A stretch of DNA of 64,000 nt from NCBI RefSeq assembly GCF_003390325.1, contig NZ_QUOK01000013.1, forward strand, positions 1-64,000, read 5' to 3'. Position numbers and translations under genes: made by a program. Under the pieces are notes generated by a model that made no database searches, was not told the origin of the DNA, and saw only the letters and a program-made list of their open reading frames with translations. Positions 1 to 64,000 of this stretch are shown one piece after another. How positions within the stretch are numbered: the stretch's first letter is position 1; each line of letters starts with the position of its first letter. Source of the stretch: Rhodohalobacter sp. SW132 (lineage in GTDB: Bacteria > Bacteroidota > Rhodothermia > Balneolales > Balneolaceae).

Positions 1-166
1 TTTTTTAAAGGGGAGAGAGGAAACAGGTATTTCATTCGCCCGAGCTGCTTTCGGTTGATAACTATGATTTCCCACCGGACGACTGTATCCATTATGGATA
101 ACTGATTTGCGTTGAGCTGATGTAACAGCGATTTGTCTGATTTTGAAACGTCCATTGCGTAGGGGT

Positions 167-745
167 TTATGAATTATGGTTGTTGTAATCGGCTATAATC
201 TTATCCAGGTGCTTCTGGCCATGTGCCAGTCGGTATCGCTCGACTGCATCTTCCAGGAAGGTTCGGTGCGTGCAGCGCTCCCACCAGGTGATCGCTTTAA
301 TACATTCTATATAGCCGGTTGGCATGCGCACCGAAAAGGTGATCAGCTCCTCCGGCTGTTCCGATTGACCCGACTGTTCCGACGGATCCGATTGATTGGA
401 CGGTTCAGGCTGACTTGACTGATCTGACTGATTTGCACGTCGTGGCGGTGTTGACTGTCTTGACTGACTTGCTTGATTTAAACCATCAGGCTGTTTTGAC
501 GTACTTGCCTGTTTTGACTGAGTCGCTTTACCAGACTGTTTTGCATGACCGGACGGATCAGGTTGTTCTGAATTTTCTGACGGGTCAAGCGGATCTGACA
601 GGTTCGACGGTTCAGTCTTGCCTGGCGGTTCATTAGAGTCACGCTGATCAGCCGGTTCCGACAATGGGGTGTCGTCAAGTTTTTTCGGGCCATCCGGTTG
701 ACTTGGAATGCCACTTAAAAACTCTTCGTAATCAGGCTTACCCAT
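167..745 (-). CDS. ParA partner with low-complexity linker and RHH-like C-terminus
   Basis: A 192-residue protein. Residues about 15-130 are a low-complexity tract rich in Ser, Gln, Pro, Asp and Asn, built from loose repeats of the type SxQSDQS/EQSGQSEQ. The last 60 residues form a compact domain (ITFSVRMPTGYIECIKAITW onward) whose strand-helix-helix pattern resembles a ribbon-helix-helix DNA-binding fold. Its ATG overlaps the parA stop by 8 nt, and a good GGAGGTG ribosome-binding site lies inside the parA 3' end, so translation is probably coupled. By position it would be the centromere-binding partner (ParB/CopG-like) of ParA in a partition cassette. The fold is an inference from the sequence pattern. 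The linker DNA is a degenerate tandem repeat. Confidence 0.7.
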   Translation of the reverse strand: MGKPDYEEFLSGIPSQPDGPKKLDDTPLSEPADQRDSNEPPGKTEPSNLSDPLDPSENSEQPDPSGHAKQSGKATQSKQASTSKQPDGLNQASQSRQSTPPRRANQSDQSSQPEPSNQSDPSEQSGQSEQPEELITFSVRMPTGYIECIKAITWWERCTHRTFLEDAVERYRLAHGQKHLDKIIADYNNHNS

Positions 746-1496
746 GACGCACCTCCAGCTCTTTGGCCAGGTTCATATAGTCGATCGCCCCGTACGTTTT
801 TGGGGCAAACTCGAAGATGCTGCTCCCGGCCGACGAGCAGTCGCTGAGCCTGGCGTTGGTACGAATGGTCGTATCGAACACCTTGCCGTTGAAGGTGCGG
901 ATCATGGCCTGACGGATCTCCTTGTGTTGGTTTTTACGAGCGTCAAAGTCCGTGATGACATAGCCAAGAACGTCCAAATCAGGATTCAGCCGCTTACGGA
1001 TAAAGCCAAGGATCGAGTGGATCTGCTTGAGGCCCTCCAGGGCAAAATACTCCGGCTTGACGGTGATGATCAGCCCTTCGGAGGCGGTGTAGGCGTTGAT
1101 GGTCAGAAAGCCCAGGTTGGGCGGACAGTCGATAATGCAAAAGTCGTAACGGGCCGATAGCCCCGCCAGCTTCTCCGAGAGGATCATCTCCCGGCCTGGC
1201 ACCCCGGCCAGCTTCTGTTCGGCGTAGGCCAGCGCCTGCCCGGCCGGTAGCAGGTCAAACCCTCTGGCTGGCTGAATGATATCGACAGCTTGAAGCTCCG
1301 GCTGGTAGTAGAGATCGTCCAGCGTTCGCTTGTCCTCCTCATGGGTCACTCCCAGGTGCGTGGAGGCGTTACACTGAGGGTCGGAGTCGACCAGCAGCAC
1401 CCGGAAGCCTCTGCGGGCCAATCCGGCCGACAAGTTCACGGCAGTCGTCGTTTTTCCGACGCCCCCTTTCTGATTGGTAATCGAAATAGTTTTCAT
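738..1496 (-). CDS. parA: ParA-family partition ATPase
   Basis: A 252-residue P-loop ATPase of the ParA/MinD (Soj) class. The deviant Walker A motif KGGVGKTT is at residues 10-17, followed by the VDSDPQCNAST switch and the Walker B-like IIDCPP. Family members drive segregation of plasmids, chromosomes or other cargo by ATP-dependent nucleoid binding. The start at 1496 is chosen because ParA proteins begin only a few residues before the first strand (MKTISITNQ); an upstream in-frame ATG at 1556 would add 20 unlike residues. It overlaps the downstream RHH-like gene by 8 nt. Neighbouring integrase and HTH genes point to an integrated plasmid or island rather than the chromosomal parAB locus. Confidence 0.92.
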   Translation of the reverse strand: MKTISITNQKGGVGKTTTAVNLSAGLARRGFRVLLVDSDPQCNASTHLGVTHEEDKRTLDDLYYQPELQAVDIIQPARGFDLLPAGQALAYAEQKLAGVPGREMILSEKLAGLSARYDFCIIDCPPNLGFLTINAYTASEGLIITVKPEYFALEGLKQIHSILGFIRKRLNPDLDVLGYVITDFDARKNQHKEIRQAMIRTFNGKVFDTTIRTNARLSDCSSAGSSIFEFAPKTYGAIDYMNLAKELEVRHG

Positions 1497-1878
1497 CATG
1501 ATTGATTTGGTGAAAAGTTTCATTTGTCTGTAAGTCTTGAAGTAGCTGGATGTCATAGGCCGGATGGGTGAGTGATTGCTTTCCGGCTTGGTAAATAGCC
1601 ATCGTATAGCCCGTCACCCCATAGAGGCCACGCAGCAAACAGCAGAGCCTCATCACCCCCTCTATCCGGACACATCGGGCCACAAAGCCCTTGAATCGGT
1701 GAAGGGCTACCGGCGAGAATGCCACGGCAAACATCGACTGGCCCGGTAAGAGGACGAGCCTCTGGATTAAGTTGGGCTGGGGAGCATCCCCGAGTCCGTG
1801 CAGAGTACCACGGTGTTCTTTTTTTGCGTTTGTACCTTATTTGTATTCGTTTATTCATGTCCTGCATTGATGGTTGAA
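1497..1878. other. Non-coding gap upstream of parA
   Basis: About 380 bp between parA and the winged-helix-like gene. Open frames exist on the minus strand, but their translations (many Pro, Gly, Cys and Arg, no domain) look like non-coding DNA. The stretch is richer in G+C than the genes to its right. If the parA module is a partition cassette, a centromere or promoter could lie here, but I see no clean iteron series. Confidence 0.4.
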
Positions 1879-2655
1879 TCAGTCCGACTGAGGTCTGATG
1901 TTCTTTCTTGTTTTATATTTCAAATTCGAGGAAACCAGATCCGGCCTGACCTCTGTATGTACGCCGCTGCGGTTTACTTTAATGAAGTAATGCCCCATAG
2001 CTTTCCGGTACTTATTGATTTCCCAGATGTTTGAAGACCGATATTCAATAGGGGCTTCATTCTTTTTCAGATGTATGAAGCCATTGACCAACGCTCTCTG
2101 TTTCAACCTGTGACAGGTAGGTATAGAAAGGGACAGGATCATATTCAGATAGCTCGCTGAACATTCCATAAAATAGAGGGAGGAAGGTGTCCTGGAATGA
2201 ACGTCGGATTTTTCGTTCAGACGTCCCTCCTCCCATTTTCTTCTATACGCTCTGTTGCCAATGATTGCAGCGGTACAAAATCCTTGAAGTGTTTTGGTAT
2301 CCTGTAAATTGTTTATCTGTAGCTTAGCTGCGCTTCTGGAACTGAACCCTTCAATGGCTCTGACGTTCTCAAATCCCCTGATGAAATAGGTTTTAGTGGC
2401 TGGGTTTTGCCCAACCCAGTTTCGTTTCATAAGACCTTCTAAATTCCTGTACATCGTCCTGACGGATATGTCAAGAGCGCTCGAACTGCTGGTTCTTAAC
2501 TTGGTGTCCATTTTGAGCAGTCCGCTTGAAACCCAGTTCAGGTAGAGGTACAGCCTCAACTGCCGGGTAAAATTATTCTTCAATGTGAATTCACACATTT
2601 CAACCGGCACCCATAAGTAGTCAGATTTTGTAGCATCACATTGGCGATCCATCAT
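1879..2655 (-). CDS. Winged-helix-like protein of the integrated element
   Basis: A 258-residue protein of unrecognised family. Residues about 20-95 show the helix pattern of a winged HTH (RQLRLYLYLNWVSSG, then SALDISVRTMYRNLEGLMKR), the kind of segment that reads DNA in element replication or regulatory proteins. The C-terminal half is basic with scattered aromatic residues. It lies 5 nt after the stop of the excisionase-like HTH gene, so the two are probably co-transcribed. An initiator-type or regulatory role is inferred only from the fold guess and position. Two Met codons in a row open the frame; either could be the start. Confidence 0.6.
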   Translation of the reverse strand: MMDRQCDATKSDYLWVPVEMCEFTLKNNFTRQLRLYLYLNWVSSGLLKMDTKLRTSSSSALDISVRTMYRNLEGLMKRNWVGQNPATKTYFIRGFENVRAIEGFSSRSAAKLQINNLQDTKTLQGFCTAAIIGNRAYRRKWEEGRLNEKSDVHSRTPSSLYFMECSASYLNMILSLSIPTCHRLKQRALVNGFIHLKKNEAPIEYRSSNIWEINKYRKAMGHYFIKVNRSGVHTEVRPDLVSSNLKYKTRKNIRPQSD

Positions 2656-2660
2656 GGCTC

Positions 2661-2942
2661 TTACGTCTGATTTTGTTTGAGCAGAGTTTCGATGTCGGAC
2701 ACCTTGTAGTAGAGTTTCAGGCCAATTTTACTATAAGGTAGCAGTCCGTCACTGCGGTATCTTTGAAGCGTGGATTTTGAAACCCCCAAATATGTCATCG
2801 CCTCAATATTTGTGAGCCACCGTTTATCGTAGGATTCTTTGTTCGAAAGCTTGTTGCTTGACTGGTCCAGCGTTTGGTTAATCTCTTTTGCGAAGTCATA
2901 TAGCTCTTCTAATTCCGAGCGGAGCTGTGTAAGTAAGTCCAT
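2661..2942 (-). CDS. Excisionase-like helix-turn-helix protein
   Basis: A 93-residue protein with a MerR/excisionase-type HTH (HTH_17/AlpA-like) in residues about 40-90: LTNIEAMTYLGVSKSTLQRY followed by the wing GLLPYSKIGLKLYYK and a SDIETLL helix. Such proteins in Bacteroidota islands act as excisionases or local regulators beside a tyrosine integrase. The N-terminal 35 residues are an acidic helical extension. It is the first gene of a two-gene unit with the downstream winged-helix-like protein. A perfect 12-bp inverted repeat lies about 70 bp upstream of its start and is a good candidate operator. Confidence 0.82.
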   Translation of the reverse strand: MDLLTQLRSELEELYDFAKEINQTLDQSSNKLSNKESYDKRWLTNIEAMTYLGVSKSTLQRYRSDGLLPYSKIGLKLYYKVSDIETLLKQNQT

Positions 2943-3014
2943 TGTTCTACCTGGGTTTGCGTTGTGATTGAATACGTCTAAAGGTAGGTCAAGTGGGCTC
3001 AGGGATTCCAGTCT

Positions 3015-3044
3015 ACAATGTCAGAATTCATTTTCTGACATTGT
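3015..3044. promoter_or_regulatory. Perfect 12-bp inverted repeat upstream of HTH gene
   Basis: Arms ACAATGTCAGAA (3015-3026) and TTCTGACATTGT (3033-3044) with a 6-nt spacer. It lies 73 bp upstream of the excisionase-like gene start. No T-run follows on either side, so a terminator is unlikely. An operator or recombination-accessory site is the most natural reading. Confidence 0.5.
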
Positions 3045-3970
3045 CAGGTAATGAGCAAAAACAATGACTTACGCACTCTTCAATAGCCATTGACTACAAA
3101 AAAAGTTCAGAAAAGTTTGAGGATGGTTTAAAGAAGGTTCAATTGGCTAAGCCTGAGTGCTGAATTACCTCTGTTGAACTTCGAACAAGTGATACATCTG
3201 GAGAGCAATTGTATCAAATTTCTGTATCCAAACTTGACTTTGTGTGTTGGGGGGAACGTTTAAATGAATTTAATTTCTACGTAAAATAAACTTATATCAC
3301 CAAGGCTCTTATTCTTACTCTTACAAGAGTGGGAAGGTTATCTATAACTTGGATCTATGTGGAAAGGAATATGAAATGTTTCTCTTGATTGGTTTTGCAA
3401 ATCTTTCAGATGCTATGTTTGAAATAGGGCTACGCTTACACGTCTCCTGGAGCTCTCTTTGGGTGAGTGTTTTTTTAAACAAGTCTTAGGAGTAGTGTGA
3501 GATCAGGTGTTATTCTGATATCAGATAGCTACACATTATTTAGTGTATGGTTGCCGGTAGATGGAATGTATGTGTCCAGACAGTATAAGTACCATATGCT
3601 GGGCAGGGTATTAGATTCTTTGTAATCAATTAAACCGGAAAGAAAAGTGCGTTTATACACTATAGGTTTTTAGAGACAAGCTAACTATTTGGTTTCTCTG
3701 GAACTGCCGAAGAGTTTTTAAAACCCTCATCTCTTTTTTTTAAACAGGCTAAATCAACATTGTCTTTTTTCATTAGAGACACATCTAAAAGTGTAAGCAG
3801 AACCTCCTATCCGGTACTTACATCTAACTTAATAGTTGTGACAAAATTGAAATCACTAATACTCGGAATAATAAGTGATTTCAAAAATGACACAGAATCA
3901 ATGAGTTTTCTTTTTTCTTTTAACTGGAAAGAAGTAGCTGATAGCATCACTACTATTTTACTTTTCCCTA
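3045..3970. other. Long AT-rich gap inside the element
   Basis: Over 900 bp with no convincing gene. A 110-residue plus-strand frame (3760-4092) overlaps the 3' end of the real minus-strand gene and looks like a shadow. The sequence is AT-rich and may be decayed element DNA, since no domain remnant could be read in either strand. Confidence 0.45.
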
Positions 3971-4942
3971 TTACTTCTTTTTCTGTTCTTTATTTTTACG
4001 CTCTGCCATTCTTCTTTTCCTCTCATTTTCTCTATGAATATGTTGATCGTATGCATTTAAAAAAGTATCATGGCTGGTATCAAGTTCATTGATTCCACGC
4101 TCATGACGAATCGTTAATTCAAGATCTAAGATTTCAAGAGATTTTTTTCTTGAGTAATTTTCCCTCAATTTCTTATACGCATTATATCTGCCTTCTTTTG
4201 TCAGAATATTTATTTTATTTTCTTTTTTACTATTACTTTCATCTATAAAAACACCTAAGCAGGCATCAGTCAAATCATTCATTTTGTGATTAAATAAGTG
4301 ATCTTCATATTTATTACTTAAGACGGGTAATACTTGCAACGTTGTATATCTTACTTTTATATCCCGGTGCAACTTAATACACTCCCTGAAAATATCTGAT
4401 AGCTTATTAAACTCATCGTCGTTCATTGTATTTTCTGATATCACTGGACCAACAAAATGTTCATTATTTAATAATTTAAAATATTTTTCTTGTGTAATAC
4501 TATTTGTTATTTGTGCACCTTTTTTTCTGCCACAAAGCACATGATTAAAATTTTCATGGTGCCTTAGAATTTTATCACTCAAAATTCTGACAATATCTGT
4601 TTGATCTACCATGATATGATATATACGTTCAGGTGATGATTCCAAAATATTCTTAAAACTATTAAATGTATTTTTAATAATTGTCTTTAGATATTCCTCG
4701 TCGTTTGGATAGTATTTTTCAAATAATAAATCATCTAATTTTGTAAAACGATTTTCTGAGAAACACTTATTAATTATATCAGATATATCGGCTTTGCCTT
4801 GTTCAGAATTAAAATATTGGTCAAATTCATATCTGAAGTCCTCTTGCAATTTAATATTCTGTATTAGGTCTTCAAAGCTGATTATGCTATCTCTGATATC
4901 AGAATGAATAGTATCTTTTTCTTTTTTTTTGGAATTTTTCAT
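3971..4942 (-). CDS. Unrecognised charged protein, element cargo
   Basis: A 323-residue protein, strongly charged (Lys, Glu, Asp, Asn), predicted mostly helical, with a basic tail ending in KNKEQKKK. No catalytic motif, signal peptide or membrane segment is visible. The low G+C and Lys/Asn/Ile codon bias match the neighbouring integrase and differ from the chromosomal genes to the right, which points to horizontal acquisition. Its start lies 11 nt after the stop of an integrase remnant, so it once may have followed an integrase as the cargo gene. Its place inside an integrase-bearing element makes a defence or accessory role possible, but nothing in the protein shows it. Confidence 0.7.
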   Translation of the reverse strand: MKNSKKKEKDTIHSDIRDSIISFEDLIQNIKLQEDFRYEFDQYFNSEQGKADISDIINKCFSENRFTKLDDLLFEKYYPNDEEYLKTIIKNTFNSFKNILESSPERIYHIMVDQTDIVRILSDKILRHHENFNHVLCGRKKGAQITNSITQEKYFKLLNNEHFVGPVISENTMNDDEFNKLSDIFRECIKLHRDIKVRYTTLQVLPVLSNKYEDHLFNHKMNDLTDACLGVFIDESNSKKENKINILTKEGRYNAYKKLRENYSRKKSLEILDLELTIRHERGINELDTSHDTFLNAYDQHIHRENERKRRMAERKNKEQKKK

Positions 4943-4953
4943 TTTTGAGTTAC

Positions 4954-5215
4954 CTAAAGAGACTTTTCTATTTTAGAATCCAGGCTTGCACGGTCAAATT
5001 TCTTAAATTACCGTTTGGTAACTCTGATGTTAATATGACCTAAAGCCTTGGATATGTGGTTTATTCTCCATCCCTTTGATCTTGTGAGATCGGCAAACGA
5101 ATGTCTGGCCATTTGGAAGGAGATTTTAGTCCCGGTATCGACACGTTCGCCAATTTTTTAAAGTATTTTTTGATTAATTCAGAGTTAGGTGAGATAACTT
5201 CTTATAAATCGATTT
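4954..5215 (-). pseudogene. 3' remnant of a second tyrosine integrase
   Basis: The minus strand reads as the C-terminal part of the intact integrase next to it. Matching segments are SELIKKYFKKLAN, then after a frameshift KISFQMARHSFADLTRSKGW, then HISKALGHINIRVTKR, a TAA stop, and FKKFDRASLDSKIEKSL. The stop falls exactly where the intact protein has its nucleophile Tyr392 (TERYLKKFD). With one frameshift and one stop at the catalytic residue it cannot encode an active recombinase. It is a divergent direct duplication of the intact gene's 3' end, about 300 bp away. Confidence 0.85.
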
Positions 5216-5248
5216 TAAGGCAGGTTCTCTTGATTTGAGCAACTTACT

Positions 5249-6481
5249 CTAGCTAAACAAACTATCCATTTTAGAATCAAGACCTTCTGTATCAAACTTT
5301 TTCAAATACCGCTCAGTTACTTTAATATTTTTGTGCCCTAAGGCTTTTGATATATCGTAAATACTCCAGCCTTGGGTCCTTGCAAGATCAGCAAAAGAAT
5401 GTCGGGCCATATGAAACGATATTTTTGTTTGTATCTCGGCAAGAGAAGCTATCTTCTTTAAATACTTATTGATGAGTGCATTTTTAGAGGAAATATTACC
5501 GTGAAGAACCATAGTATCAGAGAGGTCTTTTTTGATATCTAAGACAGGAAATAAGAAACCATAAGGATTGTCTTTTGGGTATTGATCCAAAATCTTCAAG
5601 GCCTGGGGCATCAACTTAATATTCTTAGTAGTACCGGTCTTACTCATTTTATAAACAAGACGACCGTCTTTTATGTTGTCAATTTTCATTTTTGCAATAT
5701 CACTAAACCTAATTCCTGCTGAATAGAACGAAAAAAGAAAATAATTTCGAGTATTGCATAACAACGAACCCTTCTCAAGTTCGAGATTTTCGATCTTCTG
5801 AATTTCTTCAAGACTTAGTTTCTTATTCGAATCTGAGTATCCTTTTGCGGGTGAAAACTTAAAAAAAGGATTCTTTTCTTGAGGAAATTCATCCTCGTCA
5901 ATTGCCTTATAAAGTATTGCCCTAATTACATTAAAATTTGATTTAACTGTATTTGGAGAGTTTTTATACTCCTGAATAAGATGAGTTTCATATTCCCGAA
6001 GAAAACCTACTGTTAATTGATCATATGGGAGTTTGTTATTGCAATACGCCTTTAACTTTTTAAAAACAGATTTATATCGCCGGTGAGTAAAAAATTTCTG
6101 TCTCTTCTCTAAATTCTCTATTGTCTTATCAGAAAAAGCAAAAAAATTGCCGGAAACCTCATTCTCTTGATTAGTTGGTTGGTGATATTCATTGTATGAC
6201 TTTTTTATGATCAAACTTGTACATGGCTGCCCTTTCGTTTTTAACCGTGTTATAATACTTTGAAGGATAGAGAGTTTCTGTTGAATAAGATTGTTCAGGT
6301 CATCTTCTCTGGGATGACTTTTTCTTACGTTTGACTTATTATCGTTCCAATGTGATTCCGAAATAGATTCCTTTATAGAGATATATTTTGTTGATCGGGA
6401 ATCTGAGATTCTCAAATAAATTGGGCAGTGTCCATTTTTATTTTTTTTATGTTTGGCAAGTGTTGCAGAGATTTGAGCCAT
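5249..6481 (-). CDS. Tyrosine-type site-specific integrase
   Basis: A 410-residue phage-type integrase. The N-terminal arm-binding region covers about 1-100, the SAM-like core-binding domain about 115-210 and the catalytic domain about 220-405. Visible catalytic residues are Arg258 (SAGIRFSDI), His357 and Arg360 (HMARHSF), His383 (LGHKN) and the nucleophile Tyr392 (TERYLKKF). It catalyses integration and excision of the element through a covalent phosphotyrosyl intermediate. Length and layout match integrases of Bacteroidota islands. It lies at the edge between AT-rich element DNA and chromosomal genes. Repeats of GGTAAAGG directly upstream of its start may be arm-type binding sites. Confidence 0.95.
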   Translation of the reverse strand: MAQISATLAKHKKNKNGHCPIYLRISDSRSTKYISIKESISESHWNDNKSNVRKSHPREDDLNNLIQQKLSILQSIITRLKTKGQPCTSLIIKKSYNEYHQPTNQENEVSGNFFAFSDKTIENLEKRQKFFTHRRYKSVFKKLKAYCNNKLPYDQLTVGFLREYETHLIQEYKNSPNTVKSNFNVIRAILYKAIDEDEFPQEKNPFFKFSPAKGYSDSNKKLSLEEIQKIENLELEKGSLLCNTRNYFLFSFYSAGIRFSDIAKMKIDNIKDGRLVYKMSKTGTTKNIKLMPQALKILDQYPKDNPYGFLFPVLDIKKDLSDTMVLHGNISSKNALINKYLKKIASLAEIQTKISFHMARHSFADLARTQGWSIYDISKALGHKNIKVTERYLKKFDTEGLDSKMDSLFS

Positions 6482-6504
6482 TCTTTCTTTTTTATAGTTA
6501 TCTG

Positions 6505-6545
6505 CCTTTACCTAACTAAAAATGGGTAAAGGTATAGGTAAAGGT
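6505..6545. promoter_or_regulatory. GGTAAAGG repeat cluster upstream of integrase
   Basis: One inverted copy (CCTTTACCTA, 6505-6514) and two direct copies (GGGTAAAGGT, 6524-6533; AGGTAAAGGT, 6536-6545) lie 24-64 bp upstream of the integrase start. Clustered short repeats at this place are typical of arm-type integrase sites near attP/attL/attR, or of an operator. Which of these applies cannot be decided from the sequence. Confidence 0.45.
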
Positions 6546-6665
6546 TTTTACTGTCGAAAGTAATATAGAGAGAAACCCACCCAGATTAAAACAGCTCTAA
6601 TGGTTGTATTGAGGGATATTTAGGTGTCAACTAACTTCAGATGAACATATATTCGAACCCCCTCC

Positions 6666-6741
6666 CGGGTACTTAATAGATTTGAGATGAGAGATATAAG
6701 ATTGGAGGCTGTTTAAATACTATTTTCAGCTTCAAAGGGAG
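6666..6741. repeat. Dispersed 76-bp repeat, copy 1
   Basis: Matches 20288-20364 over its whole length with few differences. Shared blocks are CCGGGTAC, then GAGATGAGAGATATAAGATT, GGAGGCTG/TGAGGCTG and TACTATTTTCAGCTTCAAAG plus GGAG. Both copies are intergenic and in the same orientation. No coding capacity. Confidence 0.8.
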
Positions 6742-7139
6742 TAAGATTATTAAGTTCCACCGGTTCAAGTCATGAAAGTAAAACCAGTCTCACCATCTTC
6801 TTTTAAAAACTGTTCATCAGTTTGAATCACTTGGTCAGTAAACAGATGTTATTCGTGAGTAAGAATATGCTGATTACAAGTTTTATTTTTTACATATCAA
6901 TTTCTTCTCCACTAAACCACGCTGCCCTGAAAGTACAGGGTTTAGCTGCGAATAAGTTGGATGATGTAATTTTTCAAAGGCATTAACCTTCTGGATGCCT
7001 AAATGTACGATTCTGCTGACCAGAATTTTGATTCTGTAATAATTGCACCTTTTTTACAGTATGGATTGAAATGGAATATTGTGTTGCTGATTTATGCGGT
7101 TGAATATTGAGTATTGTATGGTCGAATTAATACAAGTCT

Positions 7140-9905
7140 TTACTGATGAATTTGAATGGATTCCAGCTCATGTACAAAGGGATGTTGTGCGCCCAGTGTT
7201 GAGTATCCAAGATTGAGTCCTCCAGCAATGGTTTCCTGAGCGCTATTGATTAAGCCAGAGTCGAGTTCTGTGCGTGCTTTCCACAGCCGGATACGCACTG
7301 CGTCGCGGTTTTCTTTGAGTTGGTCTTCAAGTACAGCAGGATGCTCCTTTGCCGAGTCCAGGATGGAGAGGGCGTGCTCAAAGCCATCCATGCGATCCAT
7401 ATCGTCGGTATTTTTGGCAGATACGGTGGCATCAGCAGCTTCCAGAAGCGCCATCGCAACGTTCGGCGCATCGAAATCAGCGGCCATTTGCCTCCCCGCT
7501 GCAAACACTTCTCGCGCCTCTTCCTCATCTCCTGCACGATAGAGGGTAACCGCATGCAACGCTGCGTAATAGACCTTTAAGTGTGTCCGTGATTCCAGGC
7601 GCCGGGCCTCTCCGAACTGTGTGGCGGCTTTTTCGTACTCACCCCGGTGCAGAGCCAACTCGCCGTGCAACCAATGAGTTTTGGCAAGCCTCTCGTCTAA
7701 TAACTGTACCGGAGTCATTACTGCAAGTGCTGCTTCACTCTCTTCGAGCTGTCCCAGATCGAAGGCATTGACCGCCCGTGAAACTTCATCGAATGACCAG
7801 ATTTCTGTACTGTCACGCTCCATTTTGATCGAGTTGTTCTCGGCAAACAGGATTTCAGCAGCCGAAAATTCACCGAAAAGTGCGCGGCGCAGTGCAGCCA
7901 TGACCAGTATCCTTTGCCTCATGCGTGTGTTCACCTGTGGATATTCGGCGATCAGTTGTTCTGTTTCGGCATATCCCAGTACGTTTTTACGCTGGCCGAC
8001 AAGAGCTGCCGCCAGCTCAAGACGCGCGGTGACGATCCTGCGATGAGTGGCCGGTACACGTTCTTCCAGAATTGTAATGGCTTGTCGTGTTGCGTTTTCG
8101 GCATCTCGAAAGTGGCCTAAAACTATAGCATTACGCGCCCTTGCAATCAGTGCGTCTGCCAGTAACATCGACTCGCCTGGTGCACGTTCGGTGGCTATCA
8201 CCAGTGTTTGCCACACTTTGTCGAGGTCCCAGCCACGGTCCCACTTCGCTGTCGCCCATTCCGTAACCAGGCGAAGATCAGCGTTGGCTGCTTGCGCGGG
8301 ATCAACCGGAGGACCGCCAAGTTCGGCATCTCCTAACCGCTCCGCGTGCTCGCTCATCATCAACTGGTTGTACAGACCAACCAGAACGCCTGCAAGGTCT
8401 TCTCGAAGCGGGTCTCCCGGTGGAAGTTCACGAAGCCGCGCGACACCATGGTCGAGAAACTCGCGTGTGGTTGCAACTGCCTCCCGGGGATCTTCCGGGT
8501 TAACGAAGAGCTCAATCAGTTGATCTTTGATGTTCGTAGCACGTTCAGCCGCAAGCCGGGTTTGATGCGCCTGCCACATTGTTACTGTCATCCCCCCGAT
8601 CAGCAAAAACACAATGGTTGCCGCTGCCGCCACCCCCAAGCGGTTTCGGCGAACAAACTTGCTTGTACGGTATCGAAGTGTAGGAGCTCGCGCTGCAACC
8701 GGTTTGCCTTTCCGATGATTTTCAAGATCTTCGGTAAGAGCCAGTGCCGACCGGTATCGATGTTCGGGCTCTTTCCTCAAGGCCATTAATACAATTTGAT
8801 CCAGATCCCCAGTAAGTTTGCGTTTGAGACTATCTGTATTACTGTCTCGTTTTTCAGCATTTGTCTGAGGATCGAATGTTTTTTCTTTTACATGATCAGG
8901 AGCAGGCAAAGACTTTCCTGACACGGCATCGCCAAGCCGAAGAGGTACCGTTTCACAAACAATGCGTTCAATTTCCAGCATGGAGGATGTTTCTAACCGA
9001 TAGGGCCGGCGGCCTGTAAGCAGCAGGTAGAGCAGCACACCCAGCGAATAGATGTCCGAAGCCGTGGTTACCGGTTCTCCGCGTATTTGTTCGGGTGCGG
9101 CAAACTCCGGGGTCACTATTTTTACACCTGTTCGTGTTTGATAATCCATTGCTCTGGCTTGATCCGGTTCCAATAGTTTTGCAATACCGAAATCAACCAG
9201 TTTTATTTTACCCTCCTCAGTTACAAGTACATTGGCCGGTTTCAGGTCTCGATGAACAATCAGCTTTTGATGGGCATGATGCACAGCTACGCACACGGTT
9301 TTAAAAAGGCGGAGCCGTTCTTCAATAGCCAGTTTATGCTTGTCGCAGTACACATCAATGGGTTCCCCTTTTATGTGCTCCATCACAAAATAAGGCCGTC
9401 CGTCAGAGTGAACACCGCCATCATAAAGCCGGGCAATATTGGGGTGTTCCAGCGAAGCGAGGATTTGTCCTTCATGCCGGAATCTACTTAACACATCTGG
9501 AGACGCCATACCGCTTCGAACAAGTTTTAAAGCAACCTGTTTTTCGTAAGGGGCATCGGTTTTTTCCGCCAGCCATACACTGCCCATACCTCCCCGGCCT
9601 ATCTGCTTGAGTAATTTGTAGGATCCGATAATCGTACCGGGTTTCTCAAAAACTTTTTCTGCAGATTGGGCCACCTCATCAATCAGGCCCGGCACAAGCG
9701 GGGCAGCAAATGTCTCAGCAGTATCGCCCAGGATCTGTTCTGCTTGATCATGCACCTGAAGAAGTTTTTCTACATGACTTATCAGATCGGTATCACTACC
9801 GCACTGTTGCTTCAAAAATGAATCTCTTTCTTCAGAAGGCACTTCCAGGACATCTTTGAAAAGAGTATCGATTTGCTGCCAGCGTTGTTGAGACAAGTCA
9901 TTCAT
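7140..9905 (-). CDS. Membrane Ser/Thr protein kinase with helical C-terminal repeats
   Basis: A 921-residue Hanks-type kinase. Residues 1-90 are a conserved N-terminal module (RWQQIDTLFKDVLEVP). The kinase domain is about 95-400: glycine loop GRGGMGSV at 103-110, Lys127, HRD 218-220 and DFG 238-240, all intact. One membrane helix spans about 424-444. The extracytoplasmic part (450-921) is made of helix pairs resembling degenerate TPRs. It should phosphorylate cytoplasmic proteins in response to something sensed outside or through protein contacts. An ECF-type sigma gene and a truncated copy of its N-terminal module lie upstream on the same strand; this pairing of sigma factor and TPR-kinase recurs in several phyla and suggests one signalling pathway. 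Confidence 0.93.
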   Translation of the reverse strand: MNDLSQQRWQQIDTLFKDVLEVPSEERDSFLKQQCGSDTDLISHVEKLLQVHDQAEQILGDTAETFAAPLVPGLIDEVAQSAEKVFEKPGTIIGSYKLLKQIGRGGMGSVWLAEKTDAPYEKQVALKLVRSGMASPDVLSRFRHEGQILASLEHPNIARLYDGGVHSDGRPYFVMEHIKGEPIDVYCDKHKLAIEERLRLFKTVCVAVHHAHQKLIVHRDLKPANVLVTEEGKIKLVDFGIAKLLEPDQARAMDYQTRTGVKIVTPEFAAPEQIRGEPVTTASDIYSLGVLLYLLLTGRRPYRLETSSMLEIERIVCETVPLRLGDAVSGKSLPAPDHVKEKTFDPQTNAEKRDSNTDSLKRKLTGDLDQIVLMALRKEPEHRYRSALALTEDLENHRKGKPVAARAPTLRYRTSKFVRRNRLGVAAAATIVFLLIGGMTVTMWQAHQTRLAAERATNIKDQLIELFVNPEDPREAVATTREFLDHGVARLRELPPGDPLREDLAGVLVGLYNQLMMSEHAERLGDAELGGPPVDPAQAANADLRLVTEWATAKWDRGWDLDKVWQTLVIATERAPGESMLLADALIARARNAIVLGHFRDAENATRQAITILEERVPATHRRIVTARLELAAALVGQRKNVLGYAETEQLIAEYPQVNTRMRQRILVMAALRRALFGEFSAAEILFAENNSIKMERDSTEIWSFDEVSRAVNAFDLGQLEESEAALAVMTPVQLLDERLAKTHWLHGELALHRGEYEKAATQFGEARRLESRTHLKVYYAALHAVTLYRAGDEEEAREVFAAGRQMAADFDAPNVAMALLEAADATVSAKNTDDMDRMDGFEHALSILDSAKEHPAVLEDQLKENRDAVRIRLWKARTELDSGLINSAQETIAGGLNLGYSTLGAQHPFVHELESIQIHQ

Positions 9906-10123
9906 TGTGATACCGGTTAGCCCGGATATTTCACCGGAAAAAACCCTGTTATTTTTCCCAACCCTTAAATATAAATCTAAACTTTTATCTTACAATTGGT
10001 TACTTAACTTTCAACAAAATCAGTGTGAAATATTCGGGTTAGGTTTATCATACAATGATTATAATATATTTACTTGAAAAACGGGAACTGGAAGGGGGAA
10101 AGATATCAGCTTCAAATGTATCT

Positions 10124-10399
10124 TCACTCACTGCCTATCCGGCCGGAAGAGGGTGGTTCGTCTTCAATTTGTTCCTTTAACTCCATTAAAAGCGGGGCGG
10201 CAAAGGTACCGGCAGACTCGCCGATGATTCCCCCGGCTTCTTCATGCAGTTGGAGCAGCTGTTTCACATGGTTGCAGAGCTCAGTATCGGCCCCGCAAGC
10301 CTCCAGAACAAATGAGGTTCGATATTCCGGAGGCTGTTCAAGAGCCTGTCCGAACAGCGTGTCAATTTGCTGCCAGCGATAATGGGTGAGATTTTTCAT
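10124..10399 (-). pseudogene. Truncated kinase N-terminal module
   Basis: A 91-residue frame closely similar to residues 1-85 of the full kinase downstream (RWQQIDTLFGQALEQPPEYR against RWQQIDTLFKDVLEVPSEER; later TFAAPL in both). It ends GRIGSE-stop, exactly where kinases of this type read GxIGSYKLL, the first strand of the kinase domain. The catalytic and membrane parts are missing, and the downstream 200 bp show no further homology. It is either the stump of a deleted second kinase or a stand-alone domain. The start Met and N-terminal reading frame are intact, so expression is possible. Confidence 0.75.
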
Positions 10400-10431
10400 G
10401 CCAGTTCGAGCTAGAGCCTGGATGAATTAAA

Positions 10432-10742
10432 ATTTTGTGGTTCTACATGAATTCTTGTGGGTGAAATGTATTCAGCTTTAAAAAAAATGCTTCAACAATG
10501 TTGGAAAGAAATTGAGAATCTTAAACTATTTGGAATCGTTTTTACCACGAGGACACTAAGACTCGAAGTACCACGAAGTGTATAATTATCAGGGTATTAA
10601 CCTTCGTGTTTTCGTGCCTTCGTGGCCGGAACACTTGGTGATTTGTTGCCCTTAATTCTGTCATTATCCTACAGATTTTTTCATAAAGATTGAAATGCTA
10701 AGATTTTCGTTACCCACAAGAATTCCTGTAGAACCAATTTTT
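10432..10742. repeat. Inverted-repeat-bounded intergenic element
   Basis: Outer arms GTTCTACATGAATTCTTGTG plus GGT (10440-10462) and ACCCACAAGAATTCCTGTAG plus AAC (10712-10734) are inverted repeats with one mismatch over 23 bp. They enclose about 250 bp without a gene. Inside lies a CACGAAG-type repeat. The layout resembles a small non-autonomous element (MITE-like), or nested repeats. A target-site duplication was not evident. Confidence 0.6.
10544..10626. repeat. CACGAAG-type dispersed repeat, copy A
   Basis: Left arm ACCACGAGGACACTAAGACT then CGAAG, right arm CCTTCGTGTTTTCGTGCCTT then CGTGG; the arms are roughly inverted and could fold into a hairpin. The same words recur at 17208-17300 and 18308-18470. 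Repeats of this wording are common between genes in many environmental bacterial genomes. Confidence 0.8.
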
Positions 10743-10835
10743 GTTTACCGTACAGAGTGGTTTGTTGAAACCCTCTGTTAATTGTATCGTAATCGAGGCA
10801 GCAAACCGGCCTTTTTTTTCAGGCACTGCCACGGT

Positions 10836-11402
10836 TCACTTCTCTTGCTGCATCGCCGAATAGATCCACGTTCGGGCCCGTTGCCAGTCGCGCCGTAAAG
10901 ACCGCTCCGAACGATCCATGATCCCGGCAATTTCCTTATAGGTTAAACCTCCAAAAAATTTAAGCTCCACAAGTTGTTCCAGTTGTTTGTTATGGGAAGA
11001 GAGCTGACTCAAGGCTTCGTCCAGGGCTTCCAGTTCAGCAGATCGCTCCTCAATAGCCAGTTGGACTGCATCTAAAGACACCTTCTGTTTATCCCCTCCC
11101 CTTTTTTTGGCAGAACATCTTCGTGCATAATCCACAAGAATATAGCGCATGGCCCGGGATGTTAAGGCATAAAAATGGTTCCGGTCCTGCCAGTCGATTT
11201 GTGAGTTCCCTACAAGTCGTTCATAAGCTTCATGAACAAGAGCAGTTGTATTCAGGGTTTCTCCCCGTGGTTGATGGAATAATTGGCGGTGGGCTATGGA
11301 TCGCAATTCATCATACAACTGGCTGTAGACAAGATTGAATGCTTCGGAATCACCTTTTCGGGCGTCTGAAAGATATTTTGTGATCTCGACAGATCTGTCC
11401 AT
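10836..11402 (-). CDS. ECF-type RNA polymerase sigma factor
   Basis: A 188-residue sigma-70 family protein of the ECF-like group often found beside Ser/Thr kinases. Region 2 is recognisable around residues 25-90 (TTALVHEAYERLVG, HFYALTSRAMRYILVDYARR). The basic linker KKRGGDKQ follows, and region 4 with its HTH is at about 125-185 (KFFGGLTYKEIAGIMDRSER, then SLRRDWQRARTWI). It would direct RNA polymerase to a small regulon. No anti-sigma gene is adjacent; the kinase downstream on the same strand is the likely regulator. It is divergent from the lipoprotein gene that starts 115 bp away, which could be a target. Confidence 0.93.
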   Translation of the reverse strand: MDRSVEITKYLSDARKGDSEAFNLVYSQLYDELRSIAHRQLFHQPRGETLNTTALVHEAYERLVGNSQIDWQDRNHFYALTSRAMRYILVDYARRCSAKKRGGDKQKVSLDAVQLAIEERSAELEALDEALSQLSSHNKQLEQLVELKFFGGLTYKEIAGIMDRSERSLRRDWQRARTWIYSAMQQEK

Positions 11403-11517
11403 GATGAAAATTCAGTGTCAAAAAAAATAAAATCTGGCCGGTTTACTGCCTCGTTTACGATTTCAAGAGTAGAAGGCACCTATCATTCAACAAAAGCACA
11501 ATCAAAACCATTAAGCT

Positions 11518-12108
11518 ATGGAATCAATAATAAATAAGCCATTTTTCATCGTACTATGCATTTTTGTTTTGATGTTAACCGGAACTGCATGCGAAAATTC
11601 CACCAGTATTCATTCAAATACTGTTGAACCTGATAATGTTGAAAGACTTGAACCGGGAGTAACAGCTAATCATTTCAATTCACAGCCGGAACCGTCTGCT
11701 CATATTTTTTCGATAGAAATACTTGAATTAAGAGAGGGAAGCTGGGAGGGCACCTATATGAATGATGAACATAATGGGCGGATAACCATTGAAACCCATT
11801 CTTCTGTGATAAGAGGAAAGACCCTTCATCAAGTACAAACCTGGACTTTGCACCCACCCGATCCAGTTCACCCGCCTGATCCGATCCAGCCAATTCAAAT
11901 AATGATGAATGGGCATCTCAATGTGGCAAACAGCAGAATGATTATGAACGGGAAATCCGCAGAAGATGAGTGGATGATGCCACGCGGAACCAATGCACAC
12001 CTTCGTGCGATGATTTCTGAATCAACTGATGGATTAATGATAGCTGGCGGTGAACTGATGTTTAACCCTCAGCCCGAACCGCCTGCACGGAGTTCAAGTG
12101 ATATCTGA
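11518..12108 (+). CDS. Lipoprotein with paired QPEP motifs
   Basis: A 196-residue lipoprotein: N-terminal hydrophobic helix and lipobox LTGTAC with Cys25. It carries FNSQPEPSA at 53-61 and FNPQPEPPA at 182-190, just before the C-terminus, so the body of the protein is framed by two copies of the same motif. A Pro-rich PPDPVHPPDP segment sits at 113-122. The central part looks beta-rich (SWEGTYMNDEHNGRITIETH). The NPQPEPP motif recurs in uncharacterised secreted proteins, but I know of no assigned function. It lies divergent from the ECF sigma gene and may be controlled by it. Confidence 0.8.
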   Translation: MESIINKPFFIVLCIFVLMLTGTACENSTSIHSNTVEPDNVERLEPGVTANHFNSQPEPSAHIFSIEILELREGSWEGTYMNDEHNGRITIETHSSVIRGKTLHQVQTWTLHPPDPVHPPDPIQPIQIMMNGHLNVANSRMIMNGKSAEDEWMMPRGTNAHLRAMISESTDGLMIAGGELMFNPQPEPPARSSSDI

Positions 12109-12182
12109 AGACGCACTGAAAAATTCAATTTGGTCAGTAGAACTCCGACAAAGTTAAACCATCAATTAAAAACAGAAATCTC

Positions 12183-13196
12183 ATGAAAATAATCGCAGCC
12201 TGTCTTTTACTATGTATGACTGTGCAATCACTACATGCACAGGAGCGACTGCCCATTATCGATATGCACCTGCACGCCATGGCAGCCGATGCCCAGGGAC
12301 CGCCGCCGCTGGCGATGTGCACTCCGATGGAGTTTCCGGCCTGGGATCAGAACCAGCCCTATGGAGAGGCGTTCATTTCCATGCAAAAATCGCCTCAATG
12401 CCCCGACCCGGTCTGGTCACCTGAAACGGACGAAGAGATTATGAATCAGACCCTTGAAGTGATGGAGCGACTGAATATTGTAGGTGTGCTGAGCGGGACC
12501 GAGCCGGATCGTATTGCAACCTGGATGGCGGAAGCACCTGACCGCTTCATTCCCGGTTTCGTTTTAGAGTTTAACGAAACGGGCGCCGTTTTCCCTGCAG
12601 ATTCCCTGCGCAGCCTTCATTCGGAAGGCCGGCTTTCCGTGCTTGGGGAAGTTATAAACCAATATGCAGGGATCACCCCGGACGATGAGCGGATGGAACC
12701 CTACTGGGCGCTTGCCGAAGAGCTGGACATACCCGTTGGTATTCACGTTGGTACGGGCCCGCCGGGAGTCATCTATCTGGGAGCCGAAGGTTACCGCGCC
12801 CGGTACCACAGCCCGCTCATGATGGAAGAGGTTCTGGTACGGCATCCCAACCTCCGCGTCTATCTTGCGCATGCAGGCTACCCGATGCTTGATGATCTGC
12901 TTGCCGTGCTTTACGCACATCCACAGGTACATGTGGACATTGGCATTATCGTCTATTCACAACCGCGGGCAGCCTTCTACCGCTATCTTCGCGGAATTGT
13001 GGAAGCCGGTTTTGGAAGCCGGGTCATGTTCGGATCGGATCAGATGGTATGGCCTGGGGTGATCGAACGGGCTGTTGAAGTAATCATGGAGGCACCCTTT
13101 CTCAGTGAAGAGCAGAAGCGCGATATCTTCTACAACAACGCAGCGCGGTTTCTGCGGCTGAGTGAGGAGGAAATTGCGCGGCATCATGGGATGTGA
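12183..13196 (+). CDS. Secreted amidohydrolase (Amidohydro_2 type), paralogue 1
   Basis: A 337-residue TIM-barrel metal hydrolase with a signal peptide (cleavage near SLHA-QE, residue 19). Metal ligands expected for the family are present: HxH at His29/His31 (IDMHLHA), His188 (GIHVG), His230 (LAHAG) and Asp286 (FGSDQM). Family members hydrolyse or decarboxylate small cyclic or aromatic acids; the substrate here is unknown. The next gene is a tandem paralogue with nearly the same signal peptide and the same C-terminal block (NNAARFLRLS.EEIARHHG). Export places it in the periplasm or outside. A run of related genes follows on the same strand, suggesting one operon. Confidence 0.88.
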   Translation: MKIIAACLLLCMTVQSLHAQERLPIIDMHLHAMAADAQGPPPLAMCTPMEFPAWDQNQPYGEAFISMQKSPQCPDPVWSPETDEEIMNQTLEVMERLNIVGVLSGTEPDRIATWMAEAPDRFIPGFVLEFNETGAVFPADSLRSLHSEGRLSVLGEVINQYAGITPDDERMEPYWALAEELDIPVGIHVGTGPPGVIYLGAEGYRARYHSPLMMEEVLVRHPNLRVYLAHAGYPMLDDLLAVLYAHPQVHVDIGIIVYSQPRAAFYRYLRGIVEAGFGSRVMFGSDQMVWPGVIERAVEVIMEAPFLSEEQKRDIFYNNAARFLRLSEEEIARHHGM

Positions 13197-13244
13197 AAAA
13201 GTGAATATTTAACAAACGTATACCACCAACAATAAATCGAAACC

Positions 13245-14183
13245 ATGAAGATAATCACAGCCTCACTTTTACTTTTAATGACTGTGCAAAATTTAAATGC
13301 ACAGGATCGCCAGCCTGTCATCGATGTTCACCTTCACGCCTATATCGGACTGCCACCCGGTGAGAGTGCCGGCTGGACCGGCGAACCCGAAGCCCGTGCA
13401 CTTGTCGGAGCAGCGGATGCGGATGAGCATTTTCGGTCCACAATCACCGAGATGGACAAATATAACATTGTACTTGGTATTGTGAGCGGACCGGAAGAGG
13501 CTGTTAGAGACTGGCATGAAAAAGCTCCGGAACGCTTTATAGGCGGGGCTTTTCTGGGCAATGACGGCTTACCCGAACACAGTCCGGATGAGCTAAAAAA
13601 TCTTGTAGATGAAGGCGTGATGGGTGTACTGGGAGAACTCGGTCTTCAGTACCACGGAATCGCTCCAAATGACCCCCGGCTTGATGACTATTACTCAACT
13701 GCCGAAAGTTTGGGGATCCCGGTAGCTCTGCACACCGGCCTGGGGCCACCCGGCGGGCCGCACTCGTTTGCACCTGAATTTCGCACAACCCTCGGCCGCC
13801 CATCACTTTTTGAGCCGGTTCTGGTTCGTCACCCGAACCTGAAAGCATATCTCATGCATTCCGGCTGGCCCTATATCAACGAAACTATCGCGATGATGTA
13901 TATCTACCCGGACCTCTATGCCGATATTGGTGTGCTGGCCTGGGCGCTGCCGAGAGAAGCATTTTATGATGCACTACAAACCCTGATAAATGCCGGATTC
14001 AGTGAGAGGCTGCTGTTTGGAACCGATCAGATGCTTTGGCCCGGAGCGATAGGGCTGGCCATAGAAACGGTGGAGAACGTTCCCTTTCTGACCGATCAGC
14101 AGAAGCGTGACATCCTATACAACAACGCAGCACGGTTTCTGCGGCTCAGTGACGAGGAGATTGCCCGGCATCATGGAGACTAA
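13245..14183 (+). CDS. Secreted amidohydrolase (Amidohydro_2 type), paralogue 2
   Basis: A 312-residue paralogue of the preceding gene, 48 bp downstream. Signal peptide MKIITASLLLLMTVQNLNA, then the HxH motif His29/His31 (IDVHLHA), His163 (ALHTG), His205 (LMHSG) and Asp261 (FGTDQM). The metal site is therefore complete. It lacks a segment of roughly 40 residues with two Cys and several Pro that paralogue 1 carries after the HxH motif (about residues 35-75), so the active-site entrance probably differs. Tandem duplication with divergence suggests two related substrates. Substrate unknown. Confidence 0.88.
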   Translation: MKIITASLLLLMTVQNLNAQDRQPVIDVHLHAYIGLPPGESAGWTGEPEARALVGAADADEHFRSTITEMDKYNIVLGIVSGPEEAVRDWHEKAPERFIGGAFLGNDGLPEHSPDELKNLVDEGVMGVLGELGLQYHGIAPNDPRLDDYYSTAESLGIPVALHTGLGPPGGPHSFAPEFRTTLGRPSLFEPVLVRHPNLKAYLMHSGWPYINETIAMMYIYPDLYADIGVLAWALPREAFYDALQTLINAGFSERLLFGTDQMLWPGAIGLAIETVENVPFLTDQQKRDILYNNAARFLRLSDEEIARHHGD

Positions 14184-14216
14184 ATGTTATATATCAACAA
14201 CTAAAAGGATAGCGCT

Positions 14217-14825
14217 ATGAAAACCTTATTCGTATTGATTCTATTCGTTTCCCTGAATGTGGATCTTCGGGCACATGCCGACACAACATCAGCGACAACT
14301 CAAACCGAGATCAACAAGGAGATTGTCAATGGGTTTTACCAGGACCTGTGGTTTACAAACAATACCGATAACTATGCCGAATATGTGGCGGAAGAGTACG
14401 TGGTCCACGACATTGGTGATCGGAAAAATTCGATTGAACCGGCCGTAGAACAGAAGAACATTGCCGATTTCTTCTGGAAACACACTACGAACAGGAGAAT
14501 CAGCGTCGATTTCCAAATCGCTGACGGCGACCTGGTCGCAACCCGATATAACGTGGCCTGGGAACCAAATACGCTACTGGGCAGACTCATGGCCGGAAAA
14601 GGTGATATGCCGATTATCAATGTCATGAGAATTGAAGACGGAAAGATCGTGGAATTCTGGAATCACCGGCACGATATTGATTCCCGAATGTCAAGGCTGC
14701 CGCTCATATTGCGGGGATTTGCGTTTGGGTTGCTCATTGCACTGATCCCCACATTCATTGCATTCAGGCAAAGACGGACAGTAAAGAACCTGAGAGCAAA
14801 ATTGGAGATGGAGCATGAAATCTAA
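14217..14825 (+). CDS. SnoaL-like (NTF2 fold) protein with C-terminal membrane helix
   Basis: A 202-residue protein. N-terminal signal sequence (1-21), then a SnoaL/NTF2-like cone domain at about 30-155 (VNGFYQDLWFTNNTDNYAEY, later VMRIEDGKIVEFWNHRHDID). A hydrophobic helix (about 160-182) is followed by a basic tail. SnoaL-fold proteins bind or convert small hydrophobic molecules; the final EFWNHRD-type strand is typical. The topology suggests a periplasmic domain anchored at the C-terminus. It sits 33 bp after the amidohydrolase pair and overlaps the next frame by 11 nt, so it belongs to the same transcript. Confidence 0.78.
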   Translation: MKTLFVLILFVSLNVDLRAHADTTSATTQTEINKEIVNGFYQDLWFTNNTDNYAEYVAEEYVVHDIGDRKNSIEPAVEQKNIADFFWKHTTNRRISVDFQIADGDLVATRYNVAWEPNTLLGRLMAGKGDMPIINVMRIEDGKIVEFWNHRHDIDSRMSRLPLILRGFAFGLLIALIPTFIAFRQRRTVKNLRAKLEMEHEI

Positions 14826-15096
14826 TCACATTGATTCTTTAATCTTAATGAAAACACATGGAATTGCACGCTATGGCGCTTTTACTGGGTCCGCAGCCCT
14901 GATCCTTGCCCTTCTGCTCCCGGTGACCGTTTTCGCACCGGATCGAGAAACTAAAATCGAGATGCATAACACACAGACAGCCGATGTGCAGGGATCGTCG
15001 CAGCTTGCTATTCATGATGTAACGGTTGTGGATGTAGAAGACGGTTCGCTTGATCCGTCTCAGACGATTCTTATCAGGGTCGTTGATGTGCATTGA
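14815..15096 (+). pseudogene. N-terminal fragment of an amidohydrolase
   Basis: A 93-residue frame with a signal-like helix (about 18-42) followed by LAIHDVTVVDVEDGSLDPSQTILIR. That segment is the first beta-sandwich hairpin of imidazolonepropionase-like amidohydrolases, which normally continues DGRI and then a 350-residue barrel. Here it runs VVDVH and stops. No catalytic part remains. The gene probably lost its 3' portion by deletion; the next gene begins 30 bp later. An intact member of this subfamily lies two genes downstream. Confidence 0.65.
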
Positions 15097-15125
15097 TTTC
15101 AACAAAAAAATCAGGGATTTACAGT

Positions 15126-15929
15126 ATGCCACAAGCCAAAACAATTACAGCGCACTCAAAGATCATCACTAGATCGGGAACTACTTCATGGATCTATCTT
15201 GGCCTTACGCTCAGTATGTGCATAACCGCGTTTTGGGGGTTTGCCTACACCTATTTCATACCGTTGTTTGGAGGCGTATACCCGGATGTCTCACCGACAC
15301 TACACATCCATGGCTGGAGCTTCTTTCTCTGGTTTCTGCTCGTGCCTCTCCAGGCCTTGTTAATAGCGAAGGGCCGGCGACGCACACATATCATGCTTGG
15401 TGGCGCGAGCCTGGCACTGGCCGCTGTTATGGTATTCACCGGCGTTCTGGTTGCTTCGGTTCGCATCCTGCATGGAATCACAGCCGCAAACCCTAACGAA
15501 TTTACCACGTTCTGGATGGCGTTCGGACAGCTCATCATGTATAACATGGTGTTATTCGTCCTGTTCTATGGGGCTGCAATCAGATGGCGCAGGAAACCAA
15601 GTCGGCACAAACGGTTAATGATTCTGGCCACCGCCAGTGTGCTGCCGGCTGCAATCTTCCGGATCATAGTTGGTCTCGGTGACTTCTACTGGCTCGCAAC
15701 GCCCGGATGGGTCATGCCGGCCGCGTTCTTTCTGCCCGGGCTTTTCGTCATAGTCGGGATGGTACATGACAAAGTTGTAAAGGGGTACATTCACCGTGCT
15801 TATCTGATTGGACTACCGATCCTGTTGGGCTTACACGGGTTTGGCCTCGTCACTGCCGGCACCCCTGTTGGCGATCTTGTATCGAGAATCATGGCTCTTT
15901 TTGCACGGGTGTTCGGGGAACTTTATTAA
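15126..15929 (+). CDS. Seven-helix membrane protein of unknown function
   Basis: About 267 residues from the Met at 15126 (MPQAKTITAH), preferred over an in-frame start at 15093 that overlaps the preceding fragment. About seven hydrophobic helices. Conserved-looking His residues lie near the second and third helices (LHIHGWSFFLWF, RRTHIMLG) and near the C-terminus (GYIHRAYLIG), which would suit heme or metal binding at a membrane face. No family name is assigned with confidence. Its place inside the amidohydrolase cluster suggests a shared pathway, for example uptake or redox handling of the substrate, but that is only context. Confidence 0.7.
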   Translation: MPQAKTITAHSKIITRSGTTSWIYLGLTLSMCITAFWGFAYTYFIPLFGGVYPDVSPTLHIHGWSFFLWFLLVPLQALLIAKGRRRTHIMLGGASLALAAVMVFTGVLVASVRILHGITAANPNEFTTFWMAFGQLIMYNMVLFVLFYGAAIRWRRKPSRHKRLMILATASVLPAAIFRIIVGLGDFYWLATPGWVMPAAFFLPGLFVIVGMVHDKVVKGYIHRAYLIGLPILLGLHGFGLVTAGTPVGDLVSRIMALFARVFGELY

Positions 15930-15934
15930 ATATC

Positions 15935-17143
15935 ATGGATATGAATATGAAAAAATACATTATTTACCTTTTTTCGATTGTGATTATATCATGCAGCCAG
16001 CCTTCAGATTATGAGCTTGTCATTAACAATGTGGGTTTATTCAATGGCGAAGAAGATGTCGGAATCGTCAATATTGCCATTAATTCCGACACGATTGCGG
16101 CAATCAGTACCGAAGCACTTCTTTCAGACTCAACCATCGATGGTTCCGGAAAATATGTGATTCCCGGAATGGTGAATGCACATGTACATGTAACAACCCT
16201 GGATCAGGTAAAAGAAGGATATCCTTATGGAATATTGGCCAACCTGAATATGCATACCGGCCTGGAAGACAGGGAACTTCGGTGGAAAGAGATCTCCAGG
16301 GATTCTACCGGATACCCGTTGTTTTATGGAGCAGGTCATGCCGCAACCGTTCCCGGGGGCCATCCAAATCAGTTTAGCCCGGATATGGAAACCATCAGTG
16401 ATTCAGTATCCATCAGAGAGTGGGTGGATAACAGGATTGCAGCAGGAGTTGACTACATTAAAATTGTGAGAGATAACCATCCATGGTTTTACAATCCGTC
16501 TCTCCCTACCCTCAGCTATGAGCAGATAGGTGAGCTGATCAGTTATAGCCGTGGCAAAGGTCATAAGGCTGTTGTACATATCGGTAAAGCTGTTGAAATA
16601 GCTGAAATTGCCGGGTACAAACCGGATGGTTTTGTCCATATATGGTCATTTAAGAGAGAATCTGAATTGACAGATCAACAGTGGGATGCGATCCGGGAAT
16701 GTGAATGTTTTATTATTCCAACGGCTCTACTGTCCAAAGGGTCACAAAATAGCTCTGAAGAAGAAACGAGAGATCCTGACGGAAGAATGAGAGAATGGGC
16801 AGAACAGAACTTCCTGTCAGCGGATGAAACCATTGAAGCATTGAGAAAGCTGCATGAAATAGGTGTCATGATCGTGGCCGGAACAGATCCACCAAACAAT
16901 GGAATAAATTATAGTGACGATCTCTTTTCAGAGCTTGAAATGTATCAACAGGCGGGAATGAATAATCTTGAAGTGTTGCGTACTACTACGGGCAATGCAG
17001 CAAAGGCCTTTGATATTGAAGTCGGATTATTGGAGATCGGGAGCAAAGCGAATATGGTACTGCTGAATGGAAACCCGATAGATGATTTAGAAAACCTGAA
17101 AAAGGTTGAACAAGTTTGGAAAAACGGAAAAACAAATCAGTAA
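15935..17143 (+). CDS. Imidazolonepropionase-like amidohydrolase lipoprotein
   Basis: A 402-residue member of the cyclic amidohydrolase superfamily with an N-terminal lipobox (VIISC, Cys20). Metal ligands are present: His83 and His85 (NAHVHV), carboxylated-lysine candidate Lys176 (DYIKIVRD), His215 (VVHIG), His235 (FVHIW) and Asp318 (AGTDPP). The beta-sandwich halves flank the barrel (residues 25-75 and 365-400, with LEIGSKANMVLLNGNP). Relatives cleave C-N bonds in cyclic or peptide-like substrates. As a lipoprotein it probably faces the periplasm. The start could also be Met5 at 15947. It lies 5 bp after the membrane-protein gene. Confidence 0.88.
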   Translation: MDMNMKKYIIYLFSIVIISCSQPSDYELVINNVGLFNGEEDVGIVNIAINSDTIAAISTEALLSDSTIDGSGKYVIPGMVNAHVHVTTLDQVKEGYPYGILANLNMHTGLEDRELRWKEISRDSTGYPLFYGAGHAATVPGGHPNQFSPDMETISDSVSIREWVDNRIAAGVDYIKIVRDNHPWFYNPSLPTLSYEQIGELISYSRGKGHKAVVHIGKAVEIAEIAGYKPDGFVHIWSFKRESELTDQQWDAIRECECFIIPTALLSKGSQNSSEEETRDPDGRMREWAEQNFLSADETIEALRKLHEIGVMIVAGTDPPNNGINYSDDLFSELEMYQQAGMNNLEVLRTTTGNAAKAFDIEVGLLEIGSKANMVLLNGNPIDDLENLKKVEQVWKNGKTNQ

Positions 17144-17207
17144 GTGCTACAACCCATGTGGAATTGTCGACATGAAAGTAAAATGTATGAATGAGGTTTT
17201 AAGCAAA

Positions 17208-17300
17208 AAACCTTCGCGAAACTTCGTGGCCAACCGGACGTGGACAATTAAAGCCTCGATTTTTTACCACGAGGGCACTAAGACTCGAAGATACACGAAG
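17208..17300. repeat. CACGAAG-type dispersed repeat, copy B
   Basis: Contains CCTTCGCGAAACTTCGTGGC followed 40 bp later by TACCACGAGGGCACTAAGAC, TCGAAGATACACGAAG. It shares blocks with 10544-10626 and 18308-18470. It lies immediately upstream of the pseudoenzyme-type amidohydrolase gene. Confidence 0.8.
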
Positions 17301-17329
17301 AAATAATTTATTTAAAAACAATAATTAAC

Positions 17330-18289
17330 ATGATCGAATCTAACTTTAAATCTCAAACCTTTTTTCACTTATCGGTTGTCTGCTTTTTCATACTCGGGTG
17401 TACTTCAAACGAACAACCTAACCCAAATAACCAAATACCTGTTTTTGATGTAGCCATGCAGGGGGTAAATCCAGCCTGGTTTGAGCGCGCTATGGAGGGT
17501 GTCGACTTTGGGATACATCGGGTTGAAAAATATGGTGAGCTGGTGGCTGACAGTGCCGATCTATTCCACCAAAGTTTCGAGCAGATGGAAATGAATAATA
17601 TCCGATATGGATTGCTCAGTCACGGTACTTACAAGGAGGCATTTATGGAAGAACGCCCGGAGATGTTCTTGCTTTCCTATGAACCGGATTTATCGCTTGA
17701 AGATCACACAGAAGCAGCTCTTGTGTTTGAAAAGAATATCATAAATGGCAGATATGCTGCATTGGGTGAATTGGGGCTGATCTATGAAGGAATACCTCTC
17801 AATACGCCCGATCTGTATCCTTACTATGAGATCGCTCAAAAACATTATATCCCGGTTTTCATTCATACCGGTTTCTCGGGGCCAAATCCGCAACAAATAT
17901 TAAGTCCTGCTTTTAGAATCAGTACTGCTAACCCTTTGCTGCTTGAGGATGTGATCATTGATTTTCCGGATCTGAAGATTGTGATGATGCACATGGGATG
18001 GCCGTATTTCGATGAGGCTCTCTATATATTAGGATCTTATCCAAATCTGTATATGGAAACCTCTGTGGCGATATGGTTATTGGGAGATCAGCTTTTTAAC
18101 CGACTGCTAAGTGAAGCCGTGGCAACGGCAGGAAGTGACAAGATTCTTTTTGGAACACTGCAAATGGCCTGGCCTGAGGTGATCGGCCGGTCTGTTACAA
18201 CGATTCAGGAAGCCGAATACCTTTCCCATGATGATAAACGAGCGATTCTTTGGGAAAATGCAGCAACGTTATTTGAAATTGAGGAATAG
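17330..18289 (+). CDS. Amidohydrolase-fold lipoprotein lacking metal ligands
   Basis: A 319-residue lipoprotein (lipobox ILGC, Cys24) clearly related to the two secreted amidohydrolases upstream: shared blocks LGELGL, YYEIAQKHYIPVFIHTG and MMHMGWPYFDEA, and the same C-terminal helix. Two family ligand sites are changed: HxH is replaced by Ala42/Gln44 (FDVAMQG), and the catalytic Asp by Leu277 (FGTLQM against FGTDQM). His179 and His221 remain. The frame is intact and codon use is normal, so the gene seems maintained. It is best read as a pseudoenzyme, perhaps a binding or regulatory protein. It is separated from the cluster by one dispersed repeat and followed by another. Confidence 0.85.
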   Translation: MIESNFKSQTFFHLSVVCFFILGCTSNEQPNPNNQIPVFDVAMQGVNPAWFERAMEGVDFGIHRVEKYGELVADSADLFHQSFEQMEMNNIRYGLLSHGTYKEAFMEERPEMFLLSYEPDLSLEDHTEAALVFEKNIINGRYAALGELGLIYEGIPLNTPDLYPYYEIAQKHYIPVFIHTGFSGPNPQQILSPAFRISTANPLLLEDVIIDFPDLKIVMMHMGWPYFDEALYILGSYPNLYMETSVAIWLLGDQLFNRLLSEAVATAGSDKILFGTLQMAWPEVIGRSVTTIQEAEYLSHDDKRAILWENAATLFEIEE

Positions 18290-18307
18290 AAATGTCTCTA
18301 TCTCAAT

Positions 18308-18470
18308 CTAAAAACTTCGTGAAACTTCGCACCCTCGTGCCTGCACACCGAAGTGCTAATGCCCGCAGGCGTGCCCTCGTGTCCTCGTGGTAAAACGGAC
18401 GAGTACCATATATAAGCCTTTGTTTTTTTAATCACGAAGGCACTCAGACTCGAAGGAATACGAAGTGGTG
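18308..18470. repeat. CACGAAG-type dispersed repeat, copy C
   Basis: Contains AACTTCGTGAAACTTCGCAC, CCTCGTGTCCTCGTGG, and, after a spacer, AATCACGAAGGCACTCAGAC, TCGAAGGAATACGAAG. The spacer (TATAAGCCTTTGTTTTTTTA) resembles that of copy B, so these two copies are longer relatives of each other. It begins 19 bp after the pseudoenzyme gene. Confidence 0.78.
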
Positions 18471-18690
18471 CTGCTTGCTTGTCAATAACTATGTGGTGAA
18501 TCTTCCTGGTAAGTACCTGGAAATAGCTTCCCATCGCTACACCGGGATCACCCTTTTCGATTTTCCAGAGTGTGAATGTATCAATTCCGACTCGTTCTTA
18601 AAGATATTTCCCACTAAACTTAATGCCTTCTAGAGAACCAATTCTTATATTGCTGATACGCCATCCCAACTTTTAAACCCTGGTAAGATA

Positions 18691-20169
18691 GTGATCAAGA
18701 ATGCTTTTATATTGCAAACTATTGTAGATACTCTATATACCTTCTTCCAAAATATTCGGTTTGTCGATGTTTTGGATATCTTTATCATTTCTTCTTTCCT
18801 CTATATCGTACTGAATTTGCTGCGTAAAAGTGCCTCGCGCCGCAGTCTGTTTAGTTTATTTTTGATACTGGTAGTATATGCCCTGGCTCGCCTTACCGGA
18901 ATGTACCTCACGGAACTGCTAATTGAAGGACTTTTTATCATTATCCTGATCGGATTTATTGTTGTATTTCAATCTGATATCCGTCGAATAATCGATAGTG
19001 TCGGCAATTGGAGATTTTTCACCAAATCCGTGCCAGACTCGTCAGATATGGAAACCAGCGTTATTACTGAAGCTGTAGCCAAAATGGCGGATCAGCGGAT
19101 GGGGGCTCTCATCGTTTTAAAAGGCAGAGAAGACTGGGATCGACATGTTCACGGCGGTATTGAGCTCGATGGCAAGATTACGATTCCGCTGTTGCACAGC
19201 ATCTTCAATACCAAAGCCCCCGGTCATGATGGAGCGGTACTGAGCGATGGGCAGCGAATTTTAAAATTTGGTGTCCACCTTCCCCTTTCTACCAACTTAA
19301 ATAAACTTTCGCGCGGTGGTACACGCCACACTGCTGCGCTGGGACTTTCGGAAAAATGTGACGCCCTGGTGGTTGTGGTTTCTGAAGAACGGGGAGCGAT
19401 CAGTATTGCTCTAAATGGGCAACTCAAGGAACTGGAATCTCATAGTGATCTTAAAAAACATCTCGATGATTTTTGGGCCAAACACTATAAAACCGGCTCA
19501 GCCTCAATTAAGCAGTTGGGCGAAAGCCGCAGTATGAAAACCGCACTGGCTGCCGGCAGCCTTGCTTTTTTATTGTGGCTTTCGTTCGCCTATCCTTCGG
19601 AAACGGTGTATCGGACGTATGACATACCCATTGAGTACAGCAATCTTGAATCCTCCGATTATGCGCTCCAGGATACGGTACCTCTTCAGGCCCGGGTAAC
19701 CCTCACCGGATCTGAACAGGCCTTTCGCAACTTCGATCCCTCAGAAGTACTTATTTCATTTGATTTGACATCTGAGGACACTGATGATCTTACACTCGAT
19801 ATTGACAACGACAATCTTAATCTGCCGTCGGACCTGAACTTATATGCAGTGGATCCAGCAACACTAAATCTAAGAAAACGACACTTTGTTGCTACTGAAC
19901 TCCCGGTGAAAGTACCTACAACAGGCACGATTGCCGATGGGTTTGAAGTTGAATCAATCGATCCCTTTCCCACATTCGTAACCGTCTTGGTTGATACCGC
20001 TGCCGCTTCAATCGACTCGGTTTTAACCGAACCTGTGGATCTTAATGAAATTCAGGAACAGGCCATACAACAAATACCGCTCCAGCTGGATGGTAACACC
20101 TCTCGCCTGCCTGAAAACAGCTCCCCTGTTATCAACGTAACTATAAACGTGCGTAAGACTCAATCATAA
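18691..20169 (+). CDS. cdaA: Diadenylate cyclase CdaA fused to a CdaR/YbbR-like region
   Basis: A 492-residue protein starting at GTG. Three membrane helices (about 10-95) precede a DAC domain (about 100-262) that condenses two ATP into c-di-AMP. The DGA motif is at 180-182 (GHDGAVLSDG), and the second motif reads TRHT at 211-214, where most cyclases have TRHR. A fourth hydrophobic helix (about 284-300) leads into a 190-residue extracytoplasmic part of repeated beta segments (VPLQARVTLTGSEQAFRNFD, LPVKVPTTGTIADGFEVESI), typical of YbbR/CdaR. In Firmicutes CdaR is a separate regulator encoded next to cdaA; here both are one chain. The gene is monocistronic. Confidence 0.9.
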   Translation: MIKNAFILQTIVDTLYTFFQNIRFVDVLDIFIISSFLYIVLNLLRKSASRRSLFSLFLILVVYALARLTGMYLTELLIEGLFIIILIGFIVVFQSDIRRIIDSVGNWRFFTKSVPDSSDMETSVITEAVAKMADQRMGALIVLKGREDWDRHVHGGIELDGKITIPLLHSIFNTKAPGHDGAVLSDGQRILKFGVHLPLSTNLNKLSRGGTRHTAALGLSEKCDALVVVVSEERGAISIALNGQLKELESHSDLKKHLDDFWAKHYKTGSASIKQLGESRSMKTALAAGSLAFLLWLSFAYPSETVYRTYDIPIEYSNLESSDYALQDTVPLQARVTLTGSEQAFRNFDPSEVLISFDLTSEDTDDLTLDIDNDNLNLPSDLNLYAVDPATLNLRKRHFVATELPVKVPTTGTIADGFEVESIDPFPTFVTVLVDTAAASIDSVLTEPVDLNEIQEQAIQQIPLQLDGNTSRLPENSSPVINVTINVRKTQS

Positions 20170-20896
20170 TCAACGTGAGTTTCAGGCTCTTTTTTAAAAT
20201 CTTTTCCCTTTTCTGTTAGCCGGTATTTTTGATGTTTGCTTTTGGGTTTATCCGGGATGGTGTATTCAATCAAATTCGCTTCAGATGCCGGGTACAGTGT
20301 AGATGTGAGATGAGAGATATAAGATTTGAGGCTGCTCAACTACTATTTTCAGCTTCAAAGGGAGGGAAATCTTGCCTGAAAATATTCGAGATTCTGCCAA
20401 AAACAATTCTAATTTTTTTTAAGTCTAACAGATTTTATTGCTGAATGACTTATTCGCAGGTATCTCAATCTGCAATAAGTTTATAGTATAAATCATCGTT
20501 TGATGTCTCTTGCAATTTTGTAAATGGAAGGAACTGTCCTAAGACAAATCCTACCCTTTAATACAATATTTACAAAATGTTTCTCTTTAGCCTTACCTGA
20601 AGTATCTCCTGAATCTTCACTTTTTATCGCCTTTCTATTCTAATTTTACCCAAAAAAATACCTGCTGCAAATAGGTCTCTTCATCGATTACTTTGCGCAG
20701 ATCAAAGGACCGAGATTATAAAACATTCAATATTCAAACGAAAAAATCTTTAGAAATTTCGTTGTACTGACGATAAGATGGTTTAGTAATATTTAGCTCT
20801 CAGCCGTGATTTAAGCAGTCAATACCAACATACCAAAATTTACTTACCAAGAGAGTTCACAATGGTTTATTCTGTCCTCGTTAATATTTAGAAATA
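20170..20896. other. Intergenic region with dispersed repeat copy 2
   Basis: About 730 bp with no convincing gene. It contains the second 76-bp dispersed repeat (20288-20364); the rest is AT-rich and featureless to inspection. Confidence 0.5.
20288..20364. repeat. Dispersed 76-bp repeat, copy 2
   Basis: Same orientation and nearly the same sequence as 6666-6741. The shared core is GAGATGAGAGATATAAGATT and TACTATTTTCAGCTTCAAAG. Confidence 0.8.
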
Positions 20897-21646
20897 ATGA
20901 AAAAACTGCTTTCTCTAACGACATTATTGGTATTTATCTGCACCATTCATGTGCAAATGGCATCTGCTCAATCGGAAGGGATTGTGCCCGACAGACCGGG
21001 ATATTCTACAGGCACTTTTACGGTTCCTGTGGGGCAATTTTATGTCGAATCGGGGTATCAATTCTCATTCAGAAATTCACCTGATCTCAGAACAAGTAAC
21101 ATTCCGGCACTAACGGTGCGTACGGGTCTTTCGGCTAAATCTGAACTTTTTCTGGAGTGGGATGGTGTGGAATTGAACCATTCTGCGAATGAGTCTGATT
21201 CCGAACTTCCTTTATTTGGTGCGAAATTCAGGTTAAAACAGTCAGACTTTTATGAGTTCACACTTATAGGGGGCATTTCAGGTAGCAAAAACGGTGAATC
21301 ATTCGTTGTTGATCCCCTCCTTGGCCTGATGTGGGAAACAGAATTGAGTGACGGGATTGAACATTTCGGCGGTATTCAGATCGAATCGGAGACGGATGGC
21401 ACAGAGAGAGAATGGCTTCCAGCTTTCGCTGCGGGCCTTGAGTTTGAATTATCCGGCCGATTTAACAGCTTTGTTGAATACTACACGATCTACTCAGGAA
21501 CTGAAAATGAGCTTTATCACGCTACAGAACTGGGATTGCTCTACTACCCTGTTCCAAATATACAGATCGATTTTTATGGCGGAATTGGGTTCAGCAATGA
21601 AATCCCCCACTACGTAGGAACAGGGATTTCATTTTTGTTTAACTAA
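20897..21646 (+). CDS. Outer-membrane transporter-like beta-barrel
   Basis: A 249-residue protein with a signal peptide (cleavage near MASA-QS, residue 25). The body alternates hydrophobic and polar residues and ends in a strand with terminal aromatic and hydrophobic residues (GTGISFLFN), typical of outer-membrane barrels. The opening IVPDRPGYSTGTFTVPVGQF resembles the phenol-degradation MetA-type transporter family (PF13557). Substrate unknown. It stands alone and is convergent with the membrane-protein gene that ends 50 bp away. Confidence 0.78.
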   Translation: MKKLLSLTTLLVFICTIHVQMASAQSEGIVPDRPGYSTGTFTVPVGQFYVESGYQFSFRNSPDLRTSNIPALTVRTGLSAKSELFLEWDGVELNHSANESDSELPLFGAKFRLKQSDFYEFTLIGGISGSKNGESFVVDPLLGLMWETELSDGIEHFGGIQIESETDGTEREWLPAFAAGLEFELSGRFNSFVEYYTIYSGTENELYHATELGLLYYPVPNIQIDFYGGIGFSNEIPHYVGTGISFLFN

Positions 21647-21696
21647 TGATGAACCCCCCATTCGGGTACAATACATATCGATTAAAACTTACCGTA

Positions 21697-22677
21697 TTAC
21701 GCTTCGCTCACATCTTTTCTTTCGTAGATTTTTTTGGTGATCAACCCGCCCGCAATGGTGAAAAGAATAAGCACGATGTACCCTGTCAGCAGTATGGCAT
21801 AGCTGAAATTTTCCAGCGGTGTAATCATCGCGAGAATAAACACAGTAAACCAGGAGGTCATGGATACTGCTCCGGCTATAAATGCAGCCCGTATGAGGCC
21901 GGTATTCTGCTGATGCTTTTCTTCCCGAAATGAAATCTGTTCCATTTTTGGCACCACAAATAGGTTGAGCAGCACGCCATTTAATGTCACGATGAATACC
22001 GCAGTCATTTTCATAAGGAATCGCGGATTTTCGAGATAGGTTTCCGGATCTGTGAGAATCAGAGCCACTCCGCTCACGATGAGTAAGATCAGCCCGAGGA
22101 TGATCATCTGTGATATCAGGTGCATAATTACGGCTTCACGGGATGATATTTTCAGATTGTTTAAAAAATGAAAAATCATCAGGTCCAGAATTATGGCGCC
22201 GCCAAGGCCCAGAACCAGGCCAAGCAGATGAACCGTTAATGTATAGATTTGCGCATTTTCGAGAAGACCAGGATCTGTTATACCGGGTCGATTCCATATC
22301 AATATGGTTAGGATAGCGGAGATTATGAGCAGAGCAAGAACCCGCCACCGGAAGTTATTGGAAATGCCTGCTACAAGAATCTGCTTAAATAGCAGCAGAA
22401 GCATCACTGTTGCTGAGAGGATCAGCAAAGCAAGCTCCAGGCCGGGCAATGTTGCACCTGTGACCATCAAACCAGCATAGCTTAAAAAGTGAATTACAAA
22501 ACCGGCCATAACAATTCTCTCAATCGGTACTTCCAGAAATAATTCACTCTTGATATGCGCTACAGGGTGATGAGCCTCAGTTTCTTCATCAAATGGACCT
22601 TCATCTTTAATGCGGGTCCGTGTTTTGTAAAGTGTAAATGCAATTCCGCCGAGTGAAATAAGTAAGATGTAGATCAT
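21697..22677 (-). CDS. Polytopic membrane protein of unknown function
   Basis: A 326-residue protein with about nine hydrophobic helices. Conserved-looking His residues occur in or next to helices (FVIHFLSYAG, TVHLLGLVLGLGGAIILDLM, FHFLNNL, VIMHLISQM), a pattern that could bind heme. Residues 20-50 form a short soluble loop (DEGPFDEETEAHHPVAHIKS). No family can be named with confidence. It is a single gene; the next gene upstream on this strand starts about 1.8 kb away. Confidence 0.75.
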   Translation of the reverse strand: MIYILLISLGGIAFTLYKTRTRIKDEGPFDEETEAHHPVAHIKSELFLEVPIERIVMAGFVIHFLSYAGLMVTGATLPGLELALLILSATVMLLLLFKQILVAGISNNFRWRVLALLIISAILTILIWNRPGITDPGLLENAQIYTLTVHLLGLVLGLGGAIILDLMIFHFLNNLKISSREAVIMHLISQMIILGLILLIVSGVALILTDPETYLENPRFLMKMTAVFIVTLNGVLLNLFVVPKMEQISFREEKHQQNTGLIRAAFIAGAVSMTSWFTVFILAMITPLENFSYAILLTGYIVLILFTIAGGLITKKIYERKDVSEA

Positions 22678-22882
22678 AATCTATTGAATAGATTCCGGTT
22701 GGCACGTTCGGTCATATAGATTCAATTCAATTCATTTAATAACGTCAGCATATTTTACAGGTTACGATGGGTAGTATTAACCCGAAAGTACTACTATTGA
22801 TCCGTGATCAAAATTTCATCACGCCGGAGGTTGTGAAGACCGCTACCGGTATGATATAATCTAACGTGTTAAGAGTACCTTC

Positions 22883-24475
22883 TCAAAATCTTTGAACTGT
22901 TGATTTTATGCCATCTCTTAAAGATTTCCACCAATAATTGAACATCGAGCGATCTTCTTCCCGGTCAAAGTCTATTTCCCCGATTCGGGGTTCATCTCCA
23001 TCGTTTGATGAGCGGATTGCGACAAGGTTGGCCACAAAACTCATAATATTGTCACTGGTCGACTCTTCAAGTGTCTCTTCATCGAGTATCTTAATGGATA
23101 AGTCCTGATATATCGCCTCGATCTCCCCTGTGGATTTCTCGTCATCTGCCGTAAATTCAAACTCAAGCGAACTGAGCTGCCCGTCGTCGATCCGGACAAA
23201 TGCCAGGGGTTCCAGTACCGGGTTTAACTCTTTCAGATCAATCTGCTCAAGTTTTCCCCTGATATTCTGTCTGCCGTTGTTTGCAAGAAAAAACTCAAAA
23301 TCTACCGTTAATGTTGATATACCCAGGAATTCGGATCTGGCAGATGCCTGTATGGTTTGTTCCGGGTTTCTGTTCTGAATCCCGGCAAACTCAATATCCA
23401 CGTCTTCAAATCGTATTTCGCCAAACGAATCCTGACCTTCCTCCATCTCCCGGTAAAGAATCATCCCCCCTTTCCAGTTAATTGAGTCCAGAGACACGGC
23501 AAACGGAAAATCTGCAAACTGTACGTTCAGCAGCGGATCTACAGTACGCGGTTTATCGGGGAAATTTTTATCGCGGGAAATATCCAGGATAAGGTTTTCA
23601 ACATCTAAAACGTCTGCGATCAGCTCGTTACTGTCCAGCCATTCAGCTGCCCGGAAACCGCGAAGCTGAATGTTGTCGGCACGAATGTCAAAATGATCGG
23701 TTTCGTGTCCCAGCCGTTCCGGGAGTTCATGTGGAGAATATTCGGGAATTACTGCGAAGCTGTTTACTGTGAAATTGCCCGGATTCAGATCAAAATGCGG
23801 GTTTTCTGCCTCCACACGGTAATGGCCATCCGAAAGCCGGTGCACGATTTTACGGGCGCTGATCTCTGCACTTCCAATTAACTGGTTCAGTTGGTGAGTT
23901 TCAGCCGAGAGATCGAGTGAGGAGAGCTGCAGGTTCAAACTGTCAACGGTTGTGTGCGCTTCACTTTCTCCTCCGCGGTAAATATTAATGTTGGTATTTT
24001 CGATTGTAATCGATCTGATTTTCAGGTCCTCATCTGCATCATCATTCGTATCGCCAAAAAGACCCGCCATTTTATCCGGCACAATATGGAGGTCAGCACC
24101 GGAAATCACCAGTGAGCGTAGTGAAATATCGTCACTGCCCAGGAGTGCACCAACCGGAATTCCGGTGACACGCACCCTCTCGATGTTAGAGCGCAGATTT
24201 TCGGCATCTTCCCCTGTTCTCTGCAGTGGAATAATTTCGATATCGCTGAGCGTAACCGACAGCGGGAAGTACCCGATAGATAAATCCCCGATTAAAATAT
24301 CGATATCTGATCCAAGAAATTGATCCGCTTCTTCTTCCACTCGCTCTTTCAGCATCGGTTCTGCATAAAATGCAACCCAGGTGGTGGCTGCTACCAGAAC
24401 GACCAATAGTGAGATAATCGCAATCCCCCACCGTTTCTGTGATTTGCTGAATGTATTTTTTTTCTCTTCTCTCAC
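22883..24475 (-). CDS. AsmA-like membrane-anchored protein
   Basis: A 530-residue protein. One N-terminal membrane helix (about 16-35) is followed by a long repetitive beta-rich region of the AsmA/DUF748 type (FLGSDIDILIGDLSIGYFPL, VTLSDIEIIPL; LRGFRAAEWLDSNELIADVL). AsmA-like proteins bridge the inner and outer membranes and are linked to lipid transport and outer-membrane homeostasis. The assignment rests on layout and repeat style, not on a catalytic motif. It is monocistronic. Confidence 0.72.
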   Translation of the reverse strand: MREEKKNTFSKSQKRWGIAIISLLVVLVAATTWVAFYAEPMLKERVEEEADQFLGSDIDILIGDLSIGYFPLSVTLSDIEIIPLQRTGEDAENLRSNIERVRVTGIPVGALLGSDDISLRSLVISGADLHIVPDKMAGLFGDTNDDADEDLKIRSITIENTNINIYRGGESEAHTTVDSLNLQLSSLDLSAETHQLNQLIGSAEISARKIVHRLSDGHYRVEAENPHFDLNPGNFTVNSFAVIPEYSPHELPERLGHETDHFDIRADNIQLRGFRAAEWLDSNELIADVLDVENLILDISRDKNFPDKPRTVDPLLNVQFADFPFAVSLDSINWKGGMILYREMEEGQDSFGEIRFEDVDIEFAGIQNRNPEQTIQASARSEFLGISTLTVDFEFFLANNGRQNIRGKLEQIDLKELNPVLEPLAFVRIDDGQLSSLEFEFTADDEKSTGEIEAIYQDLSIKILDEETLEESTSDNIMSFVANLVAIRSSNDGDEPRIGEIDFDREEDRSMFNYWWKSLRDGIKSTVQRF

Positions 24476-24711
24476 TATTTATTCTCCACTTTTTTTGATG
24501 GCGTTTCAGGAGTTCGGCTATTATTTTATTATTCATCTGCCAAGCCGCACCTGTACAATCGTAAACTACTCAAGTTAACGATATGTATTTATAAAAAAAT
24601 ATATGTATTCATCAGAGTATTTATTTAAAATTGAATATATCAATACCTGTCAAAAGAAAGGATAATATCTAAATAAATGGTCCCTGACCTATCAATGATA
24701 TTAAAAATAAA

Positions 24712-24737
24712 AAGGCTCTCCGGTGTCGAAGAGCCTT
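24712..24737 (-). terminator. Rho-independent terminator after the sugar dehydrogenase
   Basis: Stem AAGGCTCT (24712-24719) and AGAGCCTT (24730-24737). On the minus strand it is followed by TTTATTTTTAA. It lies 26 bp past the end of the PQQ-type dehydrogenase gene. Confidence 0.75.
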
Positions 24738-24762
24738 AGTACTGAGTATATGCTTCAATTGT

Positions 24763-25962
24763 TTATTCAGCAGCAGAAACTCTGTAGAGATATCCTTCAT
24801 CACTGTCTGTAACAACGTAGATGTTGCCATCAGGTCCCTGGCGGACATCCCGTATTCGACCTACTTCACCAAGCAGCAGTTCTTCATCGTGAATCACTTC
24901 ATTCTCGTACAAAACAAGACGACGAATTCGCTCACTTCTGAGACCACCGGCTAAAAGATTACCTTCCCATGCCGGAAATTGATCGGATGTAACCAGCGCA
25001 AGACCAGATGGTGCGTGAGTTGGCAGAAACTCATACACGGGATCTACCATTCCCTCCATGGTACGTGCTTCAGCGTCCGGGAACGGGCCTTCTGATCCAT
25101 AATCGCGGCCGAGCGTTACGACGGGCCATCCGTAATTTTCACCGGCTTGATGGTAGTTGAGCTCATCGCCCCCGCGCGGGCCATGTTCTGTAGACCAGAT
25201 TTCATCTGTTTCTTGATTGACGATCAGCCCCTGAATATTTCTGTGGCCGTAAGTGTAGATTTCATTAGCTACATCGGGATCATTAACGAAAGGATTGTCA
25301 TCCGGAACCGATCCGTCGTCATTCAGCCGCAGCAGGGTTCCCGCATGATCGTCAGTGGCTTGTGCTCTTGGCGGATCTGCACCCCGGTCACCGACACTCA
25401 TCAGCAACGTACCGTCGTTGTGCCAGACCAGTCTTGAACCGTAGTGTCTGCCCGGAGAAGAGTACCGGTTTTGAACAAATATCTCTTCCATGTCTACGAA
25501 TGAATTGTTTTCATCCAAACGACCGCGGACAAGAGTGGTAGCTGTTTCATCGCTTCCATTCGATTTGGAATAGGTCAGATAGATCCAGCCATTTTCTTCA
25601 TAATCCGGATGGGGTAAAACGTCCATCATTCCACCCTGCCCTGAGGCGTGGACTTCCGGAGTTCCCTCAACGGTCGTTAACTCTCCGTTTTCCACGATCA
25701 CCAACCGGCCGGGACGTTCAGTGACGAGCATTCGGTCATCAGACAGAAATGCAACAGACCATGGATGTTCAAAGGGGCCTGCAATACGGTCAAGCTCCAT
25801 CTCCACGTATTGAGAGCCAAGTGTGCGTGTTTCAAATTCATCATTTTCACCATTGGAATTGTAGGCATCAGATTGCATTTCGCTATCAGGGCTGCATGCA
25901 GCGAAAAAGAATACCAACAGCGTTATTAACGCGATAGATAATCGGTTAAATGTAATATTCAT
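24763..25962 (-). CDS. PQQ-dependent aldose sugar dehydrogenase-like lipoprotein
   Basis: A 399-residue beta-propeller of the glucose/sorbosone dehydrogenase family (YliI-like). Lipobox FFAAC places Cys23 as the lipid anchor. Typical blocks are GPFEHPWSVAFLSDDRMLVT, GGMMDVLPHPDY, GRHYGSRLVWHNDGTLLMSV and WSTEHGPRGGDELN. Family members oxidise aldoses with PQQ as cofactor in the periplasm. PQQ biosynthesis genes are not in this window. It is monocistronic with a clear terminator. Confidence 0.92.
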   Translation of the reverse strand: MNITFNRLSIALITLLVFFFAACSPDSEMQSDAYNSNGENDEFETRTLGSQYVEMELDRIAGPFEHPWSVAFLSDDRMLVTERPGRLVIVENGELTTVEGTPEVHASGQGGMMDVLPHPDYEENGWIYLTYSKSNGSDETATTLVRGRLDENNSFVDMEEIFVQNRYSSPGRHYGSRLVWHNDGTLLMSVGDRGADPPRAQATDDHAGTLLRLNDDGSVPDDNPFVNDPDVANEIYTYGHRNIQGLIVNQETDEIWSTEHGPRGGDELNYHQAGENYGWPVVTLGRDYGSEGPFPDAEARTMEGMVDPVYEFLPTHAPSGLALVTSDQFPAWEGNLLAGGLRSERIRRLVLYENEVIHDEELLLGEVGRIRDVRQGPDGNIYVVTDSDEGYLYRVSAAE

Positions 25963-27231
25963 AAGCTTGGGTTTGGTTAAAATTTAATTGAGCAAAACAG
26001 AATGTTCAGAATTGTAACACCAATCGCATTGAAATCGTGCAATTTATGAGCTTCATTTTTAAATCATATTAACTCAAATGTTAAGTTCGAATATGTGAAT
26101 GCAAATATGCAGAAGTGTTTTCACATTCAAAAGTAAAAAGAAATTAGTGAGTTAATCTTCAGCTGCTCAAACAGGACGATAAAAAAATCATCCTCAATGC
26201 TGCGATGCTCAGCTCTGAATGTCATTTCCTGTCTGTTATTCAGTGACAACAGATATTACATTTCAGTCGGATATTAAACATGAGCTGCTCCCTGTAAAGC
26301 ATCCACGCAAAGTGCCTAATCGAATGCTTTTTTGAGAAATTTTAAGCGCAAAAATCAGTGATTTCGGAAAAATTTTTACAAATTTAAACCGGATACCCCT
26401 TCCATTTTTGAGAGTCAATGCTTCAATCTTGAGTCCGCACAAAAAACACGGGTGCAATTTAAATTCGATTGCATTTGCAGCTAAATAAGCAATAAGAAAC
26501 TCTCCCGGAACAAGTCTTCAATCTTCATTTACCTTTTTTTACTTTTGTTTGCTAATGTTTTGACTTGCTGACAGAGCTGTAAGAAAAAATCAAAAAATGA
26601 ATTTTTAATTATATTAGACAATCAATTTTAAATATATACCTAATCACGACTTTCTGCAGTACTTTTCAGCCATAGTTTCAGTCTTTTACAACGATGAATT
26701 GTATGCTGAAACAGCACCCTGATACTAAAAGTTTAAATATGTGTGTTTTAGTGGTTTATATTTTAAAAAAACTCAATCGGTTCATCTTGGGCAAAACAAT
26801 ATCGGGACAGGTATTCACCATAAATAAATTAAAAATTAGTAAATCAATAGTTGATCATTCGAAGCTTAAAAAAAAAGTCAATTTCATTTAATAAAAGTAT
26901 TCGAAAACATTCACAATTGAATAAAGCAATGAATCCGTTAAATGAAAGTATATTTAGTCCAAATATATTCTCTTAAAGTATTCAGCGAGCCGAATGTAAA
27001 ATAAATTAAATTGCAATATTATTGTACAATATCGGCTTATCAGAGGGGAGTGCATACCCACTTTTAATTTCAATTTACAGTTCTGAATACCAGTCAGGTA
27101 ATAGTATACCGTATCGTTCAACTATCCTTTCGAATACATGCGGTAATCAGTAGATTTTAGATATGTTTACGGATATGGATTTATCCGTTTTTTCTTTTAT
27201 AAAAATCATTCAACAATTAAATCATTCAACT
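25963..27231. other. Long AT-rich leader upstream of susC
   Basis: About 1.27 kb between divergent genes. Short frames (26263-26457, 26694-26891) are AT-rich with no domain and no ribosome-binding site, and are judged non-coding. Promoters of both flanking genes must lie here, but no binding site could be assigned. Confidence 0.5.
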
Positions 27232-30200
27232 ATGCTTAAAAGGGCGATACTTATTCTCATCAGTATGGCTTTTGCATTTTCAGCTGCTGCACAACAGACC
27301 GTTACGGGTGTTGTGACCGATGCTGAAACTGAGGAGCCTTTAATAGGAGTAACAGTCATGGTAGTGGGAACCACTATCGGAGCGACCACAAATATCGATG
27401 GACAGTACCAGATCAATGTTCCTGAAGATCGAAATACACTCGAATTTTCATTTGTGGGTTTTCAAACCGTAACTGAAGACGTCGACGGTAGAAGTGAAAT
27501 TAATGTTCAGTTAAGTGAGGATCTGCAGCTTCTCGATGATGTTGTTGTGACAGCACTTGGACGAGAAAGAGACCGAAGATCTCTTTCGTATACCATCCAG
27601 AGTGTTGGAGCGGAAGATATCAGGGAAAGCGGAGGCCGGGATGTAATATCCAGCCTGCAGGGAAGAGTTGCCGGACTTGAAGTTACCCCCGGCAGCGGAG
27701 TACCCGGAGCGTCTTCTGCGATTCGTATCCGTGGAGCAAATTCATTTGACGGGAATAATGCCCCGCTTTTTGTTATTGACGGAATTCCTGTTTCATCAGG
27801 AGCAGTGGATGGAGGTAACGTATCCGGTGTGGATGCCCCCAACAGAATTATGGATATAAATCCTAACGACATTGAGTCTATTAATGTATTGAAAGGCTCC
27901 TCTGCAGCTGTACTCTACGGTACGAGAGCTTCAAACGGAGCTATAATTATCACTACCAGGGGCGGCGGAACTGCGGAAGAAAGCCAGGTTTCCGTAGACT
28001 TTTCATCCAGCGTTGGATTTGATATGGTCTCCAGAACTCCGGATCTCCAAAGCACTTACGCACAGGGTTCCGGCGGTAACTATCAAAGTTTTGGTTCATT
28101 CTCCTGGGGACCCAGAATTTCTGATCTCCCGGATATGATTGAAGATCCGAGAGGTGAAATGGTACAGGCTCCATCCGAAGCCATCGATAACGTATCCCCT
28201 TTCTTTCAAACCGGGATTACAACCGATAACAGCATTAGTCTGCGCGGTGCAAACCCAAATGGCAACTATAATATTGGTTTAAGCTTTGTGGATCAGGAAG
28301 GAATGATACCAACAACCGGGATGCAGAGAGCTACCTTCCGTTTGGGTGGTGAATATGTGATGTCTGATCAGTTCAGAATTGGCGGCCGGATGAACTACTC
28401 TAATACCTCTGTGGATCAGATCCGACAAGGAAGTGACCTTTCAAATCCGCTGTTTACATTGTACTGGGCTCCGCGATCCTTTGATCTGTGGAACACACCT
28501 TTTGCCGAAGAGGATGATCCCTACTCGCAAATCAATTACAGAGGCGCTATGGATAACCCGCGATGGTCTCTGGAAAACAACGAAAATACGGATGACACCG
28601 ACCGGATATTCGGTAATGTATTTTTTAATTACGACCCGGTTGACTGGCTGAATATCAACTACCGTCTGGGTGCCGATTATTTTGATAATCGAAGAAAACA
28701 GGTTCTTGATCTCGGTTCTGGTGCAACCGGTGGTGCAGGCCAGATTTTTGAATTCGACCGATACCGGTCTGAAGTCACATCATACCTTAATGTGGAAGCC
28801 ACAAGGCAGCTCAACCCGGATCTGCGTATTCGCGCACTTATTGGTAACGAGATTAATCACTTCGAGCAAAAAACCACTCAAATTACCGGAAGTGGTTTAA
28901 GCATCGGTGGTTTTAGAAATCTATCCAATGCTGCCTCAGTAAATGCTTCTGAGACAAGCTTAAGAAGCTTGATAGTTGGTCTCTACGGAGATGTTGAGCT
29001 AAATTATCAGAACTGGGCGTTCTTAAATTTATCTGCCCGTAATGACTGGGCCTCAACCCTGCCGGTGGATAACAATTCATTTTTCTACCCATCTGTAGGT
29101 GGTACACTTGTCTTTACAGAAGTTCTTGACCTTGATGATACTATTTTATCATACGGTAGCCTGAAAGCTTCCTGGGCACAGGTTGGACAGGCAGCACCGA
29201 TTTACGGTACCTCCGCATCCTACGGCACATTTAATGCGGGCAGCGGATTTCTTTCCGACGGGATCACCTTTCCATTCCAGGGAGTGACCGGTCTGGGGCT
29301 TAGTAACCAGATTCCCGGCGCAAATCTTCAGCCTCAAAACAGTACGTCCATTGAACTGGGAACGGAGCTCTCGTTCTTTGATGAGCGCGTAAATCTTGAG
29401 TACACGTGGTATAATGAAGATGCCACAGATCAGATATTCGCTGTTCCAACCGCAGCAAGTTCCGGGTACACAACCGAGTTGAGAAATGCAGGTAACATGC
29501 AGAATCGCGGTCATGAAGTGATGCTGAATGTAAATCCAATCCAGACTCAGGCGTTTAACTGGGACGTTACAGCTAACTTTGCCCGTAATAAATCTGAAGT
29601 TCTCGAGCTCGCTCCCGGGGTTACAAATATTACACTGGGTGGATTTGTTGATCCGAATATCCGTGCTATCGAAGGTCAGTCCTATCCGATTATATTCGGC
29701 TCATCCTATGTCCGTGATGATGATGGCAACATTGTTTATAACAGTGATGAAGAGAGCGCCAATTACGGATTTGCACTTATCGATTCCGATTTAGGATCGG
29801 TTGGTGATGTAAGCCCTGACTGGACAGGAAGCCTCACAAACAGGTTTAATTACCGAAATATCGGGCTCTCAGTCATGCTCGACATCCGCCAGGGCGGAAA
29901 AATGTATGCCGGAAATACACGGTTGCAGAAGCTATATGGCATGGATGCAGTAACAGAAGATCGTGAAACACCAACCGTTCCAAGCGGATCTAAAGGTTTC
30001 ATAAACGACGATGGCGATCTTGTGGTGGAAGGCCCCAACGATATTGAGATTTTGAAAGGCCAGGAGTATTGGCTGCATGAAGATCTCATTACAGAGTCTA
30101 ATGTATATGATACGTCATTCATCCGCCTCCGACAGATCACGGTATCGTACAATCTGACAAGCGACCAGGCAGACTGGATGCCGGTCAATTCAGCAGAATT

Positions 30201-30354
30201 CTACTTCACAGGAAGAAATCTCTTGCTGTTTACCGACTATCCAAGTTTTGATCCTGAAACCAATCTTGGCGGCGACTCTAACTTCCAGGGCCTTGAGTAT
30301 GTGAACCTGCCTGGAAGCAGAAGCCTGATCTTCGGCGTAAGAGTCTCAATTTAA
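27232..30354 (+). CDS. SusC/RagA-type TonB-linked outer-membrane protein
   Basis: A 1040-residue TonB-dependent transporter. The start at 27232 (MLKRAILILISMAFAFSAAA) gives a proper signal peptide; an upstream in-frame ATG at 27163 adds 23 unlike residues. A carboxypeptidase-regulatory-like sandwich (about 22-105, GVVTDAETEEPLIGVTVMVV) is followed by the plug with the SusC signature (GTRASNGAIIITTRGG, about 250) and a barrel to the C-terminal strand (SLIFGVRVSI). It imports a ligand, often an oligosaccharide or peptide, with the SusD lipoprotein encoded 19 bp downstream. No hydrolase gene is adjacent, so the substrate is unclear. No anti-sigma/sigma pair is adjacent. Confidence 0.95.
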   Translation: MLKRAILILISMAFAFSAAAQQTVTGVVTDAETEEPLIGVTVMVVGTTIGATTNIDGQYQINVPEDRNTLEFSFVGFQTVTEDVDGRSEINVQLSEDLQLLDDVVVTALGRERDRRSLSYTIQSVGAEDIRESGGRDVISSLQGRVAGLEVTPGSGVPGASSAIRIRGANSFDGNNAPLFVIDGIPVSSGAVDGGNVSGVDAPNRIMDINPNDIESINVLKGSSAAVLYGTRASNGAIIITTRGGGTAEESQVSVDFSSSVGFDMVSRTPDLQSTYAQGSGGNYQSFGSFSWGPRISDLPDMIEDPRGEMVQAPSEAIDNVSPFFQTGITTDNSISLRGANPNGNYNIGLSFVDQEGMIPTTGMQRATFRLGGEYVMSDQFRIGGRMNYSNTSVDQIRQGSDLSNPLFTLYWAPRSFDLWNTPFAEEDDPYSQINYRGAMDNPRWSLENNENTDDTDRIFGNVFFNYDPVDWLNINYRLGADYFDNRRKQVLDLGSGATGGAGQIFEFDRYRSEVTSYLNVEATRQLNPDLRIRALIGNEINHFEQKTTQITGSGLSIGGFRNLSNAASVNASETSLRSLIVGLYGDVELNYQNWAFLNLSARNDWASTLPVDNNSFFYPSVGGTLVFTEVLDLDDTILSYGSLKASWAQVGQAAPIYGTSASYGTFNAGSGFLSDGITFPFQGVTGLGLSNQIPGANLQPQNSTSIELGTELSFFDERVNLEYTWYNEDATDQIFAVPTAASSGYTTELRNAGNMQNRGHEVMLNVNPIQTQAFNWDVTANFARNKSEVLELAPGVTNITLGGFVDPNIRAIEGQSYPIIFGSSYVRDDDGNIVYNSDEESANYGFALIDSDLGSVGDVSPDWTGSLTNRFNYRNIGLSVMLDIRQGGKMYAGNTRLQKLYGMDAVTEDRETPTVPSGSKGFINDDGDLVVEGPNDIEILKGQEYWLHEDLITESNVYDTSFIRLRQITVSYNLTSDQADWMPVNSAEFYFTGRNLLLFTDYPSFDPETNLGGDSNFQGLEYVNLPGSRSLIFGVRVSI

Positions 30355-30373
30355 ACCATTTATTTAAATCATA

Positions 30374-31780
30374 TTGATTATGAAATTCATTAAATATATA
30401 TCCATAATAGCTGTGGTCAGCTTGCTATTTGCAGGCTGCGACGACACGATGCTGGATTATAACGAAGACCCGAATAATCCAACGCAAGCTCCCAATAGCA
30501 CCTTATTACCAACGGCTATGATGAGCACGGTTGTGAACCTATCAGGAACAGATCCATCCTGGATTTCCTCTGTCTGGGTTCAGCATACAGCAGGCGTTCA
30601 TGCACAACTCCGAGATTATGACCGCCTGAATGATCTGGATGCCGCACTGGTAAACAATAACTGGAACAACCTCTATCCTACTATCTTTCAAAATCTCAAT
30701 ATCATTATTGAGCAGGGTGAAGAGGAAGGAAACAATAATTACGTTGGAATTGCTAAAATAGTGAAGGCGTACGCCGCAACATACGCTACTGATATGTGGG
30801 GAGATATTCCTTTCAGCGAAAGTAACCAGGGAGAAGAAAACCTGACACCAACGTACGATAGCCAGCAGGAAGTGTACGAACAAGCGCTTCAGCTCCTCCA
30901 GGAGGGGCGGGATGCCTTGATGGCAGAAACGGTTGGAACGGCCGGTTCCAACGACCTGATCTATGGCGGAGATGCGGCTTCATGGATTACGGCAGCCTAC
31001 TCTTTGGAAGCCAAGATTCATAATCGGTGGAGTAATGTTGATCCCGCAGGTTCTGCAGAGCGAGTGCTTACAGCAGCTGAAAACGGATTTCAATCGTCCG
31101 ACGAAGATCTGACATTTACCAGATTCGGAACAGGATCTACGGAGCAACACCCATGGTTCCAGGAAGCCGCAGACCGTGGCCACCACGCATTCAGTGAGTC
31201 TATGTTTGATGCCATGGACCCTGTGGATGATCCAAGGTTAAGCGTGTTTGCTGTTGAAAGAGATGGCGAAATCGTGCCGGCACCCAATGCGACAGCTGAG
31301 CAGGATCAATTTGCCAGCTCTATTTACTCCGGGCTCTCAGACGAGATTGTCTCGGCAACAGCTCCGCAGCAGCTCATGACCTACAGTGAACTGCTCTTTG
31401 TGGAAGCGGAAGCACACCTCCGGCTTGGTAATGAGGCTGATGCACATACTGCCTATGAAGAGGCGATCCGAACATCTATGGCCTCACACGGTATTGAAGA
31501 AGCTGAAGTTGACGCCTTTCTCGCCCAGGAAGATGTACTACCGGCAAACCCGGGGGATCTCGAGCTGGATCACATCATGACCCAGAAGTGGATCTCACTC
31601 TTCCCGTTTCAGGCACTTGAGGCGTATACTGATTTCCGAAGAACCGGATACCCGGAACTCACTAATCCTGCTGGACAAATACCGAATAGATTCCCTTATC
31701 CACAGAATGAAATCGATAATAACCGGGATAATATTCCGGATGTCAATATCAACACACCCGTTTGGTTTCAGGGACAATAG
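30374..31780 (+). CDS. SusD/RagB-type nutrient-binding lipoprotein
   Basis: A 468-residue lipoprotein (lipobox LLFAGC, Cys22) of the SusD-like_2 type. Family blocks are visible: YNEDPNNPTQAPNSTLLPTA near the N-terminus, AYAATYATDMWGDIPFSES, and FVEAEAHLRLGNEADAHTAY in the TPR part. It forms the lid over the SusC barrel and binds the ligand at the cell surface. The frame may start at Met3 (30380). It ends the two-gene operon, followed by a strong terminator. Confidence 0.94.
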   Translation: MIMKFIKYISIIAVVSLLFAGCDDTMLDYNEDPNNPTQAPNSTLLPTAMMSTVVNLSGTDPSWISSVWVQHTAGVHAQLRDYDRLNDLDAALVNNNWNNLYPTIFQNLNIIIEQGEEEGNNNYVGIAKIVKAYAATYATDMWGDIPFSESNQGEENLTPTYDSQQEVYEQALQLLQEGRDALMAETVGTAGSNDLIYGGDAASWITAAYSLEAKIHNRWSNVDPAGSAERVLTAAENGFQSSDEDLTFTRFGTGSTEQHPWFQEAADRGHHAFSESMFDAMDPVDDPRLSVFAVERDGEIVPAPNATAEQDQFASSIYSGLSDEIVSATAPQQLMTYSELLFVEAEAHLRLGNEADAHTAYEEAIRTSMASHGIEEAEVDAFLAQEDVLPANPGDLELDHIMTQKWISLFPFQALEAYTDFRRTGYPELTNPAGQIPNRFPYPQNEIDNNRDNIPDVNINTPVWFQGQ

Positions 31781-31834
31781 TGAAGAAACCTGAGAATCTG
31801 AACCCGATGTAAAACCGGGTATTGATTGAAAAGA

Positions 31835-31872
31835 AAAGGCTGGAATGTTCATTCATTCCAGCCTTTTTTTAT
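31835..31872. terminator. Bidirectional terminator between susD and LolA-like gene
   Basis: Stem AAAGGCTGGAATG (31835-31847) and CATTCCAGCCTTT (31854-31866), loop TTCATT, followed by T-rich sequence on the plus strand and preceded by A-rich sequence, so it can serve both convergent genes. Confidence 0.85.
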
Positions 31873-31896
31873 TTAGACACGAACCGCTCCGGTCAA

Positions 31897-32715
31897 CTAC
31901 CGGTTCACCTTCACATCAACCACTTCCATGATGGTTGAGCTCGCCATACCCGATTCCAGCATCTGTTCAAACTGCTCCATCTGCCCTGACATCTGCTCCC
32001 GGATCATGTTCCGCTGAGCCTCCGGCATCGACTCCATTTGCTCCTCAAACTCGCGCATCGCCTGCCTCGCTTCAGCTAAATCTTCGTCACTCATCATCTG
32101 ATCCATTCCTTCAATTTTCATCGTCATCCGATGGGCAACCGGCAGCCCGGAGTAGATATTATAATCCTCCATAGCCATTTCAACTTTCATGCCGCTGCCA
32201 TCTTCTTTCTGTTCGTACAGCATTTTTAGCACGTAGAGTTCATCGCGATCAATCCAGAGTGTCCCTTTTTCTATTTCGAGCTCCATCCCTTCATCATCAA
32301 ATTCATCTTCTCCGAGTGAATTCAAAAACTCCTGATCTGTAATCACCACTCTGTATGTATTCCGGCCATCCATTCTATCATTCGTCACGGAATCTGCAAT
32401 GCGGATAACATCCTCAATCGATCCATCATAAATTCCCTCAAACATCTCGGAATCGGCATCGGATCCTTCTTCAAGCACCAGCATCGCCGATCCATTTTCG
32501 ACTCTTTTCACATACCGGGTAACCGTTTCGTGTTCAAATCCGCCCGCTTCCATTTTTAACGTAATCTCCAACGTCTCAATGTTGGCAAGCCACTGCTGGT
32601 TTGCATCATACATCCTGTCTGCCAGCTGCCCGGGGGTTGGCTGTGCTATAGCGAGTGCCGCTCCGGCTGTAAACATCCATGCGGCACCCAGTGCCAAACT
32701 CAATACTCTGTTCAT
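31897..32715 (-). CDS. Secreted LolA-like protein
   Basis: A 272-residue protein with a signal peptide (cleavage near LAIA-QP, residue 24). The middle part resembles outer-membrane lipoprotein-sorting (LolA/LolB-like) folds: NIETLEITLKMEAGGF, KGTLWIDRDELYVLKMLYEQ, VAHRMTMKIEG. The C-terminal 60 residues are a Met/Glu/Gln-rich coiled helix (EEQMESMPEAQRNMIREQMS) that LolA itself lacks. A role in lipid or lipoprotein handling is a fold-based guess. It is monocistronic and shares a terminator with susD. Confidence 0.7.
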   Translation of the reverse strand: MNRVLSLALGAAWMFTAGAALAIAQPTPGQLADRMYDANQQWLANIETLEITLKMEAGGFEHETVTRYVKRVENGSAMLVLEEGSDADSEMFEGIYDGSIEDVIRIADSVTNDRMDGRNTYRVVITDQEFLNSLGEDEFDDEGMELEIEKGTLWIDRDELYVLKMLYEQKEDGSGMKVEMAMEDYNIYSGLPVAHRMTMKIEGMDQMMSDEDLAEARQAMREFEEQMESMPEAQRNMIREQMSGQMEQFEQMLESGMASSTIMEVVDVKVNR

Positions 32716-32856
32716 ACCTGTCCTCTTTAGTGATTTGAATTTTTATATATAATGCGTAAAAACAACGTTGCAGCTATCGCGAACGATCAGTTTATTAAAG
32801 TGTGTTTTTGATAGCAGGTTCAGGATAATATATATCTTCTTTTACAGACACCACGG

Positions 32857-33072
32857 ATGAGTCAAAAAAAAATAGTTTCACTCTTTTTTCTTCTGTTTGG
32901 GTTCTCTCTGATTTTTGCGGGTGTGCAGGAGTATAAAATCCTCAGCAGCTCTTACAACCCGCTGTTTACCATCACCCCCGACAACGAAATTCGGGGGATG
33001 CTGATCGTTGGTATTGCAACAGCGGTATCGGGCTTTGTTGGATTGCTGAGAAAGAAGGTGATTGAGCTGTGA
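32857..33072 (+). CDS. Small two-helix membrane protein
   Basis: 71 residues with two hydrophobic helices (about 6-24 and 48-64), a polar loop between them and a short basic C-terminus (RKKVIEL). No known family. The ATG follows a weak purine-rich site. Composition matches chromosomal neighbours. It ends 14 bp before the convergent DUF971 gene. Confidence 0.6.
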   Translation: MSQKKIVSLFFLLFGFSLIFAGVQEYKILSSSYNPLFTITPDNEIRGMLIVGIATAVSGFVGLLRKKVIEL

Positions 33073-33086
33073 GAATAACTCACAAA

Positions 33087-33425
33087 TTAATTTTGATCCA
33101 GCTTTTGAACGGCTTCATCCATCTGTCTCAGAAGCTTCCATCGATACATGCCGGAGTTGTGTCCGTCGTCCCAGCTGATTTTCAGCGCATGATTCCCCAC
33201 CGTTTCTGCACCTTGAACGGAATATGTTCGCGTGGGCTCAACCCGGAAAAGCTCCGGCTCAAAACGGCCCATCATCTCATGGCCGCCCCGGCACTCCACG
33301 CAGGGACAGTTTTTTCTGAGGCCAAAAAGTGAAAACTGACTCACATGGCCATCTGCCCAGGTAATCGATAATTCCTGGTCCGAATTACTGACATCAATCG
33401 ATTTGGGCTGCACGCTTTTTTCCAT
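33087..33425 (-). CDS. DUF971 / GBBH-like N-terminal domain protein
   Basis: About 112 residues from Met at 33425 (MEKSVQPKSI). A further in-frame ATG at 33476 would add 17 residues not typical of the family. The domain matches DUF971 (gamma-butyrobetaine hydroxylase-like N-terminal domain): LSITWADGHVSQFSLFGLRK, the paired cysteines CPCVEC, and SWDDGHNSGMYRWKLLR. Proteins of this domain are found near Fe-S and Mrp-type genes. The biochemical role is not settled. Confidence 0.88.
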   Translation of the reverse strand: MEKSVQPKSIDVSNSDQELSITWADGHVSQFSLFGLRKNCPCVECRGGHEMMGRFEPELFRVEPTRTYSVQGAETVGNHALKISWDDGHNSGMYRWKLLRQMDEAVQKLDQN

Positions 33426-33502
33426 TTTATTGATACCTGAATAGTGGTTGCGGTTCATTTGCTGGCATTGTAACATTGCGTACTTAAATATACGATCTGT
33501 TT

Positions 33503-34219
33503 ATGTGGATATACATCATCTTTTTGACCATTCTATTTGTTTGCGGTGTGATTGCCGGAGAACGCCCCTGGTTCAGCCTTCGAACGCTCACGCCTGCACG
33601 TGTACTTAACTTTGCACTGGTCGTTCTCGTAGTATTTACGATAATGATGACCGCTTTCATCACAGGATTCTTTCCGCAGTCGGCCGCCGCTGTGATGATG
33701 GCCGGGCTGTACATTCTGATCGCCGGTTTTTTTGCCGGATACGCGTTTCGGATGTTCCGAATACGAACCGACGGAGGCTCTATTCTTTATCAGCACCGCT
33801 CATTTTGGGTGGATCATGCGCCATCTCTTTTTGCGGTCGGCCTGATCATTTACGGCGTGTACCGAACCTCCGTTCTGGGATCACTGCCGGTGACCGGTAT
33901 CCGGTTTTCCTCCGGATTATCGCTCATTTGCTTCGGAATTTTTGGATGGACACTCAAAGTTGTGCCCGAATTCCGTTCGAAAGGCGTGCTTTTCCTGGAT
34001 CAGTTCATACCCTGGAAAAGAATACTTTCCTGGCGCTGGCACTCTGAGGATGTTCTACTGGTGGAGTATATCGTGCAGGATGGAGAAAGTGAGAACCGTA
34101 TCAAGCAGTTTGTTACCTCCATCCCACCCGATGAACATAAAGAAGTTGAGCTCGTTCTCAAATCTAAGATGGAAGAGTATGCCGAAGAACGAAGTGAAGA
34201 GCTGATGGGTGACGATTAA
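33503..34219 (+). CDS. Membrane protein with PH-like C-terminal part
   Basis: A 238-residue protein with about five hydrophobic helices in residues 1-165 and a soluble C-terminal part (about 170-238). The sequence FRSKGVLFLDQFIPWKRILS followed by alternating beta segments resembles DUF5673/PH-like domains of bacterial membrane proteins. Function unknown. It overlaps the convergent CoA-binding gene by 4 nt at the 3' end. Confidence 0.7.
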   Translation: MWIYIIFLTILFVCGVIAGERPWFSLRTLTPARVLNFALVVLVVFTIMMTAFITGFFPQSAAAVMMAGLYILIAGFFAGYAFRMFRIRTDGGSILYQHRSFWVDHAPSLFAVGLIIYGVYRTSVLGSLPVTGIRFSSGLSLICFGIFGWTLKVVPEFRSKGVLFLDQFIPWKRILSWRWHSEDVLLVEYIVQDGESENRIKQFVTSIPPDEHKEVELVLKSKMEEYAEERSEELMGDD

Positions 34220-34635
34220 GCGCCGGTTTTTCTGTGCTCAACCATCAAGCATCGGTTTTCCACATAATCGAACCCGTTCTCTTCAGCTAGCTGCTTTGCC
34301 GCTTGTGTGCTTACGTCCAGCTGGGTCCAGATAACCGGTTTCTGTCCGCTCGATTCACTCCACTCCACAATCTCACGAACCATTTTTTCGGTGTATCGTT
34401 TATTTCTGAAAATATCGATCACATCCACATGAACCGATTCAGGAAGATCAAAAATCGTATCGTAGCACACTTCACCGAGCACTTCATCCTCATTGGGATT
34501 AACCGGTACCATCGTTAAGCCCGCTTCCTGAATGTACTGTGCGATATGGAAACTTGTGCGGTATGGGTTTGATGAACATCCGATGACAACAACCGTCTTC
34601 AGATCGGAAAATACATTTTTAAGAGTGTTGATAAT
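34216..34635 (-). CDS. CoA-binding domain protein, probable ATT start
   Basis: About 140 residues. The annotatable ATG frame starts only at 34512 (MVPVNPNEDE), in the middle of the Rossmann fold. Reading the same frame upstream gives LKTVVVIGCSSNPYRTSFHI and AQYIQEAGL, the missing N-terminal strand and glycine-loop region of the CoA-binding (YccU-like) family. No ATG, GTG or TTG lies between that region and the upstream in-frame stop near 34654; an ATT at 34635-34633 gives the usual family N-terminus. An ATT start is rare (known for infC) and is inferred here from family alignment. The alternative is a sequencing error. Family members bind CoA or related nucleotides. Confidence 0.75.
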   Translation of the reverse strand: MINTLKNVFSDLKTVVVIGCSSNPYRTSFHIAQYIQEAGLTMVPVNPNEDEVLGEVCYDTIFDLPESVHVDVIDIFRNKRYTEKMVREIVEWSESSGQKPVIWTQLDVSTQAAKQLAEENGFDYVENRCLMVEHRKTGA

Positions 34636-34721
34636 GCAGAAGTCTATTGAAGTTCGATATTTAGCTTAAAAAGCGATATCTTGGTAGTATAATTAAATTA
34701 CAAAGAAAAACAAGGATCATT

Positions 34722-35153
34722 TTGTCTAAAGTAAAAGACGGAAATACCGTCAAAGTACATTACACTGGAACATTGAAAGATGGATCTGTTTTTGATTCAT
34801 CAGTTGAACGTGAGCCGCTCGAGTTTAAAATCGGTGAAGGTCAGCTTATTCCCGGCTTTGAGAAAGCCGTTATCGGCATGGAAGAAGGCGACAAAACAAA
34901 AGTAGATATCCCCGTCAAAGAAGCGTATGGCGAGGCGCGTGAAGAGTTAGTCATCAACGTACCTAAAGATCAGTTACCGGATGAAGTTGAACCGGAAATT
35001 GGAATGCAGCTTCAGGTTAACCAGCCGGACGGACAGCCCGTACCGGTTCGCGTTGCTGAAATCTCTGATGATGAACTTACGCTGGATGCAAACCATCCCC
35101 TCGCTGGTAAAGATCTCTCTTTTGAGATTGAGCTTGTAGAGATTAAAGCGTAA
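34722..35153 (+). CDS. FKBP-type peptidyl-prolyl isomerase (SlyD-like)
   Basis: A 143-residue cytoplasmic FKBP starting at TTG (purine-rich AAGGAT 4 nt upstream). The FKBP half is VKVHYTGTLKDGSVFDSS and GEGQLIPGFEKAVIGMEEGD; the insert-in-flap region and NHPLAGKDLSFEIELVEI are typical of SlyD. The His-rich tail of E. coli SlyD is absent. It accelerates proline isomerisation and acts as a folding helper. Followed by a terminator. Confidence 0.93.
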   Translation: MSKVKDGNTVKVHYTGTLKDGSVFDSSVEREPLEFKIGEGQLIPGFEKAVIGMEEGDKTKVDIPVKEAYGEAREELVINVPKDQLPDEVEPEIGMQLQVNQPDGQPVPVRVAEISDDELTLDANHPLAGKDLSFEIELVEIKA

Positions 35154-35175
35154 CGCTTCTTTTATTTCACAATTT

Positions 35176-35227
35176 AAATCCCGGTCTTGATTTCAGATAT
35201 AATCTGACTCAGCCGGGATTTTTTTAT
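35176..35227 (+). terminator. Rho-independent terminator after FKBP gene
   Basis: Stem AAATCCCGG (35176-35184) and CCGGGATTT (35213-35221) with a 28-nt loop, followed by a T-run. Confidence 0.75.
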
Positions 35228-35258
35228 TTCTGCCATACACTCTTTTCGATCCAAAAAT

Positions 35259-36413
35259 ATGACTGATTTTTCAACAAAGCGTACGGTTCGCGTAACGTGT
35301 CCACTCGGCCTCTCATTAGTTCTTGAAAATGAGCTCAGAGATCTCGGGTTTATGCCCGGCAAAACGGATGAAACCGGCATTGAACTCAAGGCATCCTTAG
35401 AAGAGACCATTTCGCTAAACTTCCACCTTCGAACCGCTCACCGGGTGTATGTGCTGGTCGATCAAACCGTGGCCGATACCCCGGATAAACTCACTGAATG
35501 GCTGAAAGAGATCCCGTGGGAAGAGTGGATCCCCGCTGATGGATACGTTTCGGTAACGTCGCGCGTAAACCATTCCAAAATTGAAAATTCCCAGTTCGCA
35601 AATTTAACCTGTAAAGATGCTGTGGTCGACCGGATGCGGGATCAAAACGGCTTCAGGCCCGACAGCGGTTCCGATCTGAACAAAACGGTGCTTTTTCTCT
35701 ACTGGACTGATGATGAAGCTCGTATTTTTATGGATACATCGGGCGAATCTCTCTCCCGCCGGAATTACCGAACGGAAAGTGCATCGGCGCCGATGCGGGA
35801 GACGCTTGCTGCTGCAATCATTAAAGCGACAGACTGGAAACCGGGTGATCATTTCATCAACCCAATGGCGGGCGGAGGCACACTTGCGATTGAAGCCGCT
35901 CTGATAGCCACCAATCGCGCGCCGGCGTCCCTCCGAAACAACTTTGGATTCATGCACATCAAAGGGTTTGATCCGGAAAAGTATCACACGGTCCGCGACG
36001 AGGCTAAACAGAACGTGAAAAAAGAGATTTCCGGTGAGATCATCGCTTCAGATATCGATCCTCAGGCAATGGATGCCACCCGTAAAAATGCACAGACAGC
36101 CGGTGTTGAGCATCTCATCCGTTTTGAAACCTGCGACGTGGCCGAAACACCCGTACCTGAAGGCCCCGGCGTGATCGTGATGAACCCGCCGTACGGAATC
36201 CGACTGGAACCAGGCGAAGATCTCAGGCCGCTTTATAAAAAGATGGGAGATTTTCTGAAGCAGGAAGGTCCCGGCAAGACAGGGTATATTTTTACCGCCA
36301 ACAGTGCGCTGGCCAAAAAAGTGGGGCTCCGAACCAAGAGCCGAACCACTTTTTTTAATACCACACTGGAGTGCCGGCTGCTGGAGTACGAACTCTACAG
36401 TGGCTCAAAATAG
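35259..36413 (+). CDS. THUMP-domain class I RNA methyltransferase
   Basis: A 384-residue enzyme. A THUMP-containing RNA-binding region (about 1-160) precedes a Rossmann methyltransferase domain. The SAM site reads NPMAGGGTLAIEAA, the target-base motif NPPYG. This is the layout of RlmL/YpsC-type N2-guanine methyltransferases acting on 23S rRNA; the exact target base cannot be read from sequence. It is monocistronic. Confidence 0.92.
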   Translation: MTDFSTKRTVRVTCPLGLSLVLENELRDLGFMPGKTDETGIELKASLEETISLNFHLRTAHRVYVLVDQTVADTPDKLTEWLKEIPWEEWIPADGYVSVTSRVNHSKIENSQFANLTCKDAVVDRMRDQNGFRPDSGSDLNKTVLFLYWTDDEARIFMDTSGESLSRRNYRTESASAPMRETLAAAIIKATDWKPGDHFINPMAGGGTLAIEAALIATNRAPASLRNNFGFMHIKGFDPEKYHTVRDEAKQNVKKEISGEIIASDIDPQAMDATRKNAQTAGVEHLIRFETCDVAETPVPEGPGVIVMNPPYGIRLEPGEDLRPLYKKMGDFLKQEGPGKTGYIFTANSALAKKVGLRTKSRTTFFNTTLECRLLEYELYSGSK

Positions 36414-36431
36414 TAGAGGATCGCTCCCTTA

Positions 36432-37169
36432 TCAAAATTGATATCCCACTGAAATGATAAATCCGCTGGTCTTCTGGCTGAAGTCAAATCCATCTAAAAA
36501 GTCACCGAAGAAATCATCAAACTCACCGTCGAATTCATCGTCAAATTCCTCTTCAAACAGGGAATCATCAAAAATATTTGTGAGTCCGATATCGTAGCGG
36601 AGATCTACGGATAAATTTCCAAATTCCGCTCCGGCCCCGATCACGAAACCAAAGTTAAACGATTTGAAAAACTCATCAATATCCTCGTCATCTCCAGAAG
36701 ATGCACTGGCACTGAGCAGGTATCCGATCGACGGCCCGGCAACCACATAGGGTGAAAAATCACGCTCCAGTGGGATGTTAGCCCGTGCAAGTAATGGCAG
36801 ATCGAGGTAGTTGAAGGTGAGACTCTCTGAATCACCATTCCCGCCGTCATCAAAGAAATCATCATCTTCGAAAAAATCACCACTGTCGGAACCCCCTTTC
36901 TGCACAAAAAGCAGTTCCGGCTGAAATGAGAAAATATCTGTAAGCGGAATCTCAGCAAAAACTCCCGCAGCAAATCCTACTTTGGATCCGGAGGTTTCTG
37001 AAACATTGCCAAATCCTCCGAAACTTGCTTCTGTTTCTATTGAATAGAGTGATAATCCTCCGCGAATACCGAATCGCATATCATCCGGGTTAGCACCGTT
37101 CTGAGCAATCGTTATCTCTGATGTGAATATTAAAAATATAGCTGTTACCGAAAGAACCCATTTTTTCAT
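36432..37169 (-). CDS. PorT-like outer-membrane beta-barrel protein
   Basis: A 245-residue protein with a signal peptide (residues 1-22, cleavage near TIAQ). The barrel strands include FGIRGGLSLYSIETEASFGG, GFAAGVFAEIPLTDIFSFQP and the C-terminal GFIISVGYQF. Two loops are strongly acidic (FEDDDFFDDGGNGDS; FEEEFDDEFDGEFDDFFGDF). The Bacteroidota porin family OMP_b-brl_2/PorT is the best fit. The acidic loops may bind divalent cations; function is unknown. It is convergent with the methyltransferase gene, 18 bp apart. Confidence 0.82.
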   Translation of the reverse strand: MKKWVLSVTAIFLIFTSEITIAQNGANPDDMRFGIRGGLSLYSIETEASFGGFGNVSETSGSKVGFAAGVFAEIPLTDIFSFQPELLFVQKGGSDSGDFFEDDDFFDDGGNGDSESLTFNYLDLPLLARANIPLERDFSPYVVAGPSIGYLLSASASSGDDEDIDEFFKSFNFGFVIGAGAEFGNLSVDLRYDIGLTNIFDDSLFEEEFDDEFDGEFDDFFGDFLDGFDFSQKTSGFIISVGYQF

Positions 37170-37495
37170 CTGTCTGATGTTTGGTTAAGATTGAATGAAT
37201 GAATTAATAGCGAAAAAATATCGAGAGTTGTGTCATTTAACTGACAAATATATTGTGTCAACCCGGAATATTGACCAAGCTCATTTTTCGCACGCAGCTC
37301 ACGGAGAAATTTCGAAGCACTGTACGATAGCTCAAAATTGGGCCCCACCTCTTTTAAATAAAACCAATAGTATCAGTGCTTTAAGTTATAAAACAATTGA
37401 ATTTTTGAATAATCCGGGTTAAGTGAATGTTATTATTGGCATATAAATTTGTTTATCATTGCTCAAAAGATCAATAATCACGATGTTAGCGCATT
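37170..37495. other. Intergenic region between divergent genes
   Basis: About 325 bp. Two short overlapping frames (one per strand) cancel each other and show no domain. It should hold the promoters of the barrel gene and the DoxX gene. Confidence 0.45.
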
Positions 37496-37963
37496 ATGAA
37501 GCTTAAACCACTGTTTGTAACAAAACCTGATAAATCGGTAATTCTCATCCGCTTTCTTGTTGGCATAGTGTTTTTTGCTGAAGGCCTGCAAAAGTTTATC
37601 TACCCGGAATTGCGGGGAGCAGGCCGGTTTGAATCGATCGGTATCCCTTTCCCGGAATTCTCAGGCTACCTTGTTGGCGGTCTTGAAGTCGTATGCGGCC
37701 TTCTTGTGCTGGCAGGTTTTATTACCCGGTTTGCCGTTATTCCGCTAATTGCAATTATGATCACCGCACTTTTTACCACAAAACTGCCAATTCTTCTCGG
37801 AACCGGGTTCTGGGGATTTGCTCTGCGCGATCTGGAACATTACGGTTTTCTCAGCATGATGCACGAATCCAGAAACGACCTGGCTATGCTCATCGGTAGC
37901 ATCTTTCTATGGATAAAAGGCGGCGGCCGTTGGTCCGTTGACATCCATCTCTTTTCTCGATAA
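37496..37963 (+). CDS. DoxX-family membrane protein
   Basis: A 155-residue protein with four hydrophobic helices. Typical DoxX features are the start LIRFLVGIVFFAEGLQKF and the turn GAGRFESIGIP, then EVVCGLLVLAGFITR. DoxX proteins are small quinone-linked or stress-related membrane proteins; the exact role here is unknown. It lies 30 bp upstream of the permease gene. Confidence 0.88.
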   Translation: MKLKPLFVTKPDKSVILIRFLVGIVFFAEGLQKFIYPELRGAGRFESIGIPFPEFSGYLVGGLEVVCGLLVLAGFITRFAVIPLIAIMITALFTTKLPILLGTGFWGFALRDLEHYGFLSMMHESRNDLAMLIGSIFLWIKGGGRWSVDIHLFSR

Positions 37964-37993
37964 TCGCTAAATCTTAATCGTAATACCCCACAT

Positions 37994-39283
37994 TTGAAGG
38001 AAGAACTACAACGATCCGTAAAAACACCCGGAGCCATTCTGATGGGGCTCGGATCCATTATTGGAACAGGAATATTTGTCAGCATTGCCATTGCCACACA
38101 GGTTGCAGGCAACGGCATTATGATTTCAATTGTCATCGCTGCCCTTCTTGCAACACTCAACGGATTGAGCAGCGCACAGCTTGCGGCAGCCCACCCCGTC
38201 AGCGGCGGAACCTATGAATATGGCAACCGGTTTTTAGGTTCCTATTTTGGATTTACTGCCGGCTGGATGTTTTTGATCGCCAAATCTGCATCTGCTGCAA
38301 CAGCTGTACTGGGTTGCGCCGGGTATCTTTTTTATGCATTTGGATTCGGTGGAAGCCACCTGTTTCTTGTGGGATGCGGATTGTTGATACTCCTCGCCAT
38401 GACCGCATTGGTTTCCGGCGGGATCAGCCGCAGTAATTTTGCAAATAAAGTGATTGTGACGATCACGCTGCTTGGACTTGCTGTTCTGGTAACAGCCGGT
38501 TTTTTTGCCAACGGCTTCCCTGTCGAGCCGATACAACTTGCCTTCACAGATACTTCCGGTTCCGCTATTCTCTACGGTGCGGCCCTGATGTTTGTAGCCT
38601 ACACCGGATATGGACGTATTGCCACACTTGGAGAAGAGGTCGCCGAACCTGAAAAAACCATACCGAAAGCGATTATATCTGCGATGATATTAATCGTGCT
38701 GATTTATCTCGCAGTTTCACTTACCGCTCTGCAGGTGATGGGCGCCGAATCGTTTGGCCAGACCGTTGAGGGTGAAGCGGCACCACTTATGATGGTCGCC
38801 CAGGCTCTGAGCCTTCCTTTTATCGGGCCGATCATTACCTGCGCCGCGATCACGGCCATGCTGGGAGTTCTGCTCAACCTGCTGCTTGGACTCTCCCGTG
38901 TGATGCTGGGCATGGCGCGCCGCAATGATCTTCCCCACGGACTCGCCACCATCAACCGTAAAACGCAAAGTCCATCCGCCGCTGTTTGGGCTACAGGCGG
39001 TATCATCGCACTGCTGGTTCTGAGCGGTGATGTGGTCTTCACATGGTCATTCAGTGCGTTTACAGTTCTCATTTATTATTCCATCACAAATCTTTCCGCT
39101 TTTGTGATGCCGGCCGAACTTCGTCTCTATCCGAGATTTATTCCTGCTGCCGGACTCTTCGGCTGCCTGTTCCTGGCGTTCTGGATTGAACCCCGCATCT
39201 GGCTAAGCGGACTCGCACTGATCGTAATCGGAATTGTATGGCATACGGTTGCGTTAAAGTTCAGAAGTGATCAATCATCCTGA
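37994..39283 (+). CDS. APC-family amino-acid permease
   Basis: A 429-residue permease starting at TTG, with about twelve membrane helices. The APC signature GLGSIIGTGIFVSI lies in the first helix, and the block GYGRIATLGEEVAEPEKTIP in the helix 6 loop region is typical. It moves amino acids or polyamines by proton or Na+ coupling, or exchange. Substrate is not readable. It is probably co-transcribed with the DoxX gene and followed 50 bp later by the four-repeat secreted protein. Confidence 0.93.
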   Translation: MKEELQRSVKTPGAILMGLGSIIGTGIFVSIAIATQVAGNGIMISIVIAALLATLNGLSSAQLAAAHPVSGGTYEYGNRFLGSYFGFTAGWMFLIAKSASAATAVLGCAGYLFYAFGFGGSHLFLVGCGLLILLAMTALVSGGISRSNFANKVIVTITLLGLAVLVTAGFFANGFPVEPIQLAFTDTSGSAILYGAALMFVAYTGYGRIATLGEEVAEPEKTIPKAIISAMILIVLIYLAVSLTALQVMGAESFGQTVEGEAAPLMMVAQALSLPFIGPIITCAAITAMLGVLLNLLLGLSRVMLGMARRNDLPHGLATINRKTQSPSAAVWATGGIIALLVLSGDVVFTWSFSAFTVLIYYSITNLSAFVMPAELRLYPRFIPAAGLFGCLFLAFWIEPRIWLSGLALIVIGIVWHTVALKFRSDQSS

Positions 39284-39332
39284 TCACCCAAATCCATTAC
39301 GCTATCGATCCTAAATCAACAATCGTTCACCG

Positions 39333-40193
39333 ATGAAAACCGCAGTAATCTCCGTCTTATTTCTATTTCTTATCTCAGACGCTGTGACCGGACAACAGAA
39401 CCGCGACCGGCACCTGGATCACCGGGATGATTTTGAAATGGAATCCATTTCGGGTGGCGATTTCAGAACGTATATTCAGAATAACATTCCCGAAAATGAT
39501 TCGTGGGCCGTGTCGATGCAAACACTCGGTAATTTTCATAACCACATGCACGAAATGATGACCCACATCGCCCGGCACGGTTCGATTGAGCGCGGAGAAG
39601 AAGATATTCCGGATTTTGATCTGCGTATCTCAGGCGGTGAGTGGACAGAAATCCGGAAAGGCCTTGAGGCTGAAGGGGACCGATCTGAATGGCGTGAACT
39701 GATCCAGATTACGGAAATCATGCACGATCGCGTACATCACGTAATGGCAAAATCTCTGCTTTATGATCACGGGATCAATAACCGCACTGCAGATCCTTCT
39801 GACTACCTGAGAACTGAACCGATGGATCCATCTGTTGCAATTCCCGATCCAGCCAACCTTACCTATAGCCATATTTCCCAAAATGAGTTCAGAGAGTTTG
39901 TGTGGGATTTAAGCACAGATGAGGAACATAAACACGCAGCCTTTCAGGCGATGGCGATATTTAACCATATGCTCTATGATCTGCTCACACAATGGCACAA
40001 CATCGGATACGAACACACCGATTCAGAATGCAGGCCTGCTAATGAAGTACCCAGAGTTACATCATCAGATTGGACAGCGTATGCATCACAAATAAGTGGA
40101 TGCAGCGATGACACCTGGATGGAGCTCATAAAAATATCAGAGCTCATGAAAAACAGAATTCATCATATGATGTATAAAATGACTGCTTTGTAA
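39333..40193 (+). CDS. Secreted four-repeat His/Met-rich protein
   Basis: A 286-residue protein with a signal peptide (cleavage near VTG-QQ, residue 20). The mature part consists of four homologous units of about 40 residues at 39-76, 99-138, 181-217 and 242-280. Each opens with a turn of the type ISGGDF/ISGGEW/ISQNEF/TSSDW, then a helix, then a second helix with M/F-x-H/N and a HHMM-like end (FHNHMHEMM, MHDRVHHVM, FNHMLYDLL, MKNRIHHMM). Units 1-2 and 3-4 form a larger duplication. His pairs facing one side suggest metal or heme binding. I know of no family with this layout. It sits alone after a permease gene. Confidence 0.82.
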   Translation: MKTAVISVLFLFLISDAVTGQQNRDRHLDHRDDFEMESISGGDFRTYIQNNIPENDSWAVSMQTLGNFHNHMHEMMTHIARHGSIERGEEDIPDFDLRISGGEWTEIRKGLEAEGDRSEWRELIQITEIMHDRVHHVMAKSLLYDHGINNRTADPSDYLRTEPMDPSVAIPDPANLTYSHISQNEFREFVWDLSTDEEHKHAAFQAMAIFNHMLYDLLTQWHNIGYEHTDSECRPANEVPRVTSSDWTAYASQISGCSDDTWMELIKISELMKNRIHHMMYKMTAL

Positions 40194-40559
40194 ACATCTT
40201 TTTGGTCAATATAGAGTTTATTCTGCAGTGTCTCCCTTTGAGAGGGGGAGCAAATATTCCCGTAACCTGTTTAGCACTCCTGACATTTTAAAGTTGAAAA
40301 AGCTCATTCCGAAGCTCCCCTCTCTGGCAAGTCCCGCCAGGGCGCGATAGAGAGGGGACGGGGGTGAGTCAGAAGGACTGGTGACGATGGCAAAGACATA
40401 AATCTTAACTTATTTAGGTGCAATTTCTTGGGAAGATAGTTTTCTCACAGCCTCTTGAAAGGCTATGGGGGATAATCTGCTATGCTCACAATAAGGTATA
40501 AGATAACAGCCCAAATGTATGCTACAGGTATTGTGGCGAAAATGAGTTTGGTGCAAATC

Positions 40560-40590
40560 TTCACCGGATGAATTCGCTTCATCCGGTGAA
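40560..40590. repeat. Perfect 13-bp inverted repeat
   Basis: Arms TTCACCGGATGAA (40560-40572) and TTCATCCGGTGAA (40578-40590) around TTCGC. No T-run follows, so it is not a standard terminator. A second inverted pair CTCATCCG/CGGATGAG lies at 40651-40681 with related wording. Confidence 0.7.
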
Positions 40591-40905
40591 TTGTCCGGCC
40601 TTTACATTCTCCATCGCATAAGCTAACAGAGTAACATATAGCCCTATCCACTCATCCGATGACGGGAAGTCAGCGGATGAGGCTATTTCCTTAACCCGGC
40701 AAATCAAAATTGACTCGGCAACCACTTCGACTATCAAATCTCCGGTTCAGGTCGTCCGTTTTTATCTCTTTTTCGATAATTCACTCCACTCTCTACCACT
40801 AAACTCCACAATTCATTAAAAACACTCTCTATTCAACGTAATCACCACTTTTTGGAATTTCTCTGAAAAATAATATGGATTTAGTGAATATTTAATACTT
40901 AGTGC

Positions 40906-40960
40906 TTGACAATTTAGAGCTATATGAGGTACATTGTGGTGAGAAGTGGGAGATTGTGGG
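40906..40960 (+). promoter_or_regulatory. mraZ promoter with three MraZ boxes
   Basis: TTGACA (40906-40911) and TACATT (40930-40935), 18 bp apart, form a plausible promoter. Immediately downstream are GTGGTGAGAA, GTGGGAGATT and GTGGGGAATT, starting at 40936, 40946 and 40956, with an exact 10-bp period. MraZ is known to bind direct GTGGG-type repeats of this period upstream of its own gene, so autoregulation is expected. Confidence 0.8.
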
Positions 40961-41035
40961 GAATTAATTAGCAAGTTCCAAAAACTGCAATCCGCCGTAG
41001 AAAAATAGCAATCTAAAAAACACGGTAACCTGCCT

Positions 41036-41500
41036 GTGCCTAGTTTTAAAGGGGAATTTGAACATAGTGTAGACAATAAAGGCCGAGTAGCCTTCCCTGC
41101 CAAACTACGCAAAGCTGTCAGCCCATCCGCGAACGAACAGTTCACAATCCTGCGCGGAATGGAACCCTGCCTCTATCTCTACCCCGGAGATGAGTGGGAA
41201 AAAGTTGAAGAGAAACTCTCCAGAATCAGCAGCTTCAGCAAACGCGGGCGTACCGTCAAGAGAAACTTCCTACGCTACGCCGAAGACCTCACTCTCGATA
41301 AGCAAAACCGAATTCCGATCCCCTCCCACCTCAAAGAATTTGCAGGAATTGACGGTACAGCTATTTTTCTTGGAAATGGTGAGATGATCGAAATATGGTC
41401 ACCCGAAAAACTTGAAGAGATCGACTCTAACCTGAGCATGGACGATTATGAAGATATGTTCGAGCAGGTAATGGGCGATGAAGATTTCGGGGAGGATTAA
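41036..41500 (+). CDS. mraZ: Transcriptional regulator MraZ
   Basis: A 154-residue MraZ with two tandem AbrB-like (SpoVT) domains: FKGEFEHSVDNKGRVAFPAK at the start and YAEDLTLDKQNRIPIPSHLK in the second. It starts at GTG. MraZ binds repeats upstream of the dcw operon and regulates it. First gene of the cluster. Its stop overlaps the rsmH start (TAATG). An acidic C-terminal tail extends about 10 residues beyond the second domain. Confidence 0.95.
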   Translation: MPSFKGEFEHSVDNKGRVAFPAKLRKAVSPSANEQFTILRGMEPCLYLYPGDEWEKVEEKLSRISSFSKRGRTVKRNFLRYAEDLTLDKQNRIPIPSHLKEFAGIDGTAIFLGNGEMIEIWSPEKLEEIDSNLSMDDYEDMFEQVMGDEDFGED

Positions 41501-42423
41501 TGTCCGCTTACATACCACACACCCCTGTACTTCTTAAAGAATCCGTGGATTACCTGGTCACAGATCCGGACGGCATCTATATCGATGCAACGCTGGGAGG
41601 CGGCGGTCACACGGCAGAAATCCTCTCGCGATTATCAGGTAAAGGCCGGCTTTTCGGTCTTGATCAGGATGCGGAAGCTCATAAAGCTGCGGCTGATAGA
41701 ATCGGCAGTGATGAACGGTTCACTCCCGTATCCGGAAATTTCGGGTACCTGAAAACGCTGATTCCACCTGAACATCACGGAAAAATTACGGGAATCCTGT
41801 ATGATCTGGGCGTCTCCACACATCAGATCAAAGAAGCAGAGCGCGGATTCAGCTTTCAGAATGAGGGGCCCCTCGATATGCGTATGAGTGAACTTACCGG
41901 TACTTCAGCCCACCAGGTAGTAAACGAATATAGCTACGAAAAGCTGCGGGATATTATTTTTCATTATGGTGAAGAGCGGTTCAGCCGGGAAATTGCAAAA
42001 GAAATTATCAGCCGGCGTCCGCTCGAAACTACCGCTGAACTTAAAGATGCCGTTTCAAGCGTGGTTTTTGGAAAACATAAGGTGAAATCAATTGCACGCG
42101 TTTTTCAGGGCATCCGGATTGAGGTTAACCGCGAGCTGGATGTATTAAAGGATACGCTTAATCAGGCAATTGAACTATTGGCTGAAGATGGACGAATTGT
42201 TGCCATCTCCTACCACTCACTGGAAGACCGGATTGTGAAAAACTTTTTTAAGAGCGGTAATGAATCGGGGAAAGTTGAGAAAGATTTTTATGGAAATCCC
42301 CTTAATCCGCTCAAACCGCTGACGCGAAATATCATCACACCCAGCGATCAGGAAATTAAAGCGAATCCCGCCTCCCGAAGTGCAAAGCTACGGGTCGCAG
42401 AAAAAATCGGAGGTGATCAATGA
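41500..42423 (+). CDS. rsmH: 16S rRNA m4C1402 methyltransferase RsmH
   Basis: A 307-residue SAM-dependent methyltransferase that modifies the N4 position of C1402 in 16S rRNA. Clear family blocks: HTPVLLKESVDYL, the SAM loop DATLGGGGHTAEIL, LYDLGVSTHQIKEAERGFSF, and the C-terminal SYHSLEDRIVKNFF. Length is normal. The stop overlaps the ftsL start (ATGA), so translation is coupled. Confidence 0.96.
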   Translation: MSAYIPHTPVLLKESVDYLVTDPDGIYIDATLGGGGHTAEILSRLSGKGRLFGLDQDAEAHKAAADRIGSDERFTPVSGNFGYLKTLIPPEHHGKITGILYDLGVSTHQIKEAERGFSFQNEGPLDMRMSELTGTSAHQVVNEYSYEKLRDIIFHYGEERFSREIAKEIISRRPLETTAELKDAVSSVVFGKHKVKSIARVFQGIRIEVNRELDVLKDTLNQAIELLAEDGRIVAISYHSLEDRIVKNFFKSGNESGKVEKDFYGNPLNPLKPLTRNIITPSDQEIKANPASRSAKLRVAEKIGGDQ

Positions 42424-42872
42424 ATTACATGAAATCCCCCCTGAAGCAGAAAAAATCAAAATCAAACCGCCGTGTTTTATCAGGTGGTGAACCGGCAAAA
42501 AGAAAACGTTCGTCAATTTTTGACACTGCGGGATCAAACGGGAACGGATCCGCCAGCTACGGAAAACGGAAAAAAGACACCGCAGATAAAAAGAGGGCCA
42601 TTCCCTCCATTACTCCGTGGAAAGTGATTGTTGCTTCCGTATTGATCGCGGCTTCCGGGTTGATCTACATCAACCATGTATTTAGCACACAGCAGACATT
42701 GATGGAAGTTCAGCAGCTTGAAAATGAATTTAACCGTGCCCAGCGCGCATATGAAGAGCAGCGTTTGATTTATGACCGCATGGTGGGGCCAAAACAAATT
42801 TACCAGCAGGCCCGGACACAAGGATTTATTAATGCCGGACCGGCAGACCAAATTATTATACCTGAACCATAA
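42420..42872 (+). CDS. ftsL: FtsL-like cell-division protein
   Basis: A 150-residue bitopic protein: a basic, low-complexity cytoplasmic part (1-73), one membrane helix (about 75-93) and a periplasmic heptad helix (MEVQQLENEFNRAQRAYEEQ onward). Position between rsmH and ftsI and this topology define FtsL-like proteins, which pair with FtsB/DivIC and the FtsI-FtsW synthase. The cytoplasmic extension is longer than in E. coli FtsL. Sequence identity within the family is always low, so the call rests on position and topology. Confidence 0.88.
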   Translation: MNYMKSPLKQKKSKSNRRVLSGGEPAKRKRSSIFDTAGSNGNGSASYGKRKKDTADKKRAIPSITPWKVIVASVLIAASGLIYINHVFSTQQTLMEVQQLENEFNRAQRAYEEQRLIYDRMVGPKQIYQQARTQGFINAGPADQIIIPEP

Positions 42873-42879
42873 TCTGTAT

Positions 42880-45027
42880 ATGAACCACCGCACATCCATA
42901 ATGAGCCGAATGTTTATTCTGATGGGGCTGATTTTTCTGCTCCCGTTCGCCATTCTTGTGCAAATTTTTCGCGTGAATGTTATGGAGGGGGATGGCCTGA
43001 GAGAACTTTGGAATTCACAGGCGATCGACTACATTGCCATTCCGGCCCAGAGAGGAAATATTTACGATGCAAACGGCTCCCTCCTGGCGACCAATTCTGC
43101 CGTCTATAAAATTGCGGTTGATCCCTTCGCTCCCGGCGTTACTCGTGATAATCTCGATATGGTTGGATCAGTTCTGAGCCGTCACACTGGCAGACAAGCT
43201 TCTTATTACCGAAATAAAATCCGTAATGCGCCCTCCAACTCCCGCTACATAGTACTGGAGAGAAGTATTTCCGTTCAGGCGTATGAAGATATCCGCGAAC
43301 TGGGATATCGCGGCGTGATTCTTGAAGAAGAGTATCGCCGAAATTACAATTTTGAGACCCTTTCTGCCCATACCCTCGGATATGTAAACCATAACCTGGA
43401 TGGAATGGCCGGTTTAGAGGCAAAATACAATCAAACTTTGAAAGGTGAAGACGGACTTCAGCAGGTGCGCCGAGATCGGTCCAACCGGATTTTCGCCTAC
43501 GTTGGTGCCCCGAGACAACAGCCCCGTCAGGGATCTTCGCTGCATACCACAATAGATTCCTACATTCAGGCAATTGTGGAAGAAGAGCTCGAAAACGGAA
43601 TTCAAACCACTCGCGCAAAGCAAGGCACAGCAATTGTAATGGATCCTAAAACGGGCGCTGTGAAAGCGATGGCAAATTACCCGACCTTCGATCCCAATAC
43701 ACCCGCAGCCAGTGATACCGAAAATCGTCGGAATTATGCTGTTTCTGATATGTTTGAGCCAGGTTCAACCTTTAAACTGGTTACAGCAATTGCGGCAGTT
43801 GAACAGGGTGTGGTAGATTTTGATGAAATTTTTGAAACACCGGAAAACGGACGGATTCAGATTCACGGTCAATGGATGCGGGATCACGATCCTCTTGGTG
43901 ATTTAACGTTCAAACAGGCGATCGCAAAATCATCAAACATTGCCACTTCCGAGCTGGCGATGCGTATTCAGCCCGAGCGTTATTACCAGTATGCACGGAA
44001 TCTTGGTTTTGGCACCCCAACAAATATAGATCTCCACAACGAAGTTGGAGGACGACTTCAAAAACCGTTTGAATGGAGCGGTGTTACGCTCCCCTGGATG
44101 TCAATTGGGTATGAAGTGCAGGCCACACCGCTGCAAATTGTCCAGGCTTATGCCGCATTTGCGAATGGAGGAAAGATGATGAAGCCGTTTGTGGTCAGCC
44201 ACCTTACGGATGAATTTGGAAATGTAAAAGAGCGAACCCGCCCTTCCCTCGTGCGGCGCATCGCTAAAGAAGAGACCATTCAAAAATTAATGCCGGTATT
44301 TGAAGAGGTTGTTACCGATTCAGGAACCGCAAACTGGGCGTCCGTTGAAGGGCTTCGCATTGCCGGTAAAACAGGTACGGCACAGAAGTATATTGGCGGC
44401 CGGTATACAACAAGTTACCGCGCATCCTTTGCAGGTTTTTTCCCGGTGGAAGATCCATCCTATGTAATTCTTGTACTGCTGGATGAACCGCGCACCAGTT
44501 TTTATGGCGGTTTTACAGCCGGATCGGTATTCCGTGAAATCACAAAGCGAATCGCTGGCCTGGATGACTCCATCAACCGAAGTATATCACCCGGCGACCA
44601 GCTTGCAGAGGAGAACCGTATTTTTATTCCGCAGCTTGTCGGTCATACCGAAGCGGGGGCAGAATCCATTTTAAAAGGTACGGGAATCCGATACAGAACA
44701 TCCGGCAGCGGTCCTTTCGTAGTGGATCAGCAGCCATCAGCCGCTGAAGCAATAGCTGACAATGTGGTTGTAAAATTGACTCTTGGTGATATCCAGGATG
44801 GTGAATCACCGGATGGCTTTGTGAAAATTCCCGATTTACGGGAAATGAATATGAGAAAAGCCGCCTCCGTCATACGAGGGCTTGGACTCGAAATTGAGAT
44901 GATCGGCTCCGGAACCATCTATAACCAATTTCCTTTGGCAGGCGAGCTGATGCGCGAAGGACGAACCGTCACCGTTCGCGGGAGAGCACGGTCTATGCAA
45001 AATGTAACCCTAACAGCAGCCCAGTAA
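42880..45027 (+). CDS. ftsI: Division transpeptidase FtsI (PBP3) with two PASTA domains
   Basis: A 715-residue class B penicillin-binding protein. The start at 42880 (MNHRTSIMSRMFILMGLIFL) is 7 nt after ftsL; an in-frame start at 42772 would add 36 residues inside ftsL. One membrane helix is followed by the dimerisation domain (QRGNIYDANGSLLATNS) and the transpeptidase with STFK (EPGSTFKLV), SSN (AKSSNIA) and KTGT (IAGKTGTAQ). Two C-terminal PASTA domains follow (IFIPQLVGHTEAGAESILKG; VKIPDLREMNMRKAASVIRG). It crosslinks septal peptidoglycan. TAATG overlap with murE. Confidence 0.95.
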   Translation: MNHRTSIMSRMFILMGLIFLLPFAILVQIFRVNVMEGDGLRELWNSQAIDYIAIPAQRGNIYDANGSLLATNSAVYKIAVDPFAPGVTRDNLDMVGSVLSRHTGRQASYYRNKIRNAPSNSRYIVLERSISVQAYEDIRELGYRGVILEEEYRRNYNFETLSAHTLGYVNHNLDGMAGLEAKYNQTLKGEDGLQQVRRDRSNRIFAYVGAPRQQPRQGSSLHTTIDSYIQAIVEEELENGIQTTRAKQGTAIVMDPKTGAVKAMANYPTFDPNTPAASDTENRRNYAVSDMFEPGSTFKLVTAIAAVEQGVVDFDEIFETPENGRIQIHGQWMRDHDPLGDLTFKQAIAKSSNIATSELAMRIQPERYYQYARNLGFGTPTNIDLHNEVGGRLQKPFEWSGVTLPWMSIGYEVQATPLQIVQAYAAFANGGKMMKPFVVSHLTDEFGNVKERTRPSLVRRIAKEETIQKLMPVFEEVVTDSGTANWASVEGLRIAGKTGTAQKYIGGRYTTSYRASFAGFFPVEDPSYVILVLLDEPRTSFYGGFTAGSVFREITKRIAGLDDSINRSISPGDQLAEENRIFIPQLVGHTEAGAESILKGTGIRYRTSGSGPFVVDQQPSAAEAIADNVVVKLTLGDIQDGESPDGFVKIPDLREMNMRKAASVIRGLGLEIEMIGSGTIYNQFPLAGELMREGRTVTVRGRARSMQNVTLTAAQ

Positions 45028-46517
45028 TGACTTTTAAAGAGCTTATCATCTTTTGTGATCCATCTACCGTGCTGGGCAGCGCCCCGGATGAAATTGGAAT
45101 GCTCTGCCAGGATTCAAGGAAAGTCTCGCCCGGCGATATATTTATCGCCATTAAAGGATTGACGTCCGACGGACACAAGTTTATTGACGCCGCAGTAGAA
45201 AACGGGGCCTCGGTTGTAATCAGTGAAAAACCCTTAAAAAATATTGGGAACACTGCCGTTATTGTGGTGGATGACACCCGTGCCCTGGTTAGCCCTCTTG
45301 CTCAGAAACTGATGGGTAACCCGGCCGAAAAACTGACGATCACCGGTGTTACCGGCACAAACGGCAAAACCACCGTTGCCACCCTGATCTGGCAGGCGCT
45401 CACAGAGCTGGGTCAGCCTGCCTCTTTGCTTGGCACTGTAGAAAAAAGATTTAATAAGAGAAAAGGTGAAAGCGCACTTACAACTGCCGATCCGATCGAA
45501 ATCGCCCGCGATATGAAACGGATGGTAGATATCGGCAGTAAATTTCTTGTGATGGAAGTCTCCTCACATGCACTGGAACAGCAGCGAACAAGCGGAATTC
45601 CATTTTACGTCTCCATCTTTACCAATCTGAGCCATGACCATCTTGATTACCACGGCTCCATGGAAAAGTACGCCGCTGCGAAGAAAAAACTATTTGACCA
45701 GATGAACCCCGATGGCTGGGCGATTGCAAATGTTGATGATCCCCGGGGCGAATGGATTACAAGTGATACCGCAGCCCGTGTGCTTGGCATATCCTTCGAA
45801 AAACATTCTACTGTTCATGCCAATATTGTCCGGGCTGATACCAAAGGAACGCAAATTGATATTGAAGATCTCCAGCTCAGAACCCCGCTGATCGGCATTT
45901 TTAACGCATACAATGCTGTTCAGGCACTGCTGGCCTGCACTGCACTCGGATTTGATGGAAATCACATCGCGGACGTACTGTCTCATTGCCCCGGTGCTGC
46001 CGGACGTATGGAACGCGTAAACCGCACGAAAAAACTGGAACAAGAACCCGTTGTGATTGTGGATTACGCCCACACGCCCGACGCACTGAAAAATGTGAGC
46101 CGTACGCTGTCTGAACTGAAAAAAACCAATCAAAACCTGGTTATCGTATTCGGCTGCGGCGGGGACAGAGACAAAGCCAAGCGCCCGGAGATGGCGAAGA
46201 TTGCAGAAACATACGGTGACCGAATCGTGGTAACCTCAGATAACCCGCGTACTGAAAAGCCTGAGGCGATCATTAAAGATATTTTAAAGGGATTTAATTC
46301 AGATACTGAAGTGTACAGCAATCTGGATCGCAAAGAGACCATCCGAAAAGTCATTTCTGAAGCATCAATCAATGACATTATTCTGATCGCCGGAAAAGGC
46401 CACGAAACCTACCAGGAGATCAATGGGGTTCGGAACCATTTTGACGACCGAGAAATTGCCAGGAAAGCCCTTGCTGAACGTGCATCAGGTCCGTCTGAAA
46501 ATACCGGAGGGAACTGA
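45027..46517 (+). CDS. murE: UDP-MurNAc-tripeptide synthetase MurE
   Basis: A 496-residue Mur ligase. P-loop GVTGTNGKTTVATL, and the third-residue specificity signature DNPRTEKP. DNPR is the motif of meso-diaminopimelate-adding enzymes, whereas Lys-adding ones read DNPA, so the peptidoglycan is predicted to contain DAP. Also KFLVMEVSSHALEQQR and VDYAHTPDAL. It adds residue three of the stem peptide in the cytoplasm. The stop overlaps the mraY start. Confidence 0.96.
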   Translation: MTFKELIIFCDPSTVLGSAPDEIGMLCQDSRKVSPGDIFIAIKGLTSDGHKFIDAAVENGASVVISEKPLKNIGNTAVIVVDDTRALVSPLAQKLMGNPAEKLTITGVTGTNGKTTVATLIWQALTELGQPASLLGTVEKRFNKRKGESALTTADPIEIARDMKRMVDIGSKFLVMEVSSHALEQQRTSGIPFYVSIFTNLSHDHLDYHGSMEKYAAAKKKLFDQMNPDGWAIANVDDPRGEWITSDTAARVLGISFEKHSTVHANIVRADTKGTQIDIEDLQLRTPLIGIFNAYNAVQALLACTALGFDGNHIADVLSHCPGAAGRMERVNRTKKLEQEPVVIVDYAHTPDALKNVSRTLSELKKTNQNLVIVFGCGGDRDKAKRPEMAKIAETYGDRIVVTSDNPRTEKPEAIIKDILKGFNSDTEVYSNLDRKETIRKVISEASINDIILIAGKGHETYQEINGVRNHFDDREIARKALAERASGPSENTGGN

Positions 46518-47653
46518 TGTTATACGAACTGATAAACTGGCTCAACCAGCTCTATAACCCACCCGGATTCGGAGCTTTTGATTTCATCACCACCCGGACT
46601 GCGTTTGCAGCAGCGACCGCACTGATCATCAGTCTTCTGATTGGGAAAAAAATTATCGAGTGGCTGGAACGGATGCAGCTCAGAGAAGTCATCCGCGATG
46701 ATATCGGGCTGGATGCCCATCTTAAAAAAGGTAAAACTCCCACCATGGGCGGCGTAATTATCATTCTGGCAACCGTAATCCCCGCCCTGCTCTGGATGCG
46801 GATGGATAGTATCTATACCTGGATGATCGTTTTTGTGATGCTGGTTCTTGGTGGAGTCGGATTTATTGATGACTACATTAAAGTAGTTAAAAAAGACAAA
46901 TCGGGCCTTCACGGATGGTTTAAAATTGCGGGTCAGATTACAGTCGGGCTTATCATCGGCGCCCTGCTCTATTGGTGGCCGGCATTCCAGGAGTTTAATA
47001 CTTTATCTACCGTACCCTTTCTGAAAAATGTAAATATCGACTATGCCTTTCTGGGAGAAACGCTTGGCTGGCTGATCTACATCCCGGTTGTAATTTTTGT
47101 GATTACTGCTGTAAGCAACGCCGTGAATCTAACCGACGGCCTCGATGGACTTGCAACCGGCACGACCGCTATAGCCGGTGTGATTCTCGGAATTTTCGCC
47201 TACGTATCGGGACGGGTAGACTTTTCGAACTTCCTGGATATCATGTACCTGCCTGGTTCTGGTGAACTTACCATTTTTGCAGCTTCACTTGTTGGAGCCT
47301 GCCTTGGATTTTTATGGTATAACACCCACCCTGCGCAGGTTTTTATGGGCGACACCGGTTCTCTTGCAATCGGCGGTGCTCTTGGTGCGCTTGCCCTGAT
47401 GATTCATAAAGAACTCCTGCTGCCAATAATTTGCGGAATCTTTTTTGTAGAAACGCTTTCTGTCATCATCCAAACCTCTTATTTCAAATACACAAAATGG
47501 CGGTATGGCAAAGGCAGACGTGTTTTTCTGATGACACCCATCCACCACCACTTTGAGAAAAAAGGATGGCCGGAATCAAAAATTGTGGTCCGTTTCTGGA
47601 TTATTGCAGTACTGCTTGGAATTATCAGCCTTTTAACCCTGAAACTGCGATGA
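46517..47653 (+). CDS. mraY: Phospho-MurNAc-pentapeptide translocase MraY
   Basis: A 378-residue polytopic membrane enzyme transferring phospho-MurNAc-pentapeptide to undecaprenyl phosphate to give lipid I. Catalytic aspartates lie in GFIDDYIKVVKKDKSGL and NAVNLTDGLDGLATG, and the HHHFEKKGWPE block is near the C-terminus. Ten membrane helices are expected. It overlaps murD by 4 nt (ATGA). Confidence 0.97.
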   Translation: MLYELINWLNQLYNPPGFGAFDFITTRTAFAAATALIISLLIGKKIIEWLERMQLREVIRDDIGLDAHLKKGKTPTMGGVIIILATVIPALLWMRMDSIYTWMIVFVMLVLGGVGFIDDYIKVVKKDKSGLHGWFKIAGQITVGLIIGALLYWWPAFQEFNTLSTVPFLKNVNIDYAFLGETLGWLIYIPVVIFVITAVSNAVNLTDGLDGLATGTTAIAGVILGIFAYVSGRVDFSNFLDIMYLPGSGELTIFAASLVGACLGFLWYNTHPAQVFMGDTGSLAIGGALGALALMIHKELLLPIICGIFFVETLSVIIQTSYFKYTKWRYGKGRRVFLMTPIHHHFEKKGWPESKIVVRFWIIAVLLGIISLLTLKLR

Positions 47654-49011
47654 AAGATCTGAAGAACAGACATATCGTTGTTGCAGGAGGCGCCCGAAGT
47701 GGTGTTGCTGCCGCACTTTTACTCAAAAGGCAGGGAGCTGATGTGTTTCTGTCGGATGCCGGAGTTATCGCTGAACCGATGGCTGAGCGTCTTCGTGCGG
47801 AAGAGATTCCGTTTGAGCAGGACGGGCATACAAGCCGCGCCGAAGAGGGCGAATTTCTGATCATCAGCCCGGGAATTCCCACCACAGCACCGATTGCCCA
47901 AAGCTACCTGAATGCCGGAAAAAAAATCTATTCGGAGGTAGAACTTGCGAGCTGGTTCAACAACGGGCGAACGGTGGCGGTGACCGGCAGCAACGGAAAA
48001 ACGACGGTTGTGAACTGGCTGTCACACATTTGGAAAACAGCAGGCAAGCCGCATTACACGGCCGGTAACATCGGTACCGCATACAGTGAAGTGAGCGGTG
48101 AACCGAACCCTGTAAAAGACACACTGCTCGAAATCAGCAGTTTTCAGCTGGATCATATTGAATCGTTCCGGCCAAATATCAGCATGATTTTAAATATCAC
48201 ACCGGATCACCTGGACCGGTATCACAACAATTTTGATTTATACGCACAATCTAAATTCAGAATCACAGAAAATCAGACAGCCGACGACTGGTTCATCTAC
48301 GATGCAGATGACCCGGTTTTGGCAAAGTTTTCTCATCAGTTATCACAAAAAGAAACCGCGCCCCGGATGCTGGCATTCTCAGTTGAAAGGGAAGTTGAAC
48401 AGGGTATTTACCTGGATGGCGGGCAACTCATTCTAACGTTTAATCAAAAAAAAGAAACGTTTATGGATATGAATAACGTCGGGCTACCCGGCAAACACAA
48501 TCTGAAAAATGGAATGGCGGCAGCACTTGCAGCCCGTGCCTGCGAAATCAAAAACAACCTGATCCGGGAGAGTATTCGATCTTTCGAAGGTGTGGAGCAC
48601 CGCCTGGAACCGGTGCGCGAGCTGGATGGCGTTCGGTATATCAACGACAGCAAAGCGACCAACGTGAACGCGGTCTGGTATGCGCTGGACAGCTATGACA
48701 TGCCTGTTGTACTGATCCTGGGCGGACGGGATAAAGGAAATAACTACCGGGAACTGGAATCCCAGCTCCGTGAGAAAGTTCACACCGTCATAGCAATGGG
48801 TGAAGCCAGAGAGGCGATTCAGTCGCAACTCAGCTCATTGGTGCCAAACCTGGTAGAAGCAAATTCGATGAAGGAGGCTGTAAAACTTGCAAGTAAAAGT
48901 GCAAAACGCGGAGAAGTAGTGCTGCTGAGCCCGGCATGTTCTTCCTTTGATATGTTTGAAAATTATGAAGATCGCGGACGCATCTTTAAACAGGCTGTTT
49001 TAGACCTATAA
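47650..49011 (+). CDS. murD: UDP-MurNAc-alanine D-glutamate ligase MurD
   Basis: A 453-residue Mur ligase adding D-Glu. The start at 47650 (MKDLKNRHIVVAGGARSG) overlaps the mraY stop; an in-frame start at 47566 would lie inside mraY. P-loop AVTGSNGKTTVVNW, middle-domain block NITPDHLDRY and C-terminal NDSKATNVNA are typical. It is followed by a 64-bp gap before ftsW, the first real gap of the operon. Confidence 0.96.
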   Translation: MKDLKNRHIVVAGGARSGVAAALLLKRQGADVFLSDAGVIAEPMAERLRAEEIPFEQDGHTSRAEEGEFLIISPGIPTTAPIAQSYLNAGKKIYSEVELASWFNNGRTVAVTGSNGKTTVVNWLSHIWKTAGKPHYTAGNIGTAYSEVSGEPNPVKDTLLEISSFQLDHIESFRPNISMILNITPDHLDRYHNNFDLYAQSKFRITENQTADDWFIYDADDPVLAKFSHQLSQKETAPRMLAFSVEREVEQGIYLDGGQLILTFNQKKETFMDMNNVGLPGKHNLKNGMAAALAARACEIKNNLIRESIRSFEGVEHRLEPVRELDGVRYINDSKATNVNAVWYALDSYDMPVVLILGGRDKGNNYRELESQLREKVHTVIAMGEAREAIQSQLSSLVPNLVEANSMKEAVKLASKSAKRGEVVLLSPACSSFDMFENYEDRGRIFKQAVLDL

Positions 49012-49075
49012 ATTAAACACAAAACCGGATAAACCGATTTTATATACATCACCAAATAGCAACTTAAGCTCAATC

Positions 49076-50230
49076 ATGGGCACCACGCCCGAAGAGGTGG
49101 AGACAAAAGGCCGCAAAAGCGATCGTGTGCTTCTTGTGTCTGTAATTCTGCTGATGATGTTCGGTTCACTGGCTGTCTATTCATCCATCGCTTACTTTGC
49201 CCAAAGCCACGGCACAAGTGCAGGCAGCCTGGTAACGGGACACATTTTCAAGCTCGGGATTGCTTTTTTTGTGATGCTGATCGTATCCAAAATTGAATAC
49301 TCAAATCTTGCAAAACTCAGCCGGTATGCAGTGATTATCAGCTGGATTTTGCTTGTAGCCGTAATGATCTACGGTGACCTGGTATTCGGCGCGCGGCGTT
49401 CCCTTTCCGTTGGCGGATTTTCGTTTCAGCCCTCCTCTTTCGCCGCCGTGGCATTGATTCTTCACCTGGCCGTTCTGATTTGCAAAAAACAGGAGTATAT
49501 CAAAGATTTTAAAAATTCGTTTTTGCCGATTATGATCTGGGTATCGATTACCTGTCTGCTCATCGCCATGGAGGATTTCAGCAGTGCCGCTTTACTGATG
49601 GGAATCTGCCTTTGTATGATGTTTGTGGGACGAATGAGTATGCTGCAGCTCTCATCCATAATTCTGATTGGTATAATCGGCGGATCGGCACTCATTTTGA
49701 GTTCCGCTGAACGTCAGAGCCGCGTGATGCAGTATGTAGGTCAGATTACAGAAATCAAAAACGATCGGTTTGAATCTGCGGCCGGATACCAGGCGCAGCA
49801 GGCGCATATTGCCATTGCACAAGGACAACTTTTTGGTGTGGGTATCGGGCAGAGCACGCAGCGCGATTTTCTTCCCGCTCCCTATAATGATTTTATTTTT
49901 GCCATTATCGCTGAAGAGTACGGTATGGTTGGCTCACTTGCTATCATCCTGATCTTCGGACTCATATTAATCCGTGGAATCGGGCATATCGCACGGAATG
50001 CACGCGACCTGCTGGGAACGTTAATTGCCCTCGGCGCCACGCTGATGATTACGCTTTACGGATTTGTAAACGCAGCCGTTGCAACGGGGCTTTTCCCGGT
50101 CACCGGCCTTCCCATGCCGTTTATCAGCTATGGCGGAACGAGTATGCTGTTTGCCGGCGTGATGATCGGCCTGCTACTGAACATTTCGAAACACAGCAGC
50201 TCGAACGAAAAGAAATTTTATATCGGGTAA
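49076..50230 (+). CDS. ftsW: Septal glycosyltransferase FtsW
   Basis: A 384-residue SEDS protein with about ten membrane helices. Family blocks: GARRSLSVGGFSFQPSSFA, QAHIAIAQGQLFGVGIGQST, FIFAIIAEEYGMVGS and PMPFISYGGTSML. It polymerises glycan strands together with FtsI. The 64-bp upstream gap contains a TAGCAA word and could hold an internal promoter. murG follows after 2 bp. Confidence 0.95.
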   Translation: MGTTPEEVETKGRKSDRVLLVSVILLMMFGSLAVYSSIAYFAQSHGTSAGSLVTGHIFKLGIAFFVMLIVSKIEYSNLAKLSRYAVIISWILLVAVMIYGDLVFGARRSLSVGGFSFQPSSFAAVALILHLAVLICKKQEYIKDFKNSFLPIMIWVSITCLLIAMEDFSSAALLMGICLCMMFVGRMSMLQLSSIILIGIIGGSALILSSAERQSRVMQYVGQITEIKNDRFESAAGYQAQQAHIAIAQGQLFGVGIGQSTQRDFLPAPYNDFIFAIIAEEYGMVGSLAIILIFGLILIRGIGHIARNARDLLGTLIALGATLMITLYGFVNAAVATGLFPVTGLPMPFISYGGTSMLFAGVMIGLLLNISKHSSSNEKKFYIG

Positions 50231-50232
50231 TC

Positions 50233-51390
50233 ATGAACGCACTGAAACAAAAACCATCTGCGAAAAAAGCGGCAAAAAATCGAGCCCCGATACGGGTACT
50301 GCTCGCTGCCGGGGGTACGGGCGGACACGTCTACCCCGCGATCTCTATTGCAGATGCTGTTCGTGCGATCCATCCCGACTCAGAAATCCTGTTTGTGGGC
50401 ACCCGCGACCGTATGGAGTGGCAGGCCGTGCCCGGTGCTGGTTATGATATTAAAAGCGTCTGGATCAGCGGGTTTCACCGGAGACTTACACCGCAAAACC
50501 TGCTGTTTCCGTTGAAACTAATTGTAAGTCTGATTCAAAGCCGGTCTATTCTGAAAAATTTCAAACCCGATGTATTGGTCTCTTGTGGTGGCTTTGCATC
50601 CGGTCCAGTAGGCTGGGTTGCTGCAAAAATGGGGATTCCCGTTGTGATCCAGGAGCAAAACAGTTTTCCCGGAGTTACCAACCGCATGCTTGCAAAACAC
50701 GCCCAACGGATTTTCACCGCTTTTGAGGCCGCTGATCAGTTCCTGCCGGCTGAGAAAATTACGCTCACCGGCAATCCGGTTCGCAGCCGCATCAGCGTGC
50801 AGAACAGAGATGAGGCTTTGGATCATTTCGATTTTAGTTCAGACAAACCGGTCCTGCTCGTACTTGGCGGCAGCGGCGGCGCGCTGGCGATTAATAATGC
50901 GATGGAGGAGGCGATTGTAGATCTTCACCACGAACATAATATTCAGGTGATCTGGCAGTGCGGTAAAAAATATTATGATGAACTCTCTGCACGCATCAAT
51001 ACATCAGATTTCCCCAACCTGCGGCTACTGGGTTACATCAATAATATGCCTGCTGCGTATGGAGCGGCCGACCTGGTACTCACTCGCGCCGGTGCGGGAA
51101 CGTGCAGTGAACTGATGCTGATCGGCAAGCCTTCGATCCTGGTCCCCTCCCCCAACGTGGCGGGAGACCATCAAACCAAAAATGCTGCTTCCATGGTAGA
51201 AAACGGAGCTTCGGTTTTAGTTACCGAACCGGAACTGGATGAGTTGATCACAGTACGTATTCATGAACTGATTAAAGATCAACAGAAACTGGAAAAGATG
51301 TCGCACGCCGCCGCAAAACTGGCGAAGCCCAATGCAGCGCACGAAATAGCCGACACACTTTTTGAAATTGCAGAACAAAGGAACGGATGA
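50233..51390 (+). CDS. murG: Lipid II synthase MurG
   Basis: A 385-residue GT-B glycosyltransferase that adds GlcNAc to lipid I. The N-terminal loop AAGGTGGHVYPAISIA, the middle motif VLGGSGGALAINNA and the donor site LTRAGAGTCSELMLIGKPSI are all present. A 20-residue basic N-terminal extension precedes the fold. The stop overlaps murC (ATGA). Confidence 0.96.
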   Translation: MNALKQKPSAKKAAKNRAPIRVLLAAGGTGGHVYPAISIADAVRAIHPDSEILFVGTRDRMEWQAVPGAGYDIKSVWISGFHRRLTPQNLLFPLKLIVSLIQSRSILKNFKPDVLVSCGGFASGPVGWVAAKMGIPVVIQEQNSFPGVTNRMLAKHAQRIFTAFEAADQFLPAEKITLTGNPVRSRISVQNRDEALDHFDFSSDKPVLLVLGGSGGALAINNAMEEAIVDLHHEHNIQVIWQCGKKYYDELSARINTSDFPNLRLLGYINNMPAAYGAADLVLTRAGAGTCSELMLIGKPSILVPSPNVAGDHQTKNAASMVENGASVLVTEPELDELITVRIHELIKDQQKLEKMSHAAAKLAKPNAAHEIADTLFEIAEQRNG

Positions 51391-52796
51391 GTAAAGGAAT
51401 TCAAACACAACCGGTATTCGGCAGAACAAAACATATTCACATGGTGGGTATTGGCGGAATTGGAATGAGCGGAATCGCTGAAATTCTGCTGATCCGCGGA
51501 TATACCGTCACGGGGTCCGACAGCAGTGTTTCCGAAACTACGGAGCGGCTGAAAAAACTCGGAGCAACCATTTTTCCGGGACATTCCGCCTCAAATATTG
51601 ATGGGGCCGACGTGGTTGTCTACACCAGTGCGGTTAAGGCGAAAGAAAACGTAGAAACCCGCGAAGCGATCGCGCGCCAGATTCCGGTTATCAAACGGTC
51701 GGAAATGCTGGCCGAGCTGATGCGGATGAAATACGGCATCGGGATTGCGGGAACGCACGGCAAAACCACCACCACAACCATGACAGGACACGTGGTTCAG
51801 GATGGTAAATTTGATCCCACAATTATCGTGGGCGGCCGCGTGCACAGTTTTGATAAAACAAACGCCGTGGTTGGAAAAGGAGATATTCTGCTGGTTGAAG
51901 CGGATGAATACGACCGAACATTCCTGCGCCTCTCCCCTTCCATGGCCGTGATTACAAACATCGAGGCGGAGCATCTCGACATTTACGAAGATCTTGATGA
52001 TGTAAAAAGTGCTTTTATTGAGTTTGCCAATAAAGTTCCGTTTTACGGCGTGGTGATTGTGTGCCTGGATGATACCAATGTTCGAAGCATCCTCCCCGAC
52101 ATCGACAGGCGGACCATCAGCTATGGGTTTACACCTCAGGCTCAGGTTCGGGCGATTAACGTAACGCAGAACGGATTTAAAAGTACTTTCAACGTGATGT
52201 TTGAAGATAAGATCCTGGGAGAAGTCACGATCAACTCGCCGGGAGAACATAACATCAGTAATGCGCTGGCCTCGGTGGCAGTCGGCCTTGAACTCGGAAT
52301 GAAATTTAAGCAGATCAAATCCGGACTGGAACGGTTTGAAGGTGTTTTCAGACGCTTTCAGCCCAAACTGGAGCAGGATAACCTGATTGTAATTGATGAT
52401 TACGCCCACCATCCCACGGAGGTTCAGGCATCGATTGAAGGTGCCCGCCGCGGATGGAAAGACCGGCGTATTGTTGCTGTTTTTCAGCCGCACCTCTACT
52501 CGCGAACGCAGCAGATGTATGGCGAGTTCGGACTCTCTTTTTTTGATGCGGAGGTTCTTGTTGTAACAGATGTCTATCCCTCCAGGGAAAAACCGATTGA
52601 GGGCGTTACCGGAAAACTGATTTCGGATACGGCAAAACAGTACGGACACCGGAATGTGCACTATATGAAGGATAAAACCGCGCTGCCCGGCAAGTTAAAA
52701 GAAATTGTGAAAGATGGCGATATCGTTATAACCATGGGCGCCGGTGATATCTACCGGTATGGTGAGCAGTTTGTGGATATGATCAAGAAAAAATAA
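51387..52796 (+). CDS. murC: UDP-MurNAc-L-alanine ligase MurC
   Basis: A 469-residue Mur ligase adding L-Ala. Rossmann start HMVGIGGIGMSGIAEILL, P-loop GIAGTHGKTTTTTM, LLVEADEYDRTFL, and the C-terminal IDDYAHHPTEVQAS and FQPHLYSRT blocks. murB and ddl, often found nearby, are absent from this cluster. Confidence 0.97.
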   Translation: MSKGIQTQPVFGRTKHIHMVGIGGIGMSGIAEILLIRGYTVTGSDSSVSETTERLKKLGATIFPGHSASNIDGADVVVYTSAVKAKENVETREAIARQIPVIKRSEMLAELMRMKYGIGIAGTHGKTTTTTMTGHVVQDGKFDPTIIVGGRVHSFDKTNAVVGKGDILLVEADEYDRTFLRLSPSMAVITNIEAEHLDIYEDLDDVKSAFIEFANKVPFYGVVIVCLDDTNVRSILPDIDRRTISYGFTPQAQVRAINVTQNGFKSTFNVMFEDKILGEVTINSPGEHNISNALASVAVGLELGMKFKQIKSGLERFEGVFRRFQPKLEQDNLIVIDDYAHHPTEVQASIEGARRGWKDRRIVAVFQPHLYSRTQQMYGEFGLSFFDAEVLVVTDVYPSREKPIEGVTGKLISDTAKQYGHRNVHYMKDKTALPGKLKEIVKDGDIVITMGAGDIYRYGEQFVDMIKKK

Positions 52797-52802
52797 CAGA
52801 AA

Positions 52803-53549
52803 TTGACTGAAAAAAAATCACATAGCAAAACAAAAAACATCGGCAAAACCGGGTGGGCAGCCTTTGCGCTGCTGATGCTCGGTCTCGCTGCGCTTGCAGG
52901 GCTCTATTTTGATCAGAATACCCGTATCACAGCGGTGGAGTATGCCGGTAATGAGTTTACAACGGATACCGAACTGAGCGGATCTTTTGAATCCCCGGTT
53001 GGCATGCTGGCTGACAGCGTTGATTTTGCATCGATCTATCGTTCCGTTGAAGCCCTCCCGTGGGTTCGGGATATTAATGTGAGAATGGCCAGGCGCGGAG
53101 TACTCACACTTGAGATCACAGAACGGGAACCGATCGGTTTGTTAAGTGATGGCGGAACCTCATTCTATTTTGATGATAAAGGCGTTGTGCTGAAAGCCGG
53201 ACCCGGAAAGTATGTGGATGTGCCGCTTGTATATGGCTACCGAAGCTCTGCACCGGGTGATACACTCGATGCTCCGGGCTTCGATCAGGTACTCCACTTT
53301 CTGAACAGCGCAAAACAAGACGATTTCACTTGGTCAACCATTAGTGAGGTAGCGTGGAATGATGCCGAGGGAGTCGTTGCCCTCAGCAGTGAAAATGGTG
53401 TGAAGTTGTTGTTTGGGAGAGATGAATTCAGCGGCAAAGTAAAACACTGGAAAGCTTTTAACCGGTCGGTTGTATCCAAAAAAGGGATTCAATCATTCCG
53501 GTCGGTTGATCTCCGGTTCAGAAATCAGATCGTGACAGATGAACTTTAA
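52803..53549 (+). CDS. ftsQ: Cell-division protein FtsQ
   Basis: A 248-residue bitopic protein starting at TTG. A basic cytoplasmic tail (1-18), one membrane helix (about 19-36), a POTRA domain (about 38-110: ITAVEYAGNEFTTDTELSGS and RDINVRMARRGVLTLEITER) and the FtsQ beta domain follow. It links FtsL/FtsB with early division proteins. Position between murC and ftsA supports the call, since FtsQ sequences diverge strongly. Confidence 0.9.
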   Translation: MTEKKSHSKTKNIGKTGWAAFALLMLGLAALAGLYFDQNTRITAVEYAGNEFTTDTELSGSFESPVGMLADSVDFASIYRSVEALPWVRDINVRMARRGVLTLEITEREPIGLLSDGGTSFYFDDKGVVLKAGPGKYVDVPLVYGYRSSAPGDTLDAPGFDQVLHFLNSAKQDDFTWSTISEVAWNDAEGVVALSSENGVKLLFGRDEFSGKVKHWKAFNRSVVSKKGIQSFRSVDLRFRNQIVTDEL

Positions 53550-53601
53550 TATCAGAACAGTTTAGCAAATTTAGCAATTAACGTATAGTAACAGGTGCAT
53601 T

Positions 53602-54858
53602 ATGGATCAGGAAAATGAACGTATTGTAGTAGGGCTTGACATCGGAACAACGAAAGTTTGTGCGGTTGTTGCCTCTATTGATGAACAGGATAAAATTCAC
53701 ATTCTGGGCGTTGGCAAAGCGCCGAGTGACGGCCTGAACCGCGGTGTTGTGGTTAACATCGATAAAACGGTGAACGCCATTAAAAACGCGGTTGAACAGG
53801 CACAGCTCGCTTCCGGCATTGAGGTGAATTCCGTAAATGTTGGTATAGCCGGCGACCATATCCGGAGTATCCGCAGCAAGGGCGTCATCACCATCAACAA
53901 TAAAGACAAAGAAATTACGGTGAAAGATGTAGAGCGACTCCTGGAGGACTGCCAGCGTATCATGCTGCCGCCCGATCAGCAGATCATTCATGTGATTCCA
54001 CAGGAGTTTGTTGTAGATGGGCAAGACGGCATCAGCGATCCGGTAGGTATGAGCGGCATGAGAATGGAAGCGGAGGTGCATATTATCACCGGGCTCGTGT
54101 CGGCTGCAAAAAATCTTTACCGCTGTGTAGAACGAGCGGGCTATCAGGTGGCTGATATTATCCTTGAACCGCTCGCAAGCTCCTACGCCGTACTCGACGA
54201 TGAAGAGAAGGAAGCAGGCGTTGTGCTTGTGGATATCGGGGGCGGAACCACCGACCTCGCCGTATTTCAGGAAAATACCATCCGGCACACCGCCGTCATC
54301 GCCATCGCTGGAAAGAAAGTTACCGATGATATAAAAATGGGGCTGAGTGTACTTGATGACCAGGCCGAAAAACTAAAACATCAATATGGTGAAAGTTTCG
54401 TGGATATGATTGAACAGGATGAATCAATTACCATCCCCGGAATTGCAGGCCGCCCTCCGAAAGAGATCACCAAGAGTATTCTTGCAAAAATTATCCAGGC
54501 ACGGATGGAAGAGATACTGGAGATTATAGCCATTGAAGTGAAACGCAGCGGATATTCCGATTCTCTAAGTGCAGGGATCGTGATTACGGGCGGAGGTTCA
54601 CTCATCAAAAATGTATGCCCTCTCGCGAACGAAGTACTGGGAATGGACGCAAAAGTGGGCCGGCCCCTCGGTCTTGCAGGCGGGCTTACAGAAGAGGTGG
54701 ACAGCCCGATTTACGCCACAAGTGTAGGCCTTGTTCTGCACGCCCTGAAAACAGGTGAATCTAATGAACAGGTTATCGGCAAAAGCCGTGACAAGAGTGT
54801 GGAACAAGTGATGTCCAAAATTACCGACAGGATGAAAACATGGTTCAAAGAACTTTAG
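53602..54858 (+). CDS. ftsA: Cell-division actin homologue FtsA
   Basis: A 418-residue actin-fold ATPase that tethers FtsZ to the membrane. Phosphate-1 loop IVVGLDIGTTKVCAVVAS, phosphate-2 LVDIGGGTTDLAVF and adenosine motif IVITGGGSLIKNV. The C-terminal end (MSKITDRMKTWFKEL) is the amphipathic membrane-targeting helix. The 52-bp gap upstream holds two TAGCAA words. Confidence 0.97.
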   Translation: MDQENERIVVGLDIGTTKVCAVVASIDEQDKIHILGVGKAPSDGLNRGVVVNIDKTVNAIKNAVEQAQLASGIEVNSVNVGIAGDHIRSIRSKGVITINNKDKEITVKDVERLLEDCQRIMLPPDQQIIHVIPQEFVVDGQDGISDPVGMSGMRMEAEVHIITGLVSAAKNLYRCVERAGYQVADIILEPLASSYAVLDDEEKEAGVVLVDIGGGTTDLAVFQENTIRHTAVIAIAGKKVTDDIKMGLSVLDDQAEKLKHQYGESFVDMIEQDESITIPGIAGRPPKEITKSILAKIIQARMEEILEIIAIEVKRSGYSDSLSAGIVITGGGSLIKNVCPLANEVLGMDAKVGRPLGLAGGLTEEVDSPIYATSVGLVLHALKTGESNEQVIGKSRDKSVEQVMSKITDRMKTWFKEL

Positions 54859-54995
54859 CAATCCAGAAAAAAGTTCTGCCCGGCAAATGCCAGACAAGAG
54901 GCAGAACAAATAGCAACAGCCGCACAATGCGGTTTAATAGATACACAACCAGCAATCTACAGAAACATTTATAGCAATCTAAAAGGAGTAAACAA
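54856..54995 (+). promoter_or_regulatory. Structured ftsA-ftsZ gap with TAGCAA words
   Basis: The 137-bp gap holds a hairpin with arms GTTCTGCC (54873-54880) and GGCAGAAC (54900-54907), a small one CCGCA/TGCGG (54920-54932), TAGCAA at 54856, 54911 and 54972, and AGCAATCTA at 54951. The last copy (TAGCAATCTA) abuts the ftsZ ribosome-binding site AAAAGGAG. No T-run follows the hairpin. It may be a processed or regulated ftsZ leader. Confidence 0.55.
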
Positions 54996-56321
54996 ATGAA
55001 TAACATAACACCAAGCTTTAGCTTTGACGAACAAGGTCAGGATAACGCAAAAATAAAAGTAATAGGCGTTGGAGGCGGCGGCGGAAATGCCGTCAACAAC
55101 ATGATTAACAAGGGGCTGGACAGCGTGGAGTACATTGCGCTGAACACCGATGCGCAGGCCCTGAAAAACAATAAAGCCGATGTGGCGATCCAGGTAGGAT
55201 CAAACCTTACCAGCGGACTCGGTGCAGGTGCACGTCCCGAAATCGGACGCGAAGCTGTAGAAGAGAACCGCCACGATCTGGATGAGGCAGTCGATTCAGC
55301 CGATATGATTTTTATAACCGCCGGTATGGGCGGCGGAACAGGTACAGGCGGTGCCCCCGTAGTCGCCGGAATTGCCAAACGGAAGGGGATTCTCACCGTG
55401 GGAATTGTCACTACACCGTTTACAAGCGAAGGAAAAGTGCGGATGAAATACGCGCTGGAGGGAATCACCGAGCTCAAGAAAAATTGCGACACGGTTATTG
55501 TAATTCCCAATGAGCGGCTCCTGGATATTTCCGACGAAAACACCACGCTTATCGAAGCGTTCGAGATGGCTAACGAAGTCCTCTATAACGCAACCCGCGG
55601 TATTTCAGACCTGATTTTGATGCCCGGACTGATTAACCTCGACTTTGCCGATGTACGCACAACCATGATCGACGGTGGCGCAGCCATTATGGGTTCAGCT
55701 ACCGCTAATGGCCCCGACCGTGCAGAACTCGCAGCCCGTGAAGCGATCAACTCTCCCCTGCTCGACGGGGTAAGCATCCGTGGTGCCCGAAATGTACTTG
55801 TAAACATTTCTGCCGGACGAAATCTCGGTATGCGGGAAACAACAACGGCCACAAGCATAATCCAGCAGGAAGCCGGTGATGATGCAGAAATTATACTCGG
55901 TACAGTGCTCGACGAGTCGTTTGATGAGGAGATGCGTGTAACCGTTATCGCCACAGGTTTTGATCTGAGTGATGATCGTACACGAGCAAAAATTGCTCCC
56001 AATTCCGAAAAAGATCAGAAAAAAGAGTCGTTAACTTCCAGCCTGCCAAAGGCAAAACAGGTAGGACGAACATACAATAATAAAGATGGTCAGTTTTACA
56101 AAGGGGAAGGAAACCTCAAAGAGCTCGACTCACCGGCCATTCATCGCCGGGAACTGAAATATATCCACTCCAATGAAATGGAGGAGGAAAGCGAGAACGC
56201 ATCTGAAATCCGCAGGGCACGGCGAGAAGCAAGCGGTAATACCCTGCTGAACAACCGTGAAGAGAAGATCGACAAACGCGATACAGATCAGCCCGCATTT
56301 CTGCGAAAAATCATGGATTGA
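54996..56321 (+). CDS. ftsZ: Cell-division tubulin homologue FtsZ
   Basis: A 441-residue GTPase forming the Z-ring. GTP-binding motifs GVGGGGGNAVNNMI and GGGTGTGGAP, and the T7 loop NLDFADVRTTMIDGG with the catalytic Asp. A charged variable linker (about 320-425) leads to the C-terminal peptide DQPAFLRKIMD that binds FtsA. It has a strong ribosome-binding site (AAAAGGAG, 7 nt before ATG), the best of the cluster, in line with high expression. Last gene of the dcw cluster. Confidence 0.98.
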   Translation: MNNITPSFSFDEQGQDNAKIKVIGVGGGGGNAVNNMINKGLDSVEYIALNTDAQALKNNKADVAIQVGSNLTSGLGAGARPEIGREAVEENRHDLDEAVDSADMIFITAGMGGGTGTGGAPVVAGIAKRKGILTVGIVTTPFTSEGKVRMKYALEGITELKKNCDTVIVIPNERLLDISDENTTLIEAFEMANEVLYNATRGISDLILMPGLINLDFADVRTTMIDGGAAIMGSATANGPDRAELAAREAINSPLLDGVSIRGARNVLVNISAGRNLGMRETTTATSIIQQEAGDDAEIILGTVLDESFDEEMRVTVIATGFDLSDDRTRAKIAPNSEKDQKKESLTSSLPKAKQVGRTYNNKDGQFYKGEGNLKELDSPAIHRRELKYIHSNEMEEESENASEIRRARREASGNTLLNNREEKIDKRDTDQPAFLRKIMD

Positions 56322-56399
56322 TGACGTCTCTGTAGAATTGCAACCATTCTTATAAATATAGATGGGTATGCTATGCCCATGCTATAGATTGCTAAATCA

Positions 56400-56436
56400 A
56401 AAAGGAGTTCCTTTGATCGGGAGCTCCTTTTCTATT
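56400..56436 (+). terminator. Terminator after ftsZ
   Basis: Stem AAAAGGAG (56400-56407) and CTCCTTTT (56424-56431), 16-nt loop, followed by CTATTTTAT. It lies about 80 bp after the ftsZ stop. Confidence 0.75.
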
Positions 56437-56815
56437 TTATATTGATTTGTGGCATCGATAAAACTTCGGGGAGTCATCGGATGAGTTTTTTTAAAAAAAT
56501 TGAGTCGCATTGAATCAATATATAATTCATAGATGCCTCATCCGAGGATTTACTATCTATAGCTCACAACTAACATGACAATAGGCTGAATTCGCAGATC
56601 AGAAAATAGCTAATCTCAAGATTCTGTCTCTCCATTCATCAACAATCCAACATCATACCTTACATATATTTTTTAGCACACTAAAATATTAAAAAAGCGC
56701 TTCCTTAAATATTTTGAAATTTCATTATATTTTGATGAATTCTTAATCAAAAGTTCACTCAATTTTGCTATTTATTAGATGAGTACTTAACACTCACCAA
56801 AAAGACGAGAGTAAT
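56437..56815. other. Intergenic region upstream of pckA
   Basis: About 380 bp, AT-rich, no gene seen. It contains GTCATCGGATGAG and CCTCATCCGAGG, which resemble the second hairpin upstream of mraZ. The pckA promoter should lie near its right end. Confidence 0.45.
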
Positions 56816-58420
56816 ATGAGCAAGCAAACATTCGACCTCACCAAACATGAAATAACTGTAAAAAATATCATCAGAAATCCCGCGCCAGGGAGATTCTATG
56901 AAGATGCAATCAAGTACGATCCGGGATCTGTTATTACCGACAACGGCTCACTGGTTGTACGGTCAGGTAAACGAACCGGACGTAGCCCCGCCGATAAACG
57001 GGTTGTTAAAACTGCCAATATCAGCGACGAAATCTGGTGGGGAGATATCAACATTGCCCTGGACGAGCACACCTATAAAATCAATCACAAAAGAGCCACC
57101 GATTACCTGAATACATGCGAGCGGCTGTATGTAATTGACGGGTTTGCCGGATGGGATCCAAACTACCGGCTGAAAGTCAGAATTATTGCAGAGCGTCCCT
57201 ACCACGGCCTCTTCATGCATAACATGATGATCCGTCCATCAAAAGAAGAGCTTGAAAATTTTGGCGATCCTGATTTTGTAGTCTTCAACGCAGGTAAATT
57301 TCCGGCCAACACGTTTACGGAAGGAATGACATCAGATGCCAGTGTTGACGTTAACTTCGAAACAAACAGCATGGTCATTCTCGGTACGGAATACGCCGGT
57401 GAGATGAAGAAAGGAATCTTTTCTGTGATGCACTACCTGATGCCCAAAAGAGAAGTCCTCTCCATGCACTGTTCGGCTAATGAAGGAGACGAGGAGGAAG
57501 ATGTCGCGCTGTTCTTCGGCCTCTCCGGAACCGGTAAAACTACGCTCTCAGCCGACAGCAGCCGAAAACTAATCGGTGACGATGAGCACTGCTGGAGCGA
57601 TGACGGCGTGTTTAACATCGAAGGTGGCTGCTACGCCAAAACCATCAATCTGTCCCGCGAGAACGAACCGGAAATTTATGACGCGATTAAGTTCGGCACC
57701 GTTCTGGAAAATGTCGGATACGATCCCGATACGCGAAAAGTTGATTACACCGACACATCCATCACTCAAAACACGCGGGCGTCCTACCCGATTGAGTACA
57801 TCAACAATGCGAAAATTCCATGCACCACAGGGCATCCGAAAAACATCATTTTCCTTGCATATGATGCATTCGGTGTACTTCCCCCGGTAAGTAAACTCAC
57901 TCCGGAGCAGGCGATGTATCACTTCATCAGCGGATACACCGCAAAAGTAGCCGGAACCGAGATGGGCGTAACCGAACCTCAGGCAACATTCTCTGCCTGT
58001 TTCGGAGCCGCATTCCTGATATGGCCTCCAAGCAAATATGCCGAAATGCTTGCCGAAAAAATGAGAGCACACGGTTCAAAAGCGTGGCTGGTCAACACAG
58101 GACTCACCGGTGGCGGATACGGAACAGGCCAGCGGATCGACCTGAAGAGTACACGGGCAATTATCAACGCCATTCATGCAGGAGACCTGGATGATGCTCC
58201 AACCGTTAAAGATGAAGTATTCGGCTTTGAAATTCCTACAGAATGCCCCGATGTTAAATCAGATATTCTGATTCCTAAAAACACCTGGGATGATGTGGAT
58301 GCCTACAACAAACAGGCCGAAAAACTGGGTAATCTCTTTACCAAAAACTTTGAAAAGTTTGAAAAAGAGAGCAGCGAAGAGATCATAAACGCAGGGCCAA
58401 ATGTAAAGCAACCTGCCTAA
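56816..58420 (+). CDS. pckA: ATP-dependent phosphoenolpyruvate carboxykinase
   Basis: A 534-residue cytoplasmic enzyme converting oxaloacetate and ATP to PEP, CO2 and ADP, the entry step of gluconeogenesis. Family motifs: [17 protein letters not shown] (substrate Arg), [21 protein letters not shown]-loop [33 protein letters not shown] and the adenine region [11 protein letters not shown]. Length is typical. It is monocistronic with its own terminator. Confidence 0.97.
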
Positions 58421-58443
58421 CCGATTCAACCTAATATTATAAA

Positions 58444-58490
58444 AACCGGCAGCTCTGTATCATTAATTCAAGAGCTGACCGGTTTTTTTT
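58444..58490 (+). terminator. Terminator after pckA
   Basis: Arms AACCGGCAGCTCT and AGAGCTGACCGGTT pair with one bulge around a 14-nt loop, followed by eight T residues ending near 58490. Confidence 0.85.
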
Positions 58491-58806
58491 GATCTAATCC
58501 CATCTTAACTATTCAACAAATAATAATCTATTCCGGTTTTCCATCTATCTCCTCATCAAAACCGGTCAAAACCTTACAGATTTAGAATTAATACGATATC
58601 AGGTTTTGTTCCTCAAGTATCCTGTCAGGGCCGGGTACTGGGTGGATTTAAATCGCCTGCCAGCAGAAACAATGTGCTAACGAGGCGGCGAGGCAAGGTT
58701 GTCAAAAATGGCATATGACTTATCATTGATATAATATTATTTAATATAATAGACTATTAATGAATTTTAAATTATACTACTGTTTTACACTATACTGCCT
58801 ATTAAA
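58491..58806. other. Intergenic region upstream of the signalling operon
   Basis: About 315 bp, AT-rich on its right side. No gene or repeat recognised. Promoter of the phosphatase gene expected here. Confidence 0.4.
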
Positions 58807-60117
58807 ATGACTGAAGACAGCAAATATCTTTTAGAGGAGAACAAACGCCTTCGGAGAGCAGTTGATGAGTTGGCAATACTGAATGATCTTGCCCTGGCCA
58901 TAAGCGGCAGCCTGGATAGTGAAAAAATTATGCGTTCAATAATCAGTAAATCTATTCGTGCACTAAACGCAGAGCAGGGAGACATCACACTGATAGATGA
59001 GGAAAAGTCAAATCCTACTCATACGCTTGTCAGAAGTATGATTACTACTAGTGAACATTCTCCTTTACATCTCAATCAGAATCTTCTTGGTTGGATGCAG
59101 TTGAACAAAAAACCTCTCTTAATTAATGAACCTGAAAATGATACCCGATTTCGAAATGTCAAGTGGGACAGCACCATCTACTCACTGCTGAGTGCTCCTC
59201 TTATGGCTCGCTCAAAACTGATTGGTATTGTAACCGTATACAATAAGCGTTCGAACAAACATGGTGGTTTCTCGGAATCGGATCAGCGATTGCTCTCTAT
59301 CATATCAGCCCAGTCGGCACAGGTGGTGGAAAACGCACGTCTTTATGAAGAAGAAAAAGCTTATGAGTTTATGCGCAGAGAGCTCGAACTGGCCTCATCT
59401 ATACAGAAGAAGATGCTTCCGCCCAATTCTCCTAAAATTACTGAATATGCTGTTGCTGGTAAAAACGTAACGGCCAGTGAAGTCGGCGGTGATTATTTCG
59501 ATTACATTCAGATGGACAATCACCTATGGGCTTTTTGCCTGGGCGATATCAGCGGAAAAGGCCTGCCCGCTTCATTGCTTATGACCAATCTGCAGGCTAT
59601 TCTCAGGGGGCAAACGTATCATCTGAAAAAACCCGGTGACATTCTTAAAAATGCGAACAGGCAACTATATCAAAGTACAAGTGCCGAAAAATTTGCAACA
59701 CTTTTCCTGGCCATACTTGATACTTCAACGCATACATTTCACTACTCAAATGCCGGTCACGATTATCCCTTTTTACTGAAAACAGATGGATCACACCAAC
59801 GGCTAAAAACGGGTGGCCTGCCTCTGGGTATGATGGAGGATTCAGAATATGATGAAGAATCGGTTCTAATGCAAAAAGACGACCTGCTGTTTGTTTTTTC
59901 TGATGGTGTTACCGATGTAACCAACGAAAATGAAAAAATGCTTGGAGAGGAGTTAATTCTGGACTTGTTAAACCGGGCAATTTCAGAAAATGAAATGCCG
60001 GATCACCTCATCAAAATAGTAGTGGATACATGTAAGAATCACTGCGGAAATGCAAAGCTGTTTGATGATATCACTGCAATTGCTTTGAAAAGAACCGCAA
60101 TTAATGGAGAGGAATAG
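58807..60117 (+). CDS. GAF-SpoIIE (PP2C-type) phosphatase
   Basis: A 436-residue cytoplasmic protein. A short coiled coil (1-25) precedes a GAF sensor domain (about 25-175: LAILNDLALAISGSLDSEKI to QLLGWM-like core and LIGIVTVYNK), a linking helix (ELELASSIQKKMLPP) and a SpoIIE/PP2C domain (about 205-430). Metal-binding Asp residues are in VGGDYFDY, CLGDISGKG and FVFSDGVTD. This is the RsbU-like layout, in which a bound signal tunes dephosphorylation of a partner, usually an anti-anti-sigma factor. No such partner is in the window; the Ser/Thr kinase two genes downstream is a natural counterpart. First gene of the operon. Confidence 0.93.
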   Translation: MTEDSKYLLEENKRLRRAVDELAILNDLALAISGSLDSEKIMRSIISKSIRALNAEQGDITLIDEEKSNPTHTLVRSMITTSEHSPLHLNQNLLGWMQLNKKPLLINEPENDTRFRNVKWDSTIYSLLSAPLMARSKLIGIVTVYNKRSNKHGGFSESDQRLLSIISAQSAQVVENARLYEEEKAYEFMRRELELASSIQKKMLPPNSPKITEYAVAGKNVTASEVGGDYFDYIQMDNHLWAFCLGDISGKGLPASLLMTNLQAILRGQTYHLKKPGDILKNANRQLYQSTSAEKFATLFLAILDTSTHTFHYSNAGHDYPFLLKTDGSHQRLKTGGLPLGMMEDSEYDEESVLMQKDDLLFVFSDGVTDVTNENEKMLGEELILDLLNRAISENEMPDHLIKIVVDTCKNHCGNAKLFDDITAIALKRTAINGEE

Positions 60118-60120
60118 ATC

Positions 60121-60879
60121 ATGTACTTGAGAATGGTAGAAGCTACGGTTAAGGAGGAAGAGAATTTGAGTTTAGAAAACCTTTACACTGAGATCATTCT
60201 TAAGGTCCTCGGAAAAACAGATGGATGCATCTTTGCCGGGCTTTTACAACATCGCGATAAGCCAAGAAAGTATATTTCGCTAACGCTGTGGAGCAGTAAA
60301 ACAGACGCAGAGGCTTACGTGCAGTCAGGTGATTACAACAAAAACGTAGTAACAGTGCAGCATACCCTGGAGGAAGGCAACGAATGGAAAATTCAGCTTA
60401 CCAGGAATAACACGGTTGAATACTCGCCTGTGCAAAGCACACCTACTGTGACGTCCTATCCCGTGGCAGACCGGCTCGATTCTCTACCGCCGCATATTGC
60501 TGAAAAAAGCAGCCACCTTCGAATTCTCTCTCTGAAAGTTAATAAGGGTGATAAAAATGAGTTTTCGCGTATTTATAACACAGAAATTTTACCCGCCCTA
60601 AAAAATGTTAACGGCTGCCGTTACGCTTTTTTACTTGACAATTTTGAACATAATGAAGAAATGATCTCCCTCACAGTTTGGGATGATATCGCCTCAATTG
60701 AACACTATGAACAGGGCGGTACGTTTGATGGATTCATGAAAAAACTCGGGCCAACTTTAGGTGAGTTATACCAGTGGAAAATGGCCCTTGAAAGTCAATC
60801 CAGTTCATTAAAAACCGTAACCAGCCAGGATATTGGCATAAGTAAGTTCCGGATGATCACGGGAAAGAATTTCGGTTAG
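60121..60879 (+). CDS. Protein with two ABM-like (dimeric alpha-beta barrel) domains
   Basis: A 252-residue cytoplasmic protein, 3 bp after the phosphatase gene. Residues about 1-100 and 130-245 are two similar halves, each with the ferredoxin-like pattern of antibiotic-biosynthesis monooxygenase (ABM) domains: ILKVLGKTDGCIFAGLLQHR and ISLTLWSSKTDAEAYVQSGD, repeated as EILPALKNVNGCRYAFLLDN and ISLTVWDDIASIEHYEQGGT. Two domains in one chain can form a barrel without dimerising. ABM domains bind small hydrophobic or redox molecules, or serve as structural sensors. Its place between phosphatase and kinase suggests a sensor or scaffold in signalling, not metabolism. That role is inferred. Confidence 0.8.
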   Translation: MYLRMVEATVKEEENLSLENLYTEIILKVLGKTDGCIFAGLLQHRDKPRKYISLTLWSSKTDAEAYVQSGDYNKNVVTVQHTLEEGNEWKIQLTRNNTVEYSPVQSTPTVTSYPVADRLDSLPPHIAEKSSHLRILSLKVNKGDKNEFSRIYNTEILPALKNVNGCRYAFLLDNFEHNEEMISLTVWDDIASIEHYEQGGTFDGFMKKLGPTLGELYQWKMALESQSSSLKTVTSQDIGISKFRMITGKNFG

Positions 60880-60899
60880 TTTCTTGAAAGCAGGATGTT

Positions 60900-63557
60900 A
60901 TGATTGGAATGACAGTAAATCATTACAAGATACTTGAAAAGTCCGGCGAAGGCGGTATGGGAGTGGTATACAAAGCCCACGACACAAAATTGAATCGGTT
61001 TGTTGCACTAAAATTCCTTCCCGAAAAATCTGATATTGGCGCTGAAGCTCACGACAGATTTCTTAGGGAAGCGCGTTCAATCGCACAGCTTAATCATCCT
61101 AACATCTGCCAAATTTACGGTATTGAGGATGACTATGATGGTAATCAGTTCATCGTGATGGAGTATATCGATGGAAATAATCTCGCAGACTTGTTCATTC
61201 ATTCGAATGACAAAAGCGATGAAATTTTGAATGTTGATTCCTCCATTAGTAATCATTCTCTTAGCAAGAGTACCAAATCAGACCAGGTTCTGGATGCTGC
61301 AATTCAAATTGCCAGGGGTCTGTGCGCAGCTCACCAGAAAGGGATTATACACCGGGATATAAAACCGGCTAACATTATGATTACTCAAGCTGGTGAGATA
61401 AAAATCCTGGACTTCGGCCTCGCAAAAACGCTGGGTGGAAATGACCTGACCCGTGAGCAATCTACTCTCGGAACAATTTCATACATGTCACCTGAACAAA
61501 TCCGGGGTGATGAACTTGACCACAGAACCGACATTTGGTCGTATGGAGCCGTCCTTTACCAGTTAGTGACCGGTCGATTACCTTTCGGGGGTGATTATGA
61601 GCACTCTGTTATGTATTCCATCATCAATACCGACCCACCTCCCTTGAAAAGCCGGGATGGTGATCTGCCAGGCGGACTTGAAGATATTGTTCATCGCTGT
61701 TTGATGAAAGAACCTGATGATAGATATGCCACAGCCGACGAACTTTTGGATGATCTGTTGCAGCATGCGGGTTATTCACAAACCGGCATCGATTATTCCA
61801 AAAACGGATCTGGCAAGGCTGAATCAAAATCAATGGAATTGGGTACGGGAAAGAGAAAAATAGTGTTGGCTATAGGTGCTATTTTAGCCTTGATACTGCT
61901 TCTCTTTACGATATTTCAAGGAAAAATATGGGTTGATGATTGGATATCTGCGCCCAATTCGGAATTCATACACGTTGCTGTACTTCCATTTTCAAATATT
62001 GGCGGAGACCCGGGCAGACAAATTTTTGCAGACGGACTTGTGGAAACCATAACAAGCCAGCTTTCCCATCTTGAACAGTTTCAAAGCGATTTATGGGTTG
62101 TCCCGTCTGGTGAAATTCGAAGTAACAATATTTTAAGTGCAGGCGAAGCGTACCGAATGTTTGGTGTAAACTACGCTATTGCTGGCAGTATACAGCCGAT
62201 TGCCAATCGGCTCAGGCTAACCATTTCCCTCATAGATTCGAAAAATCTGCGTCAGCTTAACTCCAAAATAATCGACGTTGATGTTTCCCAGGCACTTCAA
62301 CTCCACAATGAGTCTGTTGAGCAGCTGCTGGCAATACTGAACCTTGAACTGAACTCCGAAGCCAAAGGTCTGATACGCGAAGGGAGTACTACAAACTCTG
62401 TTGCATTTGAATACTACATAAAAGGCTTGGGATATCTGCACAGATACGAACAAAGGTCCGAAAGTATCAACATGGCCATCGATGCTTTTGAAGAGGCTCT
62501 TGGGCTCGATCCTCAATTCGCTCTCGCGTCTGCGGGACTCGGTCAGGCCTACTGGTTCAAATATCTTGATACCCGGGATCGAACCTGGATTGACCGGGCT
62601 AAATTCAATACGGTACAAGCATTTAAACTCAACAGCAGCCTGCTTCAGGCACGAATCACTCTCGGCCTGATCCATATCGGTACGGGAGAATATGATGATG
62701 CCATTCAAAATTTTAACGATGCCCTTTTATCTGATCCCGCAAACGCAGAAGCGTACCGCGGACTTGCGGAGGCGTACGAATACAGCGGAAGAACTGAACA
62801 AGCTGAACAGACATACAAACGCGCTATAAGCCTTAAACCTGATCACTGGGCAGGATATAATGCATTGGGTACATTTTATTACCGCATTAACCAATATGAA
62901 AATGCGAAAGAACAATATCGCAGAGTGATAGAAATCACTCCTGAAAACTATCGCGGCTACATGAATCTCGGCAGTATGTACTACTTTACCGACATGCATG
63001 AGCAGGCCAAACAGATGTATGAAAAATCTCTGGAACTCGAAAAATCATACAGTGCAGCTTCAAATCTCGGCACTCTCTATTACATTGAAGGCCGGTACGC
63101 TGAAGCAGCAAACATGTATGAAACCGCTCTTGAATTAAATGATGGTAATTATTTTTTATGGGGCAACCTGGCCATTTCATACTACTATACACCCGATCAG
63201 TATGAGAAATCTATTCCGGCCTATGAACGAGCGATTGAGCTCGCATATGAACAATTGGAAGTGAACCCAAATGATGCTGAAGTCGTCATATCAATTGCAG
63301 GCTACTACGCACGGCTTGGTAATGGCGATTTATCCCGAAGATATATACTCGAAGCACTCGATCTGGCACCACAGAATACATATGTAATGTACCTCGGAGG
63401 ATCGGCTTATGAATCTTTAGGTATGAGACACGAAGCTCTTACCTGGATCAAAAAAGCCATCGAAGGCGGATACTCCATCTCGGAAATCCAAAATCAGCCG
63501 GAACTCAAAGAGCTTGTGGATGACGTGCATTTTCAGGATATCCTCGAAAATTTTTAA
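60900..63557 (+). CDS. TPR-containing membrane Ser/Thr protein kinase
   Basis: An 885-residue protein. Kinase domain about 8-290: glycine loop GEGGMGVV (16-23), Lys38, HRD 151-153 and DFG 171-173. A 22-residue Ser/Asp/Lys insert (101-123) follows the hinge. One membrane helix spans about 320-340. Then a FlgO/TolB-N-like alpha-beta domain (about 355-465: VAVLPFSNIGGDPGRQIFAD and GVNYAIAGSIQPIANRLRLT) and about nine TPR units to the end (AYRGLAEAYEYSGRTEQAEQ, NLGTLYYIEGRYAEAANMYE). This layout, with TPRs outside, is common in kinases of this lineage. Third gene of the signalling operon, 20 bp after the ABM-like gene. Confidence 0.94.
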   Translation: MIGMTVNHYKILEKSGEGGMGVVYKAHDTKLNRFVALKFLPEKSDIGAEAHDRFLREARSIAQLNHPNICQIYGIEDDYDGNQFIVMEYIDGNNLADLFIHSNDKSDEILNVDSSISNHSLSKSTKSDQVLDAAIQIARGLCAAHQKGIIHRDIKPANIMITQAGEIKILDFGLAKTLGGNDLTREQSTLGTISYMSPEQIRGDELDHRTDIWSYGAVLYQLVTGRLPFGGDYEHSVMYSIINTDPPPLKSRDGDLPGGLEDIVHRCLMKEPDDRYATADELLDDLLQHAGYSQTGIDYSKNGSGKAESKSMELGTGKRKIVLAIGAILALILLLFTIFQGKIWVDDWISAPNSEFIHVAVLPFSNIGGDPGRQIFADGLVETITSQLSHLEQFQSDLWVVPSGEIRSNNILSAGEAYRMFGVNYAIAGSIQPIANRLRLTISLIDSKNLRQLNSKIIDVDVSQALQLHNESVEQLLAILNLELNSEAKGLIREGSTTNSVAFEYYIKGLGYLHRYEQRSESINMAIDAFEEALGLDPQFALASAGLGQAYWFKYLDTRDRTWIDRAKFNTVQAFKLNSSLLQARITLGLIHIGTGEYDDAIQNFNDALLSDPANAEAYRGLAEAYEYSGRTEQAEQTYKRAISLKPDHWAGYNALGTFYYRINQYENAKEQYRRVIEITPENYRGYMNLGSMYYFTDMHEQAKQMYEKSLELEKSYSAASNLGTLYYIEGRYAEAANMYETALELNDGNYFLWGNLAISYYYTPDQYEKSIPAYERAIELAYEQLEVNPNDAEVVISIAGYYARLGNGDLSRRYILEALDLAPQNTYVMYLGGSAYESLGMRHEALTWIKKAIEGGYSISEIQNQPELKELVDDVHFQDILENF

Positions 63558-63616
63558 ATACAGAGGGCTTTTTAATTCATAATAAAGCCTGTAAATCAAC
63601 AAAACCAGGATCCCTA

Positions 63617-64000
63617 ATGAAAACATTATCAACGCTTAGTCAAATCTCAGCACTTCTGCTTTTTCTTCTATTTTTTATTTTCTCTGAATCCGTTTATTCA
63701 CAGGATAATGACAGACGACCGGTCCTCCATGAACTTGTTGTTAAAGTAGTAGGAGATGAATGGAGGGTTGTCTATATAAATGATGAAACGAAAAGCACGG
63801 TTACAGCGAAAAGAAACGACAGAATAAGCTGGTCAGCCGAAGGTTCTGATATTTCATTACAATTCGACGGACAACTTTTTGGGGGCAACAGCTATACAAT
63901 TGGTGATGGCAATTCTCTGATGAGACCGGTTGCACCGGGTGCAGCTCATGGCGAATATATTTATGCTGTATTTATCCACAGCGACCTTGTATTTGCCCGC
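63617..64000 (+). CDS. Secreted protein, cut by the window edge
   Basis: The ATG at 63617 opens a frame that stays open to the last base (128 residues). Signal peptide (about 1-31, cleavage near VYSQ-DN), then a beta-rich domain: HELVVKVVGDEWRVVYINDE, DRISWSAEGSDISLQFDGQL, and EYIYAVFIHSDLVFAR. The pattern of a small extracytoplasmic beta sandwich resembles cupredoxin-like folds, without visible copper ligands so far. It starts 59 bp after the kinase gene and may be the fourth gene of that operon. The C-terminus is outside the window. Confidence 0.75.
   Translation, partial: MKTLSTLSQISALLLFLLFFIFSESVYSQDNDRRPVLHELVVKVVGDEWRVVYINDETKSTVTAKRNDRISWSAEGSDISLQFDGQLFGGNSYTIGDGNSLMRPVAPGAAHGEYIYAVFIHSDLVFAR

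Follow-up and report, generated by a model that had tools for sequence, protein, structure and literature searches.

What is an amidohydrolase-type lipoprotein kept for once the central residues of its family's metal site have been replaced? The question is raised by a gene at positions 17330-18289, on the forward strand, of the window, as we call the whole stretch of 64,000 nucleotides from Rhodohalobacter sp. SW132 (genome G000, contig 13) that was analysed. In a preliminary description of this DNA, the gene had been read as an amidohydrolase paralogue turned into a pseudoenzyme, retained for binding or signalling.

Metal site and fold of the lipoprotein

The gene is an intact ORF with an ATG start codon and encodes a protein of 319 aa, which its sequence, Pfam, alignments and a structural model place as a metal-less Amidohydro_2 lipoprotein. 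Residues 1-24 (17330-17401, forward strand, as are all codons given below) form the predicted signal peptide of a lipoprotein, with the lipobox FFILGC, whose Cys24 was invariant across the orthologues in the MAFFT alignment. By this N-terminal signal peptide and the lipobox Cys the product is assigned to the bacterial lipoproteins, and its lipidation is predicted. It matched PF04909 (Amidohydro_2) with 101.8 bits against a gathering cut-off of 26.4 (E 7.8e-29). The AlphaFold2 model was a TIM barrel with a mean pLDDT of 77 in which the mouth loops are of low confidence (pLDDT below 50 in residues 55-71 and 183-192), and its best PDB matches were amidohydrolase-family barrels with Z of 20-24; both the score and the fold are thus those of a PF04909 member. 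It must be noted that the Pfam alignment covers profile positions 112-288 only. Since the match begins at position 112, the loss of the HxH motif is invisible to Pfam and was checked by alignment and model.

In the MAFFT alignments, the segment VFDVAMQG of the metal-less protein was aligned to VIDVHLHA of the HxH homologues of the window, and the first strands matched in two AlphaFold2 models, with VFDVAMQ at residues 38-44 of the metal-less protein and VIDVHLH at residues 25-31 of the window paralogue. Therefore, the HxH motif that follows strand 1 in the superfamily is replaced by Ala-Met-Gln (codons 42-44, 17453-17461), with the Ala and the Gln invariant in the nine full orthologues. In strand 8, FGTLQMAWP stands where the HxH relatives have FGSDQMVWP, the catalytic Asp at the strand end being replaced by Leu277 (18158-18160), again in 9/9 orthologues. 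Both His of HxH and the strand-8 Asp are consequently lost from the metal site, while the two His ligands at the ends of strands 5 and 6, His179 in HTG (17864-17866) and His221 in MMHMGWP (17990-17992), are kept and invariant. Glu147 in the GELG of strand 4 (17768-17770) is likewise retained from the ancestor. These results bear out the preliminary description as to the replaced and the retained residues, the intact lipoprotein frame and the preserved fold.

Origin and selection of the metal-less clade

Genome searches yielded nine full orthologues, all in Balneolales genomes (the named records being Balneolaceae and Balneolales MAGs), and, in G336 and G436, additional copies truncated where the contig stops. 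Ala, Gln and Leu occupied positions 42, 44 and 277 in all nine; none of them had regained HxH or the Asp. Given that the strand-8 Asp was present in 37/37 close full-length relatives and HxH in the 34/34 that cover strand 1, chance is excluded as the source of this pattern. When 84,980 species genomes were scanned with two short patterns, which detect near relatives only, the only hits were Balneolales loci of this type and one distant actinobacterial protein. One more orthologue (G294), again in Balneolales, came from sampling 394 genomes across the phylum.

The loss of the metal site had one origin. In a maximum-likelihood tree of 62 proteins the metal-less proteins formed a single clade (support 100/100) whose stem was long, at 1.88 changes per site, and whose inner branches were short, falling outside the group (95/93) that contains all HxH relatives of this type. 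The window holds two of the latter on the forward strand, at 12183-13196 and 13245-14183, both identified by profile and alignment as Amidohydro_2 homologues with HxH, Asp and a Sec-type signal peptide; the second was the one modelled with AlphaFold2 for comparison. Neither was closer to the metal-less protein than other HxH members. As the clade lies outside the whole HxH group, the idea of a recent duplicate of these tandem genes, which the preliminary description had implied, is ruled out by the tree.

The gene is under strong purifying selection. Pairwise dN/dS was 0.06-0.14 among pairs with unsaturated synonymous sites, and the frame was open in all nine full orthologues, in agreement with the earlier reading of a retained derivative free of neutral decay. 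At the replaced sites themselves, the nine copies used three codons for Ala42, two for Gln44 and three for Leu277, and this synonymous variation indicates that the replacements are maintained. Conservation was concentrated at the barrel mouth, defined as the five residues at the C-terminal end of each strand, with strand ends taken from the AlphaFold2 model. There, 34/40 positions were invariant, while at the opposite side this held for 14/38 (Fisher p about 2e-5); the overall count was 148/280 (p about 1e-5). Among the residues that are invariant in the clade but not across the HxH relatives are Q44, H63, R64, H98, K102, E103, E118, D120, H126, E243 and T244, and in the model Q44, H98, E118, D120 and E243 are placed at strand ends. 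Strand 2 ends with His98 (17621-17623), where 35/37 HxH relatives have Gly, and strand 3 with Glu118-Pro-Asp120 (17681-17689), which is unconserved in them. The conservation of the mouth together with the new invariant residues at strand ends indicates a pocket that was rebuilt and not abandoned. One further genome (G433, contig 147) carried a 3' remnant of about the last 41 codons (L088, about 8275-8400), whose close similarity to the intact copies points to a recent deletion.

Horizontal transfer and the cassette copy

The gene has been transferred horizontally within Balneolales. Between G024 and G050 the metal-less proteins were 89.5% identical versus 74.6% for RpoB, while between G024 and G294, which belong to one genus, the values were 72.9% versus 97.6%; synonymous divergence showed the same reversal.

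In G024 the gene sits among small toxin-antitoxin genes on the same strand. The array alongside it (L078, contig 15, 11028-16549) is a cassette array rich in such genes, including HigB/HTH, PemK, YoeB, PIN and ParE. It runs to the contig end, beside the metal-less orthologue. AttC-like repeats of about 120-130 nt lie between the array genes. A model of these repeats gave 30 matches in G024 and 11 in G294, eight of the latter within about 7 kb and beside an integron integrase, and from their position and structure the repeats were taken as attC sites. Directly upstream of the G024 gene is one of these repeats (L078, 16444-16549); directly downstream is an attC-like hairpin unrelated to them (z -3.6). 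In addition, G024 encodes an integron integrase over the cut-off of TIGR02249. Lying between attC-like sites, in the orientation of the array and in a genome with an integrase, the G024 copy is an integron gene cassette. With respect to the window copy, no match to the attC model was found in the window, where an attC of unrelated sequence could escape the model. The literature consulted gave nothing usable on integrons of Balneolaceae.

The upstream leaders of the gene were alike in G024, G448 and G051 from just past the attC end. A palindrome, CGTTTA-N6-TAAACG, directly precedes the start codon in these three (L078, L080 and L084) and, with changes, in G050 (L085), which makes four orthologues in all; it is absent upstream of the gene in the window and in G012. 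From its sequence and position this palindrome is a possible operator. Other repeats were also noted. The intergenic CACGAAGGCACT.. repeat was considered as a general transfer vehicle and rejected, being near the gene in G000, G012 and G433 only. Intergenic CCACGAAGGCACTCAGACTCGAAGG-type repeats, single and inverted, flank the window gene (17266, 18429, 10545 and 10600), lie just downstream of the G012 gene (L079, 13838 and 13902) and flank the G433 remnant (L088, around 8100-8520).

Gene neighbourhood, function and known systems

Just upstream of the metal-less gene lies an Amidohydro_1-type lipoprotein gene of a different amidohydrolase family (15935-17143, forward strand). Upstream of the amidohydrolase cluster, on the reverse strand, are an ECF sigma factor (PF07638, 10836-11402) and a Ser/Thr protein kinase that matched TPR weakly (7140-9905); the same kinase and sigma families (sigma cluster 1) recur close to the G015 orthologue, and the sigma family also close to that of G012. 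Downstream, a single ORF of 492 aa (18691-20169) combines a DAC (diadenylate cyclase) domain with CdaA_N and YbbR and, from these domains, resembles a fusion of CdaA with CdaR. About 5 kb from the cluster there may be an integrated mobile element, as suggested by a weak tyrosine-recombinase match within the ORF at 5249-6481 (reverse strand) and by a ParA-like ORF near the contig start (738-1556, reverse strand). A role in anti-phage defence was rejected, since PADLOC gave no match for the protein or its neighbours, and no RNA families were found in the orthologue loci.

The explanation that we favour, to which we give about an even chance, is that of a membrane-anchored pocket protein free of metal that binds a ligand. 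According to it, this amidohydrolase TIM-barrel lipoprotein, probably facing the periplasm, descends from an ancestor whose metal site was lost a single time, HxH becoming AxQ and Asp becoming Leu, and its mouth was rebuilt with Q44, H98, E118, D120 and E243 around the kept E147, H179 and H221. The pocket would now most likely bind a small ligand without metal-dependent hydrolysis, and a strongly conserved, newly polar mouth fits binding. The protein would work independently of the HxH amidohydrolases, though often in their gene cluster. It spreads by horizontal transfer, on one occasion or more as an integron cassette, and we propose that it does so because its function is useful on its own. 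In this regard, the label of pseudoenzyme used in the preliminary description holds for the ancestral metal chemistry, whose essential residues are lost, and extends no further than that chemistry.

The conserved His, Glu and Asp around the pocket look equally like a new active site. The main alternative, possible if somewhat doubtful, is therefore that the protein is still an enzyme with a non-ancestral chemistry, either metal-independent, using His179, His221 and Glu147 together with H98, E118 and D120, or relying on a rebuilt metal site. The invariance of the three ancestral residues, the new invariant His, Glu and Asp at the ends of strands 2 and 3, and the peak of conservation at the mouth, a feature shared with enzymes, agree with such a role. 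Against it stand the Ala, Gln and Leu at three ancestral positions, including that of the Asp of family-wide catalysis; moreover, neither our searches nor the literature consulted, which gave nothing usable on metal-independent amidohydrolases, turned up a known metal-independent member carrying these replacements.

That the protein is an inactive partner, assembling with HxH amidohydrolases or regulating them as an inactive dihydroorotase does for aspartate transcarbamylase, is improbable, even with the precedent cited in PMC4581275. A close HxH relative was present in 7/11 genomes with the metal-less gene, more than expected (p 8e-5), and in the window, G050 and G436 the two were clustered together; this co-occurrence would fit a partner role or a shared habitat. 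However, the metal-less gene occurs without a close HxH relative in G024, G028 and G294, all of them at least 98% complete, so no HxH partner is needed and an obligate partnership is unlikely. Furthermore, conservation is concentrated in the pocket mouth, and its lipoprotein nature sets the metal-less protein apart from the HxH proteins, whose signal peptides are ordinary ones. Neutral decay after the loss of catalysis, with which the three lost catalytic positions and the G433 remnant would agree, is refuted for the clade by the nine open frames, the dN/dS values, the codon variation at the replaced sites and the gain of the gene by horizontal transfer.

Other altered members of the family were also noted. 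In G015 an HxH-type relative directly downstream (L082, 4870-5667) lacks the signal peptide and the strand-1 HxH, the metal-less gene there being intact, and in L008 and L090 HxH and Asp relatives have Asn in place of the strand-6 His (VEN[TA]GYP), another altered active site.

Returning to the pocket protein, a new job that does without the metal has probably been gained in the old pocket. The more specific picture, of a single-origin, lipid-anchored clade that abandoned its metal centre, rebuilt its mouth with conserved His, Glu and Asp, and became mobile, also as a cassette, for a new metal-free sensing or catalytic function, is offered tentatively, with slightly less than even confidence. 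Metal-less proteins of the amidohydrolase superfamily are already known, best documented as structural partners. What is new is a selected, horizontally mobile, lipid-anchored clade of them with a rebuilt mouth, met once in an integron cassette. Under strong selection, transferred between bacterial families and present also without active relatives, it offers a clear example of a pseudoenzyme that selection keeps for its own function, and it shows an integron cassette that carries a derivative of an enzyme without its catalytic centre. Given a small protein, a relative of solved structure and nine natural variants, ligand screening and structure determination are practical.

With the PF04909/COG2159-type amidohydrolases and decarboxylases, such as 2,6-dihydroxybenzoate decarboxylase (2dvt) and LigY (5vn5), the metal-less protein shares fold and sequence family, the His of strands 5 and 6 and, with its near relatives, the strand-4 GE motif; it differs from them in lacking HxH and the strand-8 Asp, in its lipid anchor and in the residues that strands 2 and 3 contribute to the mouth. 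The best structural match was BB4693 of Bordetella bronchiseptica (3irs, Z 23.7), an uncharacterised TIM-barrel protein for which the literature search found no paper. Compared over the aligned part, BB4693 keeps the His of strand 6 but likewise misses the Asp of strand 8 (FGTAYP), so the loss of the site is not unique within the family; unlike the metal-less protein, it also misses the strand-5 His (IMMTGG), at about 20% identity. LigI, the 2-pyrone-4,6-dicarboxylate lactonase, is an amidohydrolase-fold protein reported as metal-independent that keeps its ligand residues, including the Asp, whereas the metal-less protein does not. Finally, in Pseudomonas an inactive dihydroorotase is needed for the assembly of aspartate transcarbamylase, as cited in PMC4581275, and resembles our protein as a superfamily member kept after the loss of activity. 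The dihydroorotase described there is, however, a subunit of the transcarbamylase holoenzyme, while the metal-less protein occurs without HxH relatives and conserves the mouth of its pocket.
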